Shown here: positions 1 through 45,695 of the stretch, piece after piece
Layout: each line of letters begins with the position of its first letter
Position numbering within the stretch: position 1 is the stretch's first letter
DNA from: Thermomicrobiales bacterium
Lineage (GTDB): Bacteria > Chloroflexota > Chloroflexia > Thermomicrobiales > UBA6265
Direction of reading: 5' to 3'
NCBI GenBank assembly: GCA_020853615.1
Contig: JADYYO010000027.1
Span: forward strand, 1 to 45,695
Length of the DNA: 45,695 nucleotides
Translations under genes and position numbers: made by a program
The notes under the pieces: model-generated
Databases searched by the model: none
What the model saw: only the letters and a program-made list of their open reading frames with translations
Told to the model about the DNA's origin: nothing

Positions 1-182
1 ACCTCGCGCTCGGTGATGCGCCAGGCCGCCGACCGGCGCGGCGGGCGATCGACTCTCTGGGCAATGACCTCTGGCGCCGCGGCCTCCTGCTGACGGGCGA
101 GCGCATCGCCGGCAAGAGGCATCATCAGGGTCAGCAACGTGAAGAGCGTGACAAGCACCCGCGTCGTACATCGGTCTCGCAT
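1..182 (-). CDS. Exported protein, N-terminal part (partial)
   Basis: This is the 5' end of a minus-strand gene that leaves the window at base 1; about 60 codons are visible. It starts at the ATG at 182, about 9 bases after a GGGAGG ribosome-binding site. The product begins MRDRCTTRVLVTLFTLLTLM, a positively charged n-region and hydrophobic core, then an ALA-type signal peptidase site near residue 30 (DALARQQ). The visible mature part is Gln/Ala/Arg-rich with no recognisable domain. Export is well supported; the function cannot be assigned from this fragment. Confidence 0.6.
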   Translation of the reverse strand, partial: MRDRCTTRVLVTLFTLLTLMMPLAGDALARQQEAAAPEVIAQRVDRPPRRSAAWRITERE

Positions 183-319
183 CGCCGGATGCCTCCCGTT
201 CGCACCACCTCCGCGAGAGGGTTGCTGGCCTCCGCCTCGCCGCGGGCGGTTAAGATAGCGTATGCGTCGCGTGAGATTCTCAGGAGCTTGATGCCGTGAG
301 TGTCGATCGGAGATCACCT

Positions 320-1218
320 GTGCCTGACCTGAAGCCATGGCTCGATTCGGCCGCGCGGGCGCGGCCGATGGATGCCTACGCGCTCCCCTCGGCCCCGGCA
401 GATGCCGGCGAGTGGGACGCGCTGATCGGGCCGAAACGGACGACACGCCAGTCACGGTGATCGAGATCGCCAGCCAGCGGGGCGACGAGCGCGCCCGCCA
501 TGATGACTACCTCGCGGCCATCGCCGCCGTGACCGCGGAGGCGGATGGGACAGTCCTCGCCATCTGCGACATCCTCGAACCGGGAACCCGCGATCTCCTC
601 CCCTACCTCGGCTATGCCGGCGGCGTCGCCACCCTTCTCACCTTTCCATCGTGCGCAGCCTGGCTCGCGGCCATCCTCTCCGACGCCTGGCAGTCGGGGC
701 TCGCGGCGCGCCGGGCCGCCGTCCGCGATGCCATCGTGCTGGCAGCCGGCGAGAATGGCATTCCCCCGCTGGCCCGCGCCATGCTCGGCACGCCGCGCCC
801 CGCCACGGATTTCCTGACCCCGCACATCGATGGCACGACCCCTGCCGAGATCGCGGCCGCGCTCCTGGCCGTCTACCCGGATAGCGGGGCGGACCCGACC
901 CGCGTGCAGCTCGAAACGATGGTCGCCTTCCCCGGATTTCGCGATCGGCCCGTCCACTACATCAATCGCTACGCGTTCGGCGAGGGCGACGACCCCGCCG
1001 TCAAGGGCCCTGCCGCCCACGACGCCTACAACGAGGCGGCCCTGCCGGCGGTCCGCGCGCATGGCGGCTATCCGCTCCTGCGCGCCCCGGTGGACCACCG
1101 GATCGTCAGCGCGATCCCCTGGAGCCGGGTCGAGTCGGCCGAGACGTATGGCAACTTCGTGACGGTCGCCCGCGCGGACGACGCGCACGAGCGCCTGGCC
1201 GCGACCTCCCCGCTGTAG
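320..1218 (+). CDS. DUF1330-like protein with probable N-terminal frameshift
   Basis: The protein ends with ETYGNFVTVARADDAHERLA and contains HYINRYAFGEGDD and LPAVRAHGGYPLLRAP. These resemble the dimeric alpha/beta-barrel folds of DUF1330/NIPSNAP-type proteins, and two such halves seem to be present. The uninterrupted frame opens at ATG 337, but its first 35 residues are Arg/Gly-rich and look like the wrong frame. A GTG at 320, preceded by GGAG at good spacing, opens another frame (VPDLKPWLDSAARARPMDAY, then GEWDALIG) that reads like real protein before it stops. The two frames would join near 430-445 by a one-base shift. The family guess is moderate; the frame analysis is direct from sequence. 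Confidence 0.5.
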
Positions 1219-1280
1219 CGAGGCATCCTCCGGAGCGGGGTCGTCATCACCGTCAGCCGCCGTTCGACGAGGCCACCGCC

Positions 1281-2432
1281 ATGAGCGAGTACCAGTACTA
1301 TGAGTTCCAGGCGATCGACCGCCCGCTGACGGCTGGCGAAATGAAGGAGCTGCGCGCGATTTCATCCCGGGCCAGCATCACCCCGATGCGGTTCCGCAAT
1401 GTCTACAACTACGGCGACTTCCGGGGCGAGCCGCTGGCGCTGATGGAGCGGGACTTCGACGCCTTCGTCTACGTCGCGAACTGGGGAACGCGCCAGCTCA
1501 TGCTGCGCCTGCCGCGCGTGAACCTCGATCCGCTCGCCGCGGAGCCGTACACGGTCGAGTACTCGCTCGGCGTGCATGTCCGCGACGACCGGGTGATCCT
1601 CGCCTTCGATGCGGAGGACGAGGAGCGAGACGACATCGAGTGGATCACCGACGAGGAAGCAGAGAACTGGCTGCCGGCGCTCCTGCCCCTGCGCGCCGAG
1701 CTGGCCGCGGGCGACCAGCGCGCCCTCTACCTCGGCTGGCTGAGTGCGATCGAGATGATGGAGGAGGACGAGGAGGTCGAGCCGCCGGTCGCGCCGGGCC
1801 TGCGCGCGCTTTCCCCAACGCTCCAGACCCTCGCCACGTTTCTTCGCGTCGATCAGGACCTCCTCGCCGTTGCCGCCACGGCGAGCCCCGATCTCCCGGC
1901 GCCGCCGTCGCCGGCGGATCTTCAGCAATGGATCGCGGTCCTTCCGCCGGCCAAGAAAGACGCGCTGCTCCTGCAGCCCGCCCACGACGCCAATGGCGCG
2001 CAGACGGCATTGATGCGGCGGTTCCGGCAGGAGGCCACGCCGCTCGCGGACGCGCCGCCTGGCGAACGGACGGTGGCGCAATTGCTGGAGGCCGCCGAGG
2101 CGCACCGCGCGGAGCGCGAGCGCCAGGAGGCGGAACGCGAGGCGCTGGCGCGGGCGAAGCGGGAGCGGAAGGCGACCGCCGCCCGGGCCGCCTACCTCGA
2201 CACCCTCATCGGCGAGGAAGAGGCGCTCTGGCGCCAGGTCGCCACCCTGATCGCGACCACGAAGCCGAAGGAGTACGACCGCCCGGTGCAGCTCCTCGCC
2301 GACCTGCGCGATCTCGCCGCCCGCGGCAACACGAACCGTGAGTTCACGGCGCGCCTCGCCGCCTTGCGCGAGGGGTACGCCAAGCGCCGGGGCCTGATCG
2401 ACCGGCTCGACAAGGCCGGGCTCCGGGCGTAG
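1281..2432 (+). CDS. Conserved hypothetical protein (MSEYQYYEF family)
   Basis: The 383-residue protein starts MSEYQYYEFQAIDRPLT at an ATG preceded by GAGG. The N-terminal half (1-170) is a compact acidic domain with conserved-looking blocks (RNVYNYGDFRGEP, YVANWGTRQLMLRLP, DIEWITDEEAENWLP). The C-terminal half, from about 255, is a Glu/Arg/Ala-rich predicted coiled coil. It has no signal peptide or membrane segment, so it is probably cytoplasmic. I recognise the opening as that of a widespread uncharacterised bacterial family whose relatives sit near SWIM zinc-finger genes, but no SWIM gene is present here. Function unknown. Confidence 0.7.
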   Translation: MSEYQYYEFQAIDRPLTAGEMKELRAISSRASITPMRFRNVYNYGDFRGEPLALMERDFDAFVYVANWGTRQLMLRLPRVNLDPLAAEPYTVEYSLGVHVRDDRVILAFDAEDEERDDIEWITDEEAENWLPALLPLRAELAAGDQRALYLGWLSAIEMMEEDEEVEPPVAPGLRALSPTLQTLATFLRVDQDLLAVAATASPDLPAPPSPADLQQWIAVLPPAKKDALLLQPAHDANGAQTALMRRFRQEATPLADAPPGERTVAQLLEAAEAHRAERERQEAEREALARAKRERKATAARAAYLDTLIGEEEALWRQVATLIATTKPKEYDRPVQLLADLRDLAARGNTNREFTARLAALREGYAKRRGLIDRLDKAGLRA

Positions 2433-2446
2433 ATCGCGCCGCGGCC

Positions 2447-3910
2447 TCACTCGACCTGCACCACCTCGAGACCGAGCAGCCGCCCCACTTTGGCGATACG
2501 GTCGGCGACGTGGCCGATACCGAGCGCGGAGTGATGCGTCGGGCCGTGCGCGCACCAGCGGTCGATGAACTCCGCCGGCGGCAGCGCGAAGGCGATGCGC
2601 GAGAAGGTGTTCCCGATCTGCAGCACCGGGCCGGGGAGGGAATCCCCCTCGGCGGTCAGGAGCTTCAATCGGCCATCGCCGGTCTGCGCCACCGTCAGGA
2701 TCGTCACCGGCCCGGTCTTGACCCGCGCCTCGACCGCGACGCCGCCGCCCCGCTTGCCGTGGAAGATGTCCTTGCCGCGCAACGTCGGCGTCCCCTCGGC
2801 GATGGCGAGGTGGAAGGGGCCGTCGTGCCCCATCAGGAAGAAATCATCGACGAAATCCATCGCCGCGAACTCGGTGAAGGAGCCGCCCGCCCCGAGGCGG
2901 TCCATGATGAGCATGGCGATGGCGGTGAGCGCGTCCCCCTCGCCCGCGCAGGGGACGCCCTGCCCGGTCAGGAGCGTGTTGCCGAGGATCATGCCGGAGC
3001 CGATCCGCTCCGCCTCGTTGCCGTCGAGCCCGCGGTAGTAGTAGGCGAGGGCGTCGAGGGCGAAATCGCGTCGCAGCGCCTCCAGCCCCGCCGCCACCCG
3101 GCCCGCCCACGCCAACTCCTCCGGCGTGGGCGCGCGCTTCTCCGGGTCGTTCGGATCGCCGCCGCCCATCGCGAAGGCCGCCCGCGCGGCATCGAGCTCG
3201 CGCGCGACCGCGTCGTCGGTGGCGGCATCGACCCGGACCTGCAGGTCGTCGATCTCCAGCAGCTCGACGTGCAGCCCGGTCAACGCGCCGATCATCGTGA
3301 AGTCGGTGTAGAGGTCCATCATGCCGGGATAGGTGTGGCCAAGGAAGCCGAGCCGGCCCTTGCGCAGCGCGCGGACGGCCCTCGCGGCGGAGATCCACGC
3401 TTCGATCTCCCGCCAGGCGCGCTCGCCGGCGGGGCCATCCTCCCGGTGGAGCATGCCGCTGACGAGGTTGAAGGGGATGCCGGAGCGGGCGAAGACGCCG
3501 GCCAGCTCCGGAATGACGCAAACGGTGCAGTTGGCCAGCCACTCCGCGGTATCGGCGTGCTCGTAGTCGAGCGCCGGCGACGGCTGCAGGTTGAGCACGA
3601 GCGCGGGCCGGCCGACGTCGCGGACGGCGGGGAGGACCTGCGACGAGGTGGCATAGGTGCCGACATAGCAGACGACGAGATCGACATCCTCGCGGGCAAA
3701 GCGCGCTCCCGCCTCACGCGCGCCCGGGGGCGTGTCGACCAGCCCGGCCGAGACCACCTCCGCCCCAGTCGCGGCGATCCCCGCCTCGACCTCGCGCTGA
3801 TACCCCTCCAGCCGCTCCTTCAGCCCCGGCAACTGCTCCCAATACGCATGCAGCCCGATGCCGAAGACTCCCACCTTGACTGGCGGCGTCGCAATCCGTT
3901 CCAACACCAC
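2447..3910 (-). CDS. L-arabinose/L-fucose isomerase-family protein
   Basis: This cytoplasmic sugar isomerase-like enzyme of about 487 residues is close to the usual length of AraA (about 500). The GEGDALTA block, the DFVDDFFLMGHDGPFH block and the C-terminal GPTHHSALGIGH block correspond to regions carrying the metal-binding Glu/His residues of the AraA/FucI superfamily. A frame opens at ATG 3931, but AAAGGAG directly upstream of tandem GTG codons (3910 and 3907) marks a better start, so 3910 is used. It is the last gene of a minus-strand sugar operon after rhaM. No rhamnose isomerase, kinase or aldolase is seen, so this enzyme may act on a deoxy-sugar; the substrate is inferred, not shown. 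Confidence 0.75.
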   Translation of the reverse strand: MVLERIATPPVKVGVFGIGLHAYWEQLPGLKERLEGYQREVEAGIAATGAEVVSAGLVDTPPGAREAGARFAREDVDLVVCYVGTYATSSQVLPAVRDVGRPALVLNLQPSPALDYEHADTAEWLANCTVCVIPELAGVFARSGIPFNLVSGMLHREDGPAGERAWREIEAWISAARAVRALRKGRLGFLGHTYPGMMDLYTDFTMIGALTGLHVELLEIDDLQVRVDAATDDAVARELDAARAAFAMGGGDPNDPEKRAPTPEELAWAGRVAAGLEALRRDFALDALAYYYRGLDGNEAERIGSGMILGNTLLTGQGVPCAGEGDALTAIAMLIMDRLGAGGSFTEFAAMDFVDDFFLMGHDGPFHLAIAEGTPTLRGKDIFHGKRGGGVAVEARVKTGPVTILTVAQTGDGRLKLLTAEGDSLPGPVLQIGNTFSRIAFALPPAEFIDRWCAHGPTHHSALGIGHVADRIAKVGRLLGLEVVQVE

Positions 3911-3929
3911 GTCGGCTCCTTTCGGGGCC

Positions 3930-4050
3930 ATCAGCTATCGGCTATCAGCTACCAGCTATCAGTCGTTGACTCGAGAGCACGGAGCCTGACTCAATAACGC
4001 ACCGAATAACGACGAAAAACCAGACGCCGATAGCTGATAGCTGATAGCCC
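3930..4050. repeat. Facing heptanucleotide repeat tracts (AGCTATC)
   Basis: Between the isomerase and rhaM lie two short tracts built on a 7-base unit. The first, 3930-3964, repeats ATCAGCT/ATCGGCT/ACCAGCT. The second, 4027-4050, repeats GATAGCT and is the inverse complement of the first, so the two could pair across about 60 bases. The tract touches the start region of the isomerase. The unit length matches the other heptamer tracts in this window. Confidence 0.7.
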
Positions 4051-4371
4051 TCATTCCATCCGAAAAATCTCGTCCATCATGCGCATTGGCTCGGGGGCGT
4101 CGGGGTCGACCGGCGTGGCGAGGTAGCCGGTCATGAACTCCTGCCAGCGCCGGTTTGCGTCGGAGCGGGCCAGGGCCGCCGAGGCGGCGGCCCAGTCGTC
4201 GCACTCGAGATAGCCGAAGAGCTCCGGGCCATCGCTGAAGATCGAGTAGTTGCGGATCGAGGCGGCACGCATGTCGTCCAGCAGCTCCGGCCAGACCTCC
4301 TGATGCAGCCGCTTGTACTCCTCCAGCCGCTCCGGTTTCACCCAGAGCCGAAACGCGACGCGCTGCGTCAT
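4051..4371 (-). CDS. rhaM: L-rhamnose mutarotase
   Basis: The enzyme interconverts the alpha and beta anomers of L-rhamnose in the cytoplasm. At 106 residues it has the normal size of the RhaM (DUF718) family, a small dimeric alpha/beta fold. Family-like blocks are visible: RVAFRLWVKPERLEEYKRLH at the start, EVWPELLDDMRAASIRNYSI in the middle and MDEIFRME at the end. The longer frame to 4437 adds 22 implausible residues; the ATG at 4371 follows GGAGG and gives the family N-terminus MTQRVAF. It lies between the sugar permease and the isomerase-like gene, which points to a 6-deoxyhexose such as rhamnose as the operon substrate. Confidence 0.9.
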   Translation of the reverse strand: MTQRVAFRLWVKPERLEEYKRLHQEVWPELLDDMRAASIRNYSIFSDGPELFGYLECDDWAAASAALARSDANRRWQEFMTGYLATPVDPDAPEPMRMMDEIFRME

Positions 4372-4449
4372 CGTGCTGTTCCTCCATCTCGACGTTGCTT
4401 CATCGCCGCGTGGAATTCGCGTCATCCCGCGTGCCATGACACCGTGACG

Positions 4450-4537
4450 GTGTCATCCTGAGCGCGGCGAAGGATCTCGGCTCCCGTCAACACTGCTTTC
4501 CCCTGTGCCGAGATGCTTCGTTCCTCAGCATGCCACG
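4450..4537. repeat. Palindromic element, GTGTCATCCTGAG family, copy 1
   Basis: The left arm reads TGTCATCCTGAGCGCGGCG then AAGGATCTCGGC; the right arm is the near inverse complement, GCCGAGATGCTTCG then TTCCTCAGCATGCCAC. It is one of five copies in the window (others near 5680, 15770, 32893 and 40453). It sits in the gap between rhaM and the permease gene. There is no coding capacity and no transposase. Confidence 0.8.
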
Positions 4538-4592
4538 GCAAAGAGGCGCCATCGGTCAGAAACGTGATTTCGCCTCTGAAGTGTCGCCCTAC

Positions 4593-5627
4593 TCATGCTC
4601 CCTCGCCCCGGCGCAACTGGTCGATCACCACCGCCAGCAGGAGCACCAACCCCCAGGCGATCATCTGGTAGAAGGAGGAGACGTCGGTCAGGACCAGGCC
4701 GTTGCGCAGCGTCTCCATGATCAGCGCGCCAAGGAGGGTGCCCCAGACCCGGCCGCGCCCCCCGGCGAGGCTCGCCCCGCCGAGGACGACGGCGGCGACG
4801 GCGTTCAACTCGAGCCCGTTCGCCGCCTGCGGGCTGCCGGCGCTGAGCTGAGCGGCCAGGATCGCGCCCGCGAAGCCGGCTGAGAGGCCGGAGATGATGT
4901 AGGCGGCCAGTTGCACCCGCCCGACATCGATCCCGGCCAGCAGCGCCGCCCGCGAGTTGCCGCCGACCGCGAAGAGGGCACGGCCGAAGGTCGTGAAGCG
5001 GAGCGTCAGCCAGACGAGGACGAAGACGGCGAGCATGATCAGCACCGCGACCGGGATGTCCCAGAGCACGCGCCCGGTGCCGAGCCAGCGCAGATGCGGC
5101 CCCGGGAAGACCTGGGTGAGGGCGTTCGTCCAGACGTAGGCGATGCCGCGCACGATCGAGAGCATGGCCAGGGTGGTGATCAGCGGGTTGACCCGGACGA
5201 CGGTGATCAGGAGGCCGTTGATCACACCGACCAGCAGGCCGACCCCGATCGCGCCGGCGACCGAGAGCCAGTCGGACGCCCCGGCCGTCAGCATCTTGGC
5301 CGTCACCACGCCGGCGAGCGCGACGGTGGAGCCGACGGAGAGGTCGAAGCCGCGCGAAATGATCACCATCGTCTGCGTGGCGGCGACGATGCCGAGGATC
5401 GAGACCCCGACCAGGATGTTGAGGAAGTTGTTCTTCGTCAGGAAAAAGGGCGAGAGTTGCGAGAAGATGATGATGATCAGCACGTAGACGACGAGGAGCC
5501 CGATCCCGGCGTCCCAGAGATCGCCGAGCGTCAATCGTGGCCGCCGCGTCGCGCCCGTGATGTCAGATGGCAGATTTCGGATGTCGGGCGCAGGCGCGCC
5601 GTCGGATGTCGACATCTCAGCCCTCAT
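4593..5627 (-). CDS. Sugar ABC transporter permease (RbsC type)
   Basis: This inner-membrane permease of a CUT2-class sugar importer has 344 residues, usual for the family. A roughly 40-residue hydrophilic leader is followed by many hydrophobic helices. The family block QTMVIISRGFDLSVGS lies near residues 85-100, and the EAA-like loop region VGGNSRAALLAGI is present near 230. It pairs with the ATPase at 5838 and the binding protein at 7482, in the same direction. The start could be ATG 5627 (MRAEM) or ATG 5615 (MSTSDG); neither ribosome-binding site is decisive. Confidence 0.9.
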   Translation of the reverse strand: MRAEMSTSDGAPAPDIRNLPSDITGATRRPRLTLGDLWDAGIGLLVVYVLIIIIFSQLSPFFLTKNNFLNILVGVSILGIVAATQTMVIISRGFDLSVGSTVALAGVVTAKMLTAGASDWLSVAGAIGVGLLVGVINGLLITVVRVNPLITTLAMLSIVRGIAYVWTNALTQVFPGPHLRWLGTGRVLWDIPVAVLIMLAVFVLVWLTLRFTTFGRALFAVGGNSRAALLAGIDVGRVQLAAYIISGLSAGFAGAILAAQLSAGSPQAANGLELNAVAAVVLGGASLAGGRGRVWGTLLGALIMETLRNGLVLTDVSSFYQMIAWGLVLLLAVVIDQLRRGEGA

Positions 5628-5668
5628 CCCCCAAACCCGGAATCCCCAATCCGCAATCCGGCATCAAC
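5622..5668. repeat. Heptanucleotide repeat tract (ATCCCCA/ATCCGCA)
   Basis: The stretch reads as degenerate 7-base units: ACCCGGA, ATCCCCA, ATCCGCA, ATCCGGC. It covers the start region of the permease gene, so the first codons of that frame derive from or abut the repeat. Confidence 0.6.
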
Positions 5669-5679
5669 AACCTAAAGGG

Positions 5680-5793
5680 CTGTGCGGACGTGGTGTCATC
5701 CTGAGCGAAGCGAAGGATCTCGGCTTCCCGGAACAGCGCGTCTCCTGTGAGCCGAGATGCTTCGTTCCTCAGCATGACACGTCTTGCGCACGC
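5680..5793. repeat. Palindromic element, GTGTCATCCTGAG family, copy 2
   Basis: This is the longest copy. The arms start TGTGCGGACGTGGTGTCATC on the left and end AGCATGACACGTCTTGCGCA on the right. Its inner parts contain CGAAGGATCTCGGC and GCCGAGATGCTTCG. It lies between the ATPase and permease genes of the sugar operon and would fold into a long hairpin in the operon transcript. Confidence 0.85.
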
Positions 5794-5810
5794 CGCTGTA
5801 ATCCCCAACA

Positions 5811-5837
5811 CCCAACACCCACCACCCATCACCCCGT
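5811..5837. repeat. Heptanucleotide repeat tract (AACACCC)
   Basis: Four consecutive degenerate 7-base units (AACACCC twice, ACCACCC, ATCACCC) lie immediately after the stop codon of the ATPase gene (minus strand). Confidence 0.6.
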
Positions 5838-7364
5838 CTAAACCTTGGCGCCGCCGATGGCGCTATCGAGAATCTCCTCCTGCGTGACCGCGCCGCGCTG
5901 GAACTCGCCGGTGAGGCGGCCATCGGCGATCGTCAGAATCCGGTCCGACATCGAGAGGATTTCCGGCAGCTCCGACGAGACGAGCAGGATCGCCGCCCCC
6001 TCCTCGGCCAGGTTCTCCATCAGGCGGTAGACCTCGACCTTCGCCCCGACGTCGATGCCACGCGTCGGCTCCTCCAGCACGAAGACGCGGGGCCGCGCCT
6101 CGAGCCAGCGGCCGAGGACCACTTTCTGCTGGTTTCCGCCCGAGAGACGGCCGACTGGTGCCTCGATCCCCGGCGTCCGGATCTGGAGCGCGCGGACCAT
6201 CTCCACCGCCCGCGCCCGCTCGATCCCCTGCCGGATGAACCCCCAATCGCTGATGGCCCCGAGCGTGCTCAAGCTCAGATTCTCGCGCACGCTCATGCCG
6301 AGGACGAGCCCCTCTTCCTTCCGCTCCCCCGGCACTAGCGCGATCCCCGCCCGCCGCGCGCGGCCGGGCGTCGGCAGGCCGAGCGAGCGCCCCGCGACGA
6401 TCACCTCGCCCCGGTCGGCCCGCTCCGCCCCGAAGATCGCCTTGACCAACAGATCGGCGCCGGAGCCGAGCAGGCCGAAGACGCCGACGATCTCGCCGGA
6501 GCGGACCAGAAAGCTGATGTCGCTCAGCTTCTCCCCCCGGCCGAGGCCGCGCACCTCCAGCAGCGGCTCCCCCGGGGTCGACTCCCGCCGGGGGTAGAGC
6601 TCGTCGACGCTGCGGCCGACCATCGCCCGCACCACCTCGGCGCGGGTCGTCTCCGCCGTCGGCCAGTCGGCGACGAGCGCGCCGTCGCGCAGGACGGCGA
6701 TACGGTCGGCCAGGCTGAAGACCTCGTCGAGCCGGTGCGAGATGTAGATGATGGAAACGTCACTCTCGGCGAGCCGGCGGACGAGGGTAAAGAGGCGCTG
6801 CACCTCCTGCTCGCTCAGCGCCGCCGTCGGCTCGTCCATGACGATCACCCGCGCCTCGAGCGAGAGGGCACGCGCAATCTCGACGATCTGCCGCTCCGCG
6901 ACCGGCAGGCTGGCAACGATCGTACGCGGGTCGAGATGGGGCGCGAGCGGGGCGAGGATGGCGCGCGCCTCCCGGTTGACGGCCTCCCAGTCGACGACCG
7001 GGCCCCGCTTCGGCAGCCGTCCGAGGAGGACGTTCTCGGCGACGGTCAGCGTCGGGACGTAATTCAGCTCCTGGTAGATGACGGCGATGCCCATCTGGCG
7101 CGCCTGTGCCGGGTCGCTCAGGCGGATCTCCTGCCCATCGAGTGCGATCGTCCCCGCGTCGGGCACGATCTCGCCGGCCAGAATCTTCGCCAGCGTCGAT
7201 TTCCCGGCGCCATTCTCGCCGCAGAGCGCCAGAATCTCACCCCGGCCGACCGCGAGCGACACCCCGCGCACCGCCTGGATGCCGCCAAACGCCTTGGCGA
7301 TGCCCGAGAGTTGGAGACGTGGGTGTTGGGTGGTGGGTGTTGGGTGTTGAGGTGATTGGGTCAT
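5838..7364 (-). CDS. Sugar ABC transporter ATP-binding protein (RbsA type, two domains)
   Basis: This double ATPase energises a CUT2 sugar importer at the inner face of the membrane. Domain 1 has Walker A GENGAGKST, a Q-loop (VIYQELN) and Walker B VIVMDEPTAAL. Domain 2 has a degenerate Walker A (GLLGSGADLL) but keeps the signature LSGGNQQKV and Walker B VFVLEEPTRG, normal for this family. The frame extends to 7463, but those 33 residues come from repeat DNA. Starting at ATG 7364 gives 508 residues, near the family norm. Even so the first ~15 residues (MTQSPQHPTPTTQHP) are encoded by the heptamer repeat, and no clear ribosome-binding site is seen. Confidence 0.9.
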   Translation of the reverse strand: MTQSPQHPTPTTQHPRLQLSGIAKAFGGIQAVRGVSLAVGRGEILALCGENGAGKSTLAKILAGEIVPDAGTIALDGQEIRLSDPAQARQMGIAVIYQELNYVPTLTVAENVLLGRLPKRGPVVDWEAVNREARAILAPLAPHLDPRTIVASLPVAERQIVEIARALSLEARVIVMDEPTAALSEQEVQRLFTLVRRLAESDVSIIYISHRLDEVFSLADRIAVLRDGALVADWPTAETTRAEVVRAMVGRSVDELYPRRESTPGEPLLEVRGLGRGEKLSDISFLVRSGEIVGVFGLLGSGADLLVKAIFGAERADRGEVIVAGRSLGLPTPGRARRAGIALVPGERKEEGLVLGMSVRENLSLSTLGAISDWGFIRQGIERARAVEMVRALQIRTPGIEAPVGRLSGGNQQKVVLGRWLEARPRVFVLEEPTRGIDVGAKVEVYRLMENLAEEGAAILLVSSELPEILSMSDRILTIADGRLTGEFQRGAVTQEEILDSAIGGAKV

Positions 7365-7481
7365 GGGGTGATAGGGGTTGGGTGATGGGTGATGGGGGTT
7401 GGGTGATAGGAGGCCGTGTGCGTGACATCCGACATCCGCGATCCGACATCCATCACCTATCACCCATCACCCATCACCCCG
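7318..7481. repeat. Two facing heptanucleotide tracts (GGGTGTT/GGGTGAT and CATCCGA/CACCCAT)
   Basis: From 7318 to 7410 the plus strand is a run of G-rich 7-base units (GGGTGTT, GGGTGGT, GGGTGAT, AGGGGTT). From 7425 to 7481 it is a run of C-rich 7-base units (CATCCGA, GATCCGA, CACCTAT, CACCCAT). The two runs are near inverse complements. They fill the gap between the binding-protein and ATPase genes and run into the ATPase N-terminus. Confidence 0.8.
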
Positions 7482-8561
7482 TTACGCGCACGCGTTCGGG
7501 TAGAACTGCTCGATGTTGGCGCGGTCGATCCAGAGATGGTTGATCAGCACCTGGTCGGGCACCGGCTCCCCCTTGGCGAGCTTGATCGCCAGCGGGATCA
7601 GGTAGTCGCCGTAGCGGTCCGGGAAGTAGGCGACCGAGCCGATGAAGGCCGGGGTGTCGCGGCAGATCTCGGTCCGCGCCTCGATCGTCGCGTTCTGGCC
7701 GGCGATCATCACGTCGTTGGTGCGGTTGGCCGCCTCGGCCGCACGCAGCGCGCCGACTGCGCTCGGGTCGTTGATCGCCGAGACGAGGATGTGATCGGCA
7801 TCGGAGAGGCGCGTCAGCACGTCCTGGAAGACGGTCCGGCTATCCTCCAGGTTCCCCTTGCCGTCGACGCGGATGATCTTGTCGTCGGTCAGGTTCGGCA
7901 GGACTTCCTTGACGCCCTCGGCTGCGCCATCCATCCGCTGCTGCGGGAGCGGGCCCGACTGCGGCAGCTCGAGCAGCACCAGCGCGTCGACGTCGCCGCC
8001 CCAGCGCTCCTGCGCCATCTGGCCGAGGTGGCGGCCGCCGATCTTGCCCGCCTCGAGGTTGTTGGCGCCGAAGAAGATGGCGCACGGCTCCTGCGGAATA
8101 TCGATGGCGATCACCGGGATGTTGGCCGCCTCGAACTTGCTGCAGATCGCCGGGGCGACGCCGACGTCGGTCTGGAACTCGATCGCCACGTTGACGCCGC
8201 GCGTCACCAGCGTGTCGGCATTGGTGAGAGCGACCTGGGGATCGTATTCGTTGTCGGTGATGATCAGGTTGACGTTGAGGCAGTCGGCCACGCGCTGCAG
8301 GCCGCCGTTGACGTCCTGCACGAAGGGGAACTCGCCGGAGAGGCCGGCGTAGCCGACGGTGATCGGCTCGGCCAGCGGCTGCTCGGCCGCGCAGGCGTCG
8401 GGCACCAGCGCCTCTTCGGAGGTCGGCGTCGCCCCCTGCGCCATCGGCGTGGCATCCTGCGCCGCTACCCCAATGCTCCCCGCCAGCAGCGAGGCGATCA
8501 GGGCAAGCCCCACGCCCACGCGCGCACGGAGGCCGCTCCGGGTTCTGGTCGCGATCCGCAT
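7482..8561 (-). CDS. Sugar ABC transporter substrate-binding protein (RbsB type)
   Basis: This exported sugar-binding protein of a CUT2 importer has 359 residues. The start at ATG 8561 follows GGAGGAG and gives a twin-basic n-region, a hydrophobic core (VGLALIASLLAGSIGVAAQ) and cleavage near residue 35. The mature protein opens with an Ala/Thr/Pro linker, then a periplasmic-binding type I fold: ITVGYAGLSGEFPFVQDVN, VIAIDIPQEPCAIFFGANN (hinge side), HILVSAINDPSAVGALRA. It is the first gene of the minus-strand sugar operon, so the operon promoter should lie upstream of 8561. The substrate is not readable from sequence; the linked rhaM suggests a deoxyhexose. Confidence 0.9.
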   Translation of the reverse strand: MRIATRTRSGLRARVGVGLALIASLLAGSIGVAAQDATPMAQGATPTSEEALVPDACAAEQPLAEPITVGYAGLSGEFPFVQDVNGGLQRVADCLNVNLIITDNEYDPQVALTNADTLVTRGVNVAIEFQTDVGVAPAICSKFEAANIPVIAIDIPQEPCAIFFGANNLEAGKIGGRHLGQMAQERWGGDVDALVLLELPQSGPLPQQRMDGAAEGVKEVLPNLTDDKIIRVDGKGNLEDSRTVFQDVLTRLSDADHILVSAINDPSAVGALRAAEAANRTNDVMIAGQNATIEARTEICRDTPAFIGSVAYFPDRYGDYLIPLAIKLAKGEPVPDQVLINHLWIDRANIEQFYPNACA

Positions 8562-8915
8562 CGTCACTCCTCCCGCCGTCCGCCCGCTCGCGGGGAGGCC
8601 GGCCATACGATCGGGTCGAGCTTTCTCGCCACTCCTCCTTCCGGATCGTCACCTCCTTGTTCGTCACCTCGGCAGAGACGCGAGTGAGCGCTGGCAACTC
8701 GGACGGCGCCGGGCGAGAGGGGCGATGAAAGATGGAGCGATGCGGTCCTGGATCGGGGAGATCGGCGCCCGGTGGTGGATCGCGACGCTGCGTACCGAGA
8801 GGCTGCAGTTTACTACGCGGTCGCGAGGCGCGGGCGATTGCCGCTACGCCGGAGGCGCCGAGGGTATCCTCCCGCAATCGCTATCGAATCGCCCCGTATG
8901 GAAGGAGATGTGCCG
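8562..8915. other. Divergent intergenic region, 354 bases
   Basis: This gap separates the minus-strand sugar operon from the plus-strand VOC gene. Open frames crossing it are Arg-rich and lack family features, so I regard them as noncoding. It should hold two divergent promoters. I could not recognise convincing -35/-10 pairs, an operator palindrome or a riboswitch. Confidence 0.4.
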
Positions 8916-9290
8916 ATGATGGAGATGAAGCTGGAGTTGATCCCGGTGCCGATCTCGGATGTCGACCGGGCCAAGACGTTCTACGTCGAGCAGATCGGCT
9001 TCAACGTCGACCACGACCACCAGGTCAACGAGCAGCTCCGCTTTGTGCAGCTCACGCCGCCCGGCTCGGCCTGCTCGATCGCCATCGGCGCCGGGCTGAC
9101 GGAGATGACGCCCGGCTCGCTGCGCGGGCTGCAGATGATTGCCGCCGACGTGCGGGCGCTGCGCGAGGAGCTGCGGCGGCGTGGCGCGCCCATCAGCGAG
9201 GTCGAATCGCTCCCCTGGGGCGACTTCGCCTACTTCAGCGACCCGGACGGCAACACCTGGAACCTGCAGCAGATCACCAACCGGGGCTGA
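8916..9290 (+). CDS. VOC family (glyoxalase/dioxygenase-like) protein
   Basis: This 124-residue protein fits one vicinal-oxygen-chelate domain. The opening KLELIPVPISDVDRAKTFY, the strand ADVRALREELRRRG and the ending FAYFSDPDGNTWNLQQI are typical of glyoxalase/bleomycin-resistance-like proteins. The longer frame from 8772 adds a basic, unlikely leader. ATG 8916 is placed 8-9 bases after AAGGAG and starts the domain correctly. Substrate and metal cannot be predicted. Two more VOC-fold genes follow within 1.5 kb. Confidence 0.85.
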   Translation: MMEMKLELIPVPISDVDRAKTFYVEQIGFNVDHDHQVNEQLRFVQLTPPGSACSIAIGAGLTEMTPGSLRGLQMIAADVRALREELRRRGAPISEVESLPWGDFAYFSDPDGNTWNLQQITNRG

Positions 9291-9296
9291 TGCCTC

Positions 9297-9575
9297 TCAG
9301 GCGGCGCGTGCGGCGAACAGCTCCCGCACCGCCGCCAGCATCTCCGCTGCCCAGGCGTCGCCCGCCTCGTGCGCCTGCACCCACCGCAGAAATGGCACGA
9401 GCTCGTCCGCGCTGACGAACTCGATGCCCAGCGCGTCTCCCTCGGCGTCGATGTCGACAGAGATCGTGTCAGTCAACGCGATCGTGCGCACGACCTTCCC
9501 CGGGTGGAGCGCGATATAGAGGGCATTGGCCTCGTCATCAAAGCGAAACTGCATGGCGCACACCCGGTTCTCCAT
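9297..9575 (-). CDS. DUF2283 family protein
   Basis: This small protein of 92 residues has the core FRFDDEANALYIAL then ISVDIDAEGDALGIEFV, the signature of DUF2283. That family is an uncharacterised small beta-rich fold often found near toxin-antitoxin or mobile genes. An Ala-rich helical tail (residues 60-92) extends it. The start may be ATG 9575 (GAAGG at good distance) or the ATG at 9554 that begins MQFRFDDE. It converges with the upstream VOC gene, the stops being 7 bases apart. Role unknown. Confidence 0.75.
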   Translation of the reverse strand: MENRVCAMQFRFDDEANALYIALHPGKVVRTIALTDTISVDIDAEGDALGIEFVSADELVPFLRWVQAHEAGDAWAAEMLAAVRELFAARAA

Positions 9576-9717
9576 TGTGGAACCTTCGGTCCGGCACGGG
9601 AAGGGTAACGATCACCGGCTGATCCGGTGATTGTCGATTTCTCCTCCCTCCGTTCGACCATACAGTGGAAACGGTCTGTCGATCGGGCACAGACCGCCGT
9701 GGAGAGAGGAATGCCAC

Positions 9718-10194
9718 ATGACACAACCCATTGCCCCGTGCCTCTGGTTCGACAACAACGCCGAGGAGGCCGTCGATTTCTACATCTCGGTCTTCAAGGA
9801 TTCCCGAGTTGACTACGTCGGTCACTTCACGCAAGAGGGCCCGGCCCCTGACGCCCCGGTGTTGTACATCGATTTCACGATCAACGGGCAGCCCTTCCAG
9901 GCCATCAATGGCGGCCCGCTCTTCACCTTCAGCGAGGCGATCTCCTTCTCCATCACCTGCGCCGATCAGCAGGAGGTCGACTACTACTGGGACCGCTTGA
10001 CGGCGGATGGGGGAGAGCCGGGCTCGTGCGGCTGGCTGAAGGACAAGTACGGCGTCTCGTGGCAGGTGACACCGCAAAGGTTCTATGAGCTGCTGCAAAG
10101 CGACGATCAGGAGCGGGCGGGCCAGACGGTGCGCAAGATGCTCACGATGGGCAAGCTCGACATCGCCGAGCTGGAAGCCGCCTACAACGCATAG
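9718..10194 (+). CDS. PhnB-like VOC protein (3-demethylubiquinone methyltransferase-like domain)
   Basis: The 158 residues show the features of the PhnB/3-dmu-9_3-mt family: PCLWFDNNAEEAVDFYISVF at the N-terminus, then INGQPFQAINGGPLFTFSEA, then CGWLKDKYGVSWQVTP. ATG 9718 follows GAGGAA; the frame upstream of it is not protein-like. Despite the family name, catalytic methyltransfer is not established for such proteins. It is followed 44 bases later by a related gene, probably co-transcribed. Confidence 0.9.
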   Translation: MTQPIAPCLWFDNNAEEAVDFYISVFKDSRVDYVGHFTQEGPAPDAPVLYIDFTINGQPFQAINGGPLFTFSEAISFSITCADQQEVDYYWDRLTADGGEPGSCGWLKDKYGVSWQVTPQRFYELLQSDDQERAGQTVRKMLTMGKLDIAELEAAYNA

Positions 10195-10238
10195 CTGTCC
10201 CGATGTCCCGACTGGCGCAAAACCCGGAGGAGATACCC

Positions 10239-10676
10239 ATGACGTATACCAGCACCTATCTCAACTTCACTGGCAACGCCGAGGAGGCGTTCAATTTCTA
10301 CAAGTCGGTCTTCGGCACCGAGTTCCAGGGCGGCATCATGCGGCACGGCGACGTGCCGCTGCCCGAGGGGATGCCGCCGCTCAGCGACGAGGTGAAGCGA
10401 CAGGTCATGAACGTGGCGCTGCCCTTGCCGGGCGGCCATCTGCTGATGGCCTCCGACATCCCGCCCGAGATGGGTATGACCATCACACCGGGGAACGCCA
10501 TCTCCCTCGGCATGCACCCTGATAGCCGCGCCGAAGCTGACCGCCTCTTCGCCGCCCTCAGCGAGGGCGGCACCGTGCAGGATGCGCTGCAGGAGATGTT
10601 CTGGGGCGGCTACTACGGCGCGCTCACGGACAGGTTCGGCATCCAGTGGCTCATCGAAACGGCGAGCAAGGAGTAG
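10239..10676 (+). CDS. PhnB-like VOC family protein
   Basis: The 145 residues belong to the same broad fold as the preceding gene but to a different subgroup: TSTYLNFTGNAEEAFNFYKS at the start, a central ALPLPGGHLLMASDIP, and the ending YYGALTDRFGIQWLIE. ATG 10239 has a strong GGAGGAGA site, which rejects the 12-residue upstream extension. It is the second gene of a likely two-gene unit that ends at the strong stem-loop at 10717. Function beyond the VOC fold is unknown. Confidence 0.9.
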   Translation: MTYTSTYLNFTGNAEEAFNFYKSVFGTEFQGGIMRHGDVPLPEGMPPLSDEVKRQVMNVALPLPGGHLLMASDIPPEMGMTITPGNAISLGMHPDSRAEADRLFAALSEGGTVQDALQEMFWGGYYGALTDRFGIQWLIETASKE

Positions 10677-10716
10677 CGCGAGGGATTCAAACCCTCGGTC
10701 AGCGGTGAGAAAACCT

Positions 10717-10748
10717 GGACCGGCGGGTGGAAATCCACCCGCCGGTCC
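10717..10748 (+). terminator. Stem-loop after the VOC gene pair
   Basis: A perfect 14-bp stem (GGACCGGCGGGTGG with CCACCCGCCGGTCC) closes on an AAAT loop 40 bases after the stop codon. There is no T-run after it, so it is either a factor-independent terminator lacking a U tract or an mRNA-end hairpin. Confidence 0.6.
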
Positions 10749-10816
10749 ATCGGCGATCTTACGGAAGATTCATCACGTCGTCCCACCATCCTCTGAGTGG
10801 ATGGGATCTCGGAGGT

Positions 10817-11188
10817 TCATGATTGCCGCGCCGCCGAAGATTGACGAGAGTAGCCCGAAGAGTCATCTGAGCCGGCATCAGTTGCACCTTCCAGCAGATC
10901 GAGGAACTGGCGAGGGGAGCGTATGCGGACGCCCTGGTAGCCGCCAAGGCGTAACAAGTTTTTGTCTCCGGTTACCAGATAATCAACCTCTGCACCAACG
11001 GCGGCGGCAAGAACGAGATCGTCTTTCGGGGTGTGTATGGGTCGCTTGCGGAAGTAGGGATCCTCGAACGTCGCGAGGACCTCTGCCAAGACATGAGCCG
11101 AGATCACGAGTGCAAAGCTCTCTGCTTTCCAGAGTCGAAGCAAGCGGCTCGGCGCCCTCCTCGACGAATCGGTCGACACCCGGGACAT
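10817..11188 (-). pseudogene. Remnant of a PIN-domain toxin
   Basis: The C-terminal half is clear PIN-family RNase toxin sequence: SRLLRLWKAESFALVISAHV, then DDLVLAAAVGAEVDYLVTGD and GVRIRSPRQFLDLLEG. The expected start with the catalytic DTN aspartate is missing; the matching place reads IRVATMSRVSTDSS. About 40 residues normally found between the 'FEDPYFRKR' and 'TPKDDLVLA' parts are also absent. With an acidic residue and the middle lost, nuclease activity is unlikely. No antitoxin gene is adjacent. It opens the decayed zone that continues to 12.8 kb. Confidence 0.6.
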
Positions 11189-11219
11189 CGTCGCCACGCG
11201 GATCGACCTGGCGCGCCGG

Positions 11220-11715
11220 AGCTCCTCATCATCTTTGCCGCGCTGCTGCTGGTCGGGCTCATCGTCTGGGCCATCGCGCCGTACATGCCGCGGAAGACGC
11301 AAGCCGACGCGGGCGCGGCGGCGCAATGACGGGCCTTTCAACGCTACCTTGGGCGATCGAGCAGTGCGCGGAGTTGCCGAAGGCCCAGGAGCTCTTCGAT
11401 CGCTACCTCCCCTACGCGATCGCCTTCGGCATCGAGCAATCGTGGGTGCGCGCCTTCGCCCGCGCCGGGGCACCCTCCCCCGCCCGGTATTGACCGGTCA
11501 ACACGAGCCAGCTGCCGCGAGCGGGCAGCAGGATGCTCGGCGCTCCTGGGGGGCTGGGCAGTGCCGGCGGCGTGCCGTCCCTGCGCTCCGGCCTGCAGGG
11601 GGCGAGCGATGCCTTGGCGAACTCTCTGCAGAAGACATCGAACTCCCTCTTCGCCACGTTCAATGCCGCTAGCGAGTCGTTCTCCCTCGAGCCGCCGAGC
11701 AAGAGCGCTCCGCGC
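11220..11715 (+). pseudogene. Decayed DUF2207 membrane protein
   Basis: Pieces of one protein appear in two frames. A membrane helix plus loop (ELLIIFAALLLVGLIVWAIA, then PYMPRKTQADAG) runs into a TGA at 11327 and continues as RAFQRYLG in the same frame. The next block (IEQCAELPKAQELFDRYLPY, then AIAFGIEQSWVRAFA) lies one frame over, meets a TGA at 11491, and continues in frame with a Gly/Ser-rich tail. These blocks in this order match the C-terminal part of DUF2207 proteins. The TGA at 11327 sits where the family has Trp. Two stops, one frameshift and no N-terminal half mean the gene is dead unless the assembly is wrong. Confidence 0.6.
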
Positions 11716-12250
11716 AACGGCGCGTTCGCCGCCGCGCTCGTCTTCGGGCTGGCGACGATCCACCTCTTTACGGAAGAGTTTCGCCCCGTGCCGTTCGGGA
11801 CTGCCCCACACTCCCCGGGGGCGCATCCCCTTCGCCGGTGAAGCCGGGCTGGCGCTGCTGGTCGTGGCCGGGCGCACCACGCGCGAGCCGCACGGTCGCA
11901 TCGCGGATGGCGGTGATCGGCTTCGGGCTGGTCATCGCCGCGCTGCCCAAGAGTTGTGGGGCATCCCCCTCCTGGCGGAGTGGTCGCTGCTCGCCGTCCT
12001 TGCCCTCGCCGCCGTCAAGGCCTTTCTCTACGACCTCGCCTCGCTCGATGCGATCTACCGCGTCATGGCGTTCGTCGTGTTGGGGGTGCTGCTCCTGCTC
12101 AGCGCCTACGCCTATCGCCGGTTCGACACGGGCCGCGATCAGCGGGCGCCCCTGGCGGATAGCGCCGGGGAAGAGATGCCGAGCGCGCCGTGGCGAGGCG
12201 GCCAGCGAGGTGACGGTGGAAGTTCTCGACGAGTCCGATCTGCGCGGCTG
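11716..12250 (+). pseudogene. Decayed DUF2339-like multi-pass membrane protein, C-terminal part
   Basis: The best piece (about 11970-12130) reads SLLAVLALAAVKAFLYDLAS, then LDAIYRVMAFVVLGVLLLLS and AYAYRRF. This is the helix pair with 'FLYDL..LD..YR' that closes DUF2339 membrane proteins. Upstream, shorter hydrophobic pieces appear in other frames (AGLALLVVAGRTT; SRMAVIGFGLVIAALPK; NGAFAAALVFGLATIHL). No single frame runs through, and the large N-terminal part of a DUF2339 protein is absent. It directly follows the DUF2207 remnant. Family call moderate; decay is clear. Confidence 0.5.
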
Positions 12251-12339
12251 AATGTGGAGGCACGATCTGCCATGGCAGCGACCGATTGGGAACGAGCGCG
12301 ACCGGGGATGCCCGATGACGATCGAGCGCAGCAATTCCC

Positions 12340-12830
12340 GTGGCCCCTAGCGGGGTTGGACGTCGCGCCGCGGTGGCGATCGACGCCCTCGTCTTCCTTC
12401 CGCTCCTCGCCCTGCTCTATGCCCGCTTCGGGACGGAGACCACGGAGGTCTGGACCTCGAACACCGGCCGCGCGTACATCGAGCACACGTATCGCCTGGA
12501 AGGGGAGCCTGTCCTCGCCTTCCTGGGCGCCTGGCTCGTCTATTACCTGCTGATGGAGGTGCGATTTGGCGCAACCCTAGGCAAGATGGCCACAAGACTA
12601 CGGGTGGTCATGGCCGACGGATCACCCATCACTCTCCAGGCAGCGCTCGTGCGCACCGTCCTGCGGATCGTGGATGGGCTCCTCTTCTACCTGGTCGGCG
12701 CGGTCTTCGCCTGGAACTCGCCGCTTCGCAACGACTGGGCGACCGGGTGGCACAGACGCTGGTGCTCCACCCGCTTCCCCCGACAGTTGACGATCCCCTC
12801 CCGAAGTACGGGACGGGGACCGTCTCCTGA
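12340..12830 (+). pseudogene. RDD-family membrane protein with C-terminal frameshift
   Basis: This is a small RDD-domain membrane protein: GRRAAVAIDALVFLPLLALL, a second helix with AFLGAWLVYYLLMEVRFGAT, then LGKMATRLRVVMADGSPITL and VRTVLRIVDGLLFYLVGAVF. After SPLRN the frame changes. The expected family end, LGDRVAQTLVLHPLPP, is found one frame over and stops at 12828. So a one-base change near 12735 breaks the gene; the unbroken frame instead runs on as Arg-rich nonsense to 13410. The start is taken at GTG 12340 because an in-frame TGA lies just upstream. It is either a pseudogene or a sequencing slip. Confidence 0.7.
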
Positions 12831-12855
12831 GAGGTCGCGCGGGAGCGCGTTCCGT

Positions 12856-13383
12856 TTACGGGGCCGGGGTGCCAGCCGCCGGCGTGCCGGCGTTCGCCGG
12901 CCGGATCCCGAGGTTCACGATCCAGGCCGAAGCCTCCTCCGTGCCGTCGTTCCGGACATCACCGGCGATCGCTGGCGGGAAGAGGGCGGAATCCCCGTTC
13001 TTCAGGGTGAAGGGCGTATTCGCCTCCACGCTCTCCGTGGTGGTCGGAGACGGCGTGCCGCGCTCGGCCAGCCGCGCGATCGTCATCGGGGCCTCGACCT
13101 GGAAGGTCAGCGCCCCGGTGGCCACGTAGACGAGGACCGCCGACTGATCCTGCGGATTGAAGGGGAGGCTCGCCCCCGGCGCGAGGGTAATGCGCCCGAG
13201 ATTGAGGATGGCCGTGCCCGGGGCCAGCACCTCGAGCGAGCCAGACGCCATCGTCCGGACCTTGACCGCTTCTCCGGCCGCCGGCGTGGCATCCTGTGCC
13301 CCGGCCCGCATCTGGGCGCCAATCATCGTCATCGGGACCATGGCCAACGCGACGAGCAACACCACGAAACCCCGCAAGCGCAT
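12856..13383 (-). CDS. Exported cupin-like protein
   Basis: The 175-residue product has a signal peptide (MRLRGFVVLLVALAMVPMTM; cleavage near AGA-QDA) and an Ala/Thr/Pro-type linker. A single beta-barrel domain follows with cupin-like blocks: GRITLAPGASLPFNPQDQSA and VLVYVATGALTFQVEAP. The usual cupin histidines are not obvious, so metal-dependent catalysis is doubtful and a binding role is possible. ATG 13383 follows AAAGGAG; the upstream 25-residue extension is rejected. It converges with the RDD remnant. Confidence 0.7.
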   Translation of the reverse strand: MRLRGFVVLLVALAMVPMTMIGAQMRAGAQDATPAAGEAVKVRTMASGSLEVLAPGTAILNLGRITLAPGASLPFNPQDQSAVLVYVATGALTFQVEAPMTIARLAERGTPSPTTTESVEANTPFTLKNGDSALFPPAIAGDVRNDGTEEASAWIVNLGIRPANAGTPAAGTPAP

Positions 13384-13486
13384 GTTCGACTCCTTTCTCT
13401 CCTGCGATGAGCCAGATTCTGCCCGGAGCAAGATCGATGCCGGGAGATCATCGCACACTGAGAAAAGGGGCGGGGCATTCGGGTGA

Positions 13487-13900
13487 TCAGCGTCGTCGCC
13501 GGCCGTGAAAGCGGGCCTCGCTCTCCCGCGGCGACGCCCCGCGCTCCATCGCCGCTACCAGGCTCGCCCAGACCGCGTCGACCGCCGCCGGCCCCAGGGT
13601 GTCGTCCAGCGCGTGGACCTCGCGGCGCCCGTCCCGGACGTAGTGCATATGGTGCGACCGGTAGACCCGCTCCTCATCCCCGGCAACGAGGTACATCTCC
13701 ACCACGTAGGCCGGCCCCAGGTGATCGCAGCGGACCACCTCGATGTCGCGGAAGCGCGGGGACCAGGGCTCCCGCCCCGCGCCACCGTGCAGAAAACACT
13801 CGCTCGCCCGGGCATGGCCGGGCATCGTCGGCGCGAGCGGGCCGCCGGGGCTAGCGATCCGCGCCGGCATCGGTTCTGGGGGAATCATCGCGTGTGACAT
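13487..13900 (-). CDS. Hypothetical cytoplasmic protein
   Basis: The 137-residue protein is not recognised. Its central part reads EVVRCDHLGPAYVVEMYLVA then GDEERVYRSHHMHYVRDGRR, a plausible alpha/beta fold with several His residues. It has no signal peptide or membrane helix. The open frame extends to 14140, but that extension crosses the CRISPR-like repeats and is not protein-like. ATG 13900 (MSHAMIPPEP) with a weak GGCGAG upstream is the best start, and MIPPEP is an alternative. Confidence 0.5.
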   Translation of the reverse strand: MSHAMIPPEPMPARIASPGGPLAPTMPGHARASECFLHGGAGREPWSPRFRDIEVVRCDHLGPAYVVEMYLVAGDEERVYRSHHMHYVRDGRREVHALDDTLGPAAVDAVWASLVAAMERGASPRESEARFHGRRRR

Positions 13901-13986
13901 CGCTCGCCATCGTCTCGCGGTTCGAGGTGGCCCGCAACGGCCGGCAGCATCGATAGCGCAATCATCGTGCCGCCTGGCCGAGGAGG

Positions 13987-14136
13987 GAACTCCCCACGCG
14001 CGAGGGGCGGCGGTGACCCGATCAAGCGCGCCGAGCTGGGCGGCTTCGAACCCCCCACGCGCGAGGGGCGGCGGTCGCGGTGACGGTCGCCGCGCCGCCG
14101 GCTGGCCGAACCCCCCCACGCGCGAGGGGCGGCGCT
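13987..14136. CRISPR. Short CRISPR-like array, three repeats, type I-E-like repeat
   Basis: The core CCCCACGCGCGAGGGGCGGC occurs three times with exactly 61 bases between copies (the A of ACGCGCGA is at 13996, 14057 and 14118). The conserved unit is about 28 bases: GAAC, a C-rich arm, ACGCGCGA, GGGG, CGGCGGT. This leaves two unrelated spacers of 32-33 bases (14015-14047 and 14076-14107). Repeat length, period, GC-rich stem and the GAAC edge fit type I-E repeats. The third copy is degenerate at its last bases, as terminal repeats often are. No cas genes or AT-rich leader are seen, so it is an orphan or a decayed array. Confidence 0.6.
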
Positions 14137-14152
14137 CCACGCACCGCCCCTC
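14124..14152 (-). terminator. Stem-loop downstream of the cysteine-rich protein gene
   Basis: GAGGGGCGG and CCGCCCCTC form a perfect 9-bp stem around an 11-base loop, about 30 bases after the stop codon of the minus-strand gene ending at 14181. One arm is shared with the last CRISPR-like repeat. There is no U-run. Confidence 0.4.
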
Positions 14153-14180
14153 TCATCGACGGGAAGACGAGAGCAAACGA

Positions 14181-14624
14181 CTACTCGTCCGGGGGCGCCG
14201 GCATGCAGGTCCCCTTGACGAACGGGTTGTTCGGGTCGTTCTGGCTGCAGACGAACTCCCGCCGCCCCGCCTGGCCAACGCAGCAGAAGGGCGCGAGGGA
14301 GTTCCCCTCGTCGTCGACGCCGCCGCAGGTCGCGCCCTTGCCGCCGCAGCATTCGGTGTCGGAGTTGCTGGCATTCTGCGGGACATCGCAGATCAGCCCC
14401 TGCTTGCCGCAACACTGCTTGTCGCTGCGACACGACTTGCCCGACTTGAGGCAGCGCCCCTTCCCCTTCTTCTTGCTCTTCTTGCGCCGCGCCGCGCCCT
14501 CTTCCTGGAGAAGAAGCCCTGCGCTGCCGCCGAGCACGGCCGCGCCGAGGAGGGCCATCACCCCGCGACGATTGTGCGCGCGGGCGAGGGACGAGGCGAT
14601 CTGATCGAAATGCTGGGTGTCCAT
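14181..14624 (-). CDS. TAT-exported cysteine-rich small protein
   Basis: The 147-residue product starts MDTQHFDQIASSLARAHNRR. The following GVMALLGAAVLGGSAGLLL makes a twin-arginine-like signal (HNRRGVMALL). A very basic stretch (ARRKKSKKKGKGR) comes next. The mature part holds about 12 Cys in a knot-like spacing (CLKSGKSCRSDKQCC, CDVPQN, TECCGGKGATC, FCCVGQ, FVCSQN, GTC), suggesting a disulfide-rich secreted domain. Thermomicrobia carry many such proteins of unknown function. The ATG at 14624 follows GGGAG. Its role (adhesion, binding or toxin-like) cannot be told from sequence. Confidence 0.75.
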   Translation of the reverse strand: MDTQHFDQIASSLARAHNRRGVMALLGAAVLGGSAGLLLQEEGAARRKKSKKKGKGRCLKSGKSCRSDKQCCGKQGLICDVPQNASNSDTECCGGKGATCGGVDDEGNSLAPFCCVGQAGRREFVCSQNDPNNPFVKGTCMPAPPDE

Positions 14625-15017
14625 TGTCGTCTCCCTTCTGGATCTATCGCCGGCCGGGCCTTCCGGCCGATGCATCCAGTCTGGGAGTCGCGATCGCTGG
14701 CGCCTGCCTTCCTGGGAACAGCGTGCGTGTCAAATCGGGAACAAGTCTCCGGGATTTGCCACCGGAGCAAGCAGCCAGGCGATCTCACCCCAGAAGTGCG
14801 GTCCGGCCGAAATCCGTCGAATGCTTCCGTATCTTCTAATGTGACTTGTTGTCAAATAGATACATAATGACGATCTGGAATCAATCCTTCTCTTCTTGAA
14901 AACCGATTCTCGTTGTGAGGCGTAGATCCCCCCGAAGACGCCCCACAACCCCCGCAAACGATCGCGCCGGCCGCTGACCGCGGCTTGGGGAACCGGCGCG
15001 CGCCGGGAGGGGAACAG
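14625..15017. other. Divergent intergenic region with AT-rich core
   Basis: This 393-base gap lies between the cysteine-rich protein gene (minus) and the L,D-transpeptidase gene (plus). The section 14835-14930 is clearly lower in GC than anything around it and is a likely promoter zone. No coding frame in it looks real. One candidate promoter is listed separately. Confidence 0.5.
14826..14855 (-). promoter_or_regulatory. Candidate sigma70-type promoter
   Basis: On the minus strand a perfect TTGACA (14855-14850) is followed after 18 bases by TACGGA (14831-14826), a weak -10. It lies in the AT-rich core about 200 bases upstream of the cysteine-rich protein start, implying a long leader. Tentative. 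Confidence 0.25.
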
Positions 15018-15755
15018 ATGGGGAAGGGGATGCATGGAGTCGGCAGCGCCCGCCGCATCGGCGGTGTGATCATCGCGCTCGTCGCCGTCGCCATGGCCGT
15101 CGTCTTTGGCGCACCGGCGGGGACGCGGGCCGGCGGCGCGGCCACCGTCGCCGTCTCGCAGCTCAACCTGCGGGCCGAGCCGGGGATCTGGGCGCCGGTG
15201 GTCGGCACGCTCTGGCAGGGGGAGGACGTGGCGCTGCTGGCCGGCCCGACCCCCGATGACTGGTATCAGGTGCAGACCGCCGACCAGACCGGCTGGGCCT
15301 TTGGCGATCTCCTCGCGCTCGATGGCGCCGGCGGCGACCCTGGCGCGGGAGGCATGGCCGGGGCCGCTGGCGCGGAGCACTGGGTCGATGTCAACCGGAC
15401 GACGCAGACGGTGACGCTCTATGAGGGGGACACGCCGCTGGTGTCGTTCTGGGCGGCGATGGGGAGCGATGCGTCGGATGACGGCTTCTTCGCCACCGCC
15501 ATCGGCACGTACTCCGTCTATGAGAAGTACAGGGGCCTGAGCTGGACCGATTGGGGGGGCGCCTGGATCGACGACTGGGTCGGCTTCGACCCGAACCGTC
15601 TCAACGGCTTCCACTCTTACTCGATGGACAACACCGGCCAGGTCCTCCCGGACGGGGCCGGCCCGACGGGCGGCTGTGTGGCGCTGGACCCGGCGGCGGC
15701 GGACCAACTCTTCGCCTTCGTCTCGGTCGGCACCCGGGTCGAGGTGCACCGCTAG
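15018..15755 (+). CDS. Exported SH3-domain L,D-transpeptidase (YkuD)
   Basis: This cell-envelope enzyme would cross-link or remodel peptidoglycan outside the membrane. Of 245 residues, 1-40 form a signal peptide (ARRIGGVIIALVAVAMAVVF). Residues 43-103 are a bacterial SH3 domain (VAVSQLNLRAEPGIWAPVVG, WYQVQTADQTGWAFGDLL). Residues 120-245 are the YkuD domain, starting HWVDVNRTTQTVTLYEGD. The catalytic His199 (NGFHSYS) and Cys220 (GPTGGCVALDP) are present. The start at ATG 15018 follows a strong GGGAGGGG site. The SH3 domain probably binds the wall. Confidence 0.9.
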   Translation: MGKGMHGVGSARRIGGVIIALVAVAMAVVFGAPAGTRAGGAATVAVSQLNLRAEPGIWAPVVGTLWQGEDVALLAGPTPDDWYQVQTADQTGWAFGDLLALDGAGGDPGAGGMAGAAGAEHWVDVNRTTQTVTLYEGDTPLVSFWAAMGSDASDDGFFATAIGTYSVYEKYRGLSWTDWGGAWIDDWVGFDPNRLNGFHSYSMDNTGQVLPDGAGPTGGCVALDPAAADQLFAFVSVGTRVEVHR

Positions 15756-15769
15756 AGCAGCACATCACC

Positions 15770-15855
15770 ATCGTGTGAGGAACGAAGCATCTCGGTCCGC
15801 TGGACACGCGGCTCCCAGGGGCCGAGGTCCTTCGCTCCGCTCAGGTCGACACGTC
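15770..15855. repeat. Palindromic element, GTGTCATCCTGAG family, copy 3
   Basis: The left arm reads CGTGTGAGGAACGAAGCATC then TCGG; the right arm reads CCGAGGTCCTTCGCTCCGCT then CAGGTCGACACG. It is a more diverged copy in the reverse orientation to copy 1, placed just after the L,D-transpeptidase stop codon. Confidence 0.7.
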
Positions 15856-16001
15856 GGGGAGACGGCTCTCGAAAACCCTGTACCAGGTACGGGTGTGCGA
15901 TCCGAGTCAGCACGCCATGATGCACATGTAGCTGCTGCCACGCTCGATTCGCCGGATGCATCGAGCCCGTGGCAGCAGATCGCCGCGCAGGGAGGCGCAT
16001 C

Positions 16002-16504
16002 ATGGCCAGTTCGTCACCCGGTTCCCCCTTTACCTGGAGCGATCTCGAACAGTGGGCAGCGGTTGGGCTGATCCGCCCCGATCAGCTCGATACGATCCAC
16101 GCCCGCCTTTCGGCGCCGTCAATGCCGGCAGGGGGACTGGCGCCCTGCTGCGCTGGCGCGGCTATCCCCTCGGGGGGAACCCGCTGATCTTCGTCGGCAC
16201 CGGGGTGACGCGGCTGGCAATCTACACCACCCTGCGCATCCTGAACCTCTGGCCCGCATCGACGGACGCGCGGATCTGCCACGCCTTCTACGAGCGAATC
16301 GACACCGCCTGGCTCATCCTCGAGATCGGCAGCGGGCTCATCGCGCTGGCTGTCGCCTACCGCACCCGCTTCCCGCTCCTCACCCTCCTGATCGGGTTCT
16401 GGGGCTGGTATCTCTCGCTCCCGCCCCACGATCGGGGTCCGGGGGAGGGAGAGGCTGAGCGCGTCATCGCGTGTTGGCAGTTCCAGCACAGGGGGCACCA
16501 GTGA
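16002..16504 (+). pseudogene. Broken DUF2157-like membrane protein gene
   Basis: ATG 16002, after GGGAGG, opens MASSSPGSPFTWSDLEQWAA then VGLIRPDQL, the kind of N-terminal helix that begins DUF2157-type membrane proteins. That frame stops at about 16187. In another frame the sequence continues with hydrophobic segments (IDTAWLILEIGSGLIALAVA, then YRTRFPLLTLLIGFWGWYLS), again like the family. The whole is far shorter than a full DUF2157 protein, so both a frameshift and a large internal loss are needed. It is the third decayed membrane-protein gene within 5 kb. Family call moderate. Confidence 0.45.
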
Positions 16505-16673
16505 GTGGTTGATGCGAGTGGCGATGGCCGAGAGTCTACCCGAGGGCCGGAAATCCCGTTCCGGGTACGGACGCGCGACCGCCACGTTTGGCGACAGAAT
16601 GGGCGCAGTCACTTGTTGATGGCGTGCCTCACGGCCCAGCGACGGCATACCATCGATCCCGAGATCGGCGCGG

Positions 16674-17384
16674 GTGGAGATGATGCGACAACGGCTGGCG
16701 AATTGGCTGAGGCGGATGCAGTCGCGCTTTGCAACCGACGCGGTGCGCGCCATCGCGCGCTGGCTCTTCCGCTTCCAGATCGAGGTGGGCGGGCTGGATC
16801 TCGTGCCCCCCGGCGAGCCGCTGATCGTCGCCGGCGCGCCGCACCGGAACTGGATCGACGGCTTCCTCCTCCTCATCGCGCTCCCCGCCGAGCCGCGCAT
16901 CGTCTTCCTCGCCTCGGAGAACGCGGCCGACCGTTGGTGGCGCCGGTTCGCGCTCTGGCTGGTCGGGCGCTTCGAGCCGGTCTCGACGACGAGCGCGCTC
17001 AACCGCGACGCGCTGGAGGCGGGACTGCGGGTGCTGGCGCGCGGCGACCGCCTCGGCATCTTCCCCGAGGGATGGGACCACCTGAGCGGCCCGATGCGGG
17101 AGATCGGGGAGCCGCGGCGAGGAGTCGCCTTTCTGGCGCGGCAGTCCGGCTGCCGGGTCCTCCCCGTCGCCCTGGCCGGGAGCAAGCCGCTCTGGCGAGG
17201 GAAGACGTTGCGCGTGCAGATCGGCGCGCCGCTCGCCCCACTCCCCCTCGAGGCCAACAAGGGCGAGCAGCAGACCTGGAGCGCCGAATTGCGCGACACC
17301 CTGCAGGCGCTCCTGCCGCCGGAGCCGCCCGAGACCCCGGTCGACAAGCGCCGCTGGACCTGGCTGACGACCTGGCTCGACTAA
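16674..17384 (+). CDS. plsC: 1-acylglycerol-3-phosphate acyltransferase-like (PlsC family)
   Basis: This membrane-associated acyltransferase would transfer a fatty acyl group to lysophosphatidate or a similar acceptor. Of 236 residues, the catalytic H-x4-D motif is present (APHRNWIDGF, His57 and Asp62), as is the substrate-binding FPEG (130-133). The start is GTG 16674, or ATG 16680 with GTGGAG just upstream. It stands alone. The C-terminal part after about residue 200 is a hydrophilic tail rich in Pro/Glu/Thr. The exact acceptor is not predictable from sequence. Confidence 0.85.
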   Translation: MEMMRQRLANWLRRMQSRFATDAVRAIARWLFRFQIEVGGLDLVPPGEPLIVAGAPHRNWIDGFLLLIALPAEPRIVFLASENAADRWWRRFALWLVGRFEPVSTTSALNRDALEAGLRVLARGDRLGIFPEGWDHLSGPMREIGEPRRGVAFLARQSGCRVLPVALAGSKPLWRGKTLRVQIGAPLAPLPLEANKGEQQTWSAELRDTLQALLPPEPPETPVDKRRWTWLTTWLD

Positions 17385-17424
17385 TCCGAAATCCGGGTAA
17401 TCGGCACCGCATTGCCACGGCCTG

Positions 17425-17604
17425 CCCTCACCCCCAGCCGCCACCCAGCGGGTCCCCGTCCCACTCCGGTGGGAGAGGGGAGATCTTTCACGTGCTTTCG
17501 CATCAGATCACATTGATGTTATAGGAGGGCAGGCATCGAATTTACATATATCAAGATGTCTTGCGACGAGCGTCCCCGCTCCCACCGGAGGGGGAGAGGG
17601 TGAG
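17425..17604. repeat. MITE-like element, CCCTCACCCCC family, copy A
   Basis: The left arm (17425-17482) starts CCCTCACCCCCAGCCGCCAC and contains CTCCGGTGGGAGAGGGG. The right arm (17571-17604) is its inverse complement in shortened form (CTCCCACCGGAGGGGGAG, GGTGAG). Between them lies an AT-rich core of about 90 bases that contrasts sharply with the genome. There is no open frame of note. It fills most of the 315-base gap between plsC and the next gene. Confidence 0.75.
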
Positions 17605-17699
17605 CACGGCGAAGTGACAGCAATCATCCGGAATCCGTATGAGCGCCCTGCCGCCCGGCCGGCTCCGAAGAGCGCGACCAGGCAGCAGGCTGAACCTAT

Positions 17700-18206
17700 C
17701 TACTTGAGAGAGATCGAGCCGAGCGCGGGTGCCATCTCGCCGGAGATGGCCTCGGCCCGGCGGATGTCGCGCGCGCCCCGGAGGCCCCATCCGGCGGCGA
17801 AGGTGGCGACGACCGCGATGACCCCGGCCGCGGCCAGCGCGCCGGAGGCGAGGAGGGGCGCCCGCCCGGTGACAGCGCCGATGAGGAGCTCCCAGCCGGT
17901 GACGTCCGGGTGCATCTCCTGGATGAACCCGATGTTCCCCTCGATGTGCTCCCACATCCCGAGCAAACTTCCGCCAGCCGCGATCAGCATGACGAGGCGC
18001 AGGGCGAGGACGCTCTGCCGGCTGGGGCGCTTCCAGGCGACGCCGATGGCCGCCAGCCCGGCGACGCAGAGGGCGAAGGGGACGAGCTGCATCGGCTCCT
18101 GGAAGTGCTTGGCCGAGAGGAGCTCCACGATCGTCCCCGCGAAGAGGGCGGCCGCGAGCGCGTAGAGGAGGGTGGTCAGGCGCGCAAGGCGCTCACTGTC
18201 GCTCAT
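17700..18206 (-). CDS. Four-helix membrane protein of unknown function
   Basis: The 168-residue protein has four predicted membrane helices: LTTLLYALAAALFAGTIVEL, LVPFALCVAGLAAIGVAW, ALRLVMLIAAGGSLLGMW and ALAAAGVIAVVATFAAGWGL. A loop between helices 3 and 4 contains EHIEGNIGFIQEMHPDVTGW, with His/Glu residues that could bind metal. Its ATG overlaps the stop codon of the preceding helix-hairpin-helix gene by four bases (ATGA), so the two are translationally coupled and probably work together. I do not recognise the family. Confidence 0.75.
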   Translation of the reverse strand: MSDSERLARLTTLLYALAAALFAGTIVELLSAKHFQEPMQLVPFALCVAGLAAIGVAWKRPSRQSVLALRLVMLIAAGGSLLGMWEHIEGNIGFIQEMHPDVTGWELLIGAVTGRAPLLASGALAAAGVIAVVATFAAGWGLRGARDIRRAEAISGEMAPALGSISLK

Positions 18207-19126
18207 GCCCCCTCCACATACGGCTTGGCGAGGTCGACGAACTGCGGCGCGAGGGTTGTCTCCAGCGTGGCCAGGAACGCCTCGACCGAGGCGAAGGGGC
18301 CTTCGCTGGCGATCGTCTGCGCCGTCTCCGGGCTGACGCCGGGGAGCTGCCGCACCGTCTCCGGATCGGCGCTCGCCGGGGCGACCGGCACGTAGAGGTA
18401 CTTCTCCAGCGCGGCGATCTCCTCCGGCGAGATGTACTTGCCCATCTCCCCCCGGAACTGCGCGATGCTCGTATACGGCCGGTACTCCTCGAATTCGCGC
18501 GTCATCCGCTCGCCGGCCCCCGGGATCGCCATGAACTGCTCGCTCGTCGCCGTATTCAGGTTGTACTTCAGCCAGGTCGCGGTCTCCCCGGCATCGGGGG
18601 CGAGAAAGGTGGCTGCGGCCGTGGCCAATTCCGGCGCGACGGAGGCGCCGAGCGCCTTCAGGAACGCCTCGGGCGAGCCGAAGGGGCGGCCGCCGATCAG
18701 CGACTGCGCGATCTCCGGCGTCACGCCGGGCAACTGCTGCAGCGTGTCGGCGTCGGCCTGGTCGACATCGACCGGCACGAAGAGATACGCCTCCAGCGCC
18801 GCCACCTCCTCGGGGGAGATGTACTTGCCGAGCTCACCGCGAAACTGGCCGATGCTCGTGTAGGGGCGATACTCCTCGAACTCGCGCGTCATCCGCTCGC
18901 CCGCGCCCGGAATCGCCTGCAACTGATCGGTTGGCGCGCTATTCAGGTTGTATTTCACCCAGGCCACGGCGCCCTCGGGCGCCTCGGCCGCGCTGGCCGG
19001 GGCGGCGCTCCCCTGAGCGAAAGCGCGCGCGCCCGGCAGGCTCAGCGCCAGGCCGGCCCCGGTCGCTGCCACGAGCAGCCGCCGCCGGTCGATCACCATC
19101 CGATTGCCATACATCCGTTCCACCAC
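18203..19126 (-). CDS. TAT-exported tandem helix-hairpin-helix protein
   Basis: The ~307-residue product has a twin-arginine signal (VIDRRRLLVAATGAGLALSL) and two nearly identical ~120-residue units. Each unit has W-x-KYNLN, then IPGAGERMTREFEEYRPYTS, then QFRGE-x-GKYISPEE and a second hairpin (QLPGV-x-PE-x-AQ). The IPGAGE and LPGV hairpins are of the ComEA/PsbU type. The frame reaches 19330, but GGAGGAGG directly before tandem GTG codons points to GTG 19126; ATG 19114 is the alternative. It is coupled to the four-helix membrane protein. Export of a DNA-binding-type fold may mean competence-like DNA capture or, as in PsbU, a protein-protein role; this is unresolved. Confidence 0.75.
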   Translation of the reverse strand: MVERMYGNRMVIDRRRLLVAATGAGLALSLPGARAFAQGSAAPASAAEAPEGAVAWVKYNLNSAPTDQLQAIPGAGERMTREFEEYRPYTSIGQFRGELGKYISPEEVAALEAYLFVPVDVDQADADTLQQLPGVTPEIAQSLIGGRPFGSPEAFLKALGASVAPELATAAATFLAPDAGETATWLKYNLNTATSEQFMAIPGAGERMTREFEEYRPYTSIAQFRGEMGKYISPEEIAALEKYLYVPVAPASADPETVRQLPGVSPETAQTIASEGPFASVEAFLATLETTLAPQFVDLAKPYVEGA

Positions 19127-19378
19127 GACGGGTCCTCCTCCAAACTCCGGTCCGATTGCTGCCGCGCACTGGCTGGCCAGGGGGTCGGGACGGGCACTCG
19201 GCGCGGCCCTGGCGAGAAGCGGCCGCGACGTACCGCCCCTCGAGGAGAGACAGTAGCGAGCAAATCTTGGAGAATGCTTAGAATCGGCCGGGAGTAGGCT
19301 TGCAACGCGCTCCCCTCCGGCGGCTCTCACTCGACTGCCAGGCCGCTGGTTGCGCCCCGATGATCAGGAGGAAGGATC

Positions 19379-20503
19379 ATGGCCTCCGCGGATCGGCAAC
19401 GCTATCTCGATAATTTGCAGGGGGAGGTCGACGGCGCGGCCCTCTACCACGCCCTCGCCGACATCGAAGCCGGCTCGGAGCTGGCGACGGTCTACCGGCG
19501 CATGGCCGAGGCGGAGGAGCGGCATGCCGAGATCTGGCGCGCGAAGCTGCGCGAGATCGGGGAGACGAACCTGCCATCGGCGCCGGGCTGGCGGACGCGG
19601 GTCCTCATCGCCCTGGCGCGCCGCTTCGGGCCGGCGACGATCCTCCCCACGGTCGCTGCCCAGGAGCAGGCCGACAGCCAGCGCTATCAGGAGCAGCCCG
19701 AGGCGCGCGGCGCGCGCATGGCCGCCGACGAGCAGTCGCACGCCCGGCTCTTCCGCGCCATCAGCGAACAGTCGGGCGGTCTCACCGGCGGCGCGGTGGC
19801 CCGGCTCGAAGGGCGGCACCGGGCGGGCGGCGGCAACGCTCTGCGCGCGGCCGTCCTCGGCGCCAACGACGGGCTCGTCTCCAACGCCAGCCTCGTCATG
19901 GGGGTGGCCGGGGCGGAGCTGGCCGGCCGCTCGATCCTGATCACCGGCCTCGCCGGGCTGCTGGCCGGGTCGCTCTCGATGGCGCTCGGCGAGTGGCTCT
20001 CCGTGCAGAGCTCGCGCGAGCTCTACGCACATCAGATCAAGATCGAGCGGGAGGAGCTCCTGGCGGCGCCGGAGGAGGAGGCGGCCGAGCTGGCACTGAT
20101 CTACCAGGCGAAGGGCGTCCCTGCCGAGCAGGCGCGCGAGCTGGGCCGGCGGATCGTGCAGGACCCGCGAACCGCGCTCGACACCCTCGCCCGGGAGGAG
20201 CTGGGGATCGATCCGGAGGAGCTGGGGGGGTCAGCCTGGGTCGCCGCGGCGACCTCGTTCTTCCTCTTTTCGGCCGGGGCCATCGTGCCCGTCGCTCCCT
20301 ACGTCTTCAGCGAGGGGACGTCGGCATTCGTTGCCAGCATCATCCTCAGCATCATCGCCCTCTTCGCCATCGGCGCCGCGATCACGATCATCACCGGGCG
20401 CAACGCCGTGCAGTCCGGGCTGCGGCAGGTCCTCTTCGGCGTCGCCGCGGCGGCGATCACCTTCGTCGTCGGCCGGGCGATCGGGACGTCGCTGGGGGGA
20501 TAG
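19379..20503 (+). CDS. Ferritin-like/VIT fusion (membrane-bound iron or manganese transporter)
   Basis: The 374-residue fusion has an N-terminal rubrerythrin/ferritin-like domain (1-145) joined to a VIT1/CCC1 transporter domain (160-374). Iron-ligand motifs are visible: E-x2-H in AEAEERHAEIW (Glu46/His49) and DEQSHARLF. The transporter part starts with the family block AVLGANDGLVSNASLVMGVA and has about five helices with a cytosolic Glu-rich insert (EELLAAPEEEAAEL). Relatives (MbfA) export iron from the cytoplasm. The start ATG at 19379 follows AGGAGGAAGG. It stands as a single gene. Confidence 0.9.
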   Translation: MASADRQRYLDNLQGEVDGAALYHALADIEAGSELATVYRRMAEAEERHAEIWRAKLREIGETNLPSAPGWRTRVLIALARRFGPATILPTVAAQEQADSQRYQEQPEARGARMAADEQSHARLFRAISEQSGGLTGGAVARLEGRHRAGGGNALRAAVLGANDGLVSNASLVMGVAGAELAGRSILITGLAGLLAGSLSMALGEWLSVQSSRELYAHQIKIEREELLAAPEEEAAELALIYQAKGVPAEQARELGRRIVQDPRTALDTLAREELGIDPEELGGSAWVAAATSFFLFSAGAIVPVAPYVFSEGTSAFVASIILSIIALFAIGAAITIITGRNAVQSGLRQVLFGVAAAAITFVVGRAIGTSLGG

Positions 20504-20600
20504 ACGGCAGGAACGCGAGCGTAAGCGGTCTCGATCATCGTTTCCGAAATGCTCGGTGAGGCGAGACGCGACGAAGAGAAGATCATACCCAAGGGCCGTC

Positions 20601-20985
20601 GTGCCGGAGCACTATCGGGACATCCTCGACAGCCGGGCGCTCGGCCACCTCGCCACGATCGGCGCGGATGGCAAGCCGCGGGTGAACCCGGTCCGGTTCC
20701 TTTCGGACGGGGAGGACGTCTACCTCGGCATCGAGCCGGGCATCGCCAGGCGCCGGAACCCCGCACGAGCATCCCTTCGTCGCCATGTCGGTCGCCGATC
20801 TGGCGCGCCCCATGCGCTACGCCGAAATCCGGGGCGAGGTCGTCGCGTTCGAGCGCTACGAAACGCTCGCCTGGGTCAACCAGCTCGCGCACGAGTACAC
20901 CGGGGCCGACTTCACCAGGGGAACGGAGGGCGACCCGCGCGACAAGGTGGCGATCCGGGTCGATGCCTGGACGGCGCAGGGCTGA
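20601..20985 (+). pseudogene. PPOX/F420-dependent flavin-fold enzyme, frameshifted
   Basis: The gene opens at GTG 20601 as VPEHYRDILDSRALGHLATI then GADGKPRVNPVRFLSDGEDV, the N-terminal half of PPOX-class F420-dependent or pyridoxamine-oxidase-like proteins. After about residue 50 the frame turns to Arg-rich nonsense. The family continuation (FVAMSVADLARPMRYAEIRG, then EVVAFERYETLAWVNQLA) lies one frame over and ends at 20985. A one-base change near 20740-20780 explains this, and one strand of the fold (the R-x-RNL region) is also poorly preserved. It is either dead or a sequencing slip. Confidence 0.7.
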
Positions 20986-21143
20986 CGACGACACGGCGCG
21001 GCGAGGCGGTCCTCAAGCGGCGCCGCCATTGGACTCACCGGCCCCGCTCGCCAACATGGCCTCGCCGCTCGCGCCGACCGCAATCTCCTTCGTGACCGAC
21101 CCGGCGCCACTTCGGATTCCCCTATACGGGAGCGCCATTGCGC

Positions 21144-21761
21144 TCAACTCAGCAAGCGATCGAGCAGCAGCGGCGAGACCGCAAAGAACAGGTTAATGAG
21201 AACGATAAGGGCGATACTTGCGGGCGGACTGACGAACGAAAGCGCGAAGCCCGCCAGATAGAGGAGCGGTCCCACCGCATAGTTCAACGTCATCTTCTGG
21301 ATCGCCCTCCGATCCACCTCTGCGCCGAGCAGGCGGTTCCGGTGGATCGCGTACCGCCACTGCAGGTTGACGAGCAGCCCCCCGACGAAGAAGACAGCGG
21401 TGTAGACGGCCACGGCCGTCTGCCGCTCGCTCCGGTTCTCGAGATAGCTGGAGAGGAGCGCCGTGGGGAAGGGCACGATGGCGACCCACATCAGGAAGAC
21501 CACGTTGATCAGGATGAAGATGTGGTCGGTACGACGGATCAACTGGAACATCCAGTGGTGCTGGGCCCAGATGATGCCGACGATCAGGAAGCTGAGCGCG
21601 TAACTCAGATAGGCGGGCCACTGCTTGAGCAGCGCGTCGAGCAACCCGTGCGACACGGTCGGCTCACGCAGGTCGAGCACCAACAGCGTGACGGCGATGG
21701 CAAAAACGCCGTCACTGAAGGCGAGCAACCGATCAACCCCGGATTCTCGGAGTTCAGGCAT
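21144..21761 (-). CDS. TMEM175-family potassium channel (DUF1211)
   Basis: The 205-residue membrane protein has six hydrophobic segments. The family pore motif FSDG is at residues 15-18 (RLLAFSDGVFAIAVTLLVLD), followed by QHHWMFQLIRRTDHIFILIN in helix 3. Bacterial TMEM175 proteins are tetrameric K+-selective channels built from one such repeat. The ATG at 21761 follows GGAAG at short distance. Its neighbours on the same strand, a cupin and CMD-type gene further upstream, give no functional clue. Confidence 0.9.
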   Translation of the reverse strand: MPELRESGVDRLLAFSDGVFAIAVTLLVLDLREPTVSHGLLDALLKQWPAYLSYALSFLIVGIIWAQHHWMFQLIRRTDHIFILINVVFLMWVAIVPFPTALLSSYLENRSERQTAVAVYTAVFFVGGLLVNLQWRYAIHRNRLLGAEVDRRAIQKMTLNYAVGPLLYLAGFALSFVSPPASIALIVLINLFFAVSPLLLDRLLS

Positions 21762-21878
21762 CTTCCATGCCCCTTATCCATGGCAGAACCCGCACCAGAG
21801 CGGCGCATTGTCGGTGCGCTCCCTGCCGGCGTCAACGGCAATTGGGAATCATGCGGCGGCGTGGCAAGGCCCGCGTGA

Positions 21879-22282
21879 TTACCCGAGTTGCTGGCCGTAC
21901 TCCGCGTAGGTGACATGCTCGCCCCAGGTCGCGGCATTGCCCTCGGCATCGACCTCCAGCATGGTAAGGTGCGTCATCAAGCGGTTTCGGGCAGCGCCGT
22001 GCAAATGCTCCTCGCCCGGCTCGAAAAAGACGCGGCCGCCCGGGGAGATGACCTCGATCGGTCCGCCCCGCCGCTGCACGCGGCCGATGCCCTCGGCGAC
22101 GTAGATGGTCTGGCCGTGGGAGTGGGTGCGCCGGGCCGTGCGGGAGGCCGGCGTGCAATGGACGAAGCTCGCGTTCAGGCGCGAGTCAGCCCCGGCGTCG
22201 CGACCGTGTCGACGTAGACGGCGCCGGTGAACCAGTCGGCCGCCCCGGTCGCGGTATCGAGGTCGTTTCTGGTGATCTGCAT
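21879..22282 (-). pseudogene. Cupin-domain protein split by a one-base frameshift
   Basis: A cupin of the small quercetinase/mandelonitrile-lyase-like type. It starts at ATG 22282 (after GGAGG) as MQITRNDLDTATGAADWFTG then AVYVDTVATPG. The frame then fails, and the family continuation (DSRLNASFVHCTPASRTART-like, THSHGQTIYVAEGIGRVQRR, EEHLHGAARNRLMTHLTMLE) is found one frame over to 21879. The break falls in a GGGG run near 22190, where one added G would restore a full ~134-residue protein with metal-binding His residues (HSH, HLHG). A homopolymer sequencing error is a real possibility. Confidence 0.75.
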
Positions 22283-22454
22283 GGCGCCCTCCTGTTCCTG
22301 CCAATTCACTCGCGGGGCTTCGCGCCACGCAGGGATTTGCCTCCCAGTCGCCGGCGCGGACGTGACCCTCGTTGGTTTGCCGCACGCTCCGGAACCAGGC
22401 GCGGCCACCCCCTCTCGATCAGTAGCGGGCTGTTGCACTGGGACGAGCAGCGCC

Positions 22455-22781
22455 TCAGGCGCCCCGAAACACGCGCTTGGCGACGGCCATCGCCGACATC
22501 GCTCTCGGCCAGCCGGCGTAGAATGCGAGATGGGTGATGGTCTCGATCAGCTCCTGCTCGCTCGCGCCGTTCTCCCGGGCCAGGCCGAGGTGGTAGACGA
22601 GCTGCTCCGTGCTGCCGCTGGTGACGAGGCTGGCGACCGTCACGAGGCTGCGCTCCTTCGGCGAGAGCTCCGGCCGCGGCCAGACCTGCCCGAACAGGAC
22701 GTCGTCCGTAAGACGCACGAGCTCGGGCGCGAAGTCGCCGAACATCTTCTCGGCGCCTGACGGCTTCTGGCGCTCCGTCAT
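22455..22781 (-). CDS. Carboxymuconolactone decarboxylase (CMD) family protein
   Basis: The 108-residue protein is one CMD domain: RPELSPKERSLVTVASLVTS, then TEQLVYHLGLARENGASEQE and THLAFYAGWPRAMSAMAVAK. It lacks the CxxC of AhpD-type members, so it belongs to the gamma-carboxymuconolactone-decarboxylase-like branch rather than the peroxidase-partner branch. ATG 22781 follows AAGGAG. It lies between the cupin gene and a deazaflavin-type gene on the same strand, a grouping often seen around oxidoreductases. The substrate is unknown. Confidence 0.9.
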   Translation of the reverse strand: MTERQKPSGAEKMFGDFAPELVRLTDDVLFGQVWPRPELSPKERSLVTVASLVTSGSTEQLVYHLGLARENGASEQELIETITHLAFYAGWPRAMSAMAVAKRVFRGA

Positions 22782-22825
22782 GGATGGTCTCCTTTCATGC
22801 GATGAGTCGTGCAGCGAGACGACGA

Positions 22826-23227
22826 TCAGGTGTCCAACGACGGGCTGCGGTCAGCCGCAAACTCGATCGCGACAGGGAGGGAGGCGCAGCCCCACGCGTC
22901 GAGGTTGTCGCCCTCCCGGTACTTGTCGACCAGCAGACCGCGTGCCCGCTGCCCCTCGGCTGTCCCGGCCTGGAGGATCCGGGCCACGCCCGCGTGCGTC
23001 TCGTCACCCAACTCGACCGTGACGCGCGGATTCGCCTGGAGATTGCGCACCCAGTCGGACCGCTCGCGCCCGCCGGACAGCAGGTACATTCGTCCATCAT
23101 CCACGCCGAACCAGATCTCGATGCGGTGCGGCCGGCCGGTCCGGCGCCCGATCGTGGTCAGGTACGCATACGGCGCCTTGGCCCAGCGCGCCAACCAGGA
23201 CTGCACGCGGCGCGTTGCTTCGGTCAT
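22826..23227 (-). CDS. Deazaflavin (F420)-dependent nitroreductase-family protein
   Basis: The 133-residue split-barrel protein matches the DUF385/Ddn-like family: YAYLTTIGRRTGRPHRIEIW, then GRMYLLSGGRERSDWVRNLQ and NPRVTVELGDETHAG. The short RRTGRPH followed by an acidic/aromatic strand is typical for cofactor binding. ATG 23227 (MTEATRR) follows GAGGAG at proper distance; ATG 23236 abuts the Shine-Dalgarno and is rejected. It is part of the minus-strand group with CMD and cupin genes. Its presence implies that the organism makes or uses F420. Confidence 0.85.
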   Translation of the reverse strand: MTEATRRVQSWLARWAKAPYAYLTTIGRRTGRPHRIEIWFGVDDGRMYLLSGGRERSDWVRNLQANPRVTVELGDETHAGVARILQAGTAEGQRARGLLVDKYREGDNLDAWGCASLPVAIEFAADRSPSLDT

Positions 23228-23290
23228 CGTTCCCATCTCCTCGTCGTCGGTCCTCCGCCATGGTCGCCTCGGTCGCGCGCCCTGGGGCCA

Positions 23291-23566
23291 CTACGCGCCG
23301 CTCGGCATCATCAAAGCCTTGATGGCGCGGCGCTCGTCCATGGCGCGGTAACCCTCGTCCATCTGGTTCAGGGGCAGGGTCAGGTCGAAGACCTTGCCCG
23401 GATCGATCCGCCGGCTCCAGATCAGATCGACCAGCTCCGGCAGGAAGCGGCGCACTGGCGCCGGGCCGCCAGGCAGGTGGACTTCCGCGAAGAACAGCTC
23501 CTCGCCCGGGAGGGCGACGCCGTGGGAGAGGCAACCAATGGCGAAGGCGCGAATGACCGTCCCCCC
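23291..23566 (-). pseudogene. Truncated zinc-type alcohol dehydrogenase, C-terminal stump
   Basis: The frame carries only the last ~90 residues of a medium-chain dehydrogenase: VALPGEELFFAEVHLPGGPA, then PVRRFLPELVDLIWSRRIDP and GYRAMDERRAIKALMMPSGA. The zinc-binding N-terminal domain and the GxGxxG cofactor site are missing. Upstream of about 23566 the frame is Arg/Ser-rich and opens onto the divergent TauE gene. It is therefore a 3' remnant left by deletion or recombination. It sits directly upstream of the deazaflavin-type gene in the same direction. Confidence 0.65.
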
Positions 23567-23689
23567 GCGATCACTCCCTTTGGCACGCCGCTTGCCGGAT
23601 GTAGCCGGCTGAGGCGAACGCCGGCGCATCGCCGCGCAATCGCGCGTCCTCGCTCCAGCATGCGCGCCCGGGCGAGTCAGGATAGAGTG

Positions 23690-24562
23690 GTGAGCGTGGT
23701 GAATCCGCCGATCGATTTCAGCAGCGTCGATCTCTTCGTCGTGGCGCTCTTCGCGGCGGCGGTCGCCGCCGGGCTGCTCGGCTCCCTGATCGGGCTCGGC
23801 GGCGGGGTCCTGCTGGTGCCCCTTCTCACCGTCGGTTTCGGCCTCCCCATCCGCCTCGCCATCGGGGCCAGCATCGTCTCGGTCATCGCCACCTCCAGCG
23901 GCGCGGCCGCCGCCTACGTCCGCGACCGCTTCACGAATGTCCGGCTCGCCATCTTCCTCGAGGTCGCCACCGCGATCGGAGCCGTCACCGGCGCGCTCGT
24001 CTCGCCCCACATCCCCACCCGGGCCCTCTTTCTCCTCTTCGGGCTGATCCTCCTCGGCTCGATCGTCCCCACGGTGACCAAGCTGCACGGCGGTGGCCAC
24101 GAGACGGTCGTCAATCACCCGCTGGCCGAGCGCTTCCAGCTCGCCGGCGCCTACCCGAGCCAGACCGCGGGCGAGATCGTCCCCTATCAGGTCGACCGCG
24201 TGCCGCTCGGGTTCGGCCTCATGTATGTGGCCGGGGTCGCCTCGGGCCTCCTCGGCATCGGCTCCGGCGCGCTCAAGGTGCTGGCGATGGACACCGCCAT
24301 GCGCCTCCCGATCAAGGTCTCCAGCGCCACGAGCAACTTCATGATCGGGGTGACAGCGGCCGCCAGCGCCGGCATCTACTTCTGGCGCGGCGACGTCGTG
24401 CCGCTGATCGCCGCCCCGGTCGCCCTCGGCGTCCTGATCGGAGCGAGCGCCGGGGCGCGGCTCCTGCCGCGCATCGAGAGCCGGATCGTGCGCGGCCTCT
24501 TTCTGGTGGCGCTGGCGGCCGTCGCCGTGCAGATGCTGCTGCGTGGATTGGGGATCGACTGA
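23690..24562 (+). CDS. TauE/SafE-family sulfite/organosulfonate exporter
   Basis: The ~290-residue inner-membrane protein has about eight helices. It starts VDLFVVALFAAAVAAGLLGS with the family block LIGLGGGVLLVPLLT, and the second half has YVAGVASGLLGIGSGALKVL then ATSNFMIGVTAAASAGIYFW. TauE/SafE proteins are proposed to export sulfite or sulfoacetate-type anions. GTG 23690 lies 7 bases after AGGA; GTG 23696/23699 or ATG 23660 are alternatives. The next gene (DUF1634) begins directly after its stop, and these two families commonly occur together. Confidence 0.9.
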   Translation: MSVVNPPIDFSSVDLFVVALFAAAVAAGLLGSLIGLGGGVLLVPLLTVGFGLPIRLAIGASIVSVIATSSGAAAAYVRDRFTNVRLAIFLEVATAIGAVTGALVSPHIPTRALFLLFGLILLGSIVPTVTKLHGGGHETVVNHPLAERFQLAGAYPSQTAGEIVPYQVDRVPLGFGLMYVAGVASGLLGIGSGALKVLAMDTAMRLPIKVSSATSNFMIGVTAAASAGIYFWRGDVVPLIAAPVALGVLIGASAGARLLPRIESRIVRGLFLVALAAVAVQMLLRGLGID

Positions 24563-24979
24563 ATGGCCGCGCCGGCAGAGATGGAGGCCGCTCGCCGCGA
24601 GGCGGCGCAGAGCCGGCGGATGGAGCGCTGGGTCAGCGTGGTGCTGCTCGGCGGGGTCCTCCTCGCCGCCGCGCTCATCCTCATCGGGCTGACGCTCCTC
24701 CTCTTCGGCAACGCGCGGGCGGGCGAGCCGGCGACCGTGGCCGAGGTCATCGGGCAGGAGAGCCACACGACGAGCATCGCCGCCATCGTCGATGGGGTGC
24801 GCGAGGGGCGGCCGGGCGCGATCATCCGCCTCGGCGTCCTGGCGCTGATCCTGACCCCCGCGGCGCGCGTGGCGATGACGCTCGTCCTCTTCCTTGCCGA
24901 GCGCGATTGGGCCTTCGTGGCGCTGACCGCCTTCGTCCTCCTGCTGCTGGCGCTCGGGCTCGCCGGCGTCGCGGGGTGA
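24563..24979 (+). CDS. DUF1634 membrane protein
   Basis: The 138-residue protein has three predicted helices: VSVVLLGGVLLAAALILIGL, GAIIRLGVLALILTPAARVA and WAFVALTAFVLLLLALGLAG. The middle helix with GxxxRLGxxxLxxTPxxRV is the hallmark of DUF1634. It begins at the base after the TauE stop (TGA then ATG), so the two are translated together and probably form one transport unit. The role of DUF1634 is not established. Confidence 0.9.
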   Translation: MAAPAEMEAARREAAQSRRMERWVSVVLLGGVLLAAALILIGLTLLLFGNARAGEPATVAEVIGQESHTTSIAAIVDGVREGRPGAIIRLGVLALILTPAARVAMTLVLFLAERDWAFVALTAFVLLLLALGLAGVAG

Positions 24980-24986
24980 GGCGCGG

Positions 24987-25053
24987 CCTCCTACCCCATG
25001 GGGTGGCGCACACCTTGCTGGCCACCCCATGGGGTAGGAGGGGATTTACCCCT
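24987..25053 (+). terminator. Perfect 21-bp stem-loop overlapping a second hairpin, upstream of nirK
   Basis: Arm 1 (24987-25007) CCTCCTACCCCATGGGGTGG plus C and arm 2 (25021-25041) are exact inverse complements around a 13-base loop. Each arm also holds the palindrome CCCCATGGGG. A second small hairpin, AGGGG-ATTTA-CCCCT (25039-25053), shares three bases with arm 2, so the two cannot both fold fully. It lies just after the DUF1634 stop and 165 bases before nirK. It may be a terminator, an attenuator-like switch or an operator pair. Confidence 0.55.
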
Positions 25054-25218
25054 GTCTGGCCGCCAACCCACCCCGCTCGTCAGGGTTGCACCCGACGACC
25101 AAGGCTAGACTAGCGGCAGAGTTCCTGGTCAGGGGACGCCGGAATGGCGCGGCCCGAGGGGCCAGGGGGATGCGAAACGGACAAGGCGGGGCGCCATCCC
25201 GCCAGGAGGTTCTGAAGC

Positions 25219-26343
25219 GTGAGTTCCTATCAGTTCCCCGGTGGACCGGCGGTCAGCGACGAGCAGGTCGAGCGGTTTCTCAACACGAACGGCGGCGATC
25301 GCCGCGCGCTCCTCAAGCGGGCGGCAGCGCTCGGCCTGGCGATGCCGGCCCTCGGCGGCCTGCTCGGCAACGCGCAGGCGCAGGAGACGCCGGCCTCCGG
25401 CCATCAGATGGACATGGGCACGCCGCAGAGCGGCTACGTCGGCTCCAACCCGCAGAGCCCCGGCACGGGCTCCGAAAGCCCGGTGCCGATGCAGCCGTCG
25501 CCCTTCAAGCTCTACGACCCCTTCCTGAAGCCGGTCGAGCCGGGGCCGAAGCAGATCACACTGACGGCCATGGACGCCGCGCTGATGATCGCCAAGGACG
25601 TCCCCTACGCGGCCTGGACGTTCGACGGGACGGTGCCGGGGCCGATGCTGCGCGTGCGCGAGGGGGACAAGGTCGACTTCACGCTCAAGATCGACCCGAA
25701 TGCCACGACCTCCCACTCGCTCGACTTCCACTCGGCGCAGACGCCGCCCAACGTGAACTACAAGACGATCATGCCGGGCGAAGAGTTCTCCTGGAGCTTC
25801 ACGCCCAAGTACCCCGGCGCCTTCATGTATCACTGCGGCACCCCGCCGGTCCTCATGCACATCGGGACCGGGATGTACGGGGCAATGATCGTCGACCCGA
25901 AGGAGGGGTGGCCGCCGGCGCAGGAGATCGCCTTCATCCAGAGCGACTTCTACCTGAAGGACGGCGAGAACGGCGTCAAGGTGCCCGACTACACGAAGAT
26001 GCTGGGCAACGGCAACATGGATTACGTGGTCTTCAACGGCTACGCCAACCAGTACGTCGAGAACCCGATCAAGGTCAAGGTCGGGGAGCCGATCCGCATC
26101 TTCCTCGTCAACTGCGGACCGAACGCCTGGTCGACCTTCCACGTCGTCGGGGCGATCTTCGACGCGGGCTACCTCAACGCCAACCCGCAGAACAAGATGG
26201 TCGGGCTGCAGTCGATGGCGGTCGGCCCTGGCGACGGCATCTGCGTCGAGCTGACCCTCGAGGAGCCAGGGGAGTACCCGGCGGTCAACCACGCCTTCGG
26301 GCACGCCGCCCACGGCGCGGTCGCCATCCTGAAGGCCGAGTAG
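25219..26343 (+). CDS. nirK: Copper-containing nitrite reductase (NO-forming)
   Basis: NirK reduces nitrite to nitric oxide outside the cell membrane. Of 374 residues, 20-55 form a twin-arginine signal (GGDRRALLKRAAALGLAMPA). Two cupredoxin domains follow. The type 1 copper ligands are His166, Cys206, His214 and Met219. The type 2 ligands are His171, His205 and His358 (AVNH). The catalytic Asp169 and His308 are also present, so the enzyme should be active. The Cys-to-His spacing (8) is one shorter than in Alcaligenes-type enzymes. GTG 25219 follows AGGAGG. It heads a plus-strand cluster for copper, NO handling and heme. Confidence 0.95.
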   Translation: MSSYQFPGGPAVSDEQVERFLNTNGGDRRALLKRAAALGLAMPALGGLLGNAQAQETPASGHQMDMGTPQSGYVGSNPQSPGTGSESPVPMQPSPFKLYDPFLKPVEPGPKQITLTAMDAALMIAKDVPYAAWTFDGTVPGPMLRVREGDKVDFTLKIDPNATTSHSLDFHSAQTPPNVNYKTIMPGEEFSWSFTPKYPGAFMYHCGTPPVLMHIGTGMYGAMIVDPKEGWPPAQEIAFIQSDFYLKDGENGVKVPDYTKMLGNGNMDYVVFNGYANQYVENPIKVKVGEPIRIFLVNCGPNAWSTFHVVGAIFDAGYLNANPQNKMVGLQSMAVGPGDGICVELTLEEPGEYPAVNHAFGHAAHGAVAILKAE

Positions 26344-26428
26344 GACACTCGTCAGGACTCACGGGCGATGCGGCGTGGCCGCCGCATCGCCACCGGTGTC
26401 GATGGCCAGAGCCAGGGGTGATGACTTC

Positions 26429-27007
26429 ATGAGCGCCATTTCGCCCAGCGCCGACATGCGCTCAGCCCGCGATGAGCCGGCTGAGCGCGGCGCGGCGCAC
26501 CAGCAGGCGCGCGGCAACCGGCTGCCGCGAATCGCCGCGGTCGCCGGGCTCGTGCTGATCGGCGCCCTCCTCCTGGTCGGGTTCGGCTGGCGGAGCGTCG
26601 CGCGGCCGCCGGCGGTCCCGCCAGCGCCGGTCGTCGACACATCCGCCCCGGCGGGGGTTAGCGTCGGCGGCGGCATCGCCAAGCTCCCCTCGGAGCCGGT
26701 CGATGGGGTGCTCACGATGACGATTCCGCGCGGCGCGGCGGCCGATCAGGCGGCAGGCGGCCGCGGCTACGAGATGCCGGCCGTCATTTCCCTTAAAGTG
26801 GGCGACAGGATCGTCCTGCGCAACGACGACGACGCGCCGCACATGATCCTCTACGCCTTCCTGATGCCGGGGCAGACGGATGAGCGGGTCTTCACGGCGC
26901 CAGGCTCCGAGGTCTACAGCTCCGGCTGCGGCCTGCACGCGGCGGCGATCCTCAACTTCACGACGATCTTCGTCAGCGACGAGGGTGCGGCGGGGTCTTC
27001 GGTTTGA
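26429..27007 (+). CDS. Membrane-anchored cupredoxin-like protein
   Basis: The 192-residue protein has a basic cytoplasmic start, one membrane helix (RIAAVAGLVLIGALLLVGFG, 34-53), a Pro/Ala linker, and an external beta domain. Possible type 1 copper ligands are His138 (DDAPHMILYAF), Cys167 and His170 (SSGCGLHAAAI). The usual axial Met is not seen at the expected place, so a high-potential site with Leu/Ile axial, or another metal, is possible. ATG 26429 gives the cleanest N-terminus. Directly behind nirK, it is a plausible electron donor to nitrite reductase; that role is inferred. Confidence 0.7.
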   Translation: MSAISPSADMRSARDEPAERGAAHQQARGNRLPRIAAVAGLVLIGALLLVGFGWRSVARPPAVPPAPVVDTSAPAGVSVGGGIAKLPSEPVDGVLTMTIPRGAAADQAAGGRGYEMPAVISLKVGDRIVLRNDDDAPHMILYAFLMPGQTDERVFTAPGSEVYSSGCGLHAAAILNFTTIFVSDEGAAGSSV

Positions 27008-27044
27008 GGCAGTGGCGCTGGATGCGAGGAGAGGAGGAAATCTG

Positions 27045-27395
27045 GTGAATTCGGGCGAGGCGGTCAGGCGGTTCGACCTGGAGGCGGAGATCGCGCGCTT
27101 TCCGCCCGATGGGCCGAGCGGACGGCGCGCGGAGATCCTGCTCAAGGAGCCGCGCCTGCGCGTCGTGCTCGTCACGATGCGCGCCGGCACTGAGCTGCAG
27201 GAGCACTCCGCGCCGGGGCCGATCACGATCCAGCCGCTCAGCGGCCGCTTCGCCTTCATCGCCGGCGAGCGCGAGCAGGAGATCGCGGCGGGGACGCTGG
27301 TCAGCGTCGATGGCGGGGTGCGGCACACGGTGCGCGCCCTCGGCGACGGCGCCTTCCTCCTCACCATCGCCTGGTCCGGGAGCGAGGCGCGCTGA
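27045..27395 (+). CDS. Small cupin protein
   Basis: The 116-residue protein is a single cupin fold: RLRVVLVTMRAGTELQEHSA, then GPITIQPLSGRFAFIAGERE and GTLVSVDGGVRHTVRALGDG. This matches the 'AGTxLxEHxAPGPITIQ' type of cupin often found beside NO/nitrite genes. Retained His residues at EHSA and RHTV could bind one metal ion. The start is GTG 27045, seven bases after GAGGAGGAA. It is part of the nirK cluster and may act as a sensor or scavenger; no direct evidence. Confidence 0.8.
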   Translation: MNSGEAVRRFDLEAEIARFPPDGPSGRRAEILLKEPRLRVVLVTMRAGTELQEHSAPGPITIQPLSGRFAFIAGEREQEIAAGTLVSVDGGVRHTVRALGDGAFLLTIAWSGSEAR

Positions 27396-27428
27396 GGTGA
27401 CGGCGCTAACCTTCCCGGGCGCGAGCTG

Positions 27429-27902
27429 ATGGATCCCCTCAGCTCGGTGATGTTGCGGGCGTCGCTCGTCTGGCTGCTGAGCGGGGTGACTATCGGCGCT
27501 CTGATGCTGACGGACCGCGCGCTGCCGGGGCAGTGGGTGCTCTGGCTGATGCCCAGCCACGCGCACATGCTCTTCGTCGGCTGGTTTCTCCAGTTCGTGC
27601 TGGGCGTCGCCTACTGGCTGCTGCCGCGCAAGCGGACGCCGGAGCAGCCGCTCGGCTACCAGGAACGAGCCGCCGCCATCGCGGCAGGGTCGCTCAACCT
27701 CGGCCTCCTCCTGCGGGTGATCGCGGAGCCGGCCGAACGGGGCGGGTTCGCCAGCAGTCTGACGCTGGGCCTGCTCGTCGCCTCGGCACTGCTGCAACTG
27801 GGCGCGGTGCTCGTCTTCGTCACGCAGCTCTGGCCGCGTGTCGGGCCGCGGCCCATTCGGAAAAAGGATGAGCAGCCGGCGGTGCGCGCCGGCGCGAAAT
27901 GA
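27429..27902 (+). CDS. Four-helix heme-copper-oxidase-like membrane protein
   Basis: The 157-residue membrane protein has four helices. Helix 2 carries MPSHAHMLFVGWFLQFVLGV then AYWLLPR. The His-x-His and the 'GVAYWLLPR' turn resemble one quarter of heme-copper oxidase or NO-reductase subunit I. At this size it cannot hold a full oxidase core. It may bind a single heme or serve as a subunit for the longer related protein at 30897. A basic tail (RKKDEQPAVRAGAK) faces the cytoplasm. Co-directional with nirK genes and 34 bases after the cupin. Confidence 0.6.
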   Translation: MDPLSSVMLRASLVWLLSGVTIGALMLTDRALPGQWVLWLMPSHAHMLFVGWFLQFVLGVAYWLLPRKRTPEQPLGYQERAAAIAAGSLNLGLLLRVIAEPAERGGFASSLTLGLLVASALLQLGAVLVFVTQLWPRVGPRPIRKKDEQPAVRAGAK

Positions 27903-27916
27903 AAGGAGACGGCATC

Positions 27917-28156
27917 ATGGCCGTGAACGAGACGCAAGAGAAGAACGACGCCCCGGCCATCGAGGCGATGCTGATCCGCGACCTGGTCGAGGCCTACCCG
28001 GAGACGATGGAAGTTCTCGGGCCGCTCGGCATCGACCTCTGCTGCGGCGGCGGACACCCGCTGGGCGAGGCGCTCGATCTGCACGGCTTCGACCGCGCCC
28101 AGATCCTGCCGCAGGTGGCGCGCGTGGTCGAGGCGTCATCCGCGTCAGAGCGCTGA
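27917..28156 (+). CDS. DUF542/ScdA N-terminal-domain protein
   Basis: The 79-residue protein contains IRDLVEAYPETMEVLGPLGI then DLCCGGGHPLGEAL, the N-terminal domain found in ScdA/RIC iron-sulfur repair proteins. It is truncated to that one domain; the C-terminal hemerythrin part is absent. The Cys-Cys pair is conserved. ATG 27917 follows AAAGGAG. In this cluster it would suit repair of nitric-oxide-damaged Fe-S centres. This is family knowledge plus context, not proof. Confidence 0.85.
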   Translation: MAVNETQEKNDAPAIEAMLIRDLVEAYPETMEVLGPLGIDLCCGGGHPLGEALDLHGFDRAQILPQVARVVEASSASER

Positions 28157-28239
28157 ACGACCGCCGGGCGGTGTGACGGTCAGGGTGAGCCCGCCGCCGC
28201 GCCGCCCGGCCCTCAGAGAGACCGTGAGATAGGCGAATC

Positions 28240-29367
28240 ATGATGAGCGAGGCAACCAGCGTTCGACCGGCAGCCGCCCGCGCCGATTTCAGCCGGCAGC
28301 CCTTCGTGCTCGCCTGGGAATTGACGCGCGCGTGCAACCTCGCCTGCGTCCACTGCCGGGCCGAGGCCCAGCTCCACCGCGACCCGCGCGAGCTCTCGAC
28401 TGCCGAGGCGTTCGCCGTCATCGACGATATTGCCCGGTTCGAGATCCCGCCGACCCTCATCCTGACGGGCGGCGACCCGATGCGGCGCGGCGACCTGATC
28501 GACTTGATCGCGCACGCGACCGAGCGCGGCGTGCGCTGCACGCTGACCCCGGCGGGCACGCCATTGGCCAGCCGGCGCAAGCTCGCTGCCGCCCGCGATG
28601 CCGGGCTGCGGCGCATCGCCATCAGCCTCGACGGCTCGACCGCCGAGCGCCACGATGCCTTCCGCCGCGTGCGCGGCTCGTTCGACTGGACGATCGCCAT
28701 CGCCGCGTCGGCCCGCGCGCTGGGCGTGCCGCTGCAGATCCACACGACGCTCTGCAAACGGACGCGCGACGACCTGCCGGCCATCGCCGACCTCGCCGAC
28801 CAGTTGGGCGCCATCGTCTGGGCCGTCTTCTGCCTCGTTCCCACGGGACGCGCCCTGACCAGCGACGAGATCGACGCCGAGACGTACGAATCGACCTTCG
28901 CCTGGCTCGCGCAACGCGGCGAGACGGCGAACTGGTCGCTGAAGCTGACCGAGGGGTACCACTACCGGCGCTTCCTTGCCCAGCAGGGGCGAGACCCGCT
29001 GCAGAAGACGGGTCCCGCCCCGGCCGACAGCGTCGGCCGCGCCCCGGGCGCGGTCAATGCCGGCAACGGCTTCTGCTTCATCTCGCACACCGGCGAGGTC
29101 TGCCCGAGCGGCTTCCTGCCGGTCGTGACCGGCAACGTGCGGCGCGACTCGGTCGTCGACCTCTACCGCGACCACCCCGTCTTCCGCGAGCTACGCGATC
29201 CGCACCTGCTGAAGGGGAAGTGCGGCAGTTGCGCCTACAAGCGGCTCTGCGGCGGGTCGCGCTCCCGCGCTTACGTCCATGCCGGCGACTACCTCGAAGC
29301 CGACCCCGCCTGCGCCTATATCCCCCCCGGATTTGCCCCCGGTCACGCGGAAAGCCCTCGGCCATGA
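28240..29367 (+). CDS. Radical SAM/SPASM protein (heme-associated type)
   Basis: The 375-residue radical SAM enzyme has the cluster motif CNLACVHC (Cys32, 36, 39). The SAM-binding region contains LTGGDPMRRGDLIDLIAHAT, and the C-terminal SPASM-like part has Cys residues (CPSGFLPV, GKCGSCAYKRLCGGSRSRAY). Its features fit the TIGR04053 group, related to AhbD/NirJ-like heme enzymes and commonly beside protoporphyrinogen oxidase genes. Here its stop codon overlaps the hemY start by four bases (ATGA). A late heme or heme-d1-type step is likely, with substrate unproven. Confidence 0.85.
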   Translation: MMSEATSVRPAAARADFSRQPFVLAWELTRACNLACVHCRAEAQLHRDPRELSTAEAFAVIDDIARFEIPPTLILTGGDPMRRGDLIDLIAHATERGVRCTLTPAGTPLASRRKLAAARDAGLRRIAISLDGSTAERHDAFRRVRGSFDWTIAIAASARALGVPLQIHTTLCKRTRDDLPAIADLADQLGAIVWAVFCLVPTGRALTSDEIDAETYESTFAWLAQRGETANWSLKLTEGYHYRRFLAQQGRDPLQKTGPAPADSVGRAPGAVNAGNGFCFISHTGEVCPSGFLPVVTGNVRRDSVVDLYRDHPVFRELRDPHLLKGKCGSCAYKRLCGGSRSRAYVHAGDYLEADPACAYIPPGFAPGHAESPRP

Positions 29368-30854
29368 GCGCCACCACTGTTTCGCCGGCCATCGTCGACC
29401 ATCCGCGCGACCGCGCTGCCGGCCCTCGCCCGCGCGTCGTCGTCATCGGCGGCGGCATCGCCGGGCTGGCAGCCGCCTATCGCCTGACGCGGCAGCGCCC
29501 CGACGCCGACATCCTCCTCCTCGAGCGGGAGCCGCGGATCGGCGGCAAGATCGTCACCGAGCAGCGCGACGGCTTCGTAGTCGAGGGCGGCCCGGAGGCG
29601 CTCCTCGCCTCCAAGCCGCGCCTGCTGGAGCTCTGCCACGAGCTGGGCCTCGGCGAGCGGCTGATCGGCACCAACCCTGCCGCGCGGCGGACCTTCATCC
29701 GGCGCAAGGGCCGGCTGCAGCCGCTGCCGGAGGGGCTGAGCGGGATGGTCCCGACCCGGCTCCGGCCGATCGCCCTCTCGCCGCTCATCTCCCCCCTCGG
29801 CAAGCTGCGCATGGGGCTCGATCTCGTGCTGCCGGCAGCACGGGGCGATGGCGATGAGCCGCTTGCCGGCTTCGTCGAGCGCCGTCTCGGCCGCGAGGCG
29901 TACCGCTGGCTAGTCGATCCGCTCGTCGGCGGCATCTACGCGGGGGACGGGCGCCGGCTCAGTCTGGCAGCGACTGCGCCTCACCTGCGACAAATGGAGC
30001 GCGAGCATGGCGGCCTGATCCGGGGCGCGCTCGCGGCCAAACGCCGCGCCGCCGCATCCCCTGCCCCTCCCCCGGCCTCCCCCTTCCAGGCTCCGCGCGG
30101 TGGCCTGGGCGAGATCGTCGCCAGCCTGCGCGAGCGGCTGGCCGCCGCCGGAGTCGAAATCGAGACGGGGGTCGCCGCGACCGCGCTGCGCGAGCGCGAC
30201 GACGGCTTCGAGGTTGCCTGCTCGCGGGGCGATGCGATCGCCGCGGACGCGGTGATCTGCGCGACGCCCGCGTTCGTGACAGCCGAGCTACTGGCAGGGA
30301 TCGACGCCGAGATCGCAAGCTCACTGCGCGCCATCCCGTACGCCTCCGTGGCGACGGTCGTGCTCGCCTACCCGGAGCAGGCGATTCCGCAGCCGATCGC
30401 CGGCAGCGGCTACCTCGTCCCGCGCGCCGAGGGTGGCCCGGTCAACGCCTGCACCTGGGTCTCGGCCAAGTGGCCCGAGCGCGCCCCCGAGGGATTCGCG
30501 CTGATCCGCGTCTCGCTCGGCGGCGCCGGGCGGGAGGCGATGCTCGCGGCGAGCGACGAGCAGCTCATCGCCATGGCGCGGGAGGAGGTGCGAACGATCG
30601 CGGGGATCGCGGCCGCCCCGGCCCTCGCGCGCCTCTTCCGCTGGCCCCAGGCCCTGCCGCAGTACGAACTGGGGCACCTGGAGCGGGTCGCGGCCATCGA
30701 GGCGCGAATGAATGACCGCTACCCCGGGTTGGCGCTGGCGGGGAGCGCCTACCGCGGGGCCGGCCTGGCCGACTGCGCGCGCTCCGGCGAGGAGGCGGCC
30801 GACCGTGTCGAGGCCTTCCTCGCCACCCGAGCCGCGGAAGGAGCTCGGCAATGA
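29364..30854 (+). CDS. hemY: Protoporphyrinogen/coproporphyrinogen oxidase (HemY type)
   Basis: The 496-residue FAD enzyme oxidises protoporphyrinogen IX or coproporphyrinogen III. The dinucleotide-binding motif VVVIGGGIAGLAAAYRL (25-41) is followed by EREPRIGGKIVTEQRDGFVV then EGGPEALL, a family hallmark. The C-terminal GSAYRGAGLADCARSGEEAA completes the flavin site. The ATG at 29364 overlaps the upstream radical SAM gene (ATGA), so expression is coupled. An unusual Ala/Pro stretch (RRAAASPAPPPASPFQAP) sits near residue 230. Whether it works in the protoporphyrin or coproporphyrin route cannot be told here. Confidence 0.9.
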   Translation: MSATTVSPAIVDHPRDRAAGPRPRVVVIGGGIAGLAAAYRLTRQRPDADILLLEREPRIGGKIVTEQRDGFVVEGGPEALLASKPRLLELCHELGLGERLIGTNPAARRTFIRRKGRLQPLPEGLSGMVPTRLRPIALSPLISPLGKLRMGLDLVLPAARGDGDEPLAGFVERRLGREAYRWLVDPLVGGIYAGDGRRLSLAATAPHLRQMEREHGGLIRGALAAKRRAAASPAPPPASPFQAPRGGLGEIVASLRERLAAAGVEIETGVAATALRERDDGFEVACSRGDAIAADAVICATPAFVTAELLAGIDAEIASSLRAIPYASVATVVLAYPEQAIPQPIAGSGYLVPRAEGGPVNACTWVSAKWPERAPEGFALIRVSLGGAGREAMLAASDEQLIAMAREEVRTIAGIAAAPALARLFRWPQALPQYELGHLERVAAIEARMNDRYPGLALAGSAYRGAGLADCARSGEEAADRVEAFLATRAAEGARQ

Positions 30855-30896
30855 CATTGCCGGCCGGCGCTTCGGGCCGGCACAAGGAGTAACCCC

Positions 30897-32150
30897 ATGG
30901 GACGCTATCTGGTCCCCGCCACGATGGCGCTGTCGATGCTCGCCTTCGCCGTGGCGGCGCTGGCGACGGGGATGACACCGTATCAGCCGGGCTGGTGGCG
31001 CGGCGCGGTCGCCCTCGCCATCCTCGGCGGCATCACCCCGATGATCTACGCCGTCAACATTCGCATCCTGCCCGTCTTCGCCCGGCGCAACTGGCCGAGC
31101 CTCCCCTGGCTGCGCGCGCAGATGGGCGCGGCCATCGCCGGCGCGTGGCTCATCCTCGCCGGCGTCGTCGCGCGGCAGGATGCCATCGTCAGCGCCGGAA
31201 ACGCGCTGTCGCTTGCTGGCGGCCTCCTCTTCATCGCCAACCTCTGGCGCCTCTTCCGGCAGCCGGTGAAACTGCCCGCCCCGCCGCTCCCCTATCCGGA
31301 GCAGGCGGAGGCTGACCGCGTCGGGGTCCGCTTCATGCGCCTCTCGGCGCTCTACCTCGTGCTCGGCCTAGGCATCGGGGTCGCGCTGGCCCTCTGGCGG
31401 CCGGCCATGGGCCGCTGGGATCTCGTCTGGGCGCACACCCTGCTCGTCGGCTTCTTCCTCTCGATGGTCTCCGGGGTCTGCTACCACGTCCTGACCCGCT
31501 GGACAACGGCGCGCTGGAAGGCGATCTGGCCGCTCCGTCTCCACTTCTGGCTGGTGGCGCTGGGGCTGCCGCTGATGCTCCTGGCGCTGGCGACCGGGGA
31601 GAGCCTCCTCTTCGCCATCGCGGGGCCGCTGCAGGCGGCCGCCGTCGGGCTCTTCCTCCTCAACATCGCCCCGCTCGTGCCCGCGCTGCCGGGCCTGACG
31701 CGGCCGGCGCTTATCGGCGCGATGCTGATGCTGCTGACGGGGATCACCCTCGGGGCGCTCTTTGCCATCGACCCCGCGCTCGGGGCGCGGCTGCGCCTGA
31801 CCCACGCCGAGATCAACCTCTTCGGCTGGACCGGCCTCCTCGTCTGCGGCGTCGGCTACTATCTGGCGCCCCGCTTCGCCGGGCGGCCGCTGCGCTGGCC
31901 GCGGCTGGCGCCGCTGCAGCTCTGGATGCTGGCAGCGGGGATCATGCTTGGTGTGGTGGCCCTCGTCTGGCGCGTCTACGCCGGCGGCCCGGCCGCGCTC
32001 GTCCTCGCGGCGCAGATCCTGGTGGCCGCCAGCTACCTCCTCTTCGGCATCCTGGTCGCACTCACCTTCTTCGCCCGTCGGAAGCAAGTCGGAACGGTCG
32101 CGTCTCTCCAGCTTGGGACGCGGCCGACGGTCAGAGCAGGACAGCGGTAG
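30897..32150 (+). CDS. Multi-pass heme-copper-oxidase/NnrS-like membrane protein
   Basis: The 417-residue protein has about 12 membrane helices. His-containing helices WAHTLLVGFFLSMVSGVCYH and LTHAEINLFGWTGLLVCGVG, then YYLAP, recall subunit I of NO reductase/heme-copper oxidases and NnrS-type proteins. The full set of six metal-binding His is not evident. Start ATG 30897 follows AAGGAG. It ends the nirK-heme cluster. The final ~15 residues and the TAG stop run into a GTAGGGGCGACG-family repeat, so the C-terminus may have been altered by that element. NO handling is the likely role by context. Confidence 0.7.
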   Translation: MGRYLVPATMALSMLAFAVAALATGMTPYQPGWWRGAVALAILGGITPMIYAVNIRILPVFARRNWPSLPWLRAQMGAAIAGAWLILAGVVARQDAIVSAGNALSLAGGLLFIANLWRLFRQPVKLPAPPLPYPEQAEADRVGVRFMRLSALYLVLGLGIGVALALWRPAMGRWDLVWAHTLLVGFFLSMVSGVCYHVLTRWTTARWKAIWPLRLHFWLVALGLPLMLLALATGESLLFAIAGPLQAAAVGLFLLNIAPLVPALPGLTRPALIGAMLMLLTGITLGALFAIDPALGARLRLTHAEINLFGWTGLLVCGVGYYLAPRFAGRPLRWPRLAPLQLWMLAAGIMLGVVALVWRVYAGGPAALVLAAQILVAASYLLFGILVALTFFARRKQVGTVASLQLGTRPTVRAGQR

Positions 32151-32185
32151 GGCGACGCCCGCGGACCGCGCTTCGGCCCGCCAGT

Positions 32186-32305
32186 TGTAGGGGCGACGCC
32201 CGCGTCGCCCGCCGCCTCGGTGCGAACGTTTCGGGTTTGACGAGGCGTTGCCAGACGCGAACGGATCTGGATGGCAACCCGGGCGATGCAGGCATCACCC
32301 TTACA
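32186..32305. repeat. MITE-like element, GTAGGGGCGACG family
   Basis: The left arm (32186-32210) TGTAGGGGCGACGCCCGCG then TCGCCC pairs with the right arm (32281-32305) GGGCGATGCAGGCATCACCC then TTACA, an imperfect inverse complement. The core is about 70 bases. A partial extra left arm (GTAGGGCGACGCCCGCG) lies at 32147-32163 and supplies the stop codon of the upstream membrane protein. Confidence 0.7.
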
Positions 32306-32331
32306 GCCCAAAATCGCGCGATGAAGCGCAC

Positions 32332-32775
32332 TCACCCCCGCGCTGCCCGCCGCCACTCGGGAAGCGCCCCCGCTGGCGTCTCCTGATAGTCGGGCAACTC
32401 GGCCAGCGCCCGCTCCGCGCCGCCCGGGTTGTAGAGGGCGATCAGCCGCATCGGCTCCCAGCCAGTGTTGAGCGTCGAGTGGAAGGCCCCGGCCGGGATG
32501 TAGAGGACGTCGCCGGCGCGGAAGGGGAAGGGCTCGCCGTCGTCCACGACCTGCTCGCCCTCGCCGGAGAGGACGTAGAGGACCTCCTCGGCGTCCGGGT
32601 GGTTGTGGCGGCTGTGCCCCTGGCCAGGGAGGACCAGCACCTCGCCGAAGGTCAGCCGCGCGCCGGGCGTCGTCGCCGGCGAGACCAGCCACTTGGTCGC
32701 GCCCCAGTCGAAGGTGTGCGTCGGCAGTGACGCCCGGTCGATCGGCCCGATCCCCGCGTCAGACTTCGCCGTCAT
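32332..32775 (-). CDS. Cupin-domain protein
   Basis: The 147-residue single cupin has the full metal motif GQGHSRHNHPDAEEVLYVLSG (first His-His-Glu block) and PAGAFHSTLNTGWEP (second His block). It is thus a likely metalloenzyme or small-molecule binding protein in the cytoplasm. ATG 32775 follows GAGGAGG; the longer frame to 32922 runs into the GTGTCATCCTGAG repeat and is rejected. It is oriented against the nirK cluster and separated from it by a repeat. Substrate unknown. Confidence 0.85.
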   Translation of the reverse strand: MTAKSDAGIGPIDRASLPTHTFDWGATKWLVSPATTPGARLTFGEVLVLPGQGHSRHNHPDAEEVLYVLSGEGEQVVDDGEPFPFRAGDVLYIPAGAFHSTLNTGWEPMRLIALYNPGGAERALAELPDYQETPAGALPEWRRAARG

Positions 32776-32892
32776 CGCGCTCCTCCTCTCGCTACATCGA
32801 TGCCACGCCGGTGTTTGCGGCAAGGGTATCGCGAGACGGGCCGTCGTGGGCAAGCAGCCGAGTGCTGCTGTTGGCCCGAGGCCACGCGTCAA

Positions 32893-32987
32893 CCTCGTGT
32901 CATGCTGAACGAAGTGAAGCATCTCGGCTCAGGGAAAGCGCATTTCCGCGGGGTCGAGATCCTTCGCACGCTCAGGATGACACGAGG
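32893..32987. repeat. Palindromic element, GTGTCATCCTGAG family, copy 4
   Basis: The arms CCTCGTGTCATGCTGAACG and CGCTCAGGATGACACGAGG are exact at their outer ends. Inner parts AGCATCTCGGCTC and TCGAGATCCTTCG match the other copies. It sits between the cupin gene and the cytochrome gene. Confidence 0.85.
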
Positions 32988-33001
32988 GCCGCGAGGCGCC
33001 T

Positions 33002-33529
33002 TCAACTCGTCGCCGTCGCCGGCAGCGTCACGTCCAGGGTGTCAAACACATCCGGGCGCGGGTCGGGGCTGGTGAACCCGGCGTGGTTCGGCATGATGAC
33101 CTTCGGCAGCGTCTGCGCGTCCATCACCGCGTCCTCCGGCACGATGCCGTTGAGATGGAGGAGATAGGCGCAGAGCGCGTAGACCTCGCTCGGCTGTAGC
33201 GACTGCGGACGATCGGCCGGCATGGCGCGGTGGATGAAATCGTAGAGGGTGGTCGCGTAGGGCCAGTAGCTGCCAACCGTCTTCAGGGGCTTGTCGGTGT
33301 TCAGGGTGCCGGCACCGCCGACCAGCGCCGGGGCTGAGGCGGTCCCCTCCCCCTTGGCGCCGTGGCACTTGGCCCCGAGCCGGGCGAAGAGCGCCTCCCC
33401 CTCCTTGACCGTGCCGCTGCCGGGCGGCAGGCCAGTTCCGTCGGGTTGGATGGCGATGTCCCAGCCGGCGATCTCCGCCTCGGTGGCCGGCTTGCCGAAG
33501 CCGAAGGTCTGCCCGTTATCGGTAAACAT
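33002..33529 (-). CDS. c-type cytochrome-like subunit of sulfite dehydrogenase, atypical
   Basis: The 175-residue protein matches cytochrome subunits that accompany SoxC/SorA-type sulfite dehydrogenases: IAGWDIAIQPDGTGLPPGSG, then TVGSYWPYATTLYDFIHRAM with an axial-type Met, then LNGIVPEDAVMDAQTLPKVI. Two things are odd. The heme-binding CxxCH reads GAKCH (Gly52, Cys55, His56), so the first Cys is missing. There is also no signal peptide, unlike family members that work outside the membrane. Its ATG overlaps the upstream molybdoenzyme stop by 14 bases, so it is coupled to it. It may carry heme by one thioether, or be non-functional. Confidence 0.75.
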   Translation of the reverse strand: MFTDNGQTFGFGKPATEAEIAGWDIAIQPDGTGLPPGSGTVKEGEALFARLGAKCHGAKGEGTASAPALVGGAGTLNTDKPLKTVGSYWPYATTLYDFIHRAMPADRPQSLQPSEVYALCAYLLHLNGIVPEDAVMDAQTLPKVIMPNHAGFTSPDPRPDVFDTLDVTLPATATS

Positions 33530-34871
33530 CCGTCACCTCCCCGGAGTCGGCCACGGCCCAGGTCGTGATGCCGTTCATGTGGTAGGTCGAGTTGACGCCG
33601 CGCGCCGCGACGAGCTGCGCGATCGTCGGCTGCACGTAGCCCGTCTCGTCGATGGCCCGGCTCTGCAGGAGCGCCGGGCGGCCATCCCACGTCCAGGGGA
33701 AGCGGAAGCGGGTCAGGCTGATCGGCAGGACCGGCTCCTGCAGCGTGGAGAACGCCCAGGTCTCGCCGCCATCGGTCGAGACCTCGACGCCGGTGATCTT
33801 CCCCCGCCCGGACCAGGCGTAGCCCCGGATCTCCCAGAACCCGGGCTCCGGAATCGTCTGGCCGCCGGAGGGGAAGGTGATGACCGACTTCGCCTCCATG
33901 ACGAAGGTGAACTGGCGCGCGGTGCCATCGGGGAGGAGATCGGTGTACTTCGACGTCTCCTCCCGCGTCTCCCAGGGGGCCGTGCCAACCTCGATGCGGC
34001 GCAGCCACTTGATGTTCATGTTCCCTTCCCAGCCGGGGAGGATGAGCCGGAGCGGGTAGCCCTGCGAGGGGCGCAGCGCCTCGCCATTCTGGCCATAGAC
34101 GAGCAGGCCGTCCTCCATCGCCTTTTCGGCCGGGATACTGCGCGTCATCGCGGCGGCGTCGGCTCCCTCGCAGAGGAGCCATGTGCCGCCCGGCTTCCAG
34201 CCGACCTCGCGCAGGATCGTGCGCACGGGCACGCCCGTCCACTCGGTGCAGCTGAGCAGGCCGTGCGCCTCCTGCGCGGTCGGCTTCAGCGTCGCTTCCT
34301 TCCACTGGCTGCCGGAGTTGCCCGAGCACTCGAGGAAGTGGATCACCGAGACGGCGGGGAAGCGCTTCAGGTCGGCCATCGTGAAGATCGTCGGCCGCTC
34401 GACCATGCCATGGACCATGAGCCGGTGCTGAGCCGGGTCGATCTGGGGCACGCCAGCGTGGGTGCGCTCGTAGAAGAGGCTGTTCGGCGTGATCGTGCCG
34501 ACGAGGTCCTGCAGCGGGGTCCAACTGTCCGTGAACGTGGTCGCGATCGGGATGCGCAGGACACCCTTCTCGTAGGGCGAGCGCTCGCCGTAGGGTGAGG
34601 CGAGCGGGCCCCACGCCAGCATCCAGGGCGGGATGTCCGGGGGGAGGGCGGAAGCGGCAGCGGCCGGCGTAGCGGCCGGTGTCGCCTGGGCCATCGCGGC
34701 AGCACCCTGGGTCGCCACCCCCTCGCTGCCGAGGAGTGGCGCGAGCGCGGGAACTCCTGCCGCCATGCCGCTCGCGGTTCCCATCAATTGCAGCATGCGG
34801 CGTCGCGTGAGGGCAGGAGCGGGGGCCGGAACCGGATCGCGTTCCGGTTCCGGCCGCGCATCGGGAGACAT
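33516..34871 (-). CDS. TAT-exported molybdopterin sulfite dehydrogenase (SoxC-like)
   Basis: The 451-residue molybdoenzyme of the sulfite oxidase family oxidises sulfite outside the membrane. The signal LTRRRMLQLMGTASGMAAGV (21-40) has a twin-arginine motif. Two domains follow: the molybdenum domain with the Mo-ligand Cys182 in IHFLECSGNSGSQW, and a C-terminal dimerisation domain (ITGVEVSTDGGETWAFSTLQ). The start at ATG 34871 has GAGGAGG at the right distance; ATG 34877 abuts it and the ORF to 35030 is rejected. It is coupled to the cytochrome-like gene. Sulfite may come from TauE-linked metabolism, but that is only context. Confidence 0.9.
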   Translation of the reverse strand: MSPDARPEPERDPVPAPAPALTRRRMLQLMGTASGMAAGVPALAPLLGSEGVATQGAAAMAQATPAATPAAAASALPPDIPPWMLAWGPLASPYGERSPYEKGVLRIPIATTFTDSWTPLQDLVGTITPNSLFYERTHAGVPQIDPAQHRLMVHGMVERPTIFTMADLKRFPAVSVIHFLECSGNSGSQWKEATLKPTAQEAHGLLSCTEWTGVPVRTILREVGWKPGGTWLLCEGADAAAMTRSIPAEKAMEDGLLVYGQNGEALRPSQGYPLRLILPGWEGNMNIKWLRRIEVGTAPWETREETSKYTDLLPDGTARQFTFVMEAKSVITFPSGGQTIPEPGFWEIRGYAWSGRGKITGVEVSTDGGETWAFSTLQEPVLPISLTRFRFPWTWDGRPALLQSRAIDETGYVQPTIAQLVAARGVNSTYHMNGITTWAVADSGEVTDVYR

Positions 34872-35050
34872 CGACATCCTCCTCGGATCGGCACGATGGC
34901 GGGGGTGAGACCTCGTCCCGCACGAACATCGCGCGGCGATACGCCCTCGCGCATGAACCGCGCCAGCGCGGCAGCGGCGCGCGACGCACGCGGCCATGCC
35001 AGGCGGAGATTTGTCTTTGCTATCGTTCATTGCACGAAGGAGGACGCGCC

Positions 35051-35329
35051 GTGAATGTCACCCTGACCCCCCAACTCGAAGCGATGATTCGGGAGCGCGT
35101 CACCTCCGGCCGCTACACGGACGCCAGCGAGGTCGTGGCGGAGGCGCTGCGCCTCCTCGAGGAGCGCGAGCGGCTGGATCACCTGCGCTCGCTGCTCGCC
35201 GTCGGGATGGAACAGGCCAAACGTGGCGAACTGGTCGAGCTCACCCCGGAGCTGATGGACGAGATTGCCGAACGAGCCCGGGAGCGGGTCCGGCGCGGAG
35301 AAGAACCGGCTCCTGATGTCTGCCCATAA
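35051..35329 (+). CDS. ParD/CopG-type antitoxin, orphan
   Basis: The 92-residue protein opens VNVTLTPQLEAMIRERVTSG then RYTDASEVVAEALRLLEERE, a ribbon-helix-helix DNA-binding domain typical of ParD antitoxins. The C-terminal acidic helix (LVELTPELMDEIAERARERV) would normally wrap a ParE toxin. GTG 35051 follows AAGGAGG. No ParE gene follows: the next gene, treY, is on the other strand and ends only 10 bases away. It is therefore an orphan antitoxin, possibly acting as a repressor or neutralising a distant toxin. Confidence 0.8.
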   Translation: MNVTLTPQLEAMIRERVTSGRYTDASEVVAEALRLLEERERLDHLRSLLAVGMEQAKRGELVELTPELMDEIAERARERVRRGEEPAPDVCP

Positions 35330-35338
35330 TTCGATCCC

Positions 35339-38300
35339 TCAAGCAATCCGCTCCAGCAGCGCGAACGGCAGCGCCCCGAAGACCTCGCCCAGCGCCAGCG
35401 CCGCCCCTCCCTCTCCGGGCGTGGAGGCGATCTCCGTGTCGGTGAAGCAATCGCGGTAGCGCGTGCCAGGTTCGGCGCCAGGCAGGAGCAGCCGCGTCTC
35501 TCCCCAGACCGCGCGCCCTATCGGATCGATCCGCTCCTTGCCAATCAAACCGACGACCAGGCGCGGCACGGTGACGATCGCCTCCTGCGCTCCATGACGC
35601 CGGGCGAAGGCGACGACGTGGTCCGCCTGCTCCCCCGTTGCATCGAGCGGGAGGTAGTCGCCCCGCGCGAAGAGATCGGGGCGCGCGAGGCGGTAGGCGA
35701 GGGCGCGTGAAGTGAGATAGAGTTTCACTCGCCCATCCGCCTTCGTCTCCAATAGCTCGGCGGCGAGGCGCTTCCCCGGTTTGCGCCGCTGCAGCCCCTT
35801 CAGGAGCCGCTCGCGCTCGGCGTAGTCGACCGGGCGGCGGTTGTCCGGGTCGACGAGGCTCTGGTCCCACATCTCGGTCCCCTGATAGAGGTCGGGCGCC
35901 CCGGGTGCGGTCAGCTTCAGGAGCTGCTGGGCAAGCGCGTTGAAGGCCCCGGCGTGGGCGACGAGATCGCGCAGGGCGGGGAGATCCTCCAGGAAGGGGT
36001 TGCGGCGCGAGGCGTCGAGCGTGGCGCGCACAAAGCGCCGGATCGCCTCCTCGTACTCGGCGTCCGGGTTGATCCAGCTCGTCTGCTGCTGCGCCTCGCG
36101 CGCCGCCTTCAACATGAACGCCTCGATCCGCTCGATGAAGGTCTCATCCACCGTCTCCGCGCCCCATGGCCACGCCCCGAGCAGCGTCTGGTAGAAGAGG
36201 TATTCGTCGTTGCGGGAGGGCGCCGGCTGCCCCTCGACCCGCGTCTTGTGGCGGCGGTTGACGCGCGCCCAGCGGTTGACCGCCGCCCGCCATTCCCGCG
36301 GAATTTCGGAGAGGACGGCGATGCGGGCCCGCACATCCTCGCTCCGCTTCGTGTCGTGGGTGGAGGAGGTGAGGAGGGCGTCCGGCCAGCGCCGCAGCCG
36401 CTCGGCGCTCTGGCGGTGGAAGTCGGCCGGGCTCGTCCCGAACTCGGCCGGGTCGCCGCCGACCTCGTTGAGCGCGATGAGGCGGTTGTAGATGTAGAAG
36501 GCGGTATCCTCGACCCCCTTCGCCATCACCGGGCCGGTGAGCTGCTGGAATTTCATGACGAAGTGGCAGCGCTGGGCGAACTCCATCTCCGAGAGGGAGC
36601 CATCGTCCTCGAGGAGGAGGACACCCTTCAGAAAATCGAAGACGGAGGGGTCGAGGCCGGGGTTGCGCCGTCGCGCCTGCGCCACCGCCCGCTCGATGGC
36701 GCGCCGGTCACGCTCCGGCACACCGCTGCCGTTGCAGACGATGTAGGTGCGGTAAATCGGGAAGCCGGCGATTACCTCGCGCAGGGCGTGACGCAGCGTG
36801 CTCAGGGTGAGGTCGCGCGTGCGCCGGTTCTGCTCCGAGATGCGGTTGACCGCCCGCGCCAGCACGTTCGTCTCGCTGGCGAGCGCGGTGCGCAGCATCA
36901 GGTCCTTCGCGGCGTGGGCGATGGCGGCGAAGGAGCGCCGCTCGTGCGTGAAGCGGGTGTAGATCTGGTCGAAGGCGCGGCGCTGCTCGCTGTCGACGCA
37001 GAGCCCGGTGACGACCCGCGCGAACTCGTAGCCGACCGTGCCATGCACCGCCCAGTCGGTCGGCAGCAGCTCGCCCGGCTCCAGAATCTTCTCGACGACG
37101 ACATAGAGGGGCAGGCGGTCGGCGATCTCCGCGCCCTCGTCCGGCTGGCCCCGCCAGAGGTCGCCCAGGGCCGGGTCGATCGCCTCCCAGTCGATCTCCG
37201 CCATCTCCACATGATCGGGATGGAGGGCGAGCCAGGCGGCGCGTTGCAAGTCGCGGAAGTAGCCGGCGGGGTCCCAGAGGCCGTCCGGGTGATCGATGCG
37301 CAGCCCGGTCACCGCCCCCTCGGCGACGAGGCGGAGGAGGAGGGCGTGGGCGGCGGCGAAGACCTCCGGCGCCTCCTGCCGGATGGCGGCCAGCTCGTTG
37401 ATGGCGAAGAAGCGGCGGTAGTTGATCTCCTCGCCGGCGGTGCGGAAGGAGGAGAGGCGGTACGACTGCGCGTCGAGCAGGCGGTCGAGTGCGTCGAAGC
37501 TGGCGGGGTCGGCCGGGTCGCCATTGATGGCGCGCACCTGGGCATCGACGGCCGCGGCGATCTCGGGCGAGGCGGCGAGGAGGTCGGCTAGGCGGCGCCT
37601 GGCCACGATCTGCTCGCGCCGCCGCTCGGCGATCAGCTCCGAGTCGATTTCGTCCTGCGGCGGCAAGCGCTCGAAGGCGGTGATGATGCTCTGGAACTCG
37701 AGGAGGTGGAGGTCGTGCGGGGTGAGTTCGGTGTCGTAGGTCGGAAGTTGTGAGTCGGAAGTCGGAAGTCGTGAGTCGTCGAGTGGGAGGGGCATGGTTC
37801 CAGATGGAACCGGCTCTCCGGCGGCGCCTTCCCTCACCCCCAGCCCCTCTCCCAGTGCGCTGGGAGAGGAGAGCAGCGCCTCGAGAGCGGGCAGGAGGAT
37901 CATCGGGTAGGTAGGAGGGGCGATGGGGAAGACCGCGCCGAAGTAGTGGACGCTGAAGGCGGCGTCGTGCAGCTCGAGCCGCAGCTCGCCGCGCTCCAGG
38001 ACGACGCCATACGGCTCGCCGAGGACGGGGAGGAGGATCTTGCCGCGCAGCTCTTCCTTCAGGGGGCGCCAGTCGATGTCGAAGACGTCGGCATAGGGGG
38101 AGGTGCGGCCATTCTCGAGGACGTCCTGCCACCAGGCGTTGGCGCCCCCGGCGATCCCCATGTGGTTCGGCACGACATCGACGAGCAGCCCCATCCCCCG
38201 CTCGCGCAGCGCCGCGACCAACTCCCCCAAGTCCGCGTCAGAGCCGATCTCCGGGTTGAGGCTGCCGTAGTCGGTGACGTCGTAGCCGTGCATGCTGCCA

Positions 38301-38533
38301 GGGGTGGCGCGGAGCATGGGGGAGGTGTAGAGCGCGCCGATGCCGAGATCGCGCAGGTAGGGGACGATCGCCCGCGCGTCGGCGAAGGTGAAGCCGGCGT
38401 TGAGCTGGACGCGGTAGGTGGACGAAGGGGGGTAGGGGGATAGGGGGGTAGGGGGATAAGGGGGGGAATCTGGCGCGTTCAACGGTCGGGGACCTCCGCT
38501 TGGGAATACGGCGATGGTTGTTTCGGCTGACAT
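35339..38533 (-). CDS. treY: Maltooligosyl trehalose synthase, with repeat-derived insertions
   Basis: TreY turns the reducing end of maltodextrins into a trehalosyl unit in the cytoplasm. At 1064 residues it is longer than usual. Amylase-type motifs are present: STYRVQLNAGFTFADARAIV, GYDVTDYGSLNPEIGSDADL, the nucleophile region ITGLRIDHPDGLWDP-like (GLRIDHPDG), and MKFQQLTGPVMAKGVEDTAF. Residues ~22-38 (PPYPPTPLSPYPPSS) and ~220-265 (SPSALGEGLGVREG to TSDSQLPTYDTEL) come from repeat DNA, the first and last of heptamer type and the middle from a CCCTCACCCCC arm. Translation stays in frame. A TreZ partner is not in the window. Confidence 0.9.
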   Translation of the reverse strand: MSAETTIAVFPSGGPRPLNAPDSPPYPPTPLSPYPPSSTYRVQLNAGFTFADARAIVPYLRDLGIGALYTSPMLRATPGSMHGYDVTDYGSLNPEIGSDADLGELVAALRERGMGLLVDVVPNHMGIAGGANAWWQDVLENGRTSPYADVFDIDWRPLKEELRGKILLPVLGEPYGVVLERGELRLELHDAAFSVHYFGAVFPIAPPTYPMILLPALEALLSSPSALGEGLGVREGAAGEPVPSGTMPLPLDDSRLPTSDSQLPTYDTELTPHDLHLLEFQSIITAFERLPPQDEIDSELIAERRREQIVARRRLADLLAASPEIAAAVDAQVRAINGDPADPASFDALDRLLDAQSYRLSSFRTAGEEINYRRFFAINELAAIRQEAPEVFAAAHALLLRLVAEGAVTGLRIDHPDGLWDPAGYFRDLQRAAWLALHPDHVEMAEIDWEAIDPALGDLWRGQPDEGAEIADRLPLYVVVEKILEPGELLPTDWAVHGTVGYEFARVVTGLCVDSEQRRAFDQIYTRFTHERRSFAAIAHAAKDLMLRTALASETNVLARAVNRISEQNRRTRDLTLSTLRHALREVIAGFPIYRTYIVCNGSGVPERDRRAIERAVAQARRRNPGLDPSVFDFLKGVLLLEDDGSLSEMEFAQRCHFVMKFQQLTGPVMAKGVEDTAFYIYNRLIALNEVGGDPAEFGTSPADFHRQSAERLRRWPDALLTSSTHDTKRSEDVRARIAVLSEIPREWRAAVNRWARVNRRHKTRVEGQPAPSRNDEYLFYQTLLGAWPWGAETVDETFIERIEAFMLKAAREAQQQTSWINPDAEYEEAIRRFVRATLDASRRNPFLEDLPALRDLVAHAGAFNALAQQLLKLTAPGAPDLYQGTEMWDQSLVDPDNRRPVDYAERERLLKGLQRRKPGKRLAAELLETKADGRVKLYLTSRALAYRLARPDLFARGDYLPLDATGEQADHVVAFARRHGAQEAIVTVPRLVVGLIGKERIDPIGRAVWGETRLLLPGAEPGTRYRDCFTDTEIASTPGEGGAALALGEVFGALPFALLERIA
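37740..37873. repeat. Heptamer tract plus CCCTCACCCCC arm inside treY
   Basis: Within the treY frame, 37740-37781 consists of six exact-length 7-base units (GTCGGAA, GTTGTGA, GTCGGAA twice, GTCGTGA, GTCGTCG). Then 37831-37873 is one inverted-repeat arm of the CCCTCACCCCC family (CCCTCACCCCCAGCCCCTCT, then CCCAGTGCGCTGGGAGAGG). Both are read through as protein. Confidence 0.85.
38425..38468. repeat. G-rich heptamer tract in the treY N-terminus
   Basis: Units of seven to eight bases (AGGGGGGT, AGGGGGAT, AAGGGGG) make a purine-rich run on the plus strand. On the coding strand it becomes the Pro/Tyr/Ser-rich start of TreY. Confidence 0.6.
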
Positions 38534-38819
38534 GGAAGATCGGTGCCACGCGCGGGCAGATCAGGCGAGGATATGCGATTCTGGGTTGCGGAGCGCGGCA
38601 TGATGCCAAGGCGTGGTTCGGATGATCGGCGGTGGCGCGGATGGATGGCGAGCGATTCGATCGATTGCCGAAACGGCTCTTCGGCGGCTCATGGCGGCGC
38701 TTCGTGCGCGCGCTCCTCTTCGCGGCGACCGCCATCCCCCTGACGCCGGTCCGGATCGCGAAGCGCCACGAGGCCCGGTCGACGCCAAGCAAGCGAGCAT
38801 GCGCGGACGGAGGCGAGGG

Positions 38820-39323
38820 ATGAGCGCGCACCAGAGCAGCCGGGCTGACAGCGGCGTATCGCGGCGGGGGGCGCTGAAGATCGGCGGCGCGGCGCTGGTC
38901 GCGGCTGCCGGGGCGCTCGACCAGGCGGCCGGGGTTGCCGCCCAGGCCGAGGCGAGCCCCGCGGCCACCCCGGCCATCCCGGCCATCCCGCCCGACTTCA
39001 AGGTCGTCCTCCATGCTTCCCAGGAGCAACACTGGCTCTACATCCTCTCCAACCTGAAGAACCTCACGCACGAGTGGCCGCGGGCGCGGCTGCGCGTCGT
39101 TGTCGACGGCTCGGCGGTCACCAGCCTGCAAGGGGAGAACAACCTCACCGCCGAGCTGGGCGCGCTGGTCGCGCGGGGCGTCGAGCTGCAGGTCTGCCCG
39201 AACGCCCTGCGCGAGCACCAGATCGACCCAGCCACCATCCCCGCCTTCGCCGAGACGTCGCTCGGTGGCGTGGTGGCGCTCGTGCTGGCGCATCAGGAGG
39301 GCTTCGTCTACGTCAAGCCGTAG
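38820..39323 (+). CDS. TAT-exported DsrE-like protein
   Basis: The 167-residue product has a twin-arginine signal (GVSRRGALKIGGAALVAAAG) and an Ala/Pro linker. The DsrE/F-like domain follows: FKVVLHASQEQHWLYILSNL, then ARLRVVVDGSAVTSLQGENN and LGALVARGVELQVCPNALRE. One Cys (VCPNAL) occupies the place of the sulfur-carrying Cys in some DsrE members. ATG 38820 follows GGAGG; the upstream frame is not protein-like. Exported DsrE-type proteins are linked to sulfur-compound handling, which fits the nearby sulfite dehydrogenase. Confidence 0.75.
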   Translation: MSAHQSSRADSGVSRRGALKIGGAALVAAAGALDQAAGVAAQAEASPAATPAIPAIPPDFKVVLHASQEQHWLYILSNLKNLTHEWPRARLRVVVDGSAVTSLQGENNLTAELGALVARGVELQVCPNALREHQIDPATIPAFAETSLGGVVALVLAHQEGFVYVKP

Positions 39324-39329
39324 GGGCAA

Positions 39330-39398
39330 CCCTCACCCCCAGCCCCTCTCCCTGCGCACAGGGCCAGGAACCCGCTGGGTGGCGGCCGGGGGTGAGGG
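39330..39398. repeat. Short CCCTCACCCCC-family element (internal deletion)
   Basis: It starts CCCTCACCCCCAGCCCCTCT and ends GGTGGCGGCCGGGGGTGAGG plus G, the two outer ends of the full elements at 17425 and 42512, joined with almost no core. It lies just after the DsrE-like gene. Confidence 0.75.
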
Positions 39399-39487
39399 TC
39401 GTTCGGCCGCCACAACGCCCTCAGATCTCCGCCCCAAACCCCCAAAAAAACCCCATCTCCACGCCAAAACTCCGACTTGCCACGAAG

Positions 39488-39516
39488 TTGCAACACTCCT
39501 CTTTTCCTTGTGATAC
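39488..39516 (+). promoter_or_regulatory. Candidate promoter of the pilus operon
   Basis: TTGCAA (39488-39493) is followed after exactly 17 bases by TGATAC (39511-39516). It lies in an AT-richer patch about 90 bases upstream of the flp start. There is no experimental support; spacing and position are the evidence. Confidence 0.35.
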
Positions 39517-39603
39517 GTCTGCCGCGTGGCGGGGCGCAGAATGTGAACACTAGGTTCACCGGTGTGGTGCGCCAGATAAACGGAACGGGAGACGGAGTCG
39601 AAC

Positions 39604-39795
39604 ATGTTGCTCTACGTCGAGTATTTCCTGGCCAAGGCCGGCATCGTCCTCTCGGACGAGGAGGGGCAGGGTCTCATCGAGTACGTCCTGATCGCCGCGC
39701 TCATCTCGATCGCCGCTATCGCCGCCATCCGCATTGTCGGCCCGGCGGTTTCTGATCAGTTCGATACGGTTGGCACCGCACTCACTACCCCGTAG
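39604..39795 (+). CDS. flp: Flp/Fap-type pilin
   Basis: The 63-residue major pilin of a Tad pilus has an N-terminal leader ending before the type IV-like core: EGQGLIEYVLIAALISIAAI then AAIRIVG. The conserved Glu at +5-type position (GLIEY) and a hydrophobic helix are present, followed by a short hydrophilic tail. Prepilin cleavage should occur at the Gly before the QGLIEY part. ATG 39604 follows GGAG at 11 bases. It is followed by a strong stem-loop and then the rest of the pilus genes, the usual arrangement for a highly expressed pilin. Confidence 0.9.
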   Translation: MLLYVEYFLAKAGIVLSDEEGQGLIEYVLIAALISIAAIAAIRIVGPAVSDQFDTVGTALTTP

Positions 39796-39829
39796 GCGGT
39801 CCTGTCAAGAGAGCTTGATGAGAAGAGTT

Positions 39830-39871
39830 GGGGAGCATGCCGCAGCACTTCGGTGTCGCGGCATGCTCCCC
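39830..39871 (+). terminator. Long stem-loop with UUCG tetraloop after flp
   Basis: GGGGAGCATGCCGC (39830-39843) pairs with GCGGCATGCTCCCC (39858-39871), a perfect 14-bp stem. The inside is further paired (CAC-TTCG-GTG) with the very stable C(UUCG)G loop. It lacks a U-run. It probably stabilises the pilin mRNA and limits read-through into the peptidase gene. Confidence 0.75.
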
Positions 39872-39902
39872 GCTTCATGAACGATTGTGATTGCGATTCT
39901 CA

Positions 39903-40424
39903 ATGTTTTCTCATTTGATTGATGTGAATCTGCTTCGAATCGGGCTGATGCTCGTTGCTGCAACGATTGCCGTGGTGACGGACGCGCGCGAGCGGCGCAT
40001 CCCGAACGCGCTCACGCTGCCGCTGGCGGCCGCCGGTCTCGGCATCGGCGTCGCCGGCGGCAGCGTGCTCGGGTTGGCGCTGGCCCTCGCCGGCCTGCTC
40101 GTCGGCACGGGCTTCTTTCTCCTCCCCGTGGCGAAGCTCGGCTGGGGGATGGGCGACCTGAAGCTGGCCGCCGCTCTCGGCGCGCTCGGAGGGCCCCTCT
40201 TCATCCTCTGGACCGGGCTCTACGCGCTCGTCGCTGGCGGGGTCATCGGCCTTGTCTGGCTGCGGCAGCGGGGGCAACTGGCACGGGTGGTCGGAGGCAT
40301 CCAGCGCGACGTGCGCGCCGGCAACGCCCCGGCCGCGCGCAGCGGCCTGGCGATCCCCTACGCCGGCGCCATCGCCGCCGGCATGCTCGTCGCGCTCCTC
40401 GTCTTCCCGGGGCTGCCGGCGTGA
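39903..40424 (+). CDS. Prepilin peptidase (A24, TadV/CpaA type)
   Basis: This inner-membrane aspartic protease of 173 residues removes the leader of Flp pilin and TadE-like pseudopilins. The two catalytic Asp regions are visible: TDARERRIPNALTLPLA near residue 25 and GMGDLKLAAALGALGG near residue 80. Six hydrophobic segments surround them. It has no N-terminal methylase domain, as usual in the Tad subgroup. ATG 39903 starts MFSHLIDVN. Its stop overlaps the next gene's GTG (GTGA), so translation is coupled. Confidence 0.85.
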   Translation: MFSHLIDVNLLRIGLMLVAATIAVVTDARERRIPNALTLPLAAAGLGIGVAGGSVLGLALALAGLLVGTGFFLLPVAKLGWGMGDLKLAAALGALGGPLFILWTGLYALVAGGVIGLVWLRQRGQLARVVGGIQRDVRAGNAPAARSGLAIPYAGAIAAGMLVALLVFPGLPA

Positions 40425-40936
40425 AGGCGATGGTCCCAGTGGCGCGTAAAGAGCGTGTCATGCTGAACGAAGCGAAGGATCCCGGCTCCCCGCAACGGCG
40501 TTTCGGGCGACGCGAGATGCTTCGCTCCGCTCAGCATGACACGGGGCGGGGGCGCGGCCGGTCGCTGGCGCGGCCCCGGCGCGGGCAGGCCATTGTCGAG
40601 ACGGCGCTGGTGCTGCCGATCTTCCTTCTCGTCGTCTTCGGCCTCTTCGACCTCGGGCGTGTCGTCTTTCTCAAGGTCGAGCTGGAGAACGCGGTCCGCG
40701 AGGGGGCGCGGGCGGGGATGGTGATGGCGACGCTCGATCAGGCCGCGGTGCGAACCATCGTGGCGAGACAACCCGGCCTCGCAAGCGCGACCGTCACGCC
40801 AGCCTGCAATCCCAGCCCCTGCAAGTACGGATCGAAGCTCACCGTCGCCGCGACGCTGCCCGTGACGCTCGTCGCGGGGGTGCTCCCCGTGCCTACGTTG
40901 ACGCTCAGCGCGTCGGCCTCGGTCTGGCTCGACTAG
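40421..40936 (+). CDS. TadE-like pilus protein with repeat-derived N-terminus
   Basis: The 171-residue protein has the TadE-like core GQAIVETALVLPIFLLVVFG then LFDLGRVVFLKVELENAVRE, a membrane helix followed by an external domain with a Cys pair (PACNPSPCKYG). The first ~50 residues are unusual: residues ~11-40 (ERVMLNEAKDPGSPQRRFGR) are the translation of a GTGTCATCCTGAG-family repeat. GTG 40421 overlaps the peptidase stop (GTGA) and is therefore taken as the start; ATGs inside the repeat are alternatives. Its role in pilus assembly is by family and operon position. Confidence 0.8.
   Translation: MKAMVPVARKERVMLNEAKDPGSPQRRFGRREMLRSAQHDTGRGRGRSLARPRRGQAIVETALVLPIFLLVVFGLFDLGRVVFLKVELENAVREGARAGMVMATLDQAAVRTIVARQPGLASATVTPACNPSPCKYGSKLTVAATLPVTLVAGVLPVPTLTLSASASVWLD
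40453..40543. repeat. Palindromic element, GTGTCATCCTGAG family, copy 5 (inside tadE-like gene)
   Basis: Left CGTGTCATGCTGAACGAAGC and right GCTTCGCTCCGCTCAGCATG then ACACG are inverse complements with the usual ~40-base middle (AAGGATCCCGGCTCC, CGCGAGATG). Unlike the other copies it sits within a reading frame. Confidence 0.85.
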
Positions 40937-40938
40937 CG

Positions 40939-41418
40939 ATGCTCCGGCCAGTGGCCTCGCGGCTTTCACGATCCAGCGGCCGTCTCGCTGCCGGCATGCG
41001 CCATCCCACGCGCGGGCAGGCGACGCTCGAGTTCGCCCTGGTCCTCCCCGCCATGCTCCTGATCGTCATCGGCGCGGTCGATGCCGGGCGCGTCTTCTTC
41101 GATTACGTCGGCCTGCGCAATGCGGCGATGGAGGGTGCCATCTACGGAGCGCGCAACGTGAATGCGACGACGGCGGATATCAAGGTGCGCGTAAAGGAGC
41201 ACTTCCCGGCGAGCGCGCGCCCCGCAGATGGCGCTATCGTCGTGGACTACCTCCCCAATGTCGCAACGTGCACGACTCCCGGCGGGGAGGCGTTCGTCAC
41301 GGTCAGGGTCACGAAGGAATTCCGGCCGATCTCGCTGCAACTGCTGCGGTTCCTGGGGCCGGGCACGAACTGGGTCTTCACCGTCCAGCCCACGGCGAAG
41401 GCGAGGTGCATGACATGA
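40939..41418 (+). CDS. TadE-like pilus assembly protein
   Basis: The 159-residue protein has the core RGQATLEFALVLPAMLLIVI then GAVDAGRVFFDYVGLRNAAM, the TadE hallmark (Glu at position +5, single helix). The external part contains TTADIKVRVKEHFPASARPA and one central Cys. ATG 40939 begins two bases after the preceding stop. It is a minor pilin-like component of the Tad system; its stop codon overlaps the TadG-like start (ATGA). Confidence 0.85.
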   Translation: MLRPVASRLSRSSGRLAAGMRHPTRGQATLEFALVLPAMLLIVIGAVDAGRVFFDYVGLRNAAMEGAIYGARNVNATTADIKVRVKEHFPASARPADGAIVVDYLPNVATCTTPGGEAFVTVRVTKEFRPISLQLLRFLGPGTNWVFTVQPTAKARCMT

Positions 41419-42470
41419 TCCGCCGCTTCCGGAACCGACTTACAAGCCTATCCAGGGGTCGCGCTCTCGGCCGGCCTCGCCGGGGCCAGGCGACGATCAT
41501 GTTCGCCCTGCTTGCCGTTCCGATGATCGGCATGCTCGGCCTCGCCGTCGATGGCGGCGTCTATCTCTACGCCCGGCGCACCGCGCAGGCAGCGGCAGAC
41601 GCGGCGGCGCTGGCCGGGGCGCGGCAGTTGTCGAAGTCGACCAACGCGGCGCCGAAGCCGGCCCAGGCGGAGGTGACCGCCATTGCCGGTCAGAATGGGC
41701 AGGGGAGCATCGCCCCGACCGTCCTCGAATGCCGGTACATCGACCAGACCGGGGGATTCGTCTCGCCGGGACCGTCCTGCGGGAGCAGCCCTCCGGCCAA
41801 TGCCAGCGGGGTCTTCGTCAAGACGACCGTCACCGTGCGAACCTTCTTCATCCCGGTCCTTCCGGGTGGCCCCTCGTCATCGACGACGACCGCGTCGGCG
41901 AAAGCCCTCGTGCAGCGCTCTGGCGGCATCCCGGCGGATGCGCCCTTCATCGTCTGCGGCAACACGGCGAAGACGACCGACGGCACGCTGCTGCCGATTG
42001 TCGAGAGCATCTCCCCCTTCAAGCTCAAGCAATCCTCCATCGGGCAGACCTTCGTCATCCACGACTCCAACCTCGGCGAGGCCGACTGCAACGCGCAGGG
42101 GAACAGTTTCAAGGGGCTGGCCGATCAGGGGGAGAACGACGGCCGCGACGTCCCCGGCTGGCTGCGGTACGACAACGGAACGAAAGCCGGCCCGACGCGG
42201 GCTCAGGTCGATGGCCCTGACGGCTGCGCGCCGAACACGCCGCCCCCCTACAAGTGCGTGATGCTCCTGCCGCTGGCGACCGACACGCCCAAGCCGACCA
42301 AGCAGCCGCCCGAGATCTACGTCTACGGCTTCGCCGCCTTCGAGGTGACGCAGAAGGATTCGAACACGCACCTCGGCAAGCTGCTCGGCCCGTACATTGT
42401 CTCCGGCCCTGGGGGCGAGGGGTGGACGCAGGGCGACGGCGGCGTGGTGACGGTCCGGCTGGCGGGGTGA
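41415..42470 (+). CDS. TadG-like pilus protein
   Basis: The 351-residue protein has an N-terminal TadE/TadG segment (RRGQATIMFALLAVPMIGML, then GLAVDGGVYLYARRTAQAAA and DAAALAGARQL), typical for putative pilus-associated Tad proteins. A large external domain with several Cys (LECRYIDQTG, GPSCGSS, IVCGNTA, EADCNAQ, DGCAPN, YKCVMLL) follows. No von Willebrand motif is evident, so it is a shorter TadG variant. It is translated from ATG 41415, overlapping the tadE stop. The next gene is separated by a repeat-filled 331-base gap. Confidence 0.8.
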   Translation: MIRRFRNRLTSLSRGRALGRPRRGQATIMFALLAVPMIGMLGLAVDGGVYLYARRTAQAAADAAALAGARQLSKSTNAAPKPAQAEVTAIAGQNGQGSIAPTVLECRYIDQTGGFVSPGPSCGSSPPANASGVFVKTTVTVRTFFIPVLPGGPSSSTTTASAKALVQRSGGIPADAPFIVCGNTAKTTDGTLLPIVESISPFKLKQSSIGQTFVIHDSNLGEADCNAQGNSFKGLADQGENDGRDVPGWLRYDNGTKAGPTRAQVDGPDGCAPNTPPPYKCVMLLPLATDTPKPTKQPPEIYVYGFAAFEVTQKDSNTHLGKLLGPYIVSGPGGEGWTQGDGGVVTVRLAG

Positions 42471-42511
42471 GGGGGAGGATGGCGCGAATGGAGAGCCGTG
42501 AAGTCCGAAAA

Positions 42512-42723
42512 CCCTCACCCCCGGCCCCTCTCCCACCGCAGTGGGAGAGGGGAGCGTTGCCCCCGGCATTCCCGACGGAAGCGAAGCTTGTGTCCCCATA
42601 CGGTGAAGAAGGGTTCGGTTTCCTGAGCCGAGGCGGCGCAATTGTCAAATCATCTCGCGAAAGCCCTCCCCTCTCCCACCGGAGTGGGCCGGGTACCCTC
42701 TGGGTGGCGGCCGGGGGTGAGGG
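42512..42723. repeat. MITE-like element, CCCTCACCCCC family, copy B (full length)
   Basis: The left arm (42512-42555) CCCTCACCCCCGGCCCCTCT then CCCACCGCAGTGGGAGAGGG and the right arm (42664-42723) ending GGTGGCGGCCGGGGGTGAGG plus G are inverse complements. The core is about 110 bases. It lies in the gap between tadG and cpaB within the pilus operon. Confidence 0.8.
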
Positions 42724-42801
42724 CTCACACCGAACACTACCACCCCCAATCCCAACCACGACCTCCAGAACCACCGAAAAAACCGTAAGAGGTGAACCAT
42801 C

Positions 42802-44460
42802 ATGACCGCCCGCCGCGGCCGCCGCGTCATCCTCCTCGCTCTCCTCCTCGCCAGCGCCGCGGCCTTTCTGGCCTACGCCATCCTCGCCGCCCGGCCGCAG
42901 GCCGTGCCGGAGCCGGTCGAGGCTGCCGCGCCCGCCGGCGAGCCGGTCCTGATCGCCGCGCGGGCGATCGCCGAGGGGGAGGTCCTGACCGCCGCCGATA
43001 TCGAGGTCGCCTATGTCGCCGCCGAGACGAAGGCACCGCGCGTCCTGACCGAGTCGGCGCAGGCGATCGGCGATATGGCGCTGGTCGCCATCCCGAAAGG
43101 GGAGCAGATCCTCGCCAGCTCGGTCGGGAATGCCACGGCCGACGCCGCGCCGCGCACCTTCGCGGGCGATGTGCCGGTCGGCATGCGCGCCGTGGCGATC
43201 GCGTTGGAGGAGACGGTCGGCGCCGGCGGCCTGGTGCAACCGGGCGACCGCGTCGACGTCATCGCCTCCTACCAGTTGAAGCCGATCCGCCCGGCGGCGA
43301 CGGTCGAAGAGGCGCTCGGCATGACCGGCCGCAAGCCGTCGAGCAACGAGAGCACGGAGAGCGAAAAAACGGGGGATGCCTCGGACGCGCAGTCGTCCGA
43401 CGACGACGATTTCCCCGTCGCCGAGCTGCTGGTGCAGGATGTCGAGGTCCTCGCCATCGGCCAGCAACTGACGACGACGGCCGAGCCGCCCCCGGCAGCG
43501 ACGACGGAGGATGGCGCCGATGCGGCGACGGAGGCGACCGGCCCCGCGCCCCGCCCCGATGCCGCCAGCGTCACGCTGCTGGTCGATCCATCGCAGGCGC
43601 TGCGGCTGCTGCTGGCGGTGCAGGCCGACGGCACCTTCCGCCTGCTGCTGCGCTCTCCCGGCGACACCACCACCACCGAGCTGCCGCCGGCGCTGATCAC
43701 CAACGGCGCGATCCAGATGCCGCCGTTCGACCTCGTCGGCGCCAACCTGGCCGCGAAGGATCTGGTCGTCACCAACGCCCGCTTCCGCCAGAGCTCGGTG
43801 CCGGCCGGGGGGATGATCGAGTTCGAGGCGACCGTCCGCAACGTCTCGTCGCGGGTCATCCCGGCCGGGCGGGGCGGCGCGGGGCCGGGGTACGAGTATC
43901 ACGCCGGGCAGACGTGGCGCACCCTCGCCGACGTCGCCCCGCCGGGCGTCTACAGCCTCGGCGTCACCGCCGAGGGCGCGCAGGACCCGGCCTACCCCTG
44001 GCGCTGGGATCTCGGCCAGGACCTGGCCCCGGGCGAGGCGACGACGATCACCGGCGGCATCCAGGCGCCGAACGCCGCGGGCGTGCAGCGCTGGTGGTTC
44101 GGCACCCTGCTGCAGCCGGGCACGGTGCAGGATGACGGCGTCGCCTCGACGCGGATCACTATCGAGCCGGCCGCATCGGTCGTCGTCGTCGCCTCGGCGA
44201 TCGACATTCGGGAATCGCCCTGGCCGAGCGCGGCGAGCGTGGTGAAGGCGCCGCGCGGCACGAAGGCCGACGTCCTCCAGTACCGGGACGGCTGGTTCGA
44301 GGTTCGCGTCGATGGGCGCGATGGCTGGGTTGTCGAGTCGGCGGTGGTCAACGCGCTCCTGCCGGAGGCGGCCACGGCTCTGAAGGCAGCGCCGGCGATG
44401 CCGGCCGCGACTCCGATCGCCGGGGCGACGCCGATTGCGGAGAAGAGCTCTGATGAGTAA
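42802..44460 (+). CDS. cpaB: Flp pilus assembly protein CpaB (SAF domain) with C-terminal SH3 domain
   Basis: The 552-residue protein has an N-terminal membrane helix (RVILLALLLASAAAFLAYAI), then a SAF-type domain (LIAARAIAEGEVLTAADIEV, then VPVGMRAVAIALEETVGAGG and LVQPGDRVDVIAS), the CpaB/RcpC signature. A Glu/Ser/Asp-rich linker (~175-200) and a beta domain follow. The end (~470-515) is an SH3-like domain (VVVASAIDIRESPWPSAASV, DGWFEVRVDGRDGWVVESAV), which is longer than typical CpaB and may bind wall. ATG 42802 follows AGGTG. Its stop overlaps the cpaE start by eight bases. Confidence 0.85.
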   Translation: MTARRGRRVILLALLLASAAAFLAYAILAARPQAVPEPVEAAAPAGEPVLIAARAIAEGEVLTAADIEVAYVAAETKAPRVLTESAQAIGDMALVAIPKGEQILASSVGNATADAAPRTFAGDVPVGMRAVAIALEETVGAGGLVQPGDRVDVIASYQLKPIRPAATVEEALGMTGRKPSSNESTESEKTGDASDAQSSDDDDFPVAELLVQDVEVLAIGQQLTTTAEPPPAATTEDGADAATEATGPAPRPDAASVTLLVDPSQALRLLLAVQADGTFRLLLRSPGDTTTTELPPALITNGAIQMPPFDLVGANLAAKDLVVTNARFRQSSVPAGGMIEFEATVRNVSSRVIPAGRGGAGPGYEYHAGQTWRTLADVAPPGVYSLGVTAEGAQDPAYPWRWDLGQDLAPGEATTITGGIQAPNAAGVQRWWFGTLLQPGTVQDDGVASTRITIEPAASVVVVASAIDIRESPWPSAASVVKAPRGTKADVLQYRDGWFEVRVDGRDGWVVESAVVNALLPEAATALKAAPAMPAATPIAGATPIAEKSSDE

Positions 44461-45695
44461 TCACGCCACGATCAACATCCTGATCGTCGACGACAACGAG
44501 AAGACGCGCGCCCGGCTGATCGACCAGCTCCGCTTTCCCGACCTGCGCATCGTCGGTGAGAGCCCGTTCGGCGCGGCTGCCGCCTCCTGGGCCTCCCGGC
44601 TCGACGTCGACGTCGTCATCATCGCCATCGAGGAGCCGGTCGTGCGCGGGCTGCGCACGGTCGACATGCTGACCACTGGCGATGCCAGTTGGCCGATCGT
44701 CGCCGTCTCTACCCGCAACGACCGCGAGTCGATGCGCAAGGCGATGCTCGCCGGCGCGCGCGACTACGTCGTCCTCCCCTCTCCGGACGAGGAACTGCGC
44801 AAGGCGATCATCCGCGTCCACCAGCGGGAGCAGGAGCGGCGCAGCACGCCGGAAGGCCACTCGCGCGGCACGGCCTGCGGCACCATCGTCACCCTCTTTG
44901 GGGTCAAGGGGGGGATCGGCAAGACGACCGCCGCCGTCAACATCGCGGCCGGCATCGCCCGCGCCAGCGGCAACCACGTCGCGCTCGTCGATGCCGATAC
45001 GCAGTTCGGCGACTGCGCGGTGATGCTCGATCTCGTCCCGGAGCGGACCATCGTCGATGCGGCCGGGGAGGTCAACGCCGCCACGCCGCACCTGATCGAG
45101 CCGTACCTGACCGATCACGTCAGCCGCGTCTCCCTCCTCGCCGCGCCCGCCAGCCCGGCCGACGCCGAGGCAGTCACGCCGGAACTGGTCGGCCATGCGC
45201 TCAAGTCGCTGGCGGCGACGCATGATTTCGTCGTCGTCGACACCAGCCCGCGGATCGACGCCGTCACCGCGCTGGCGATCGACCTCTCGTCGCTCGTCCT
45301 CGTCCTCGTCACGCCGGAGGTCCCCTGCGTGCGCCGCACGCGGGCCGCGCTCGATCTGCTGGAGGCGGCCGGCTACTCGCGCGACAAGATCAAGCTCCTC
45401 CTCAACCGGGCGAGCAAGCGGGCCGAGGTGCCGAACGCCGACCTGGAGACGGCGCTCGGCTCCCCGATCTACGCCGAAATCCCGGACGACCGCGCCGTCG
45501 TCCGCTCGATCACGGCGGGCACGCCGGTGGTGATGGCCGACGCGAAGTCGGATGCCGGCCGCGCCTTTCTCGAGCTGGGGCGCAACCTCTCCGGCGTCTC
45601 CGGCCGGCAGCGCGGAGCCCGCCGCGGCTGGCCCTGGCGGCGAAGCCGCGACCTCGACGCCACGCCGGTCCCCGCGCCGCCGAACCCGGTCGAGA
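44453..45695 (+). CDS. cpaE: CpaE/TadZ-like pilus localisation ATPase (partial)
   Basis: This cytoplasmic ParA/MinD-type ATPase positions the Tad pilus machine. It runs off the window after ~414 codons. Residues 1-125 are a receiver-like domain (NILIVDDNEKTRARLIDQLR) in which the phosphorylatable Asp region reads DVVIIAIEEP, with Ala where the Asp should be: a pseudo-receiver, as in TadZ. The ATPase domain starts near 142 with deviant Walker A VKGGIGKTT (151-159) and has DADTQFGDCAVMLD and VVVDTSPRID. The ATG at 44453 overlaps the cpaB stop. A basic, Arg-rich linker follows the ATPase domain at the window edge. Confidence 0.9.
   Translation, partial: MSNHATINILIVDDNEKTRARLIDQLRFPDLRIVGESPFGAAAASWASRLDVDVVIIAIEEPVVRGLRTVDMLTTGDASWPIVAVSTRNDRESMRKAMLAGARDYVVLPSPDEELRKAIIRVHQREQERRSTPEGHSRGTACGTIVTLFGVKGGIGKTTAAVNIAAGIARASGNHVALVDADTQFGDCAVMLDLVPERTIVDAAGEVNAATPHLIEPYLTDHVSRVSLLAAPASPADAEAVTPELVGHALKSLAATHDFVVVDTSPRIDAVTALAIDLSSLVLVLVTPEVPCVRRTRAALDLLEAAGYSRDKIKLLLNRASKRAEVPNADLETALGSPIYAEIPDDRAVVRSITAGTPVVMADAKSDAGRAFLELGRNLSGVSGRQRGARRGWPWRRSRDLDATPVPAPPNPVE

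Follow-up and report, generated by a model that had tools for sequence, protein, structure and literature searches.

The treY gene of a Thermomicrobiales genome carries an in-frame insert made of two kinds of repeat DNA, a REP-like palindrome and a tract of heptamers, which together add ~46 residues to a conserved enzyme of trehalose synthesis. We put a probability of about 0.87 on the reading that non-autonomous repeat elements landed in treY and were retained as tolerated peptide, in the manner of the palindromic elements of Rickettsia (RPE), with the palindrome preceding the split from a sister species, G003, and the heptamers coming later. On this reading, the palindrome would have entered a loop after residue ~222 in the common ancestor of the two species, and the heptamer tract would have been added afterwards in the lineage studied here, or else lost in G003. 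The inserts would have persisted because the reading frame stays open and the position is a loop, and the 46 added residues would form an unstructured surface loop, i.e., selfish or spreading DNA that was tolerated and turned into peptide.

The treY gene and its insert

The window, i.e., the whole 45,695-nucleotide stretch of DNA that was analyzed, is contig 27 of a MAG (G000; 86% complete, 4.23 Mb, 413 contigs) whose closest named relatives are MAGs of Thermomicrobiales and Chloroflexia. The open frame of 1064 codons reported for treY in the initial annotation was found intact. Its product scored 977 bits against TIGR02401 (cutoff, 499), and the top fold matches of its AlphaFold model were the solved MTSases 6lcv, 6lcu, 5zcr, 1iv8, and 3hje. 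Among 46 aligned TreY proteins, E481 and D727 were invariant and D414 nearly invariant; we take D414, E481, and D727 to be the catalytic Asp/Glu/Asp. The enzyme is presumably made and active. An Rfam search of the treY region gave no match. A small plus-strand ORF (34996-35316) adjoins treY and resembles, by eye, an antitoxin of the ParD type (ribbon-helix-helix); no toxin gene was noticed next to it.

Alignment showed that residues 223-268 are missing from ~30 other TreY proteins and occur, in a shorter form, only in the congener sequence L039, so that the segment is an insertion confined to the genus. The inserted DNA is a 138-bp composite of palindrome, spacer, and six heptamers (Table 1). 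The CCCTCACCCCC palindrome arm at 37831 encodes residues ~221-235, and the palindrome (37831-37869) is identical at 39/39 nt to an intergenic copy (L123 3880-3918) and folds as a hairpin with a 10-bp stem (z = -2.6). The 4.23-Mb genome contains 169 copies of CCCTCACCCCC as compared to one of a reversed control, and 32 period-7 arrays were observed versus 0 in a third-order Markov control of 817 kb. Since the longest match of treY control stretches to the sampled genome was only 16-17 nt, these results indicate that the observation is real and not an effect of composition. Therefore, the earlier proposal that a heptamer tract and a CCCTCACCCCC arm form a repeat-made insertion within TreY holds. 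Relatives having the same segment with unrelated DNA, which had been named as the finding that would speak against it, did not turn up in the alignment; the only congener with sequence at this place has the same palindrome DNA.

A second repeat lies at the N terminus of the protein. No ATG, GTG, or TTG is present between this tract and the conserved STYRVQL, and the nearest in-frame start upstream is the TTG at 38480-38482, so the tract must be translated. The initial annotation had described a heptamer-derived Pro/Ser/Tyr start; the translated repeat stands, but it is best described with a unit of 8 bases (AGGGGGRT) rather than 7, since the TRF scores were 57 for a period of 8, 71 for 16, and only 38 for 7, the last with 17% indels. 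At the corresponding place, L039 has a different repeat, composed of CCCATCA/CCCCATCA units.

Table 1. Coordinates of treY, its repeat-derived segments and loops, and translated repeats in other genes (window positions unless a contig handle is given)
Feature	Position	Strand	Basis
treY (malto-oligosyltrehalose synthase, 1064 aa)	35339..38533	minus	TIGR02401, fold matches, conserved residues
In-frame insert, residues ~223-268 (~46 aa)	37730..37867	minus	Alignment with other TreY; pLDDT <50 at 226-267
REP-like palindrome, translated as SPSALGEGLGVRE	37831..37869	minus	39/39 match to intergenic copy; 169-copy family; hairpin
50-bp spacer separating palindrome and heptamers	37781..37830	minus	Initial bases AAGGCGCCG correspond to CAGGCGCCG in L039
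Heptamer tract GTCGGAA/GTCGTGA x6, translated as DDSRLPTSDSQLPTYD, residues ~252-266	37738..37780	minus	TRF; without counterpart at L039 site
Translated 8-bp tandem repeat at N terminus, residues ~24-36	38426..38464	minus	TRF; pLDDT <50 at residues 1-32
TTG, likely start codon (TTGAACGC)	38480..38482	minus	Conserved with L039
Disordered loop, residues 444-464	37142..37204	minus	pLDDT; L039 palindrome pair inserted at loop start
Loop, residues 601-606	36716..36733	minus	Site of heptamer-armed elements in L039 and L029
PMT/NHL membrane protein, in-frame REP-like palindrome pair	L134 704-816		Insert missing in 11 relatives
YfhO-like protein, in-frame REP-like palindrome pair	L133 19734-19864		Residues 34-98 missing in G001 and G002
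Regulator loop heptamer tracts (G001)	L242 1492-1581; L249 1486-1580; L258 1450-1540		

History of the insert in related species

The treY contigs of the sister species G003 (L039) and of the congener G001 (L029) were compared with the window; the tree of the three is (window, (G003, G001)), with support of 1.00 and 0.98. The TreY protein of L039, a separate assembly, is 73% identical to that of the window and carries the palindrome at the same insert site, on the same strand and with the same frame and offset. In both genes the palindrome is followed directly by the 3' junction GGCGCCG. GGCGCC after GGGGTGAGGG was found in one of 124 copies in G000 and one of 24 in G003, and in each genome that one is the TreY copy. 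Since site, strand, and frame are shared and the junction follows no other copy examined, an insertion before the species split is favored, and the palindrome in treY is probably ancestral to the window species and G003. Only the window species has the heptamer part, of 27 residues; the L039 site is without it. From this comparison of sequences, the TreY insert is a composite whose two parts appear to differ in age, with the palindrome first and the heptamers as a separate event.

It could be argued instead that a single permissive loop was a hotspot, struck twice independently by palindromes in two sister species. Two other sites of treY were indeed struck repeatedly in congeners. L039 has two inverted REP-like palindromes after window residues 439 and 446 (site 2), and G003 and G001 have a common insert with inverted heptamer arms after window residue 605 (site 3), its words being GTCGGAA and GTCGTGA in G003 versus GCGGGAG in G001. 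Insertion sites are thus shared between orthologs at site 1, the residue ~222 site (L039), and at site 3 (L039 and L029). The G001 insert at site 2 adjoins the contig start and was given no weight; there, L029 1-52 is a poly-G run at a repeat insert and probably a sequencing or assembly artefact. A loop of LuxR/BTAD-type regulators was likewise struck in three paralogs, by different heptamers. However, two independent strikes at site 1 would have had to agree in strand, frame, and offset, and to share a GGCGCCG junction that follows no other sampled palindrome in either genome, and we regard this alternative as unlikely.

Insert position in the predicted structure

The AlphaFold model of TreY, computed on the 46-sequence alignment, had a mean pLDDT of 89 and a pTM of 0.88. 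Three segments fell below a pLDDT of 50 (1-32, 226-267, and 444-464), although low confidence is also expected at positions without alignment depth, and the model is a prediction rather than a structure. In this model, the insert (226-267) forms a disordered loop that connects helix 210-222 to helix 275-288, which fits the earlier suggestion of a surface loop. The inserts of L039 and G001 TreY coincide with the remaining weak loops of this model. At residue 605, the insertion site lies in a loop ahead of helix 607-623 and adjoins a stretch of lowered confidence (591-600, pLDDT 75). Taken together, the low-confidence segments and loop positions suggest that the inserts of treY are located in loops or at disordered ends.

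Since two species have retained the insert after they diverged, and treY has received inserts repeatedly in three, one might suppose that it gained a useful role, e.g., as a binding or solubility tail, and was selected rather than tolerated. This is quite improbable in light of the poor conservation of the peptide (SPSALGEGLGVREG versus SPSPIEMGEGGRGVRAG, plus the species-specific 27-residue stretch), its predicted disorder, and repeat words and lengths that vary by species. We favor an insert peptide that would be neutral and retained by tolerance.

An assembly chimera, in which repeat DNA was misjoined into treY, also had to be weighed, since a MAG in 413 contigs with repeats is prone to misjoins and the G001 treY contig opens with a poly-G artefact; nevertheless, the frame is exact across both junctions, the insert is located in a loop, and the independent L039 contig has a homologous junction, all of which make a chimera very improbable. 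Finally, low complexity is to be expected of a disordered loop in a 69% GC genome, but a native TreY linker that is repeat-like by composition only is scarcely credible, since the site is empty in all TreY outside the genus and the 39-nt identity with an intergenic palindrome far exceeds the 16-17 nt of the treY controls.

Repeat families and other genes

The sampled DNA came to 817 kb in G000 (19% of the genome, chiefly contigs that bear the palindrome), 387 kb in G003, and 216 kb in G001. In the G000 sample, 3 of 42 palindromic REP-like elements were interior to a gene, flanked on each side by coding signal, as compared to a gene content of 74% (p ~1e-19), a proportion not to be extrapolated closely to the genome since contigs were picked for carrying the palindrome. 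Such strong depletion suggests that the copies retained in genes are a tolerated, filtered minority. The three genes encode TreY, a PMT/NHL membrane protein, and a YfhO-like protein (Table 1); for the last, the G003 match seems to extend into the palindrome. Single 10-mer matches with one mismatch in genes were mostly attributable to chance and were dropped.

The REP-like palindrome recurs in the window, singly or as inverted pairs, at 17425-17595, 39330-39398, and 42412-42723. Outside the window, a full REP-like element has inverted repeats of 40-60 bp on either side of a core of ~100 bp; GTGACA and CGACGTCA recur as motifs in these elements. Two additional families of dispersed short inverted repeats, CGTGTCATGCTGAACGAAGCGAAGGATC and GTAGGGGCGACGCCTGCGTCGCCC, were noted (window 40454-40543; L133 390-507).

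The heptamer elements are built as inverted arms around a variable core, and two of the three tested folded as hairpins (z = -5.5 and -3.0), the L039 element having a z of -1.2. Arms of 4-6 units around a variable core were also seen at window 3927-4049 and 7318-7479, L164 8431-8557, and L269 1379-1537, and paired arms often differ in word yet preserve the orientation of the G-rich strand. A heptamer match at L164 10946-10976 resembles chance coding sequence and was left out of the counts. Three LuxR/BTAD-type regulators of G001 contain translated heptamer elements, all in one loop, and a G038 regulator paralog has GACCAGC heptamers in the same loop. Translated heptamers recur in this LuxR/BTAD/NB-ARC-type regulator loop across paralogs and species (including L326 of G038 and L322 of G000), with different words each time.

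These heptamer elements might conceivably constitute a separate palindromic class in Thermomicrobiales, an idea that we hold only tentatively and that is more doubtful than not. Such elements, with two inverted arms of 4-5 heptamers and a variable core, would repeatedly colonize permissive protein loops in frame and supply new loop peptides, the arm words changing between orthologs, as at site 3 of treY, while position and the period of 7 stay constant. If this is true, joint replacement of the words of the two arms would be a sign of a copying or templating mechanism that is new.

With regard to mobility, neither a target-site duplication nor a cognate transposase was found for the palindrome. 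The sole Y1 transposase (Y1_Tnp) of G000, at L138 1-1000, is flanked by a pair of the different hairpin GCCGGAGGCTGAAAGCCTCCGGC, with a CCCTCACCCCC palindrome nested ~200 bp upstream. A GTAG or CGTC tag at the palindrome foot is a mark of REP/RAYT systems (PMC3733652), and direct reading of the TreY palindrome showed neither tag on either strand. Mobilization of the CCCTCACCCCC palindrome by a RAYT is not supported by this arrangement. The elements appear to have moved as mobile, non-autonomous DNA.

Comparison with known repeat systems

Palindromic repeats that have turned into protein are best known in Rickettsia and Wolbachia, which are reduced intracellular bacteria. The same outcome now appears in high-GC Chloroflexota, involving two unrelated kinds of repeat, one enzyme, several loops, and three sister species. 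Compared with one another, the treY genes range from an empty site through one and two repeats to swapped repeats, which allows tests of the tolerance, turnover, and possible function of such peptides; they also serve as a warning that an annotated loop peptide (e.g., SPSALGEGLGVRE) can turn out to be repeat DNA. Our literature search, which covered part of the literature, found no report of such repeats from Thermomicrobiales or Chloroflexota.

Small elements fused in frame to ORFs have been reviewed (PMC2229807, PMC10969869). The MITEs of enterobacteria and Neisseria (ERIC, Correia; PMC2229807) resemble the present elements in being small, non-autonomous, and fused in frame to ORFs, but differ in that no target-site duplication was found here. 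REP/BIME elements share a GC-rich palindrome of 20-40 bp, more than 100 copies, and frequent pairing in inverted orientation about a core of ~100 bp, whereas the TreY copy is without the GTAG/CGTC tag and some copies here lie in genes and are translated. The heptameric repeats of Xanthomonas and Nostoc (GGGAATC, GGGGA(C/T)T) are mainly intergenic, with 70-75 inverted pairs per genome in Xanthomonas (PMC4692102). They, too, have a period of 7 and run to ~4 or more units; however, the inverted pairs of Xanthomonas are single-word, while many words occur here (GTCGGAA, GTCGTGA, GCGGGAG, GGCTATT, GGGTGAT, GACATCC), often differing between arms, and the elements described here have a variable core and several translated copies in genes.

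The closest parallel is with RPE, a comparison made in the initial annotation that proved apt as an analogy. RPE, described by Ogata et al., are palindromic repeats found both between genes and, in frame, within conserved enzymes, and in R. conorii nearly half of 44 lie within ORFs (PMC2229807, PMC10969869, PMC3767692). RPE orthologs have inserts at the same site, at times of different families, and the choice between hotspot and common origin was left open (PMC3767692). Similarly, the treY palindrome is dispersed and intergenic, occurs in frame in conserved genes, is missing in relatives, and shares its site between orthologs; the surface or disordered position of RPE inserts is also found for TreY, by prediction only. 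The differences are the host (Chloroflexota, Thermomicrobiales), the high GC content, the composite with heptamers, and the small share of palindromes in genes (3 of 42 sampled versus nearly half of 44). RPE measure 100-150 bp, whereas the palindrome is ~40 bp and reaches 138 bp only as a composite insert. By analogy, then, the treY repeat insert acts like the palindromic elements of Rickettsia but, by its length, is outside that family.
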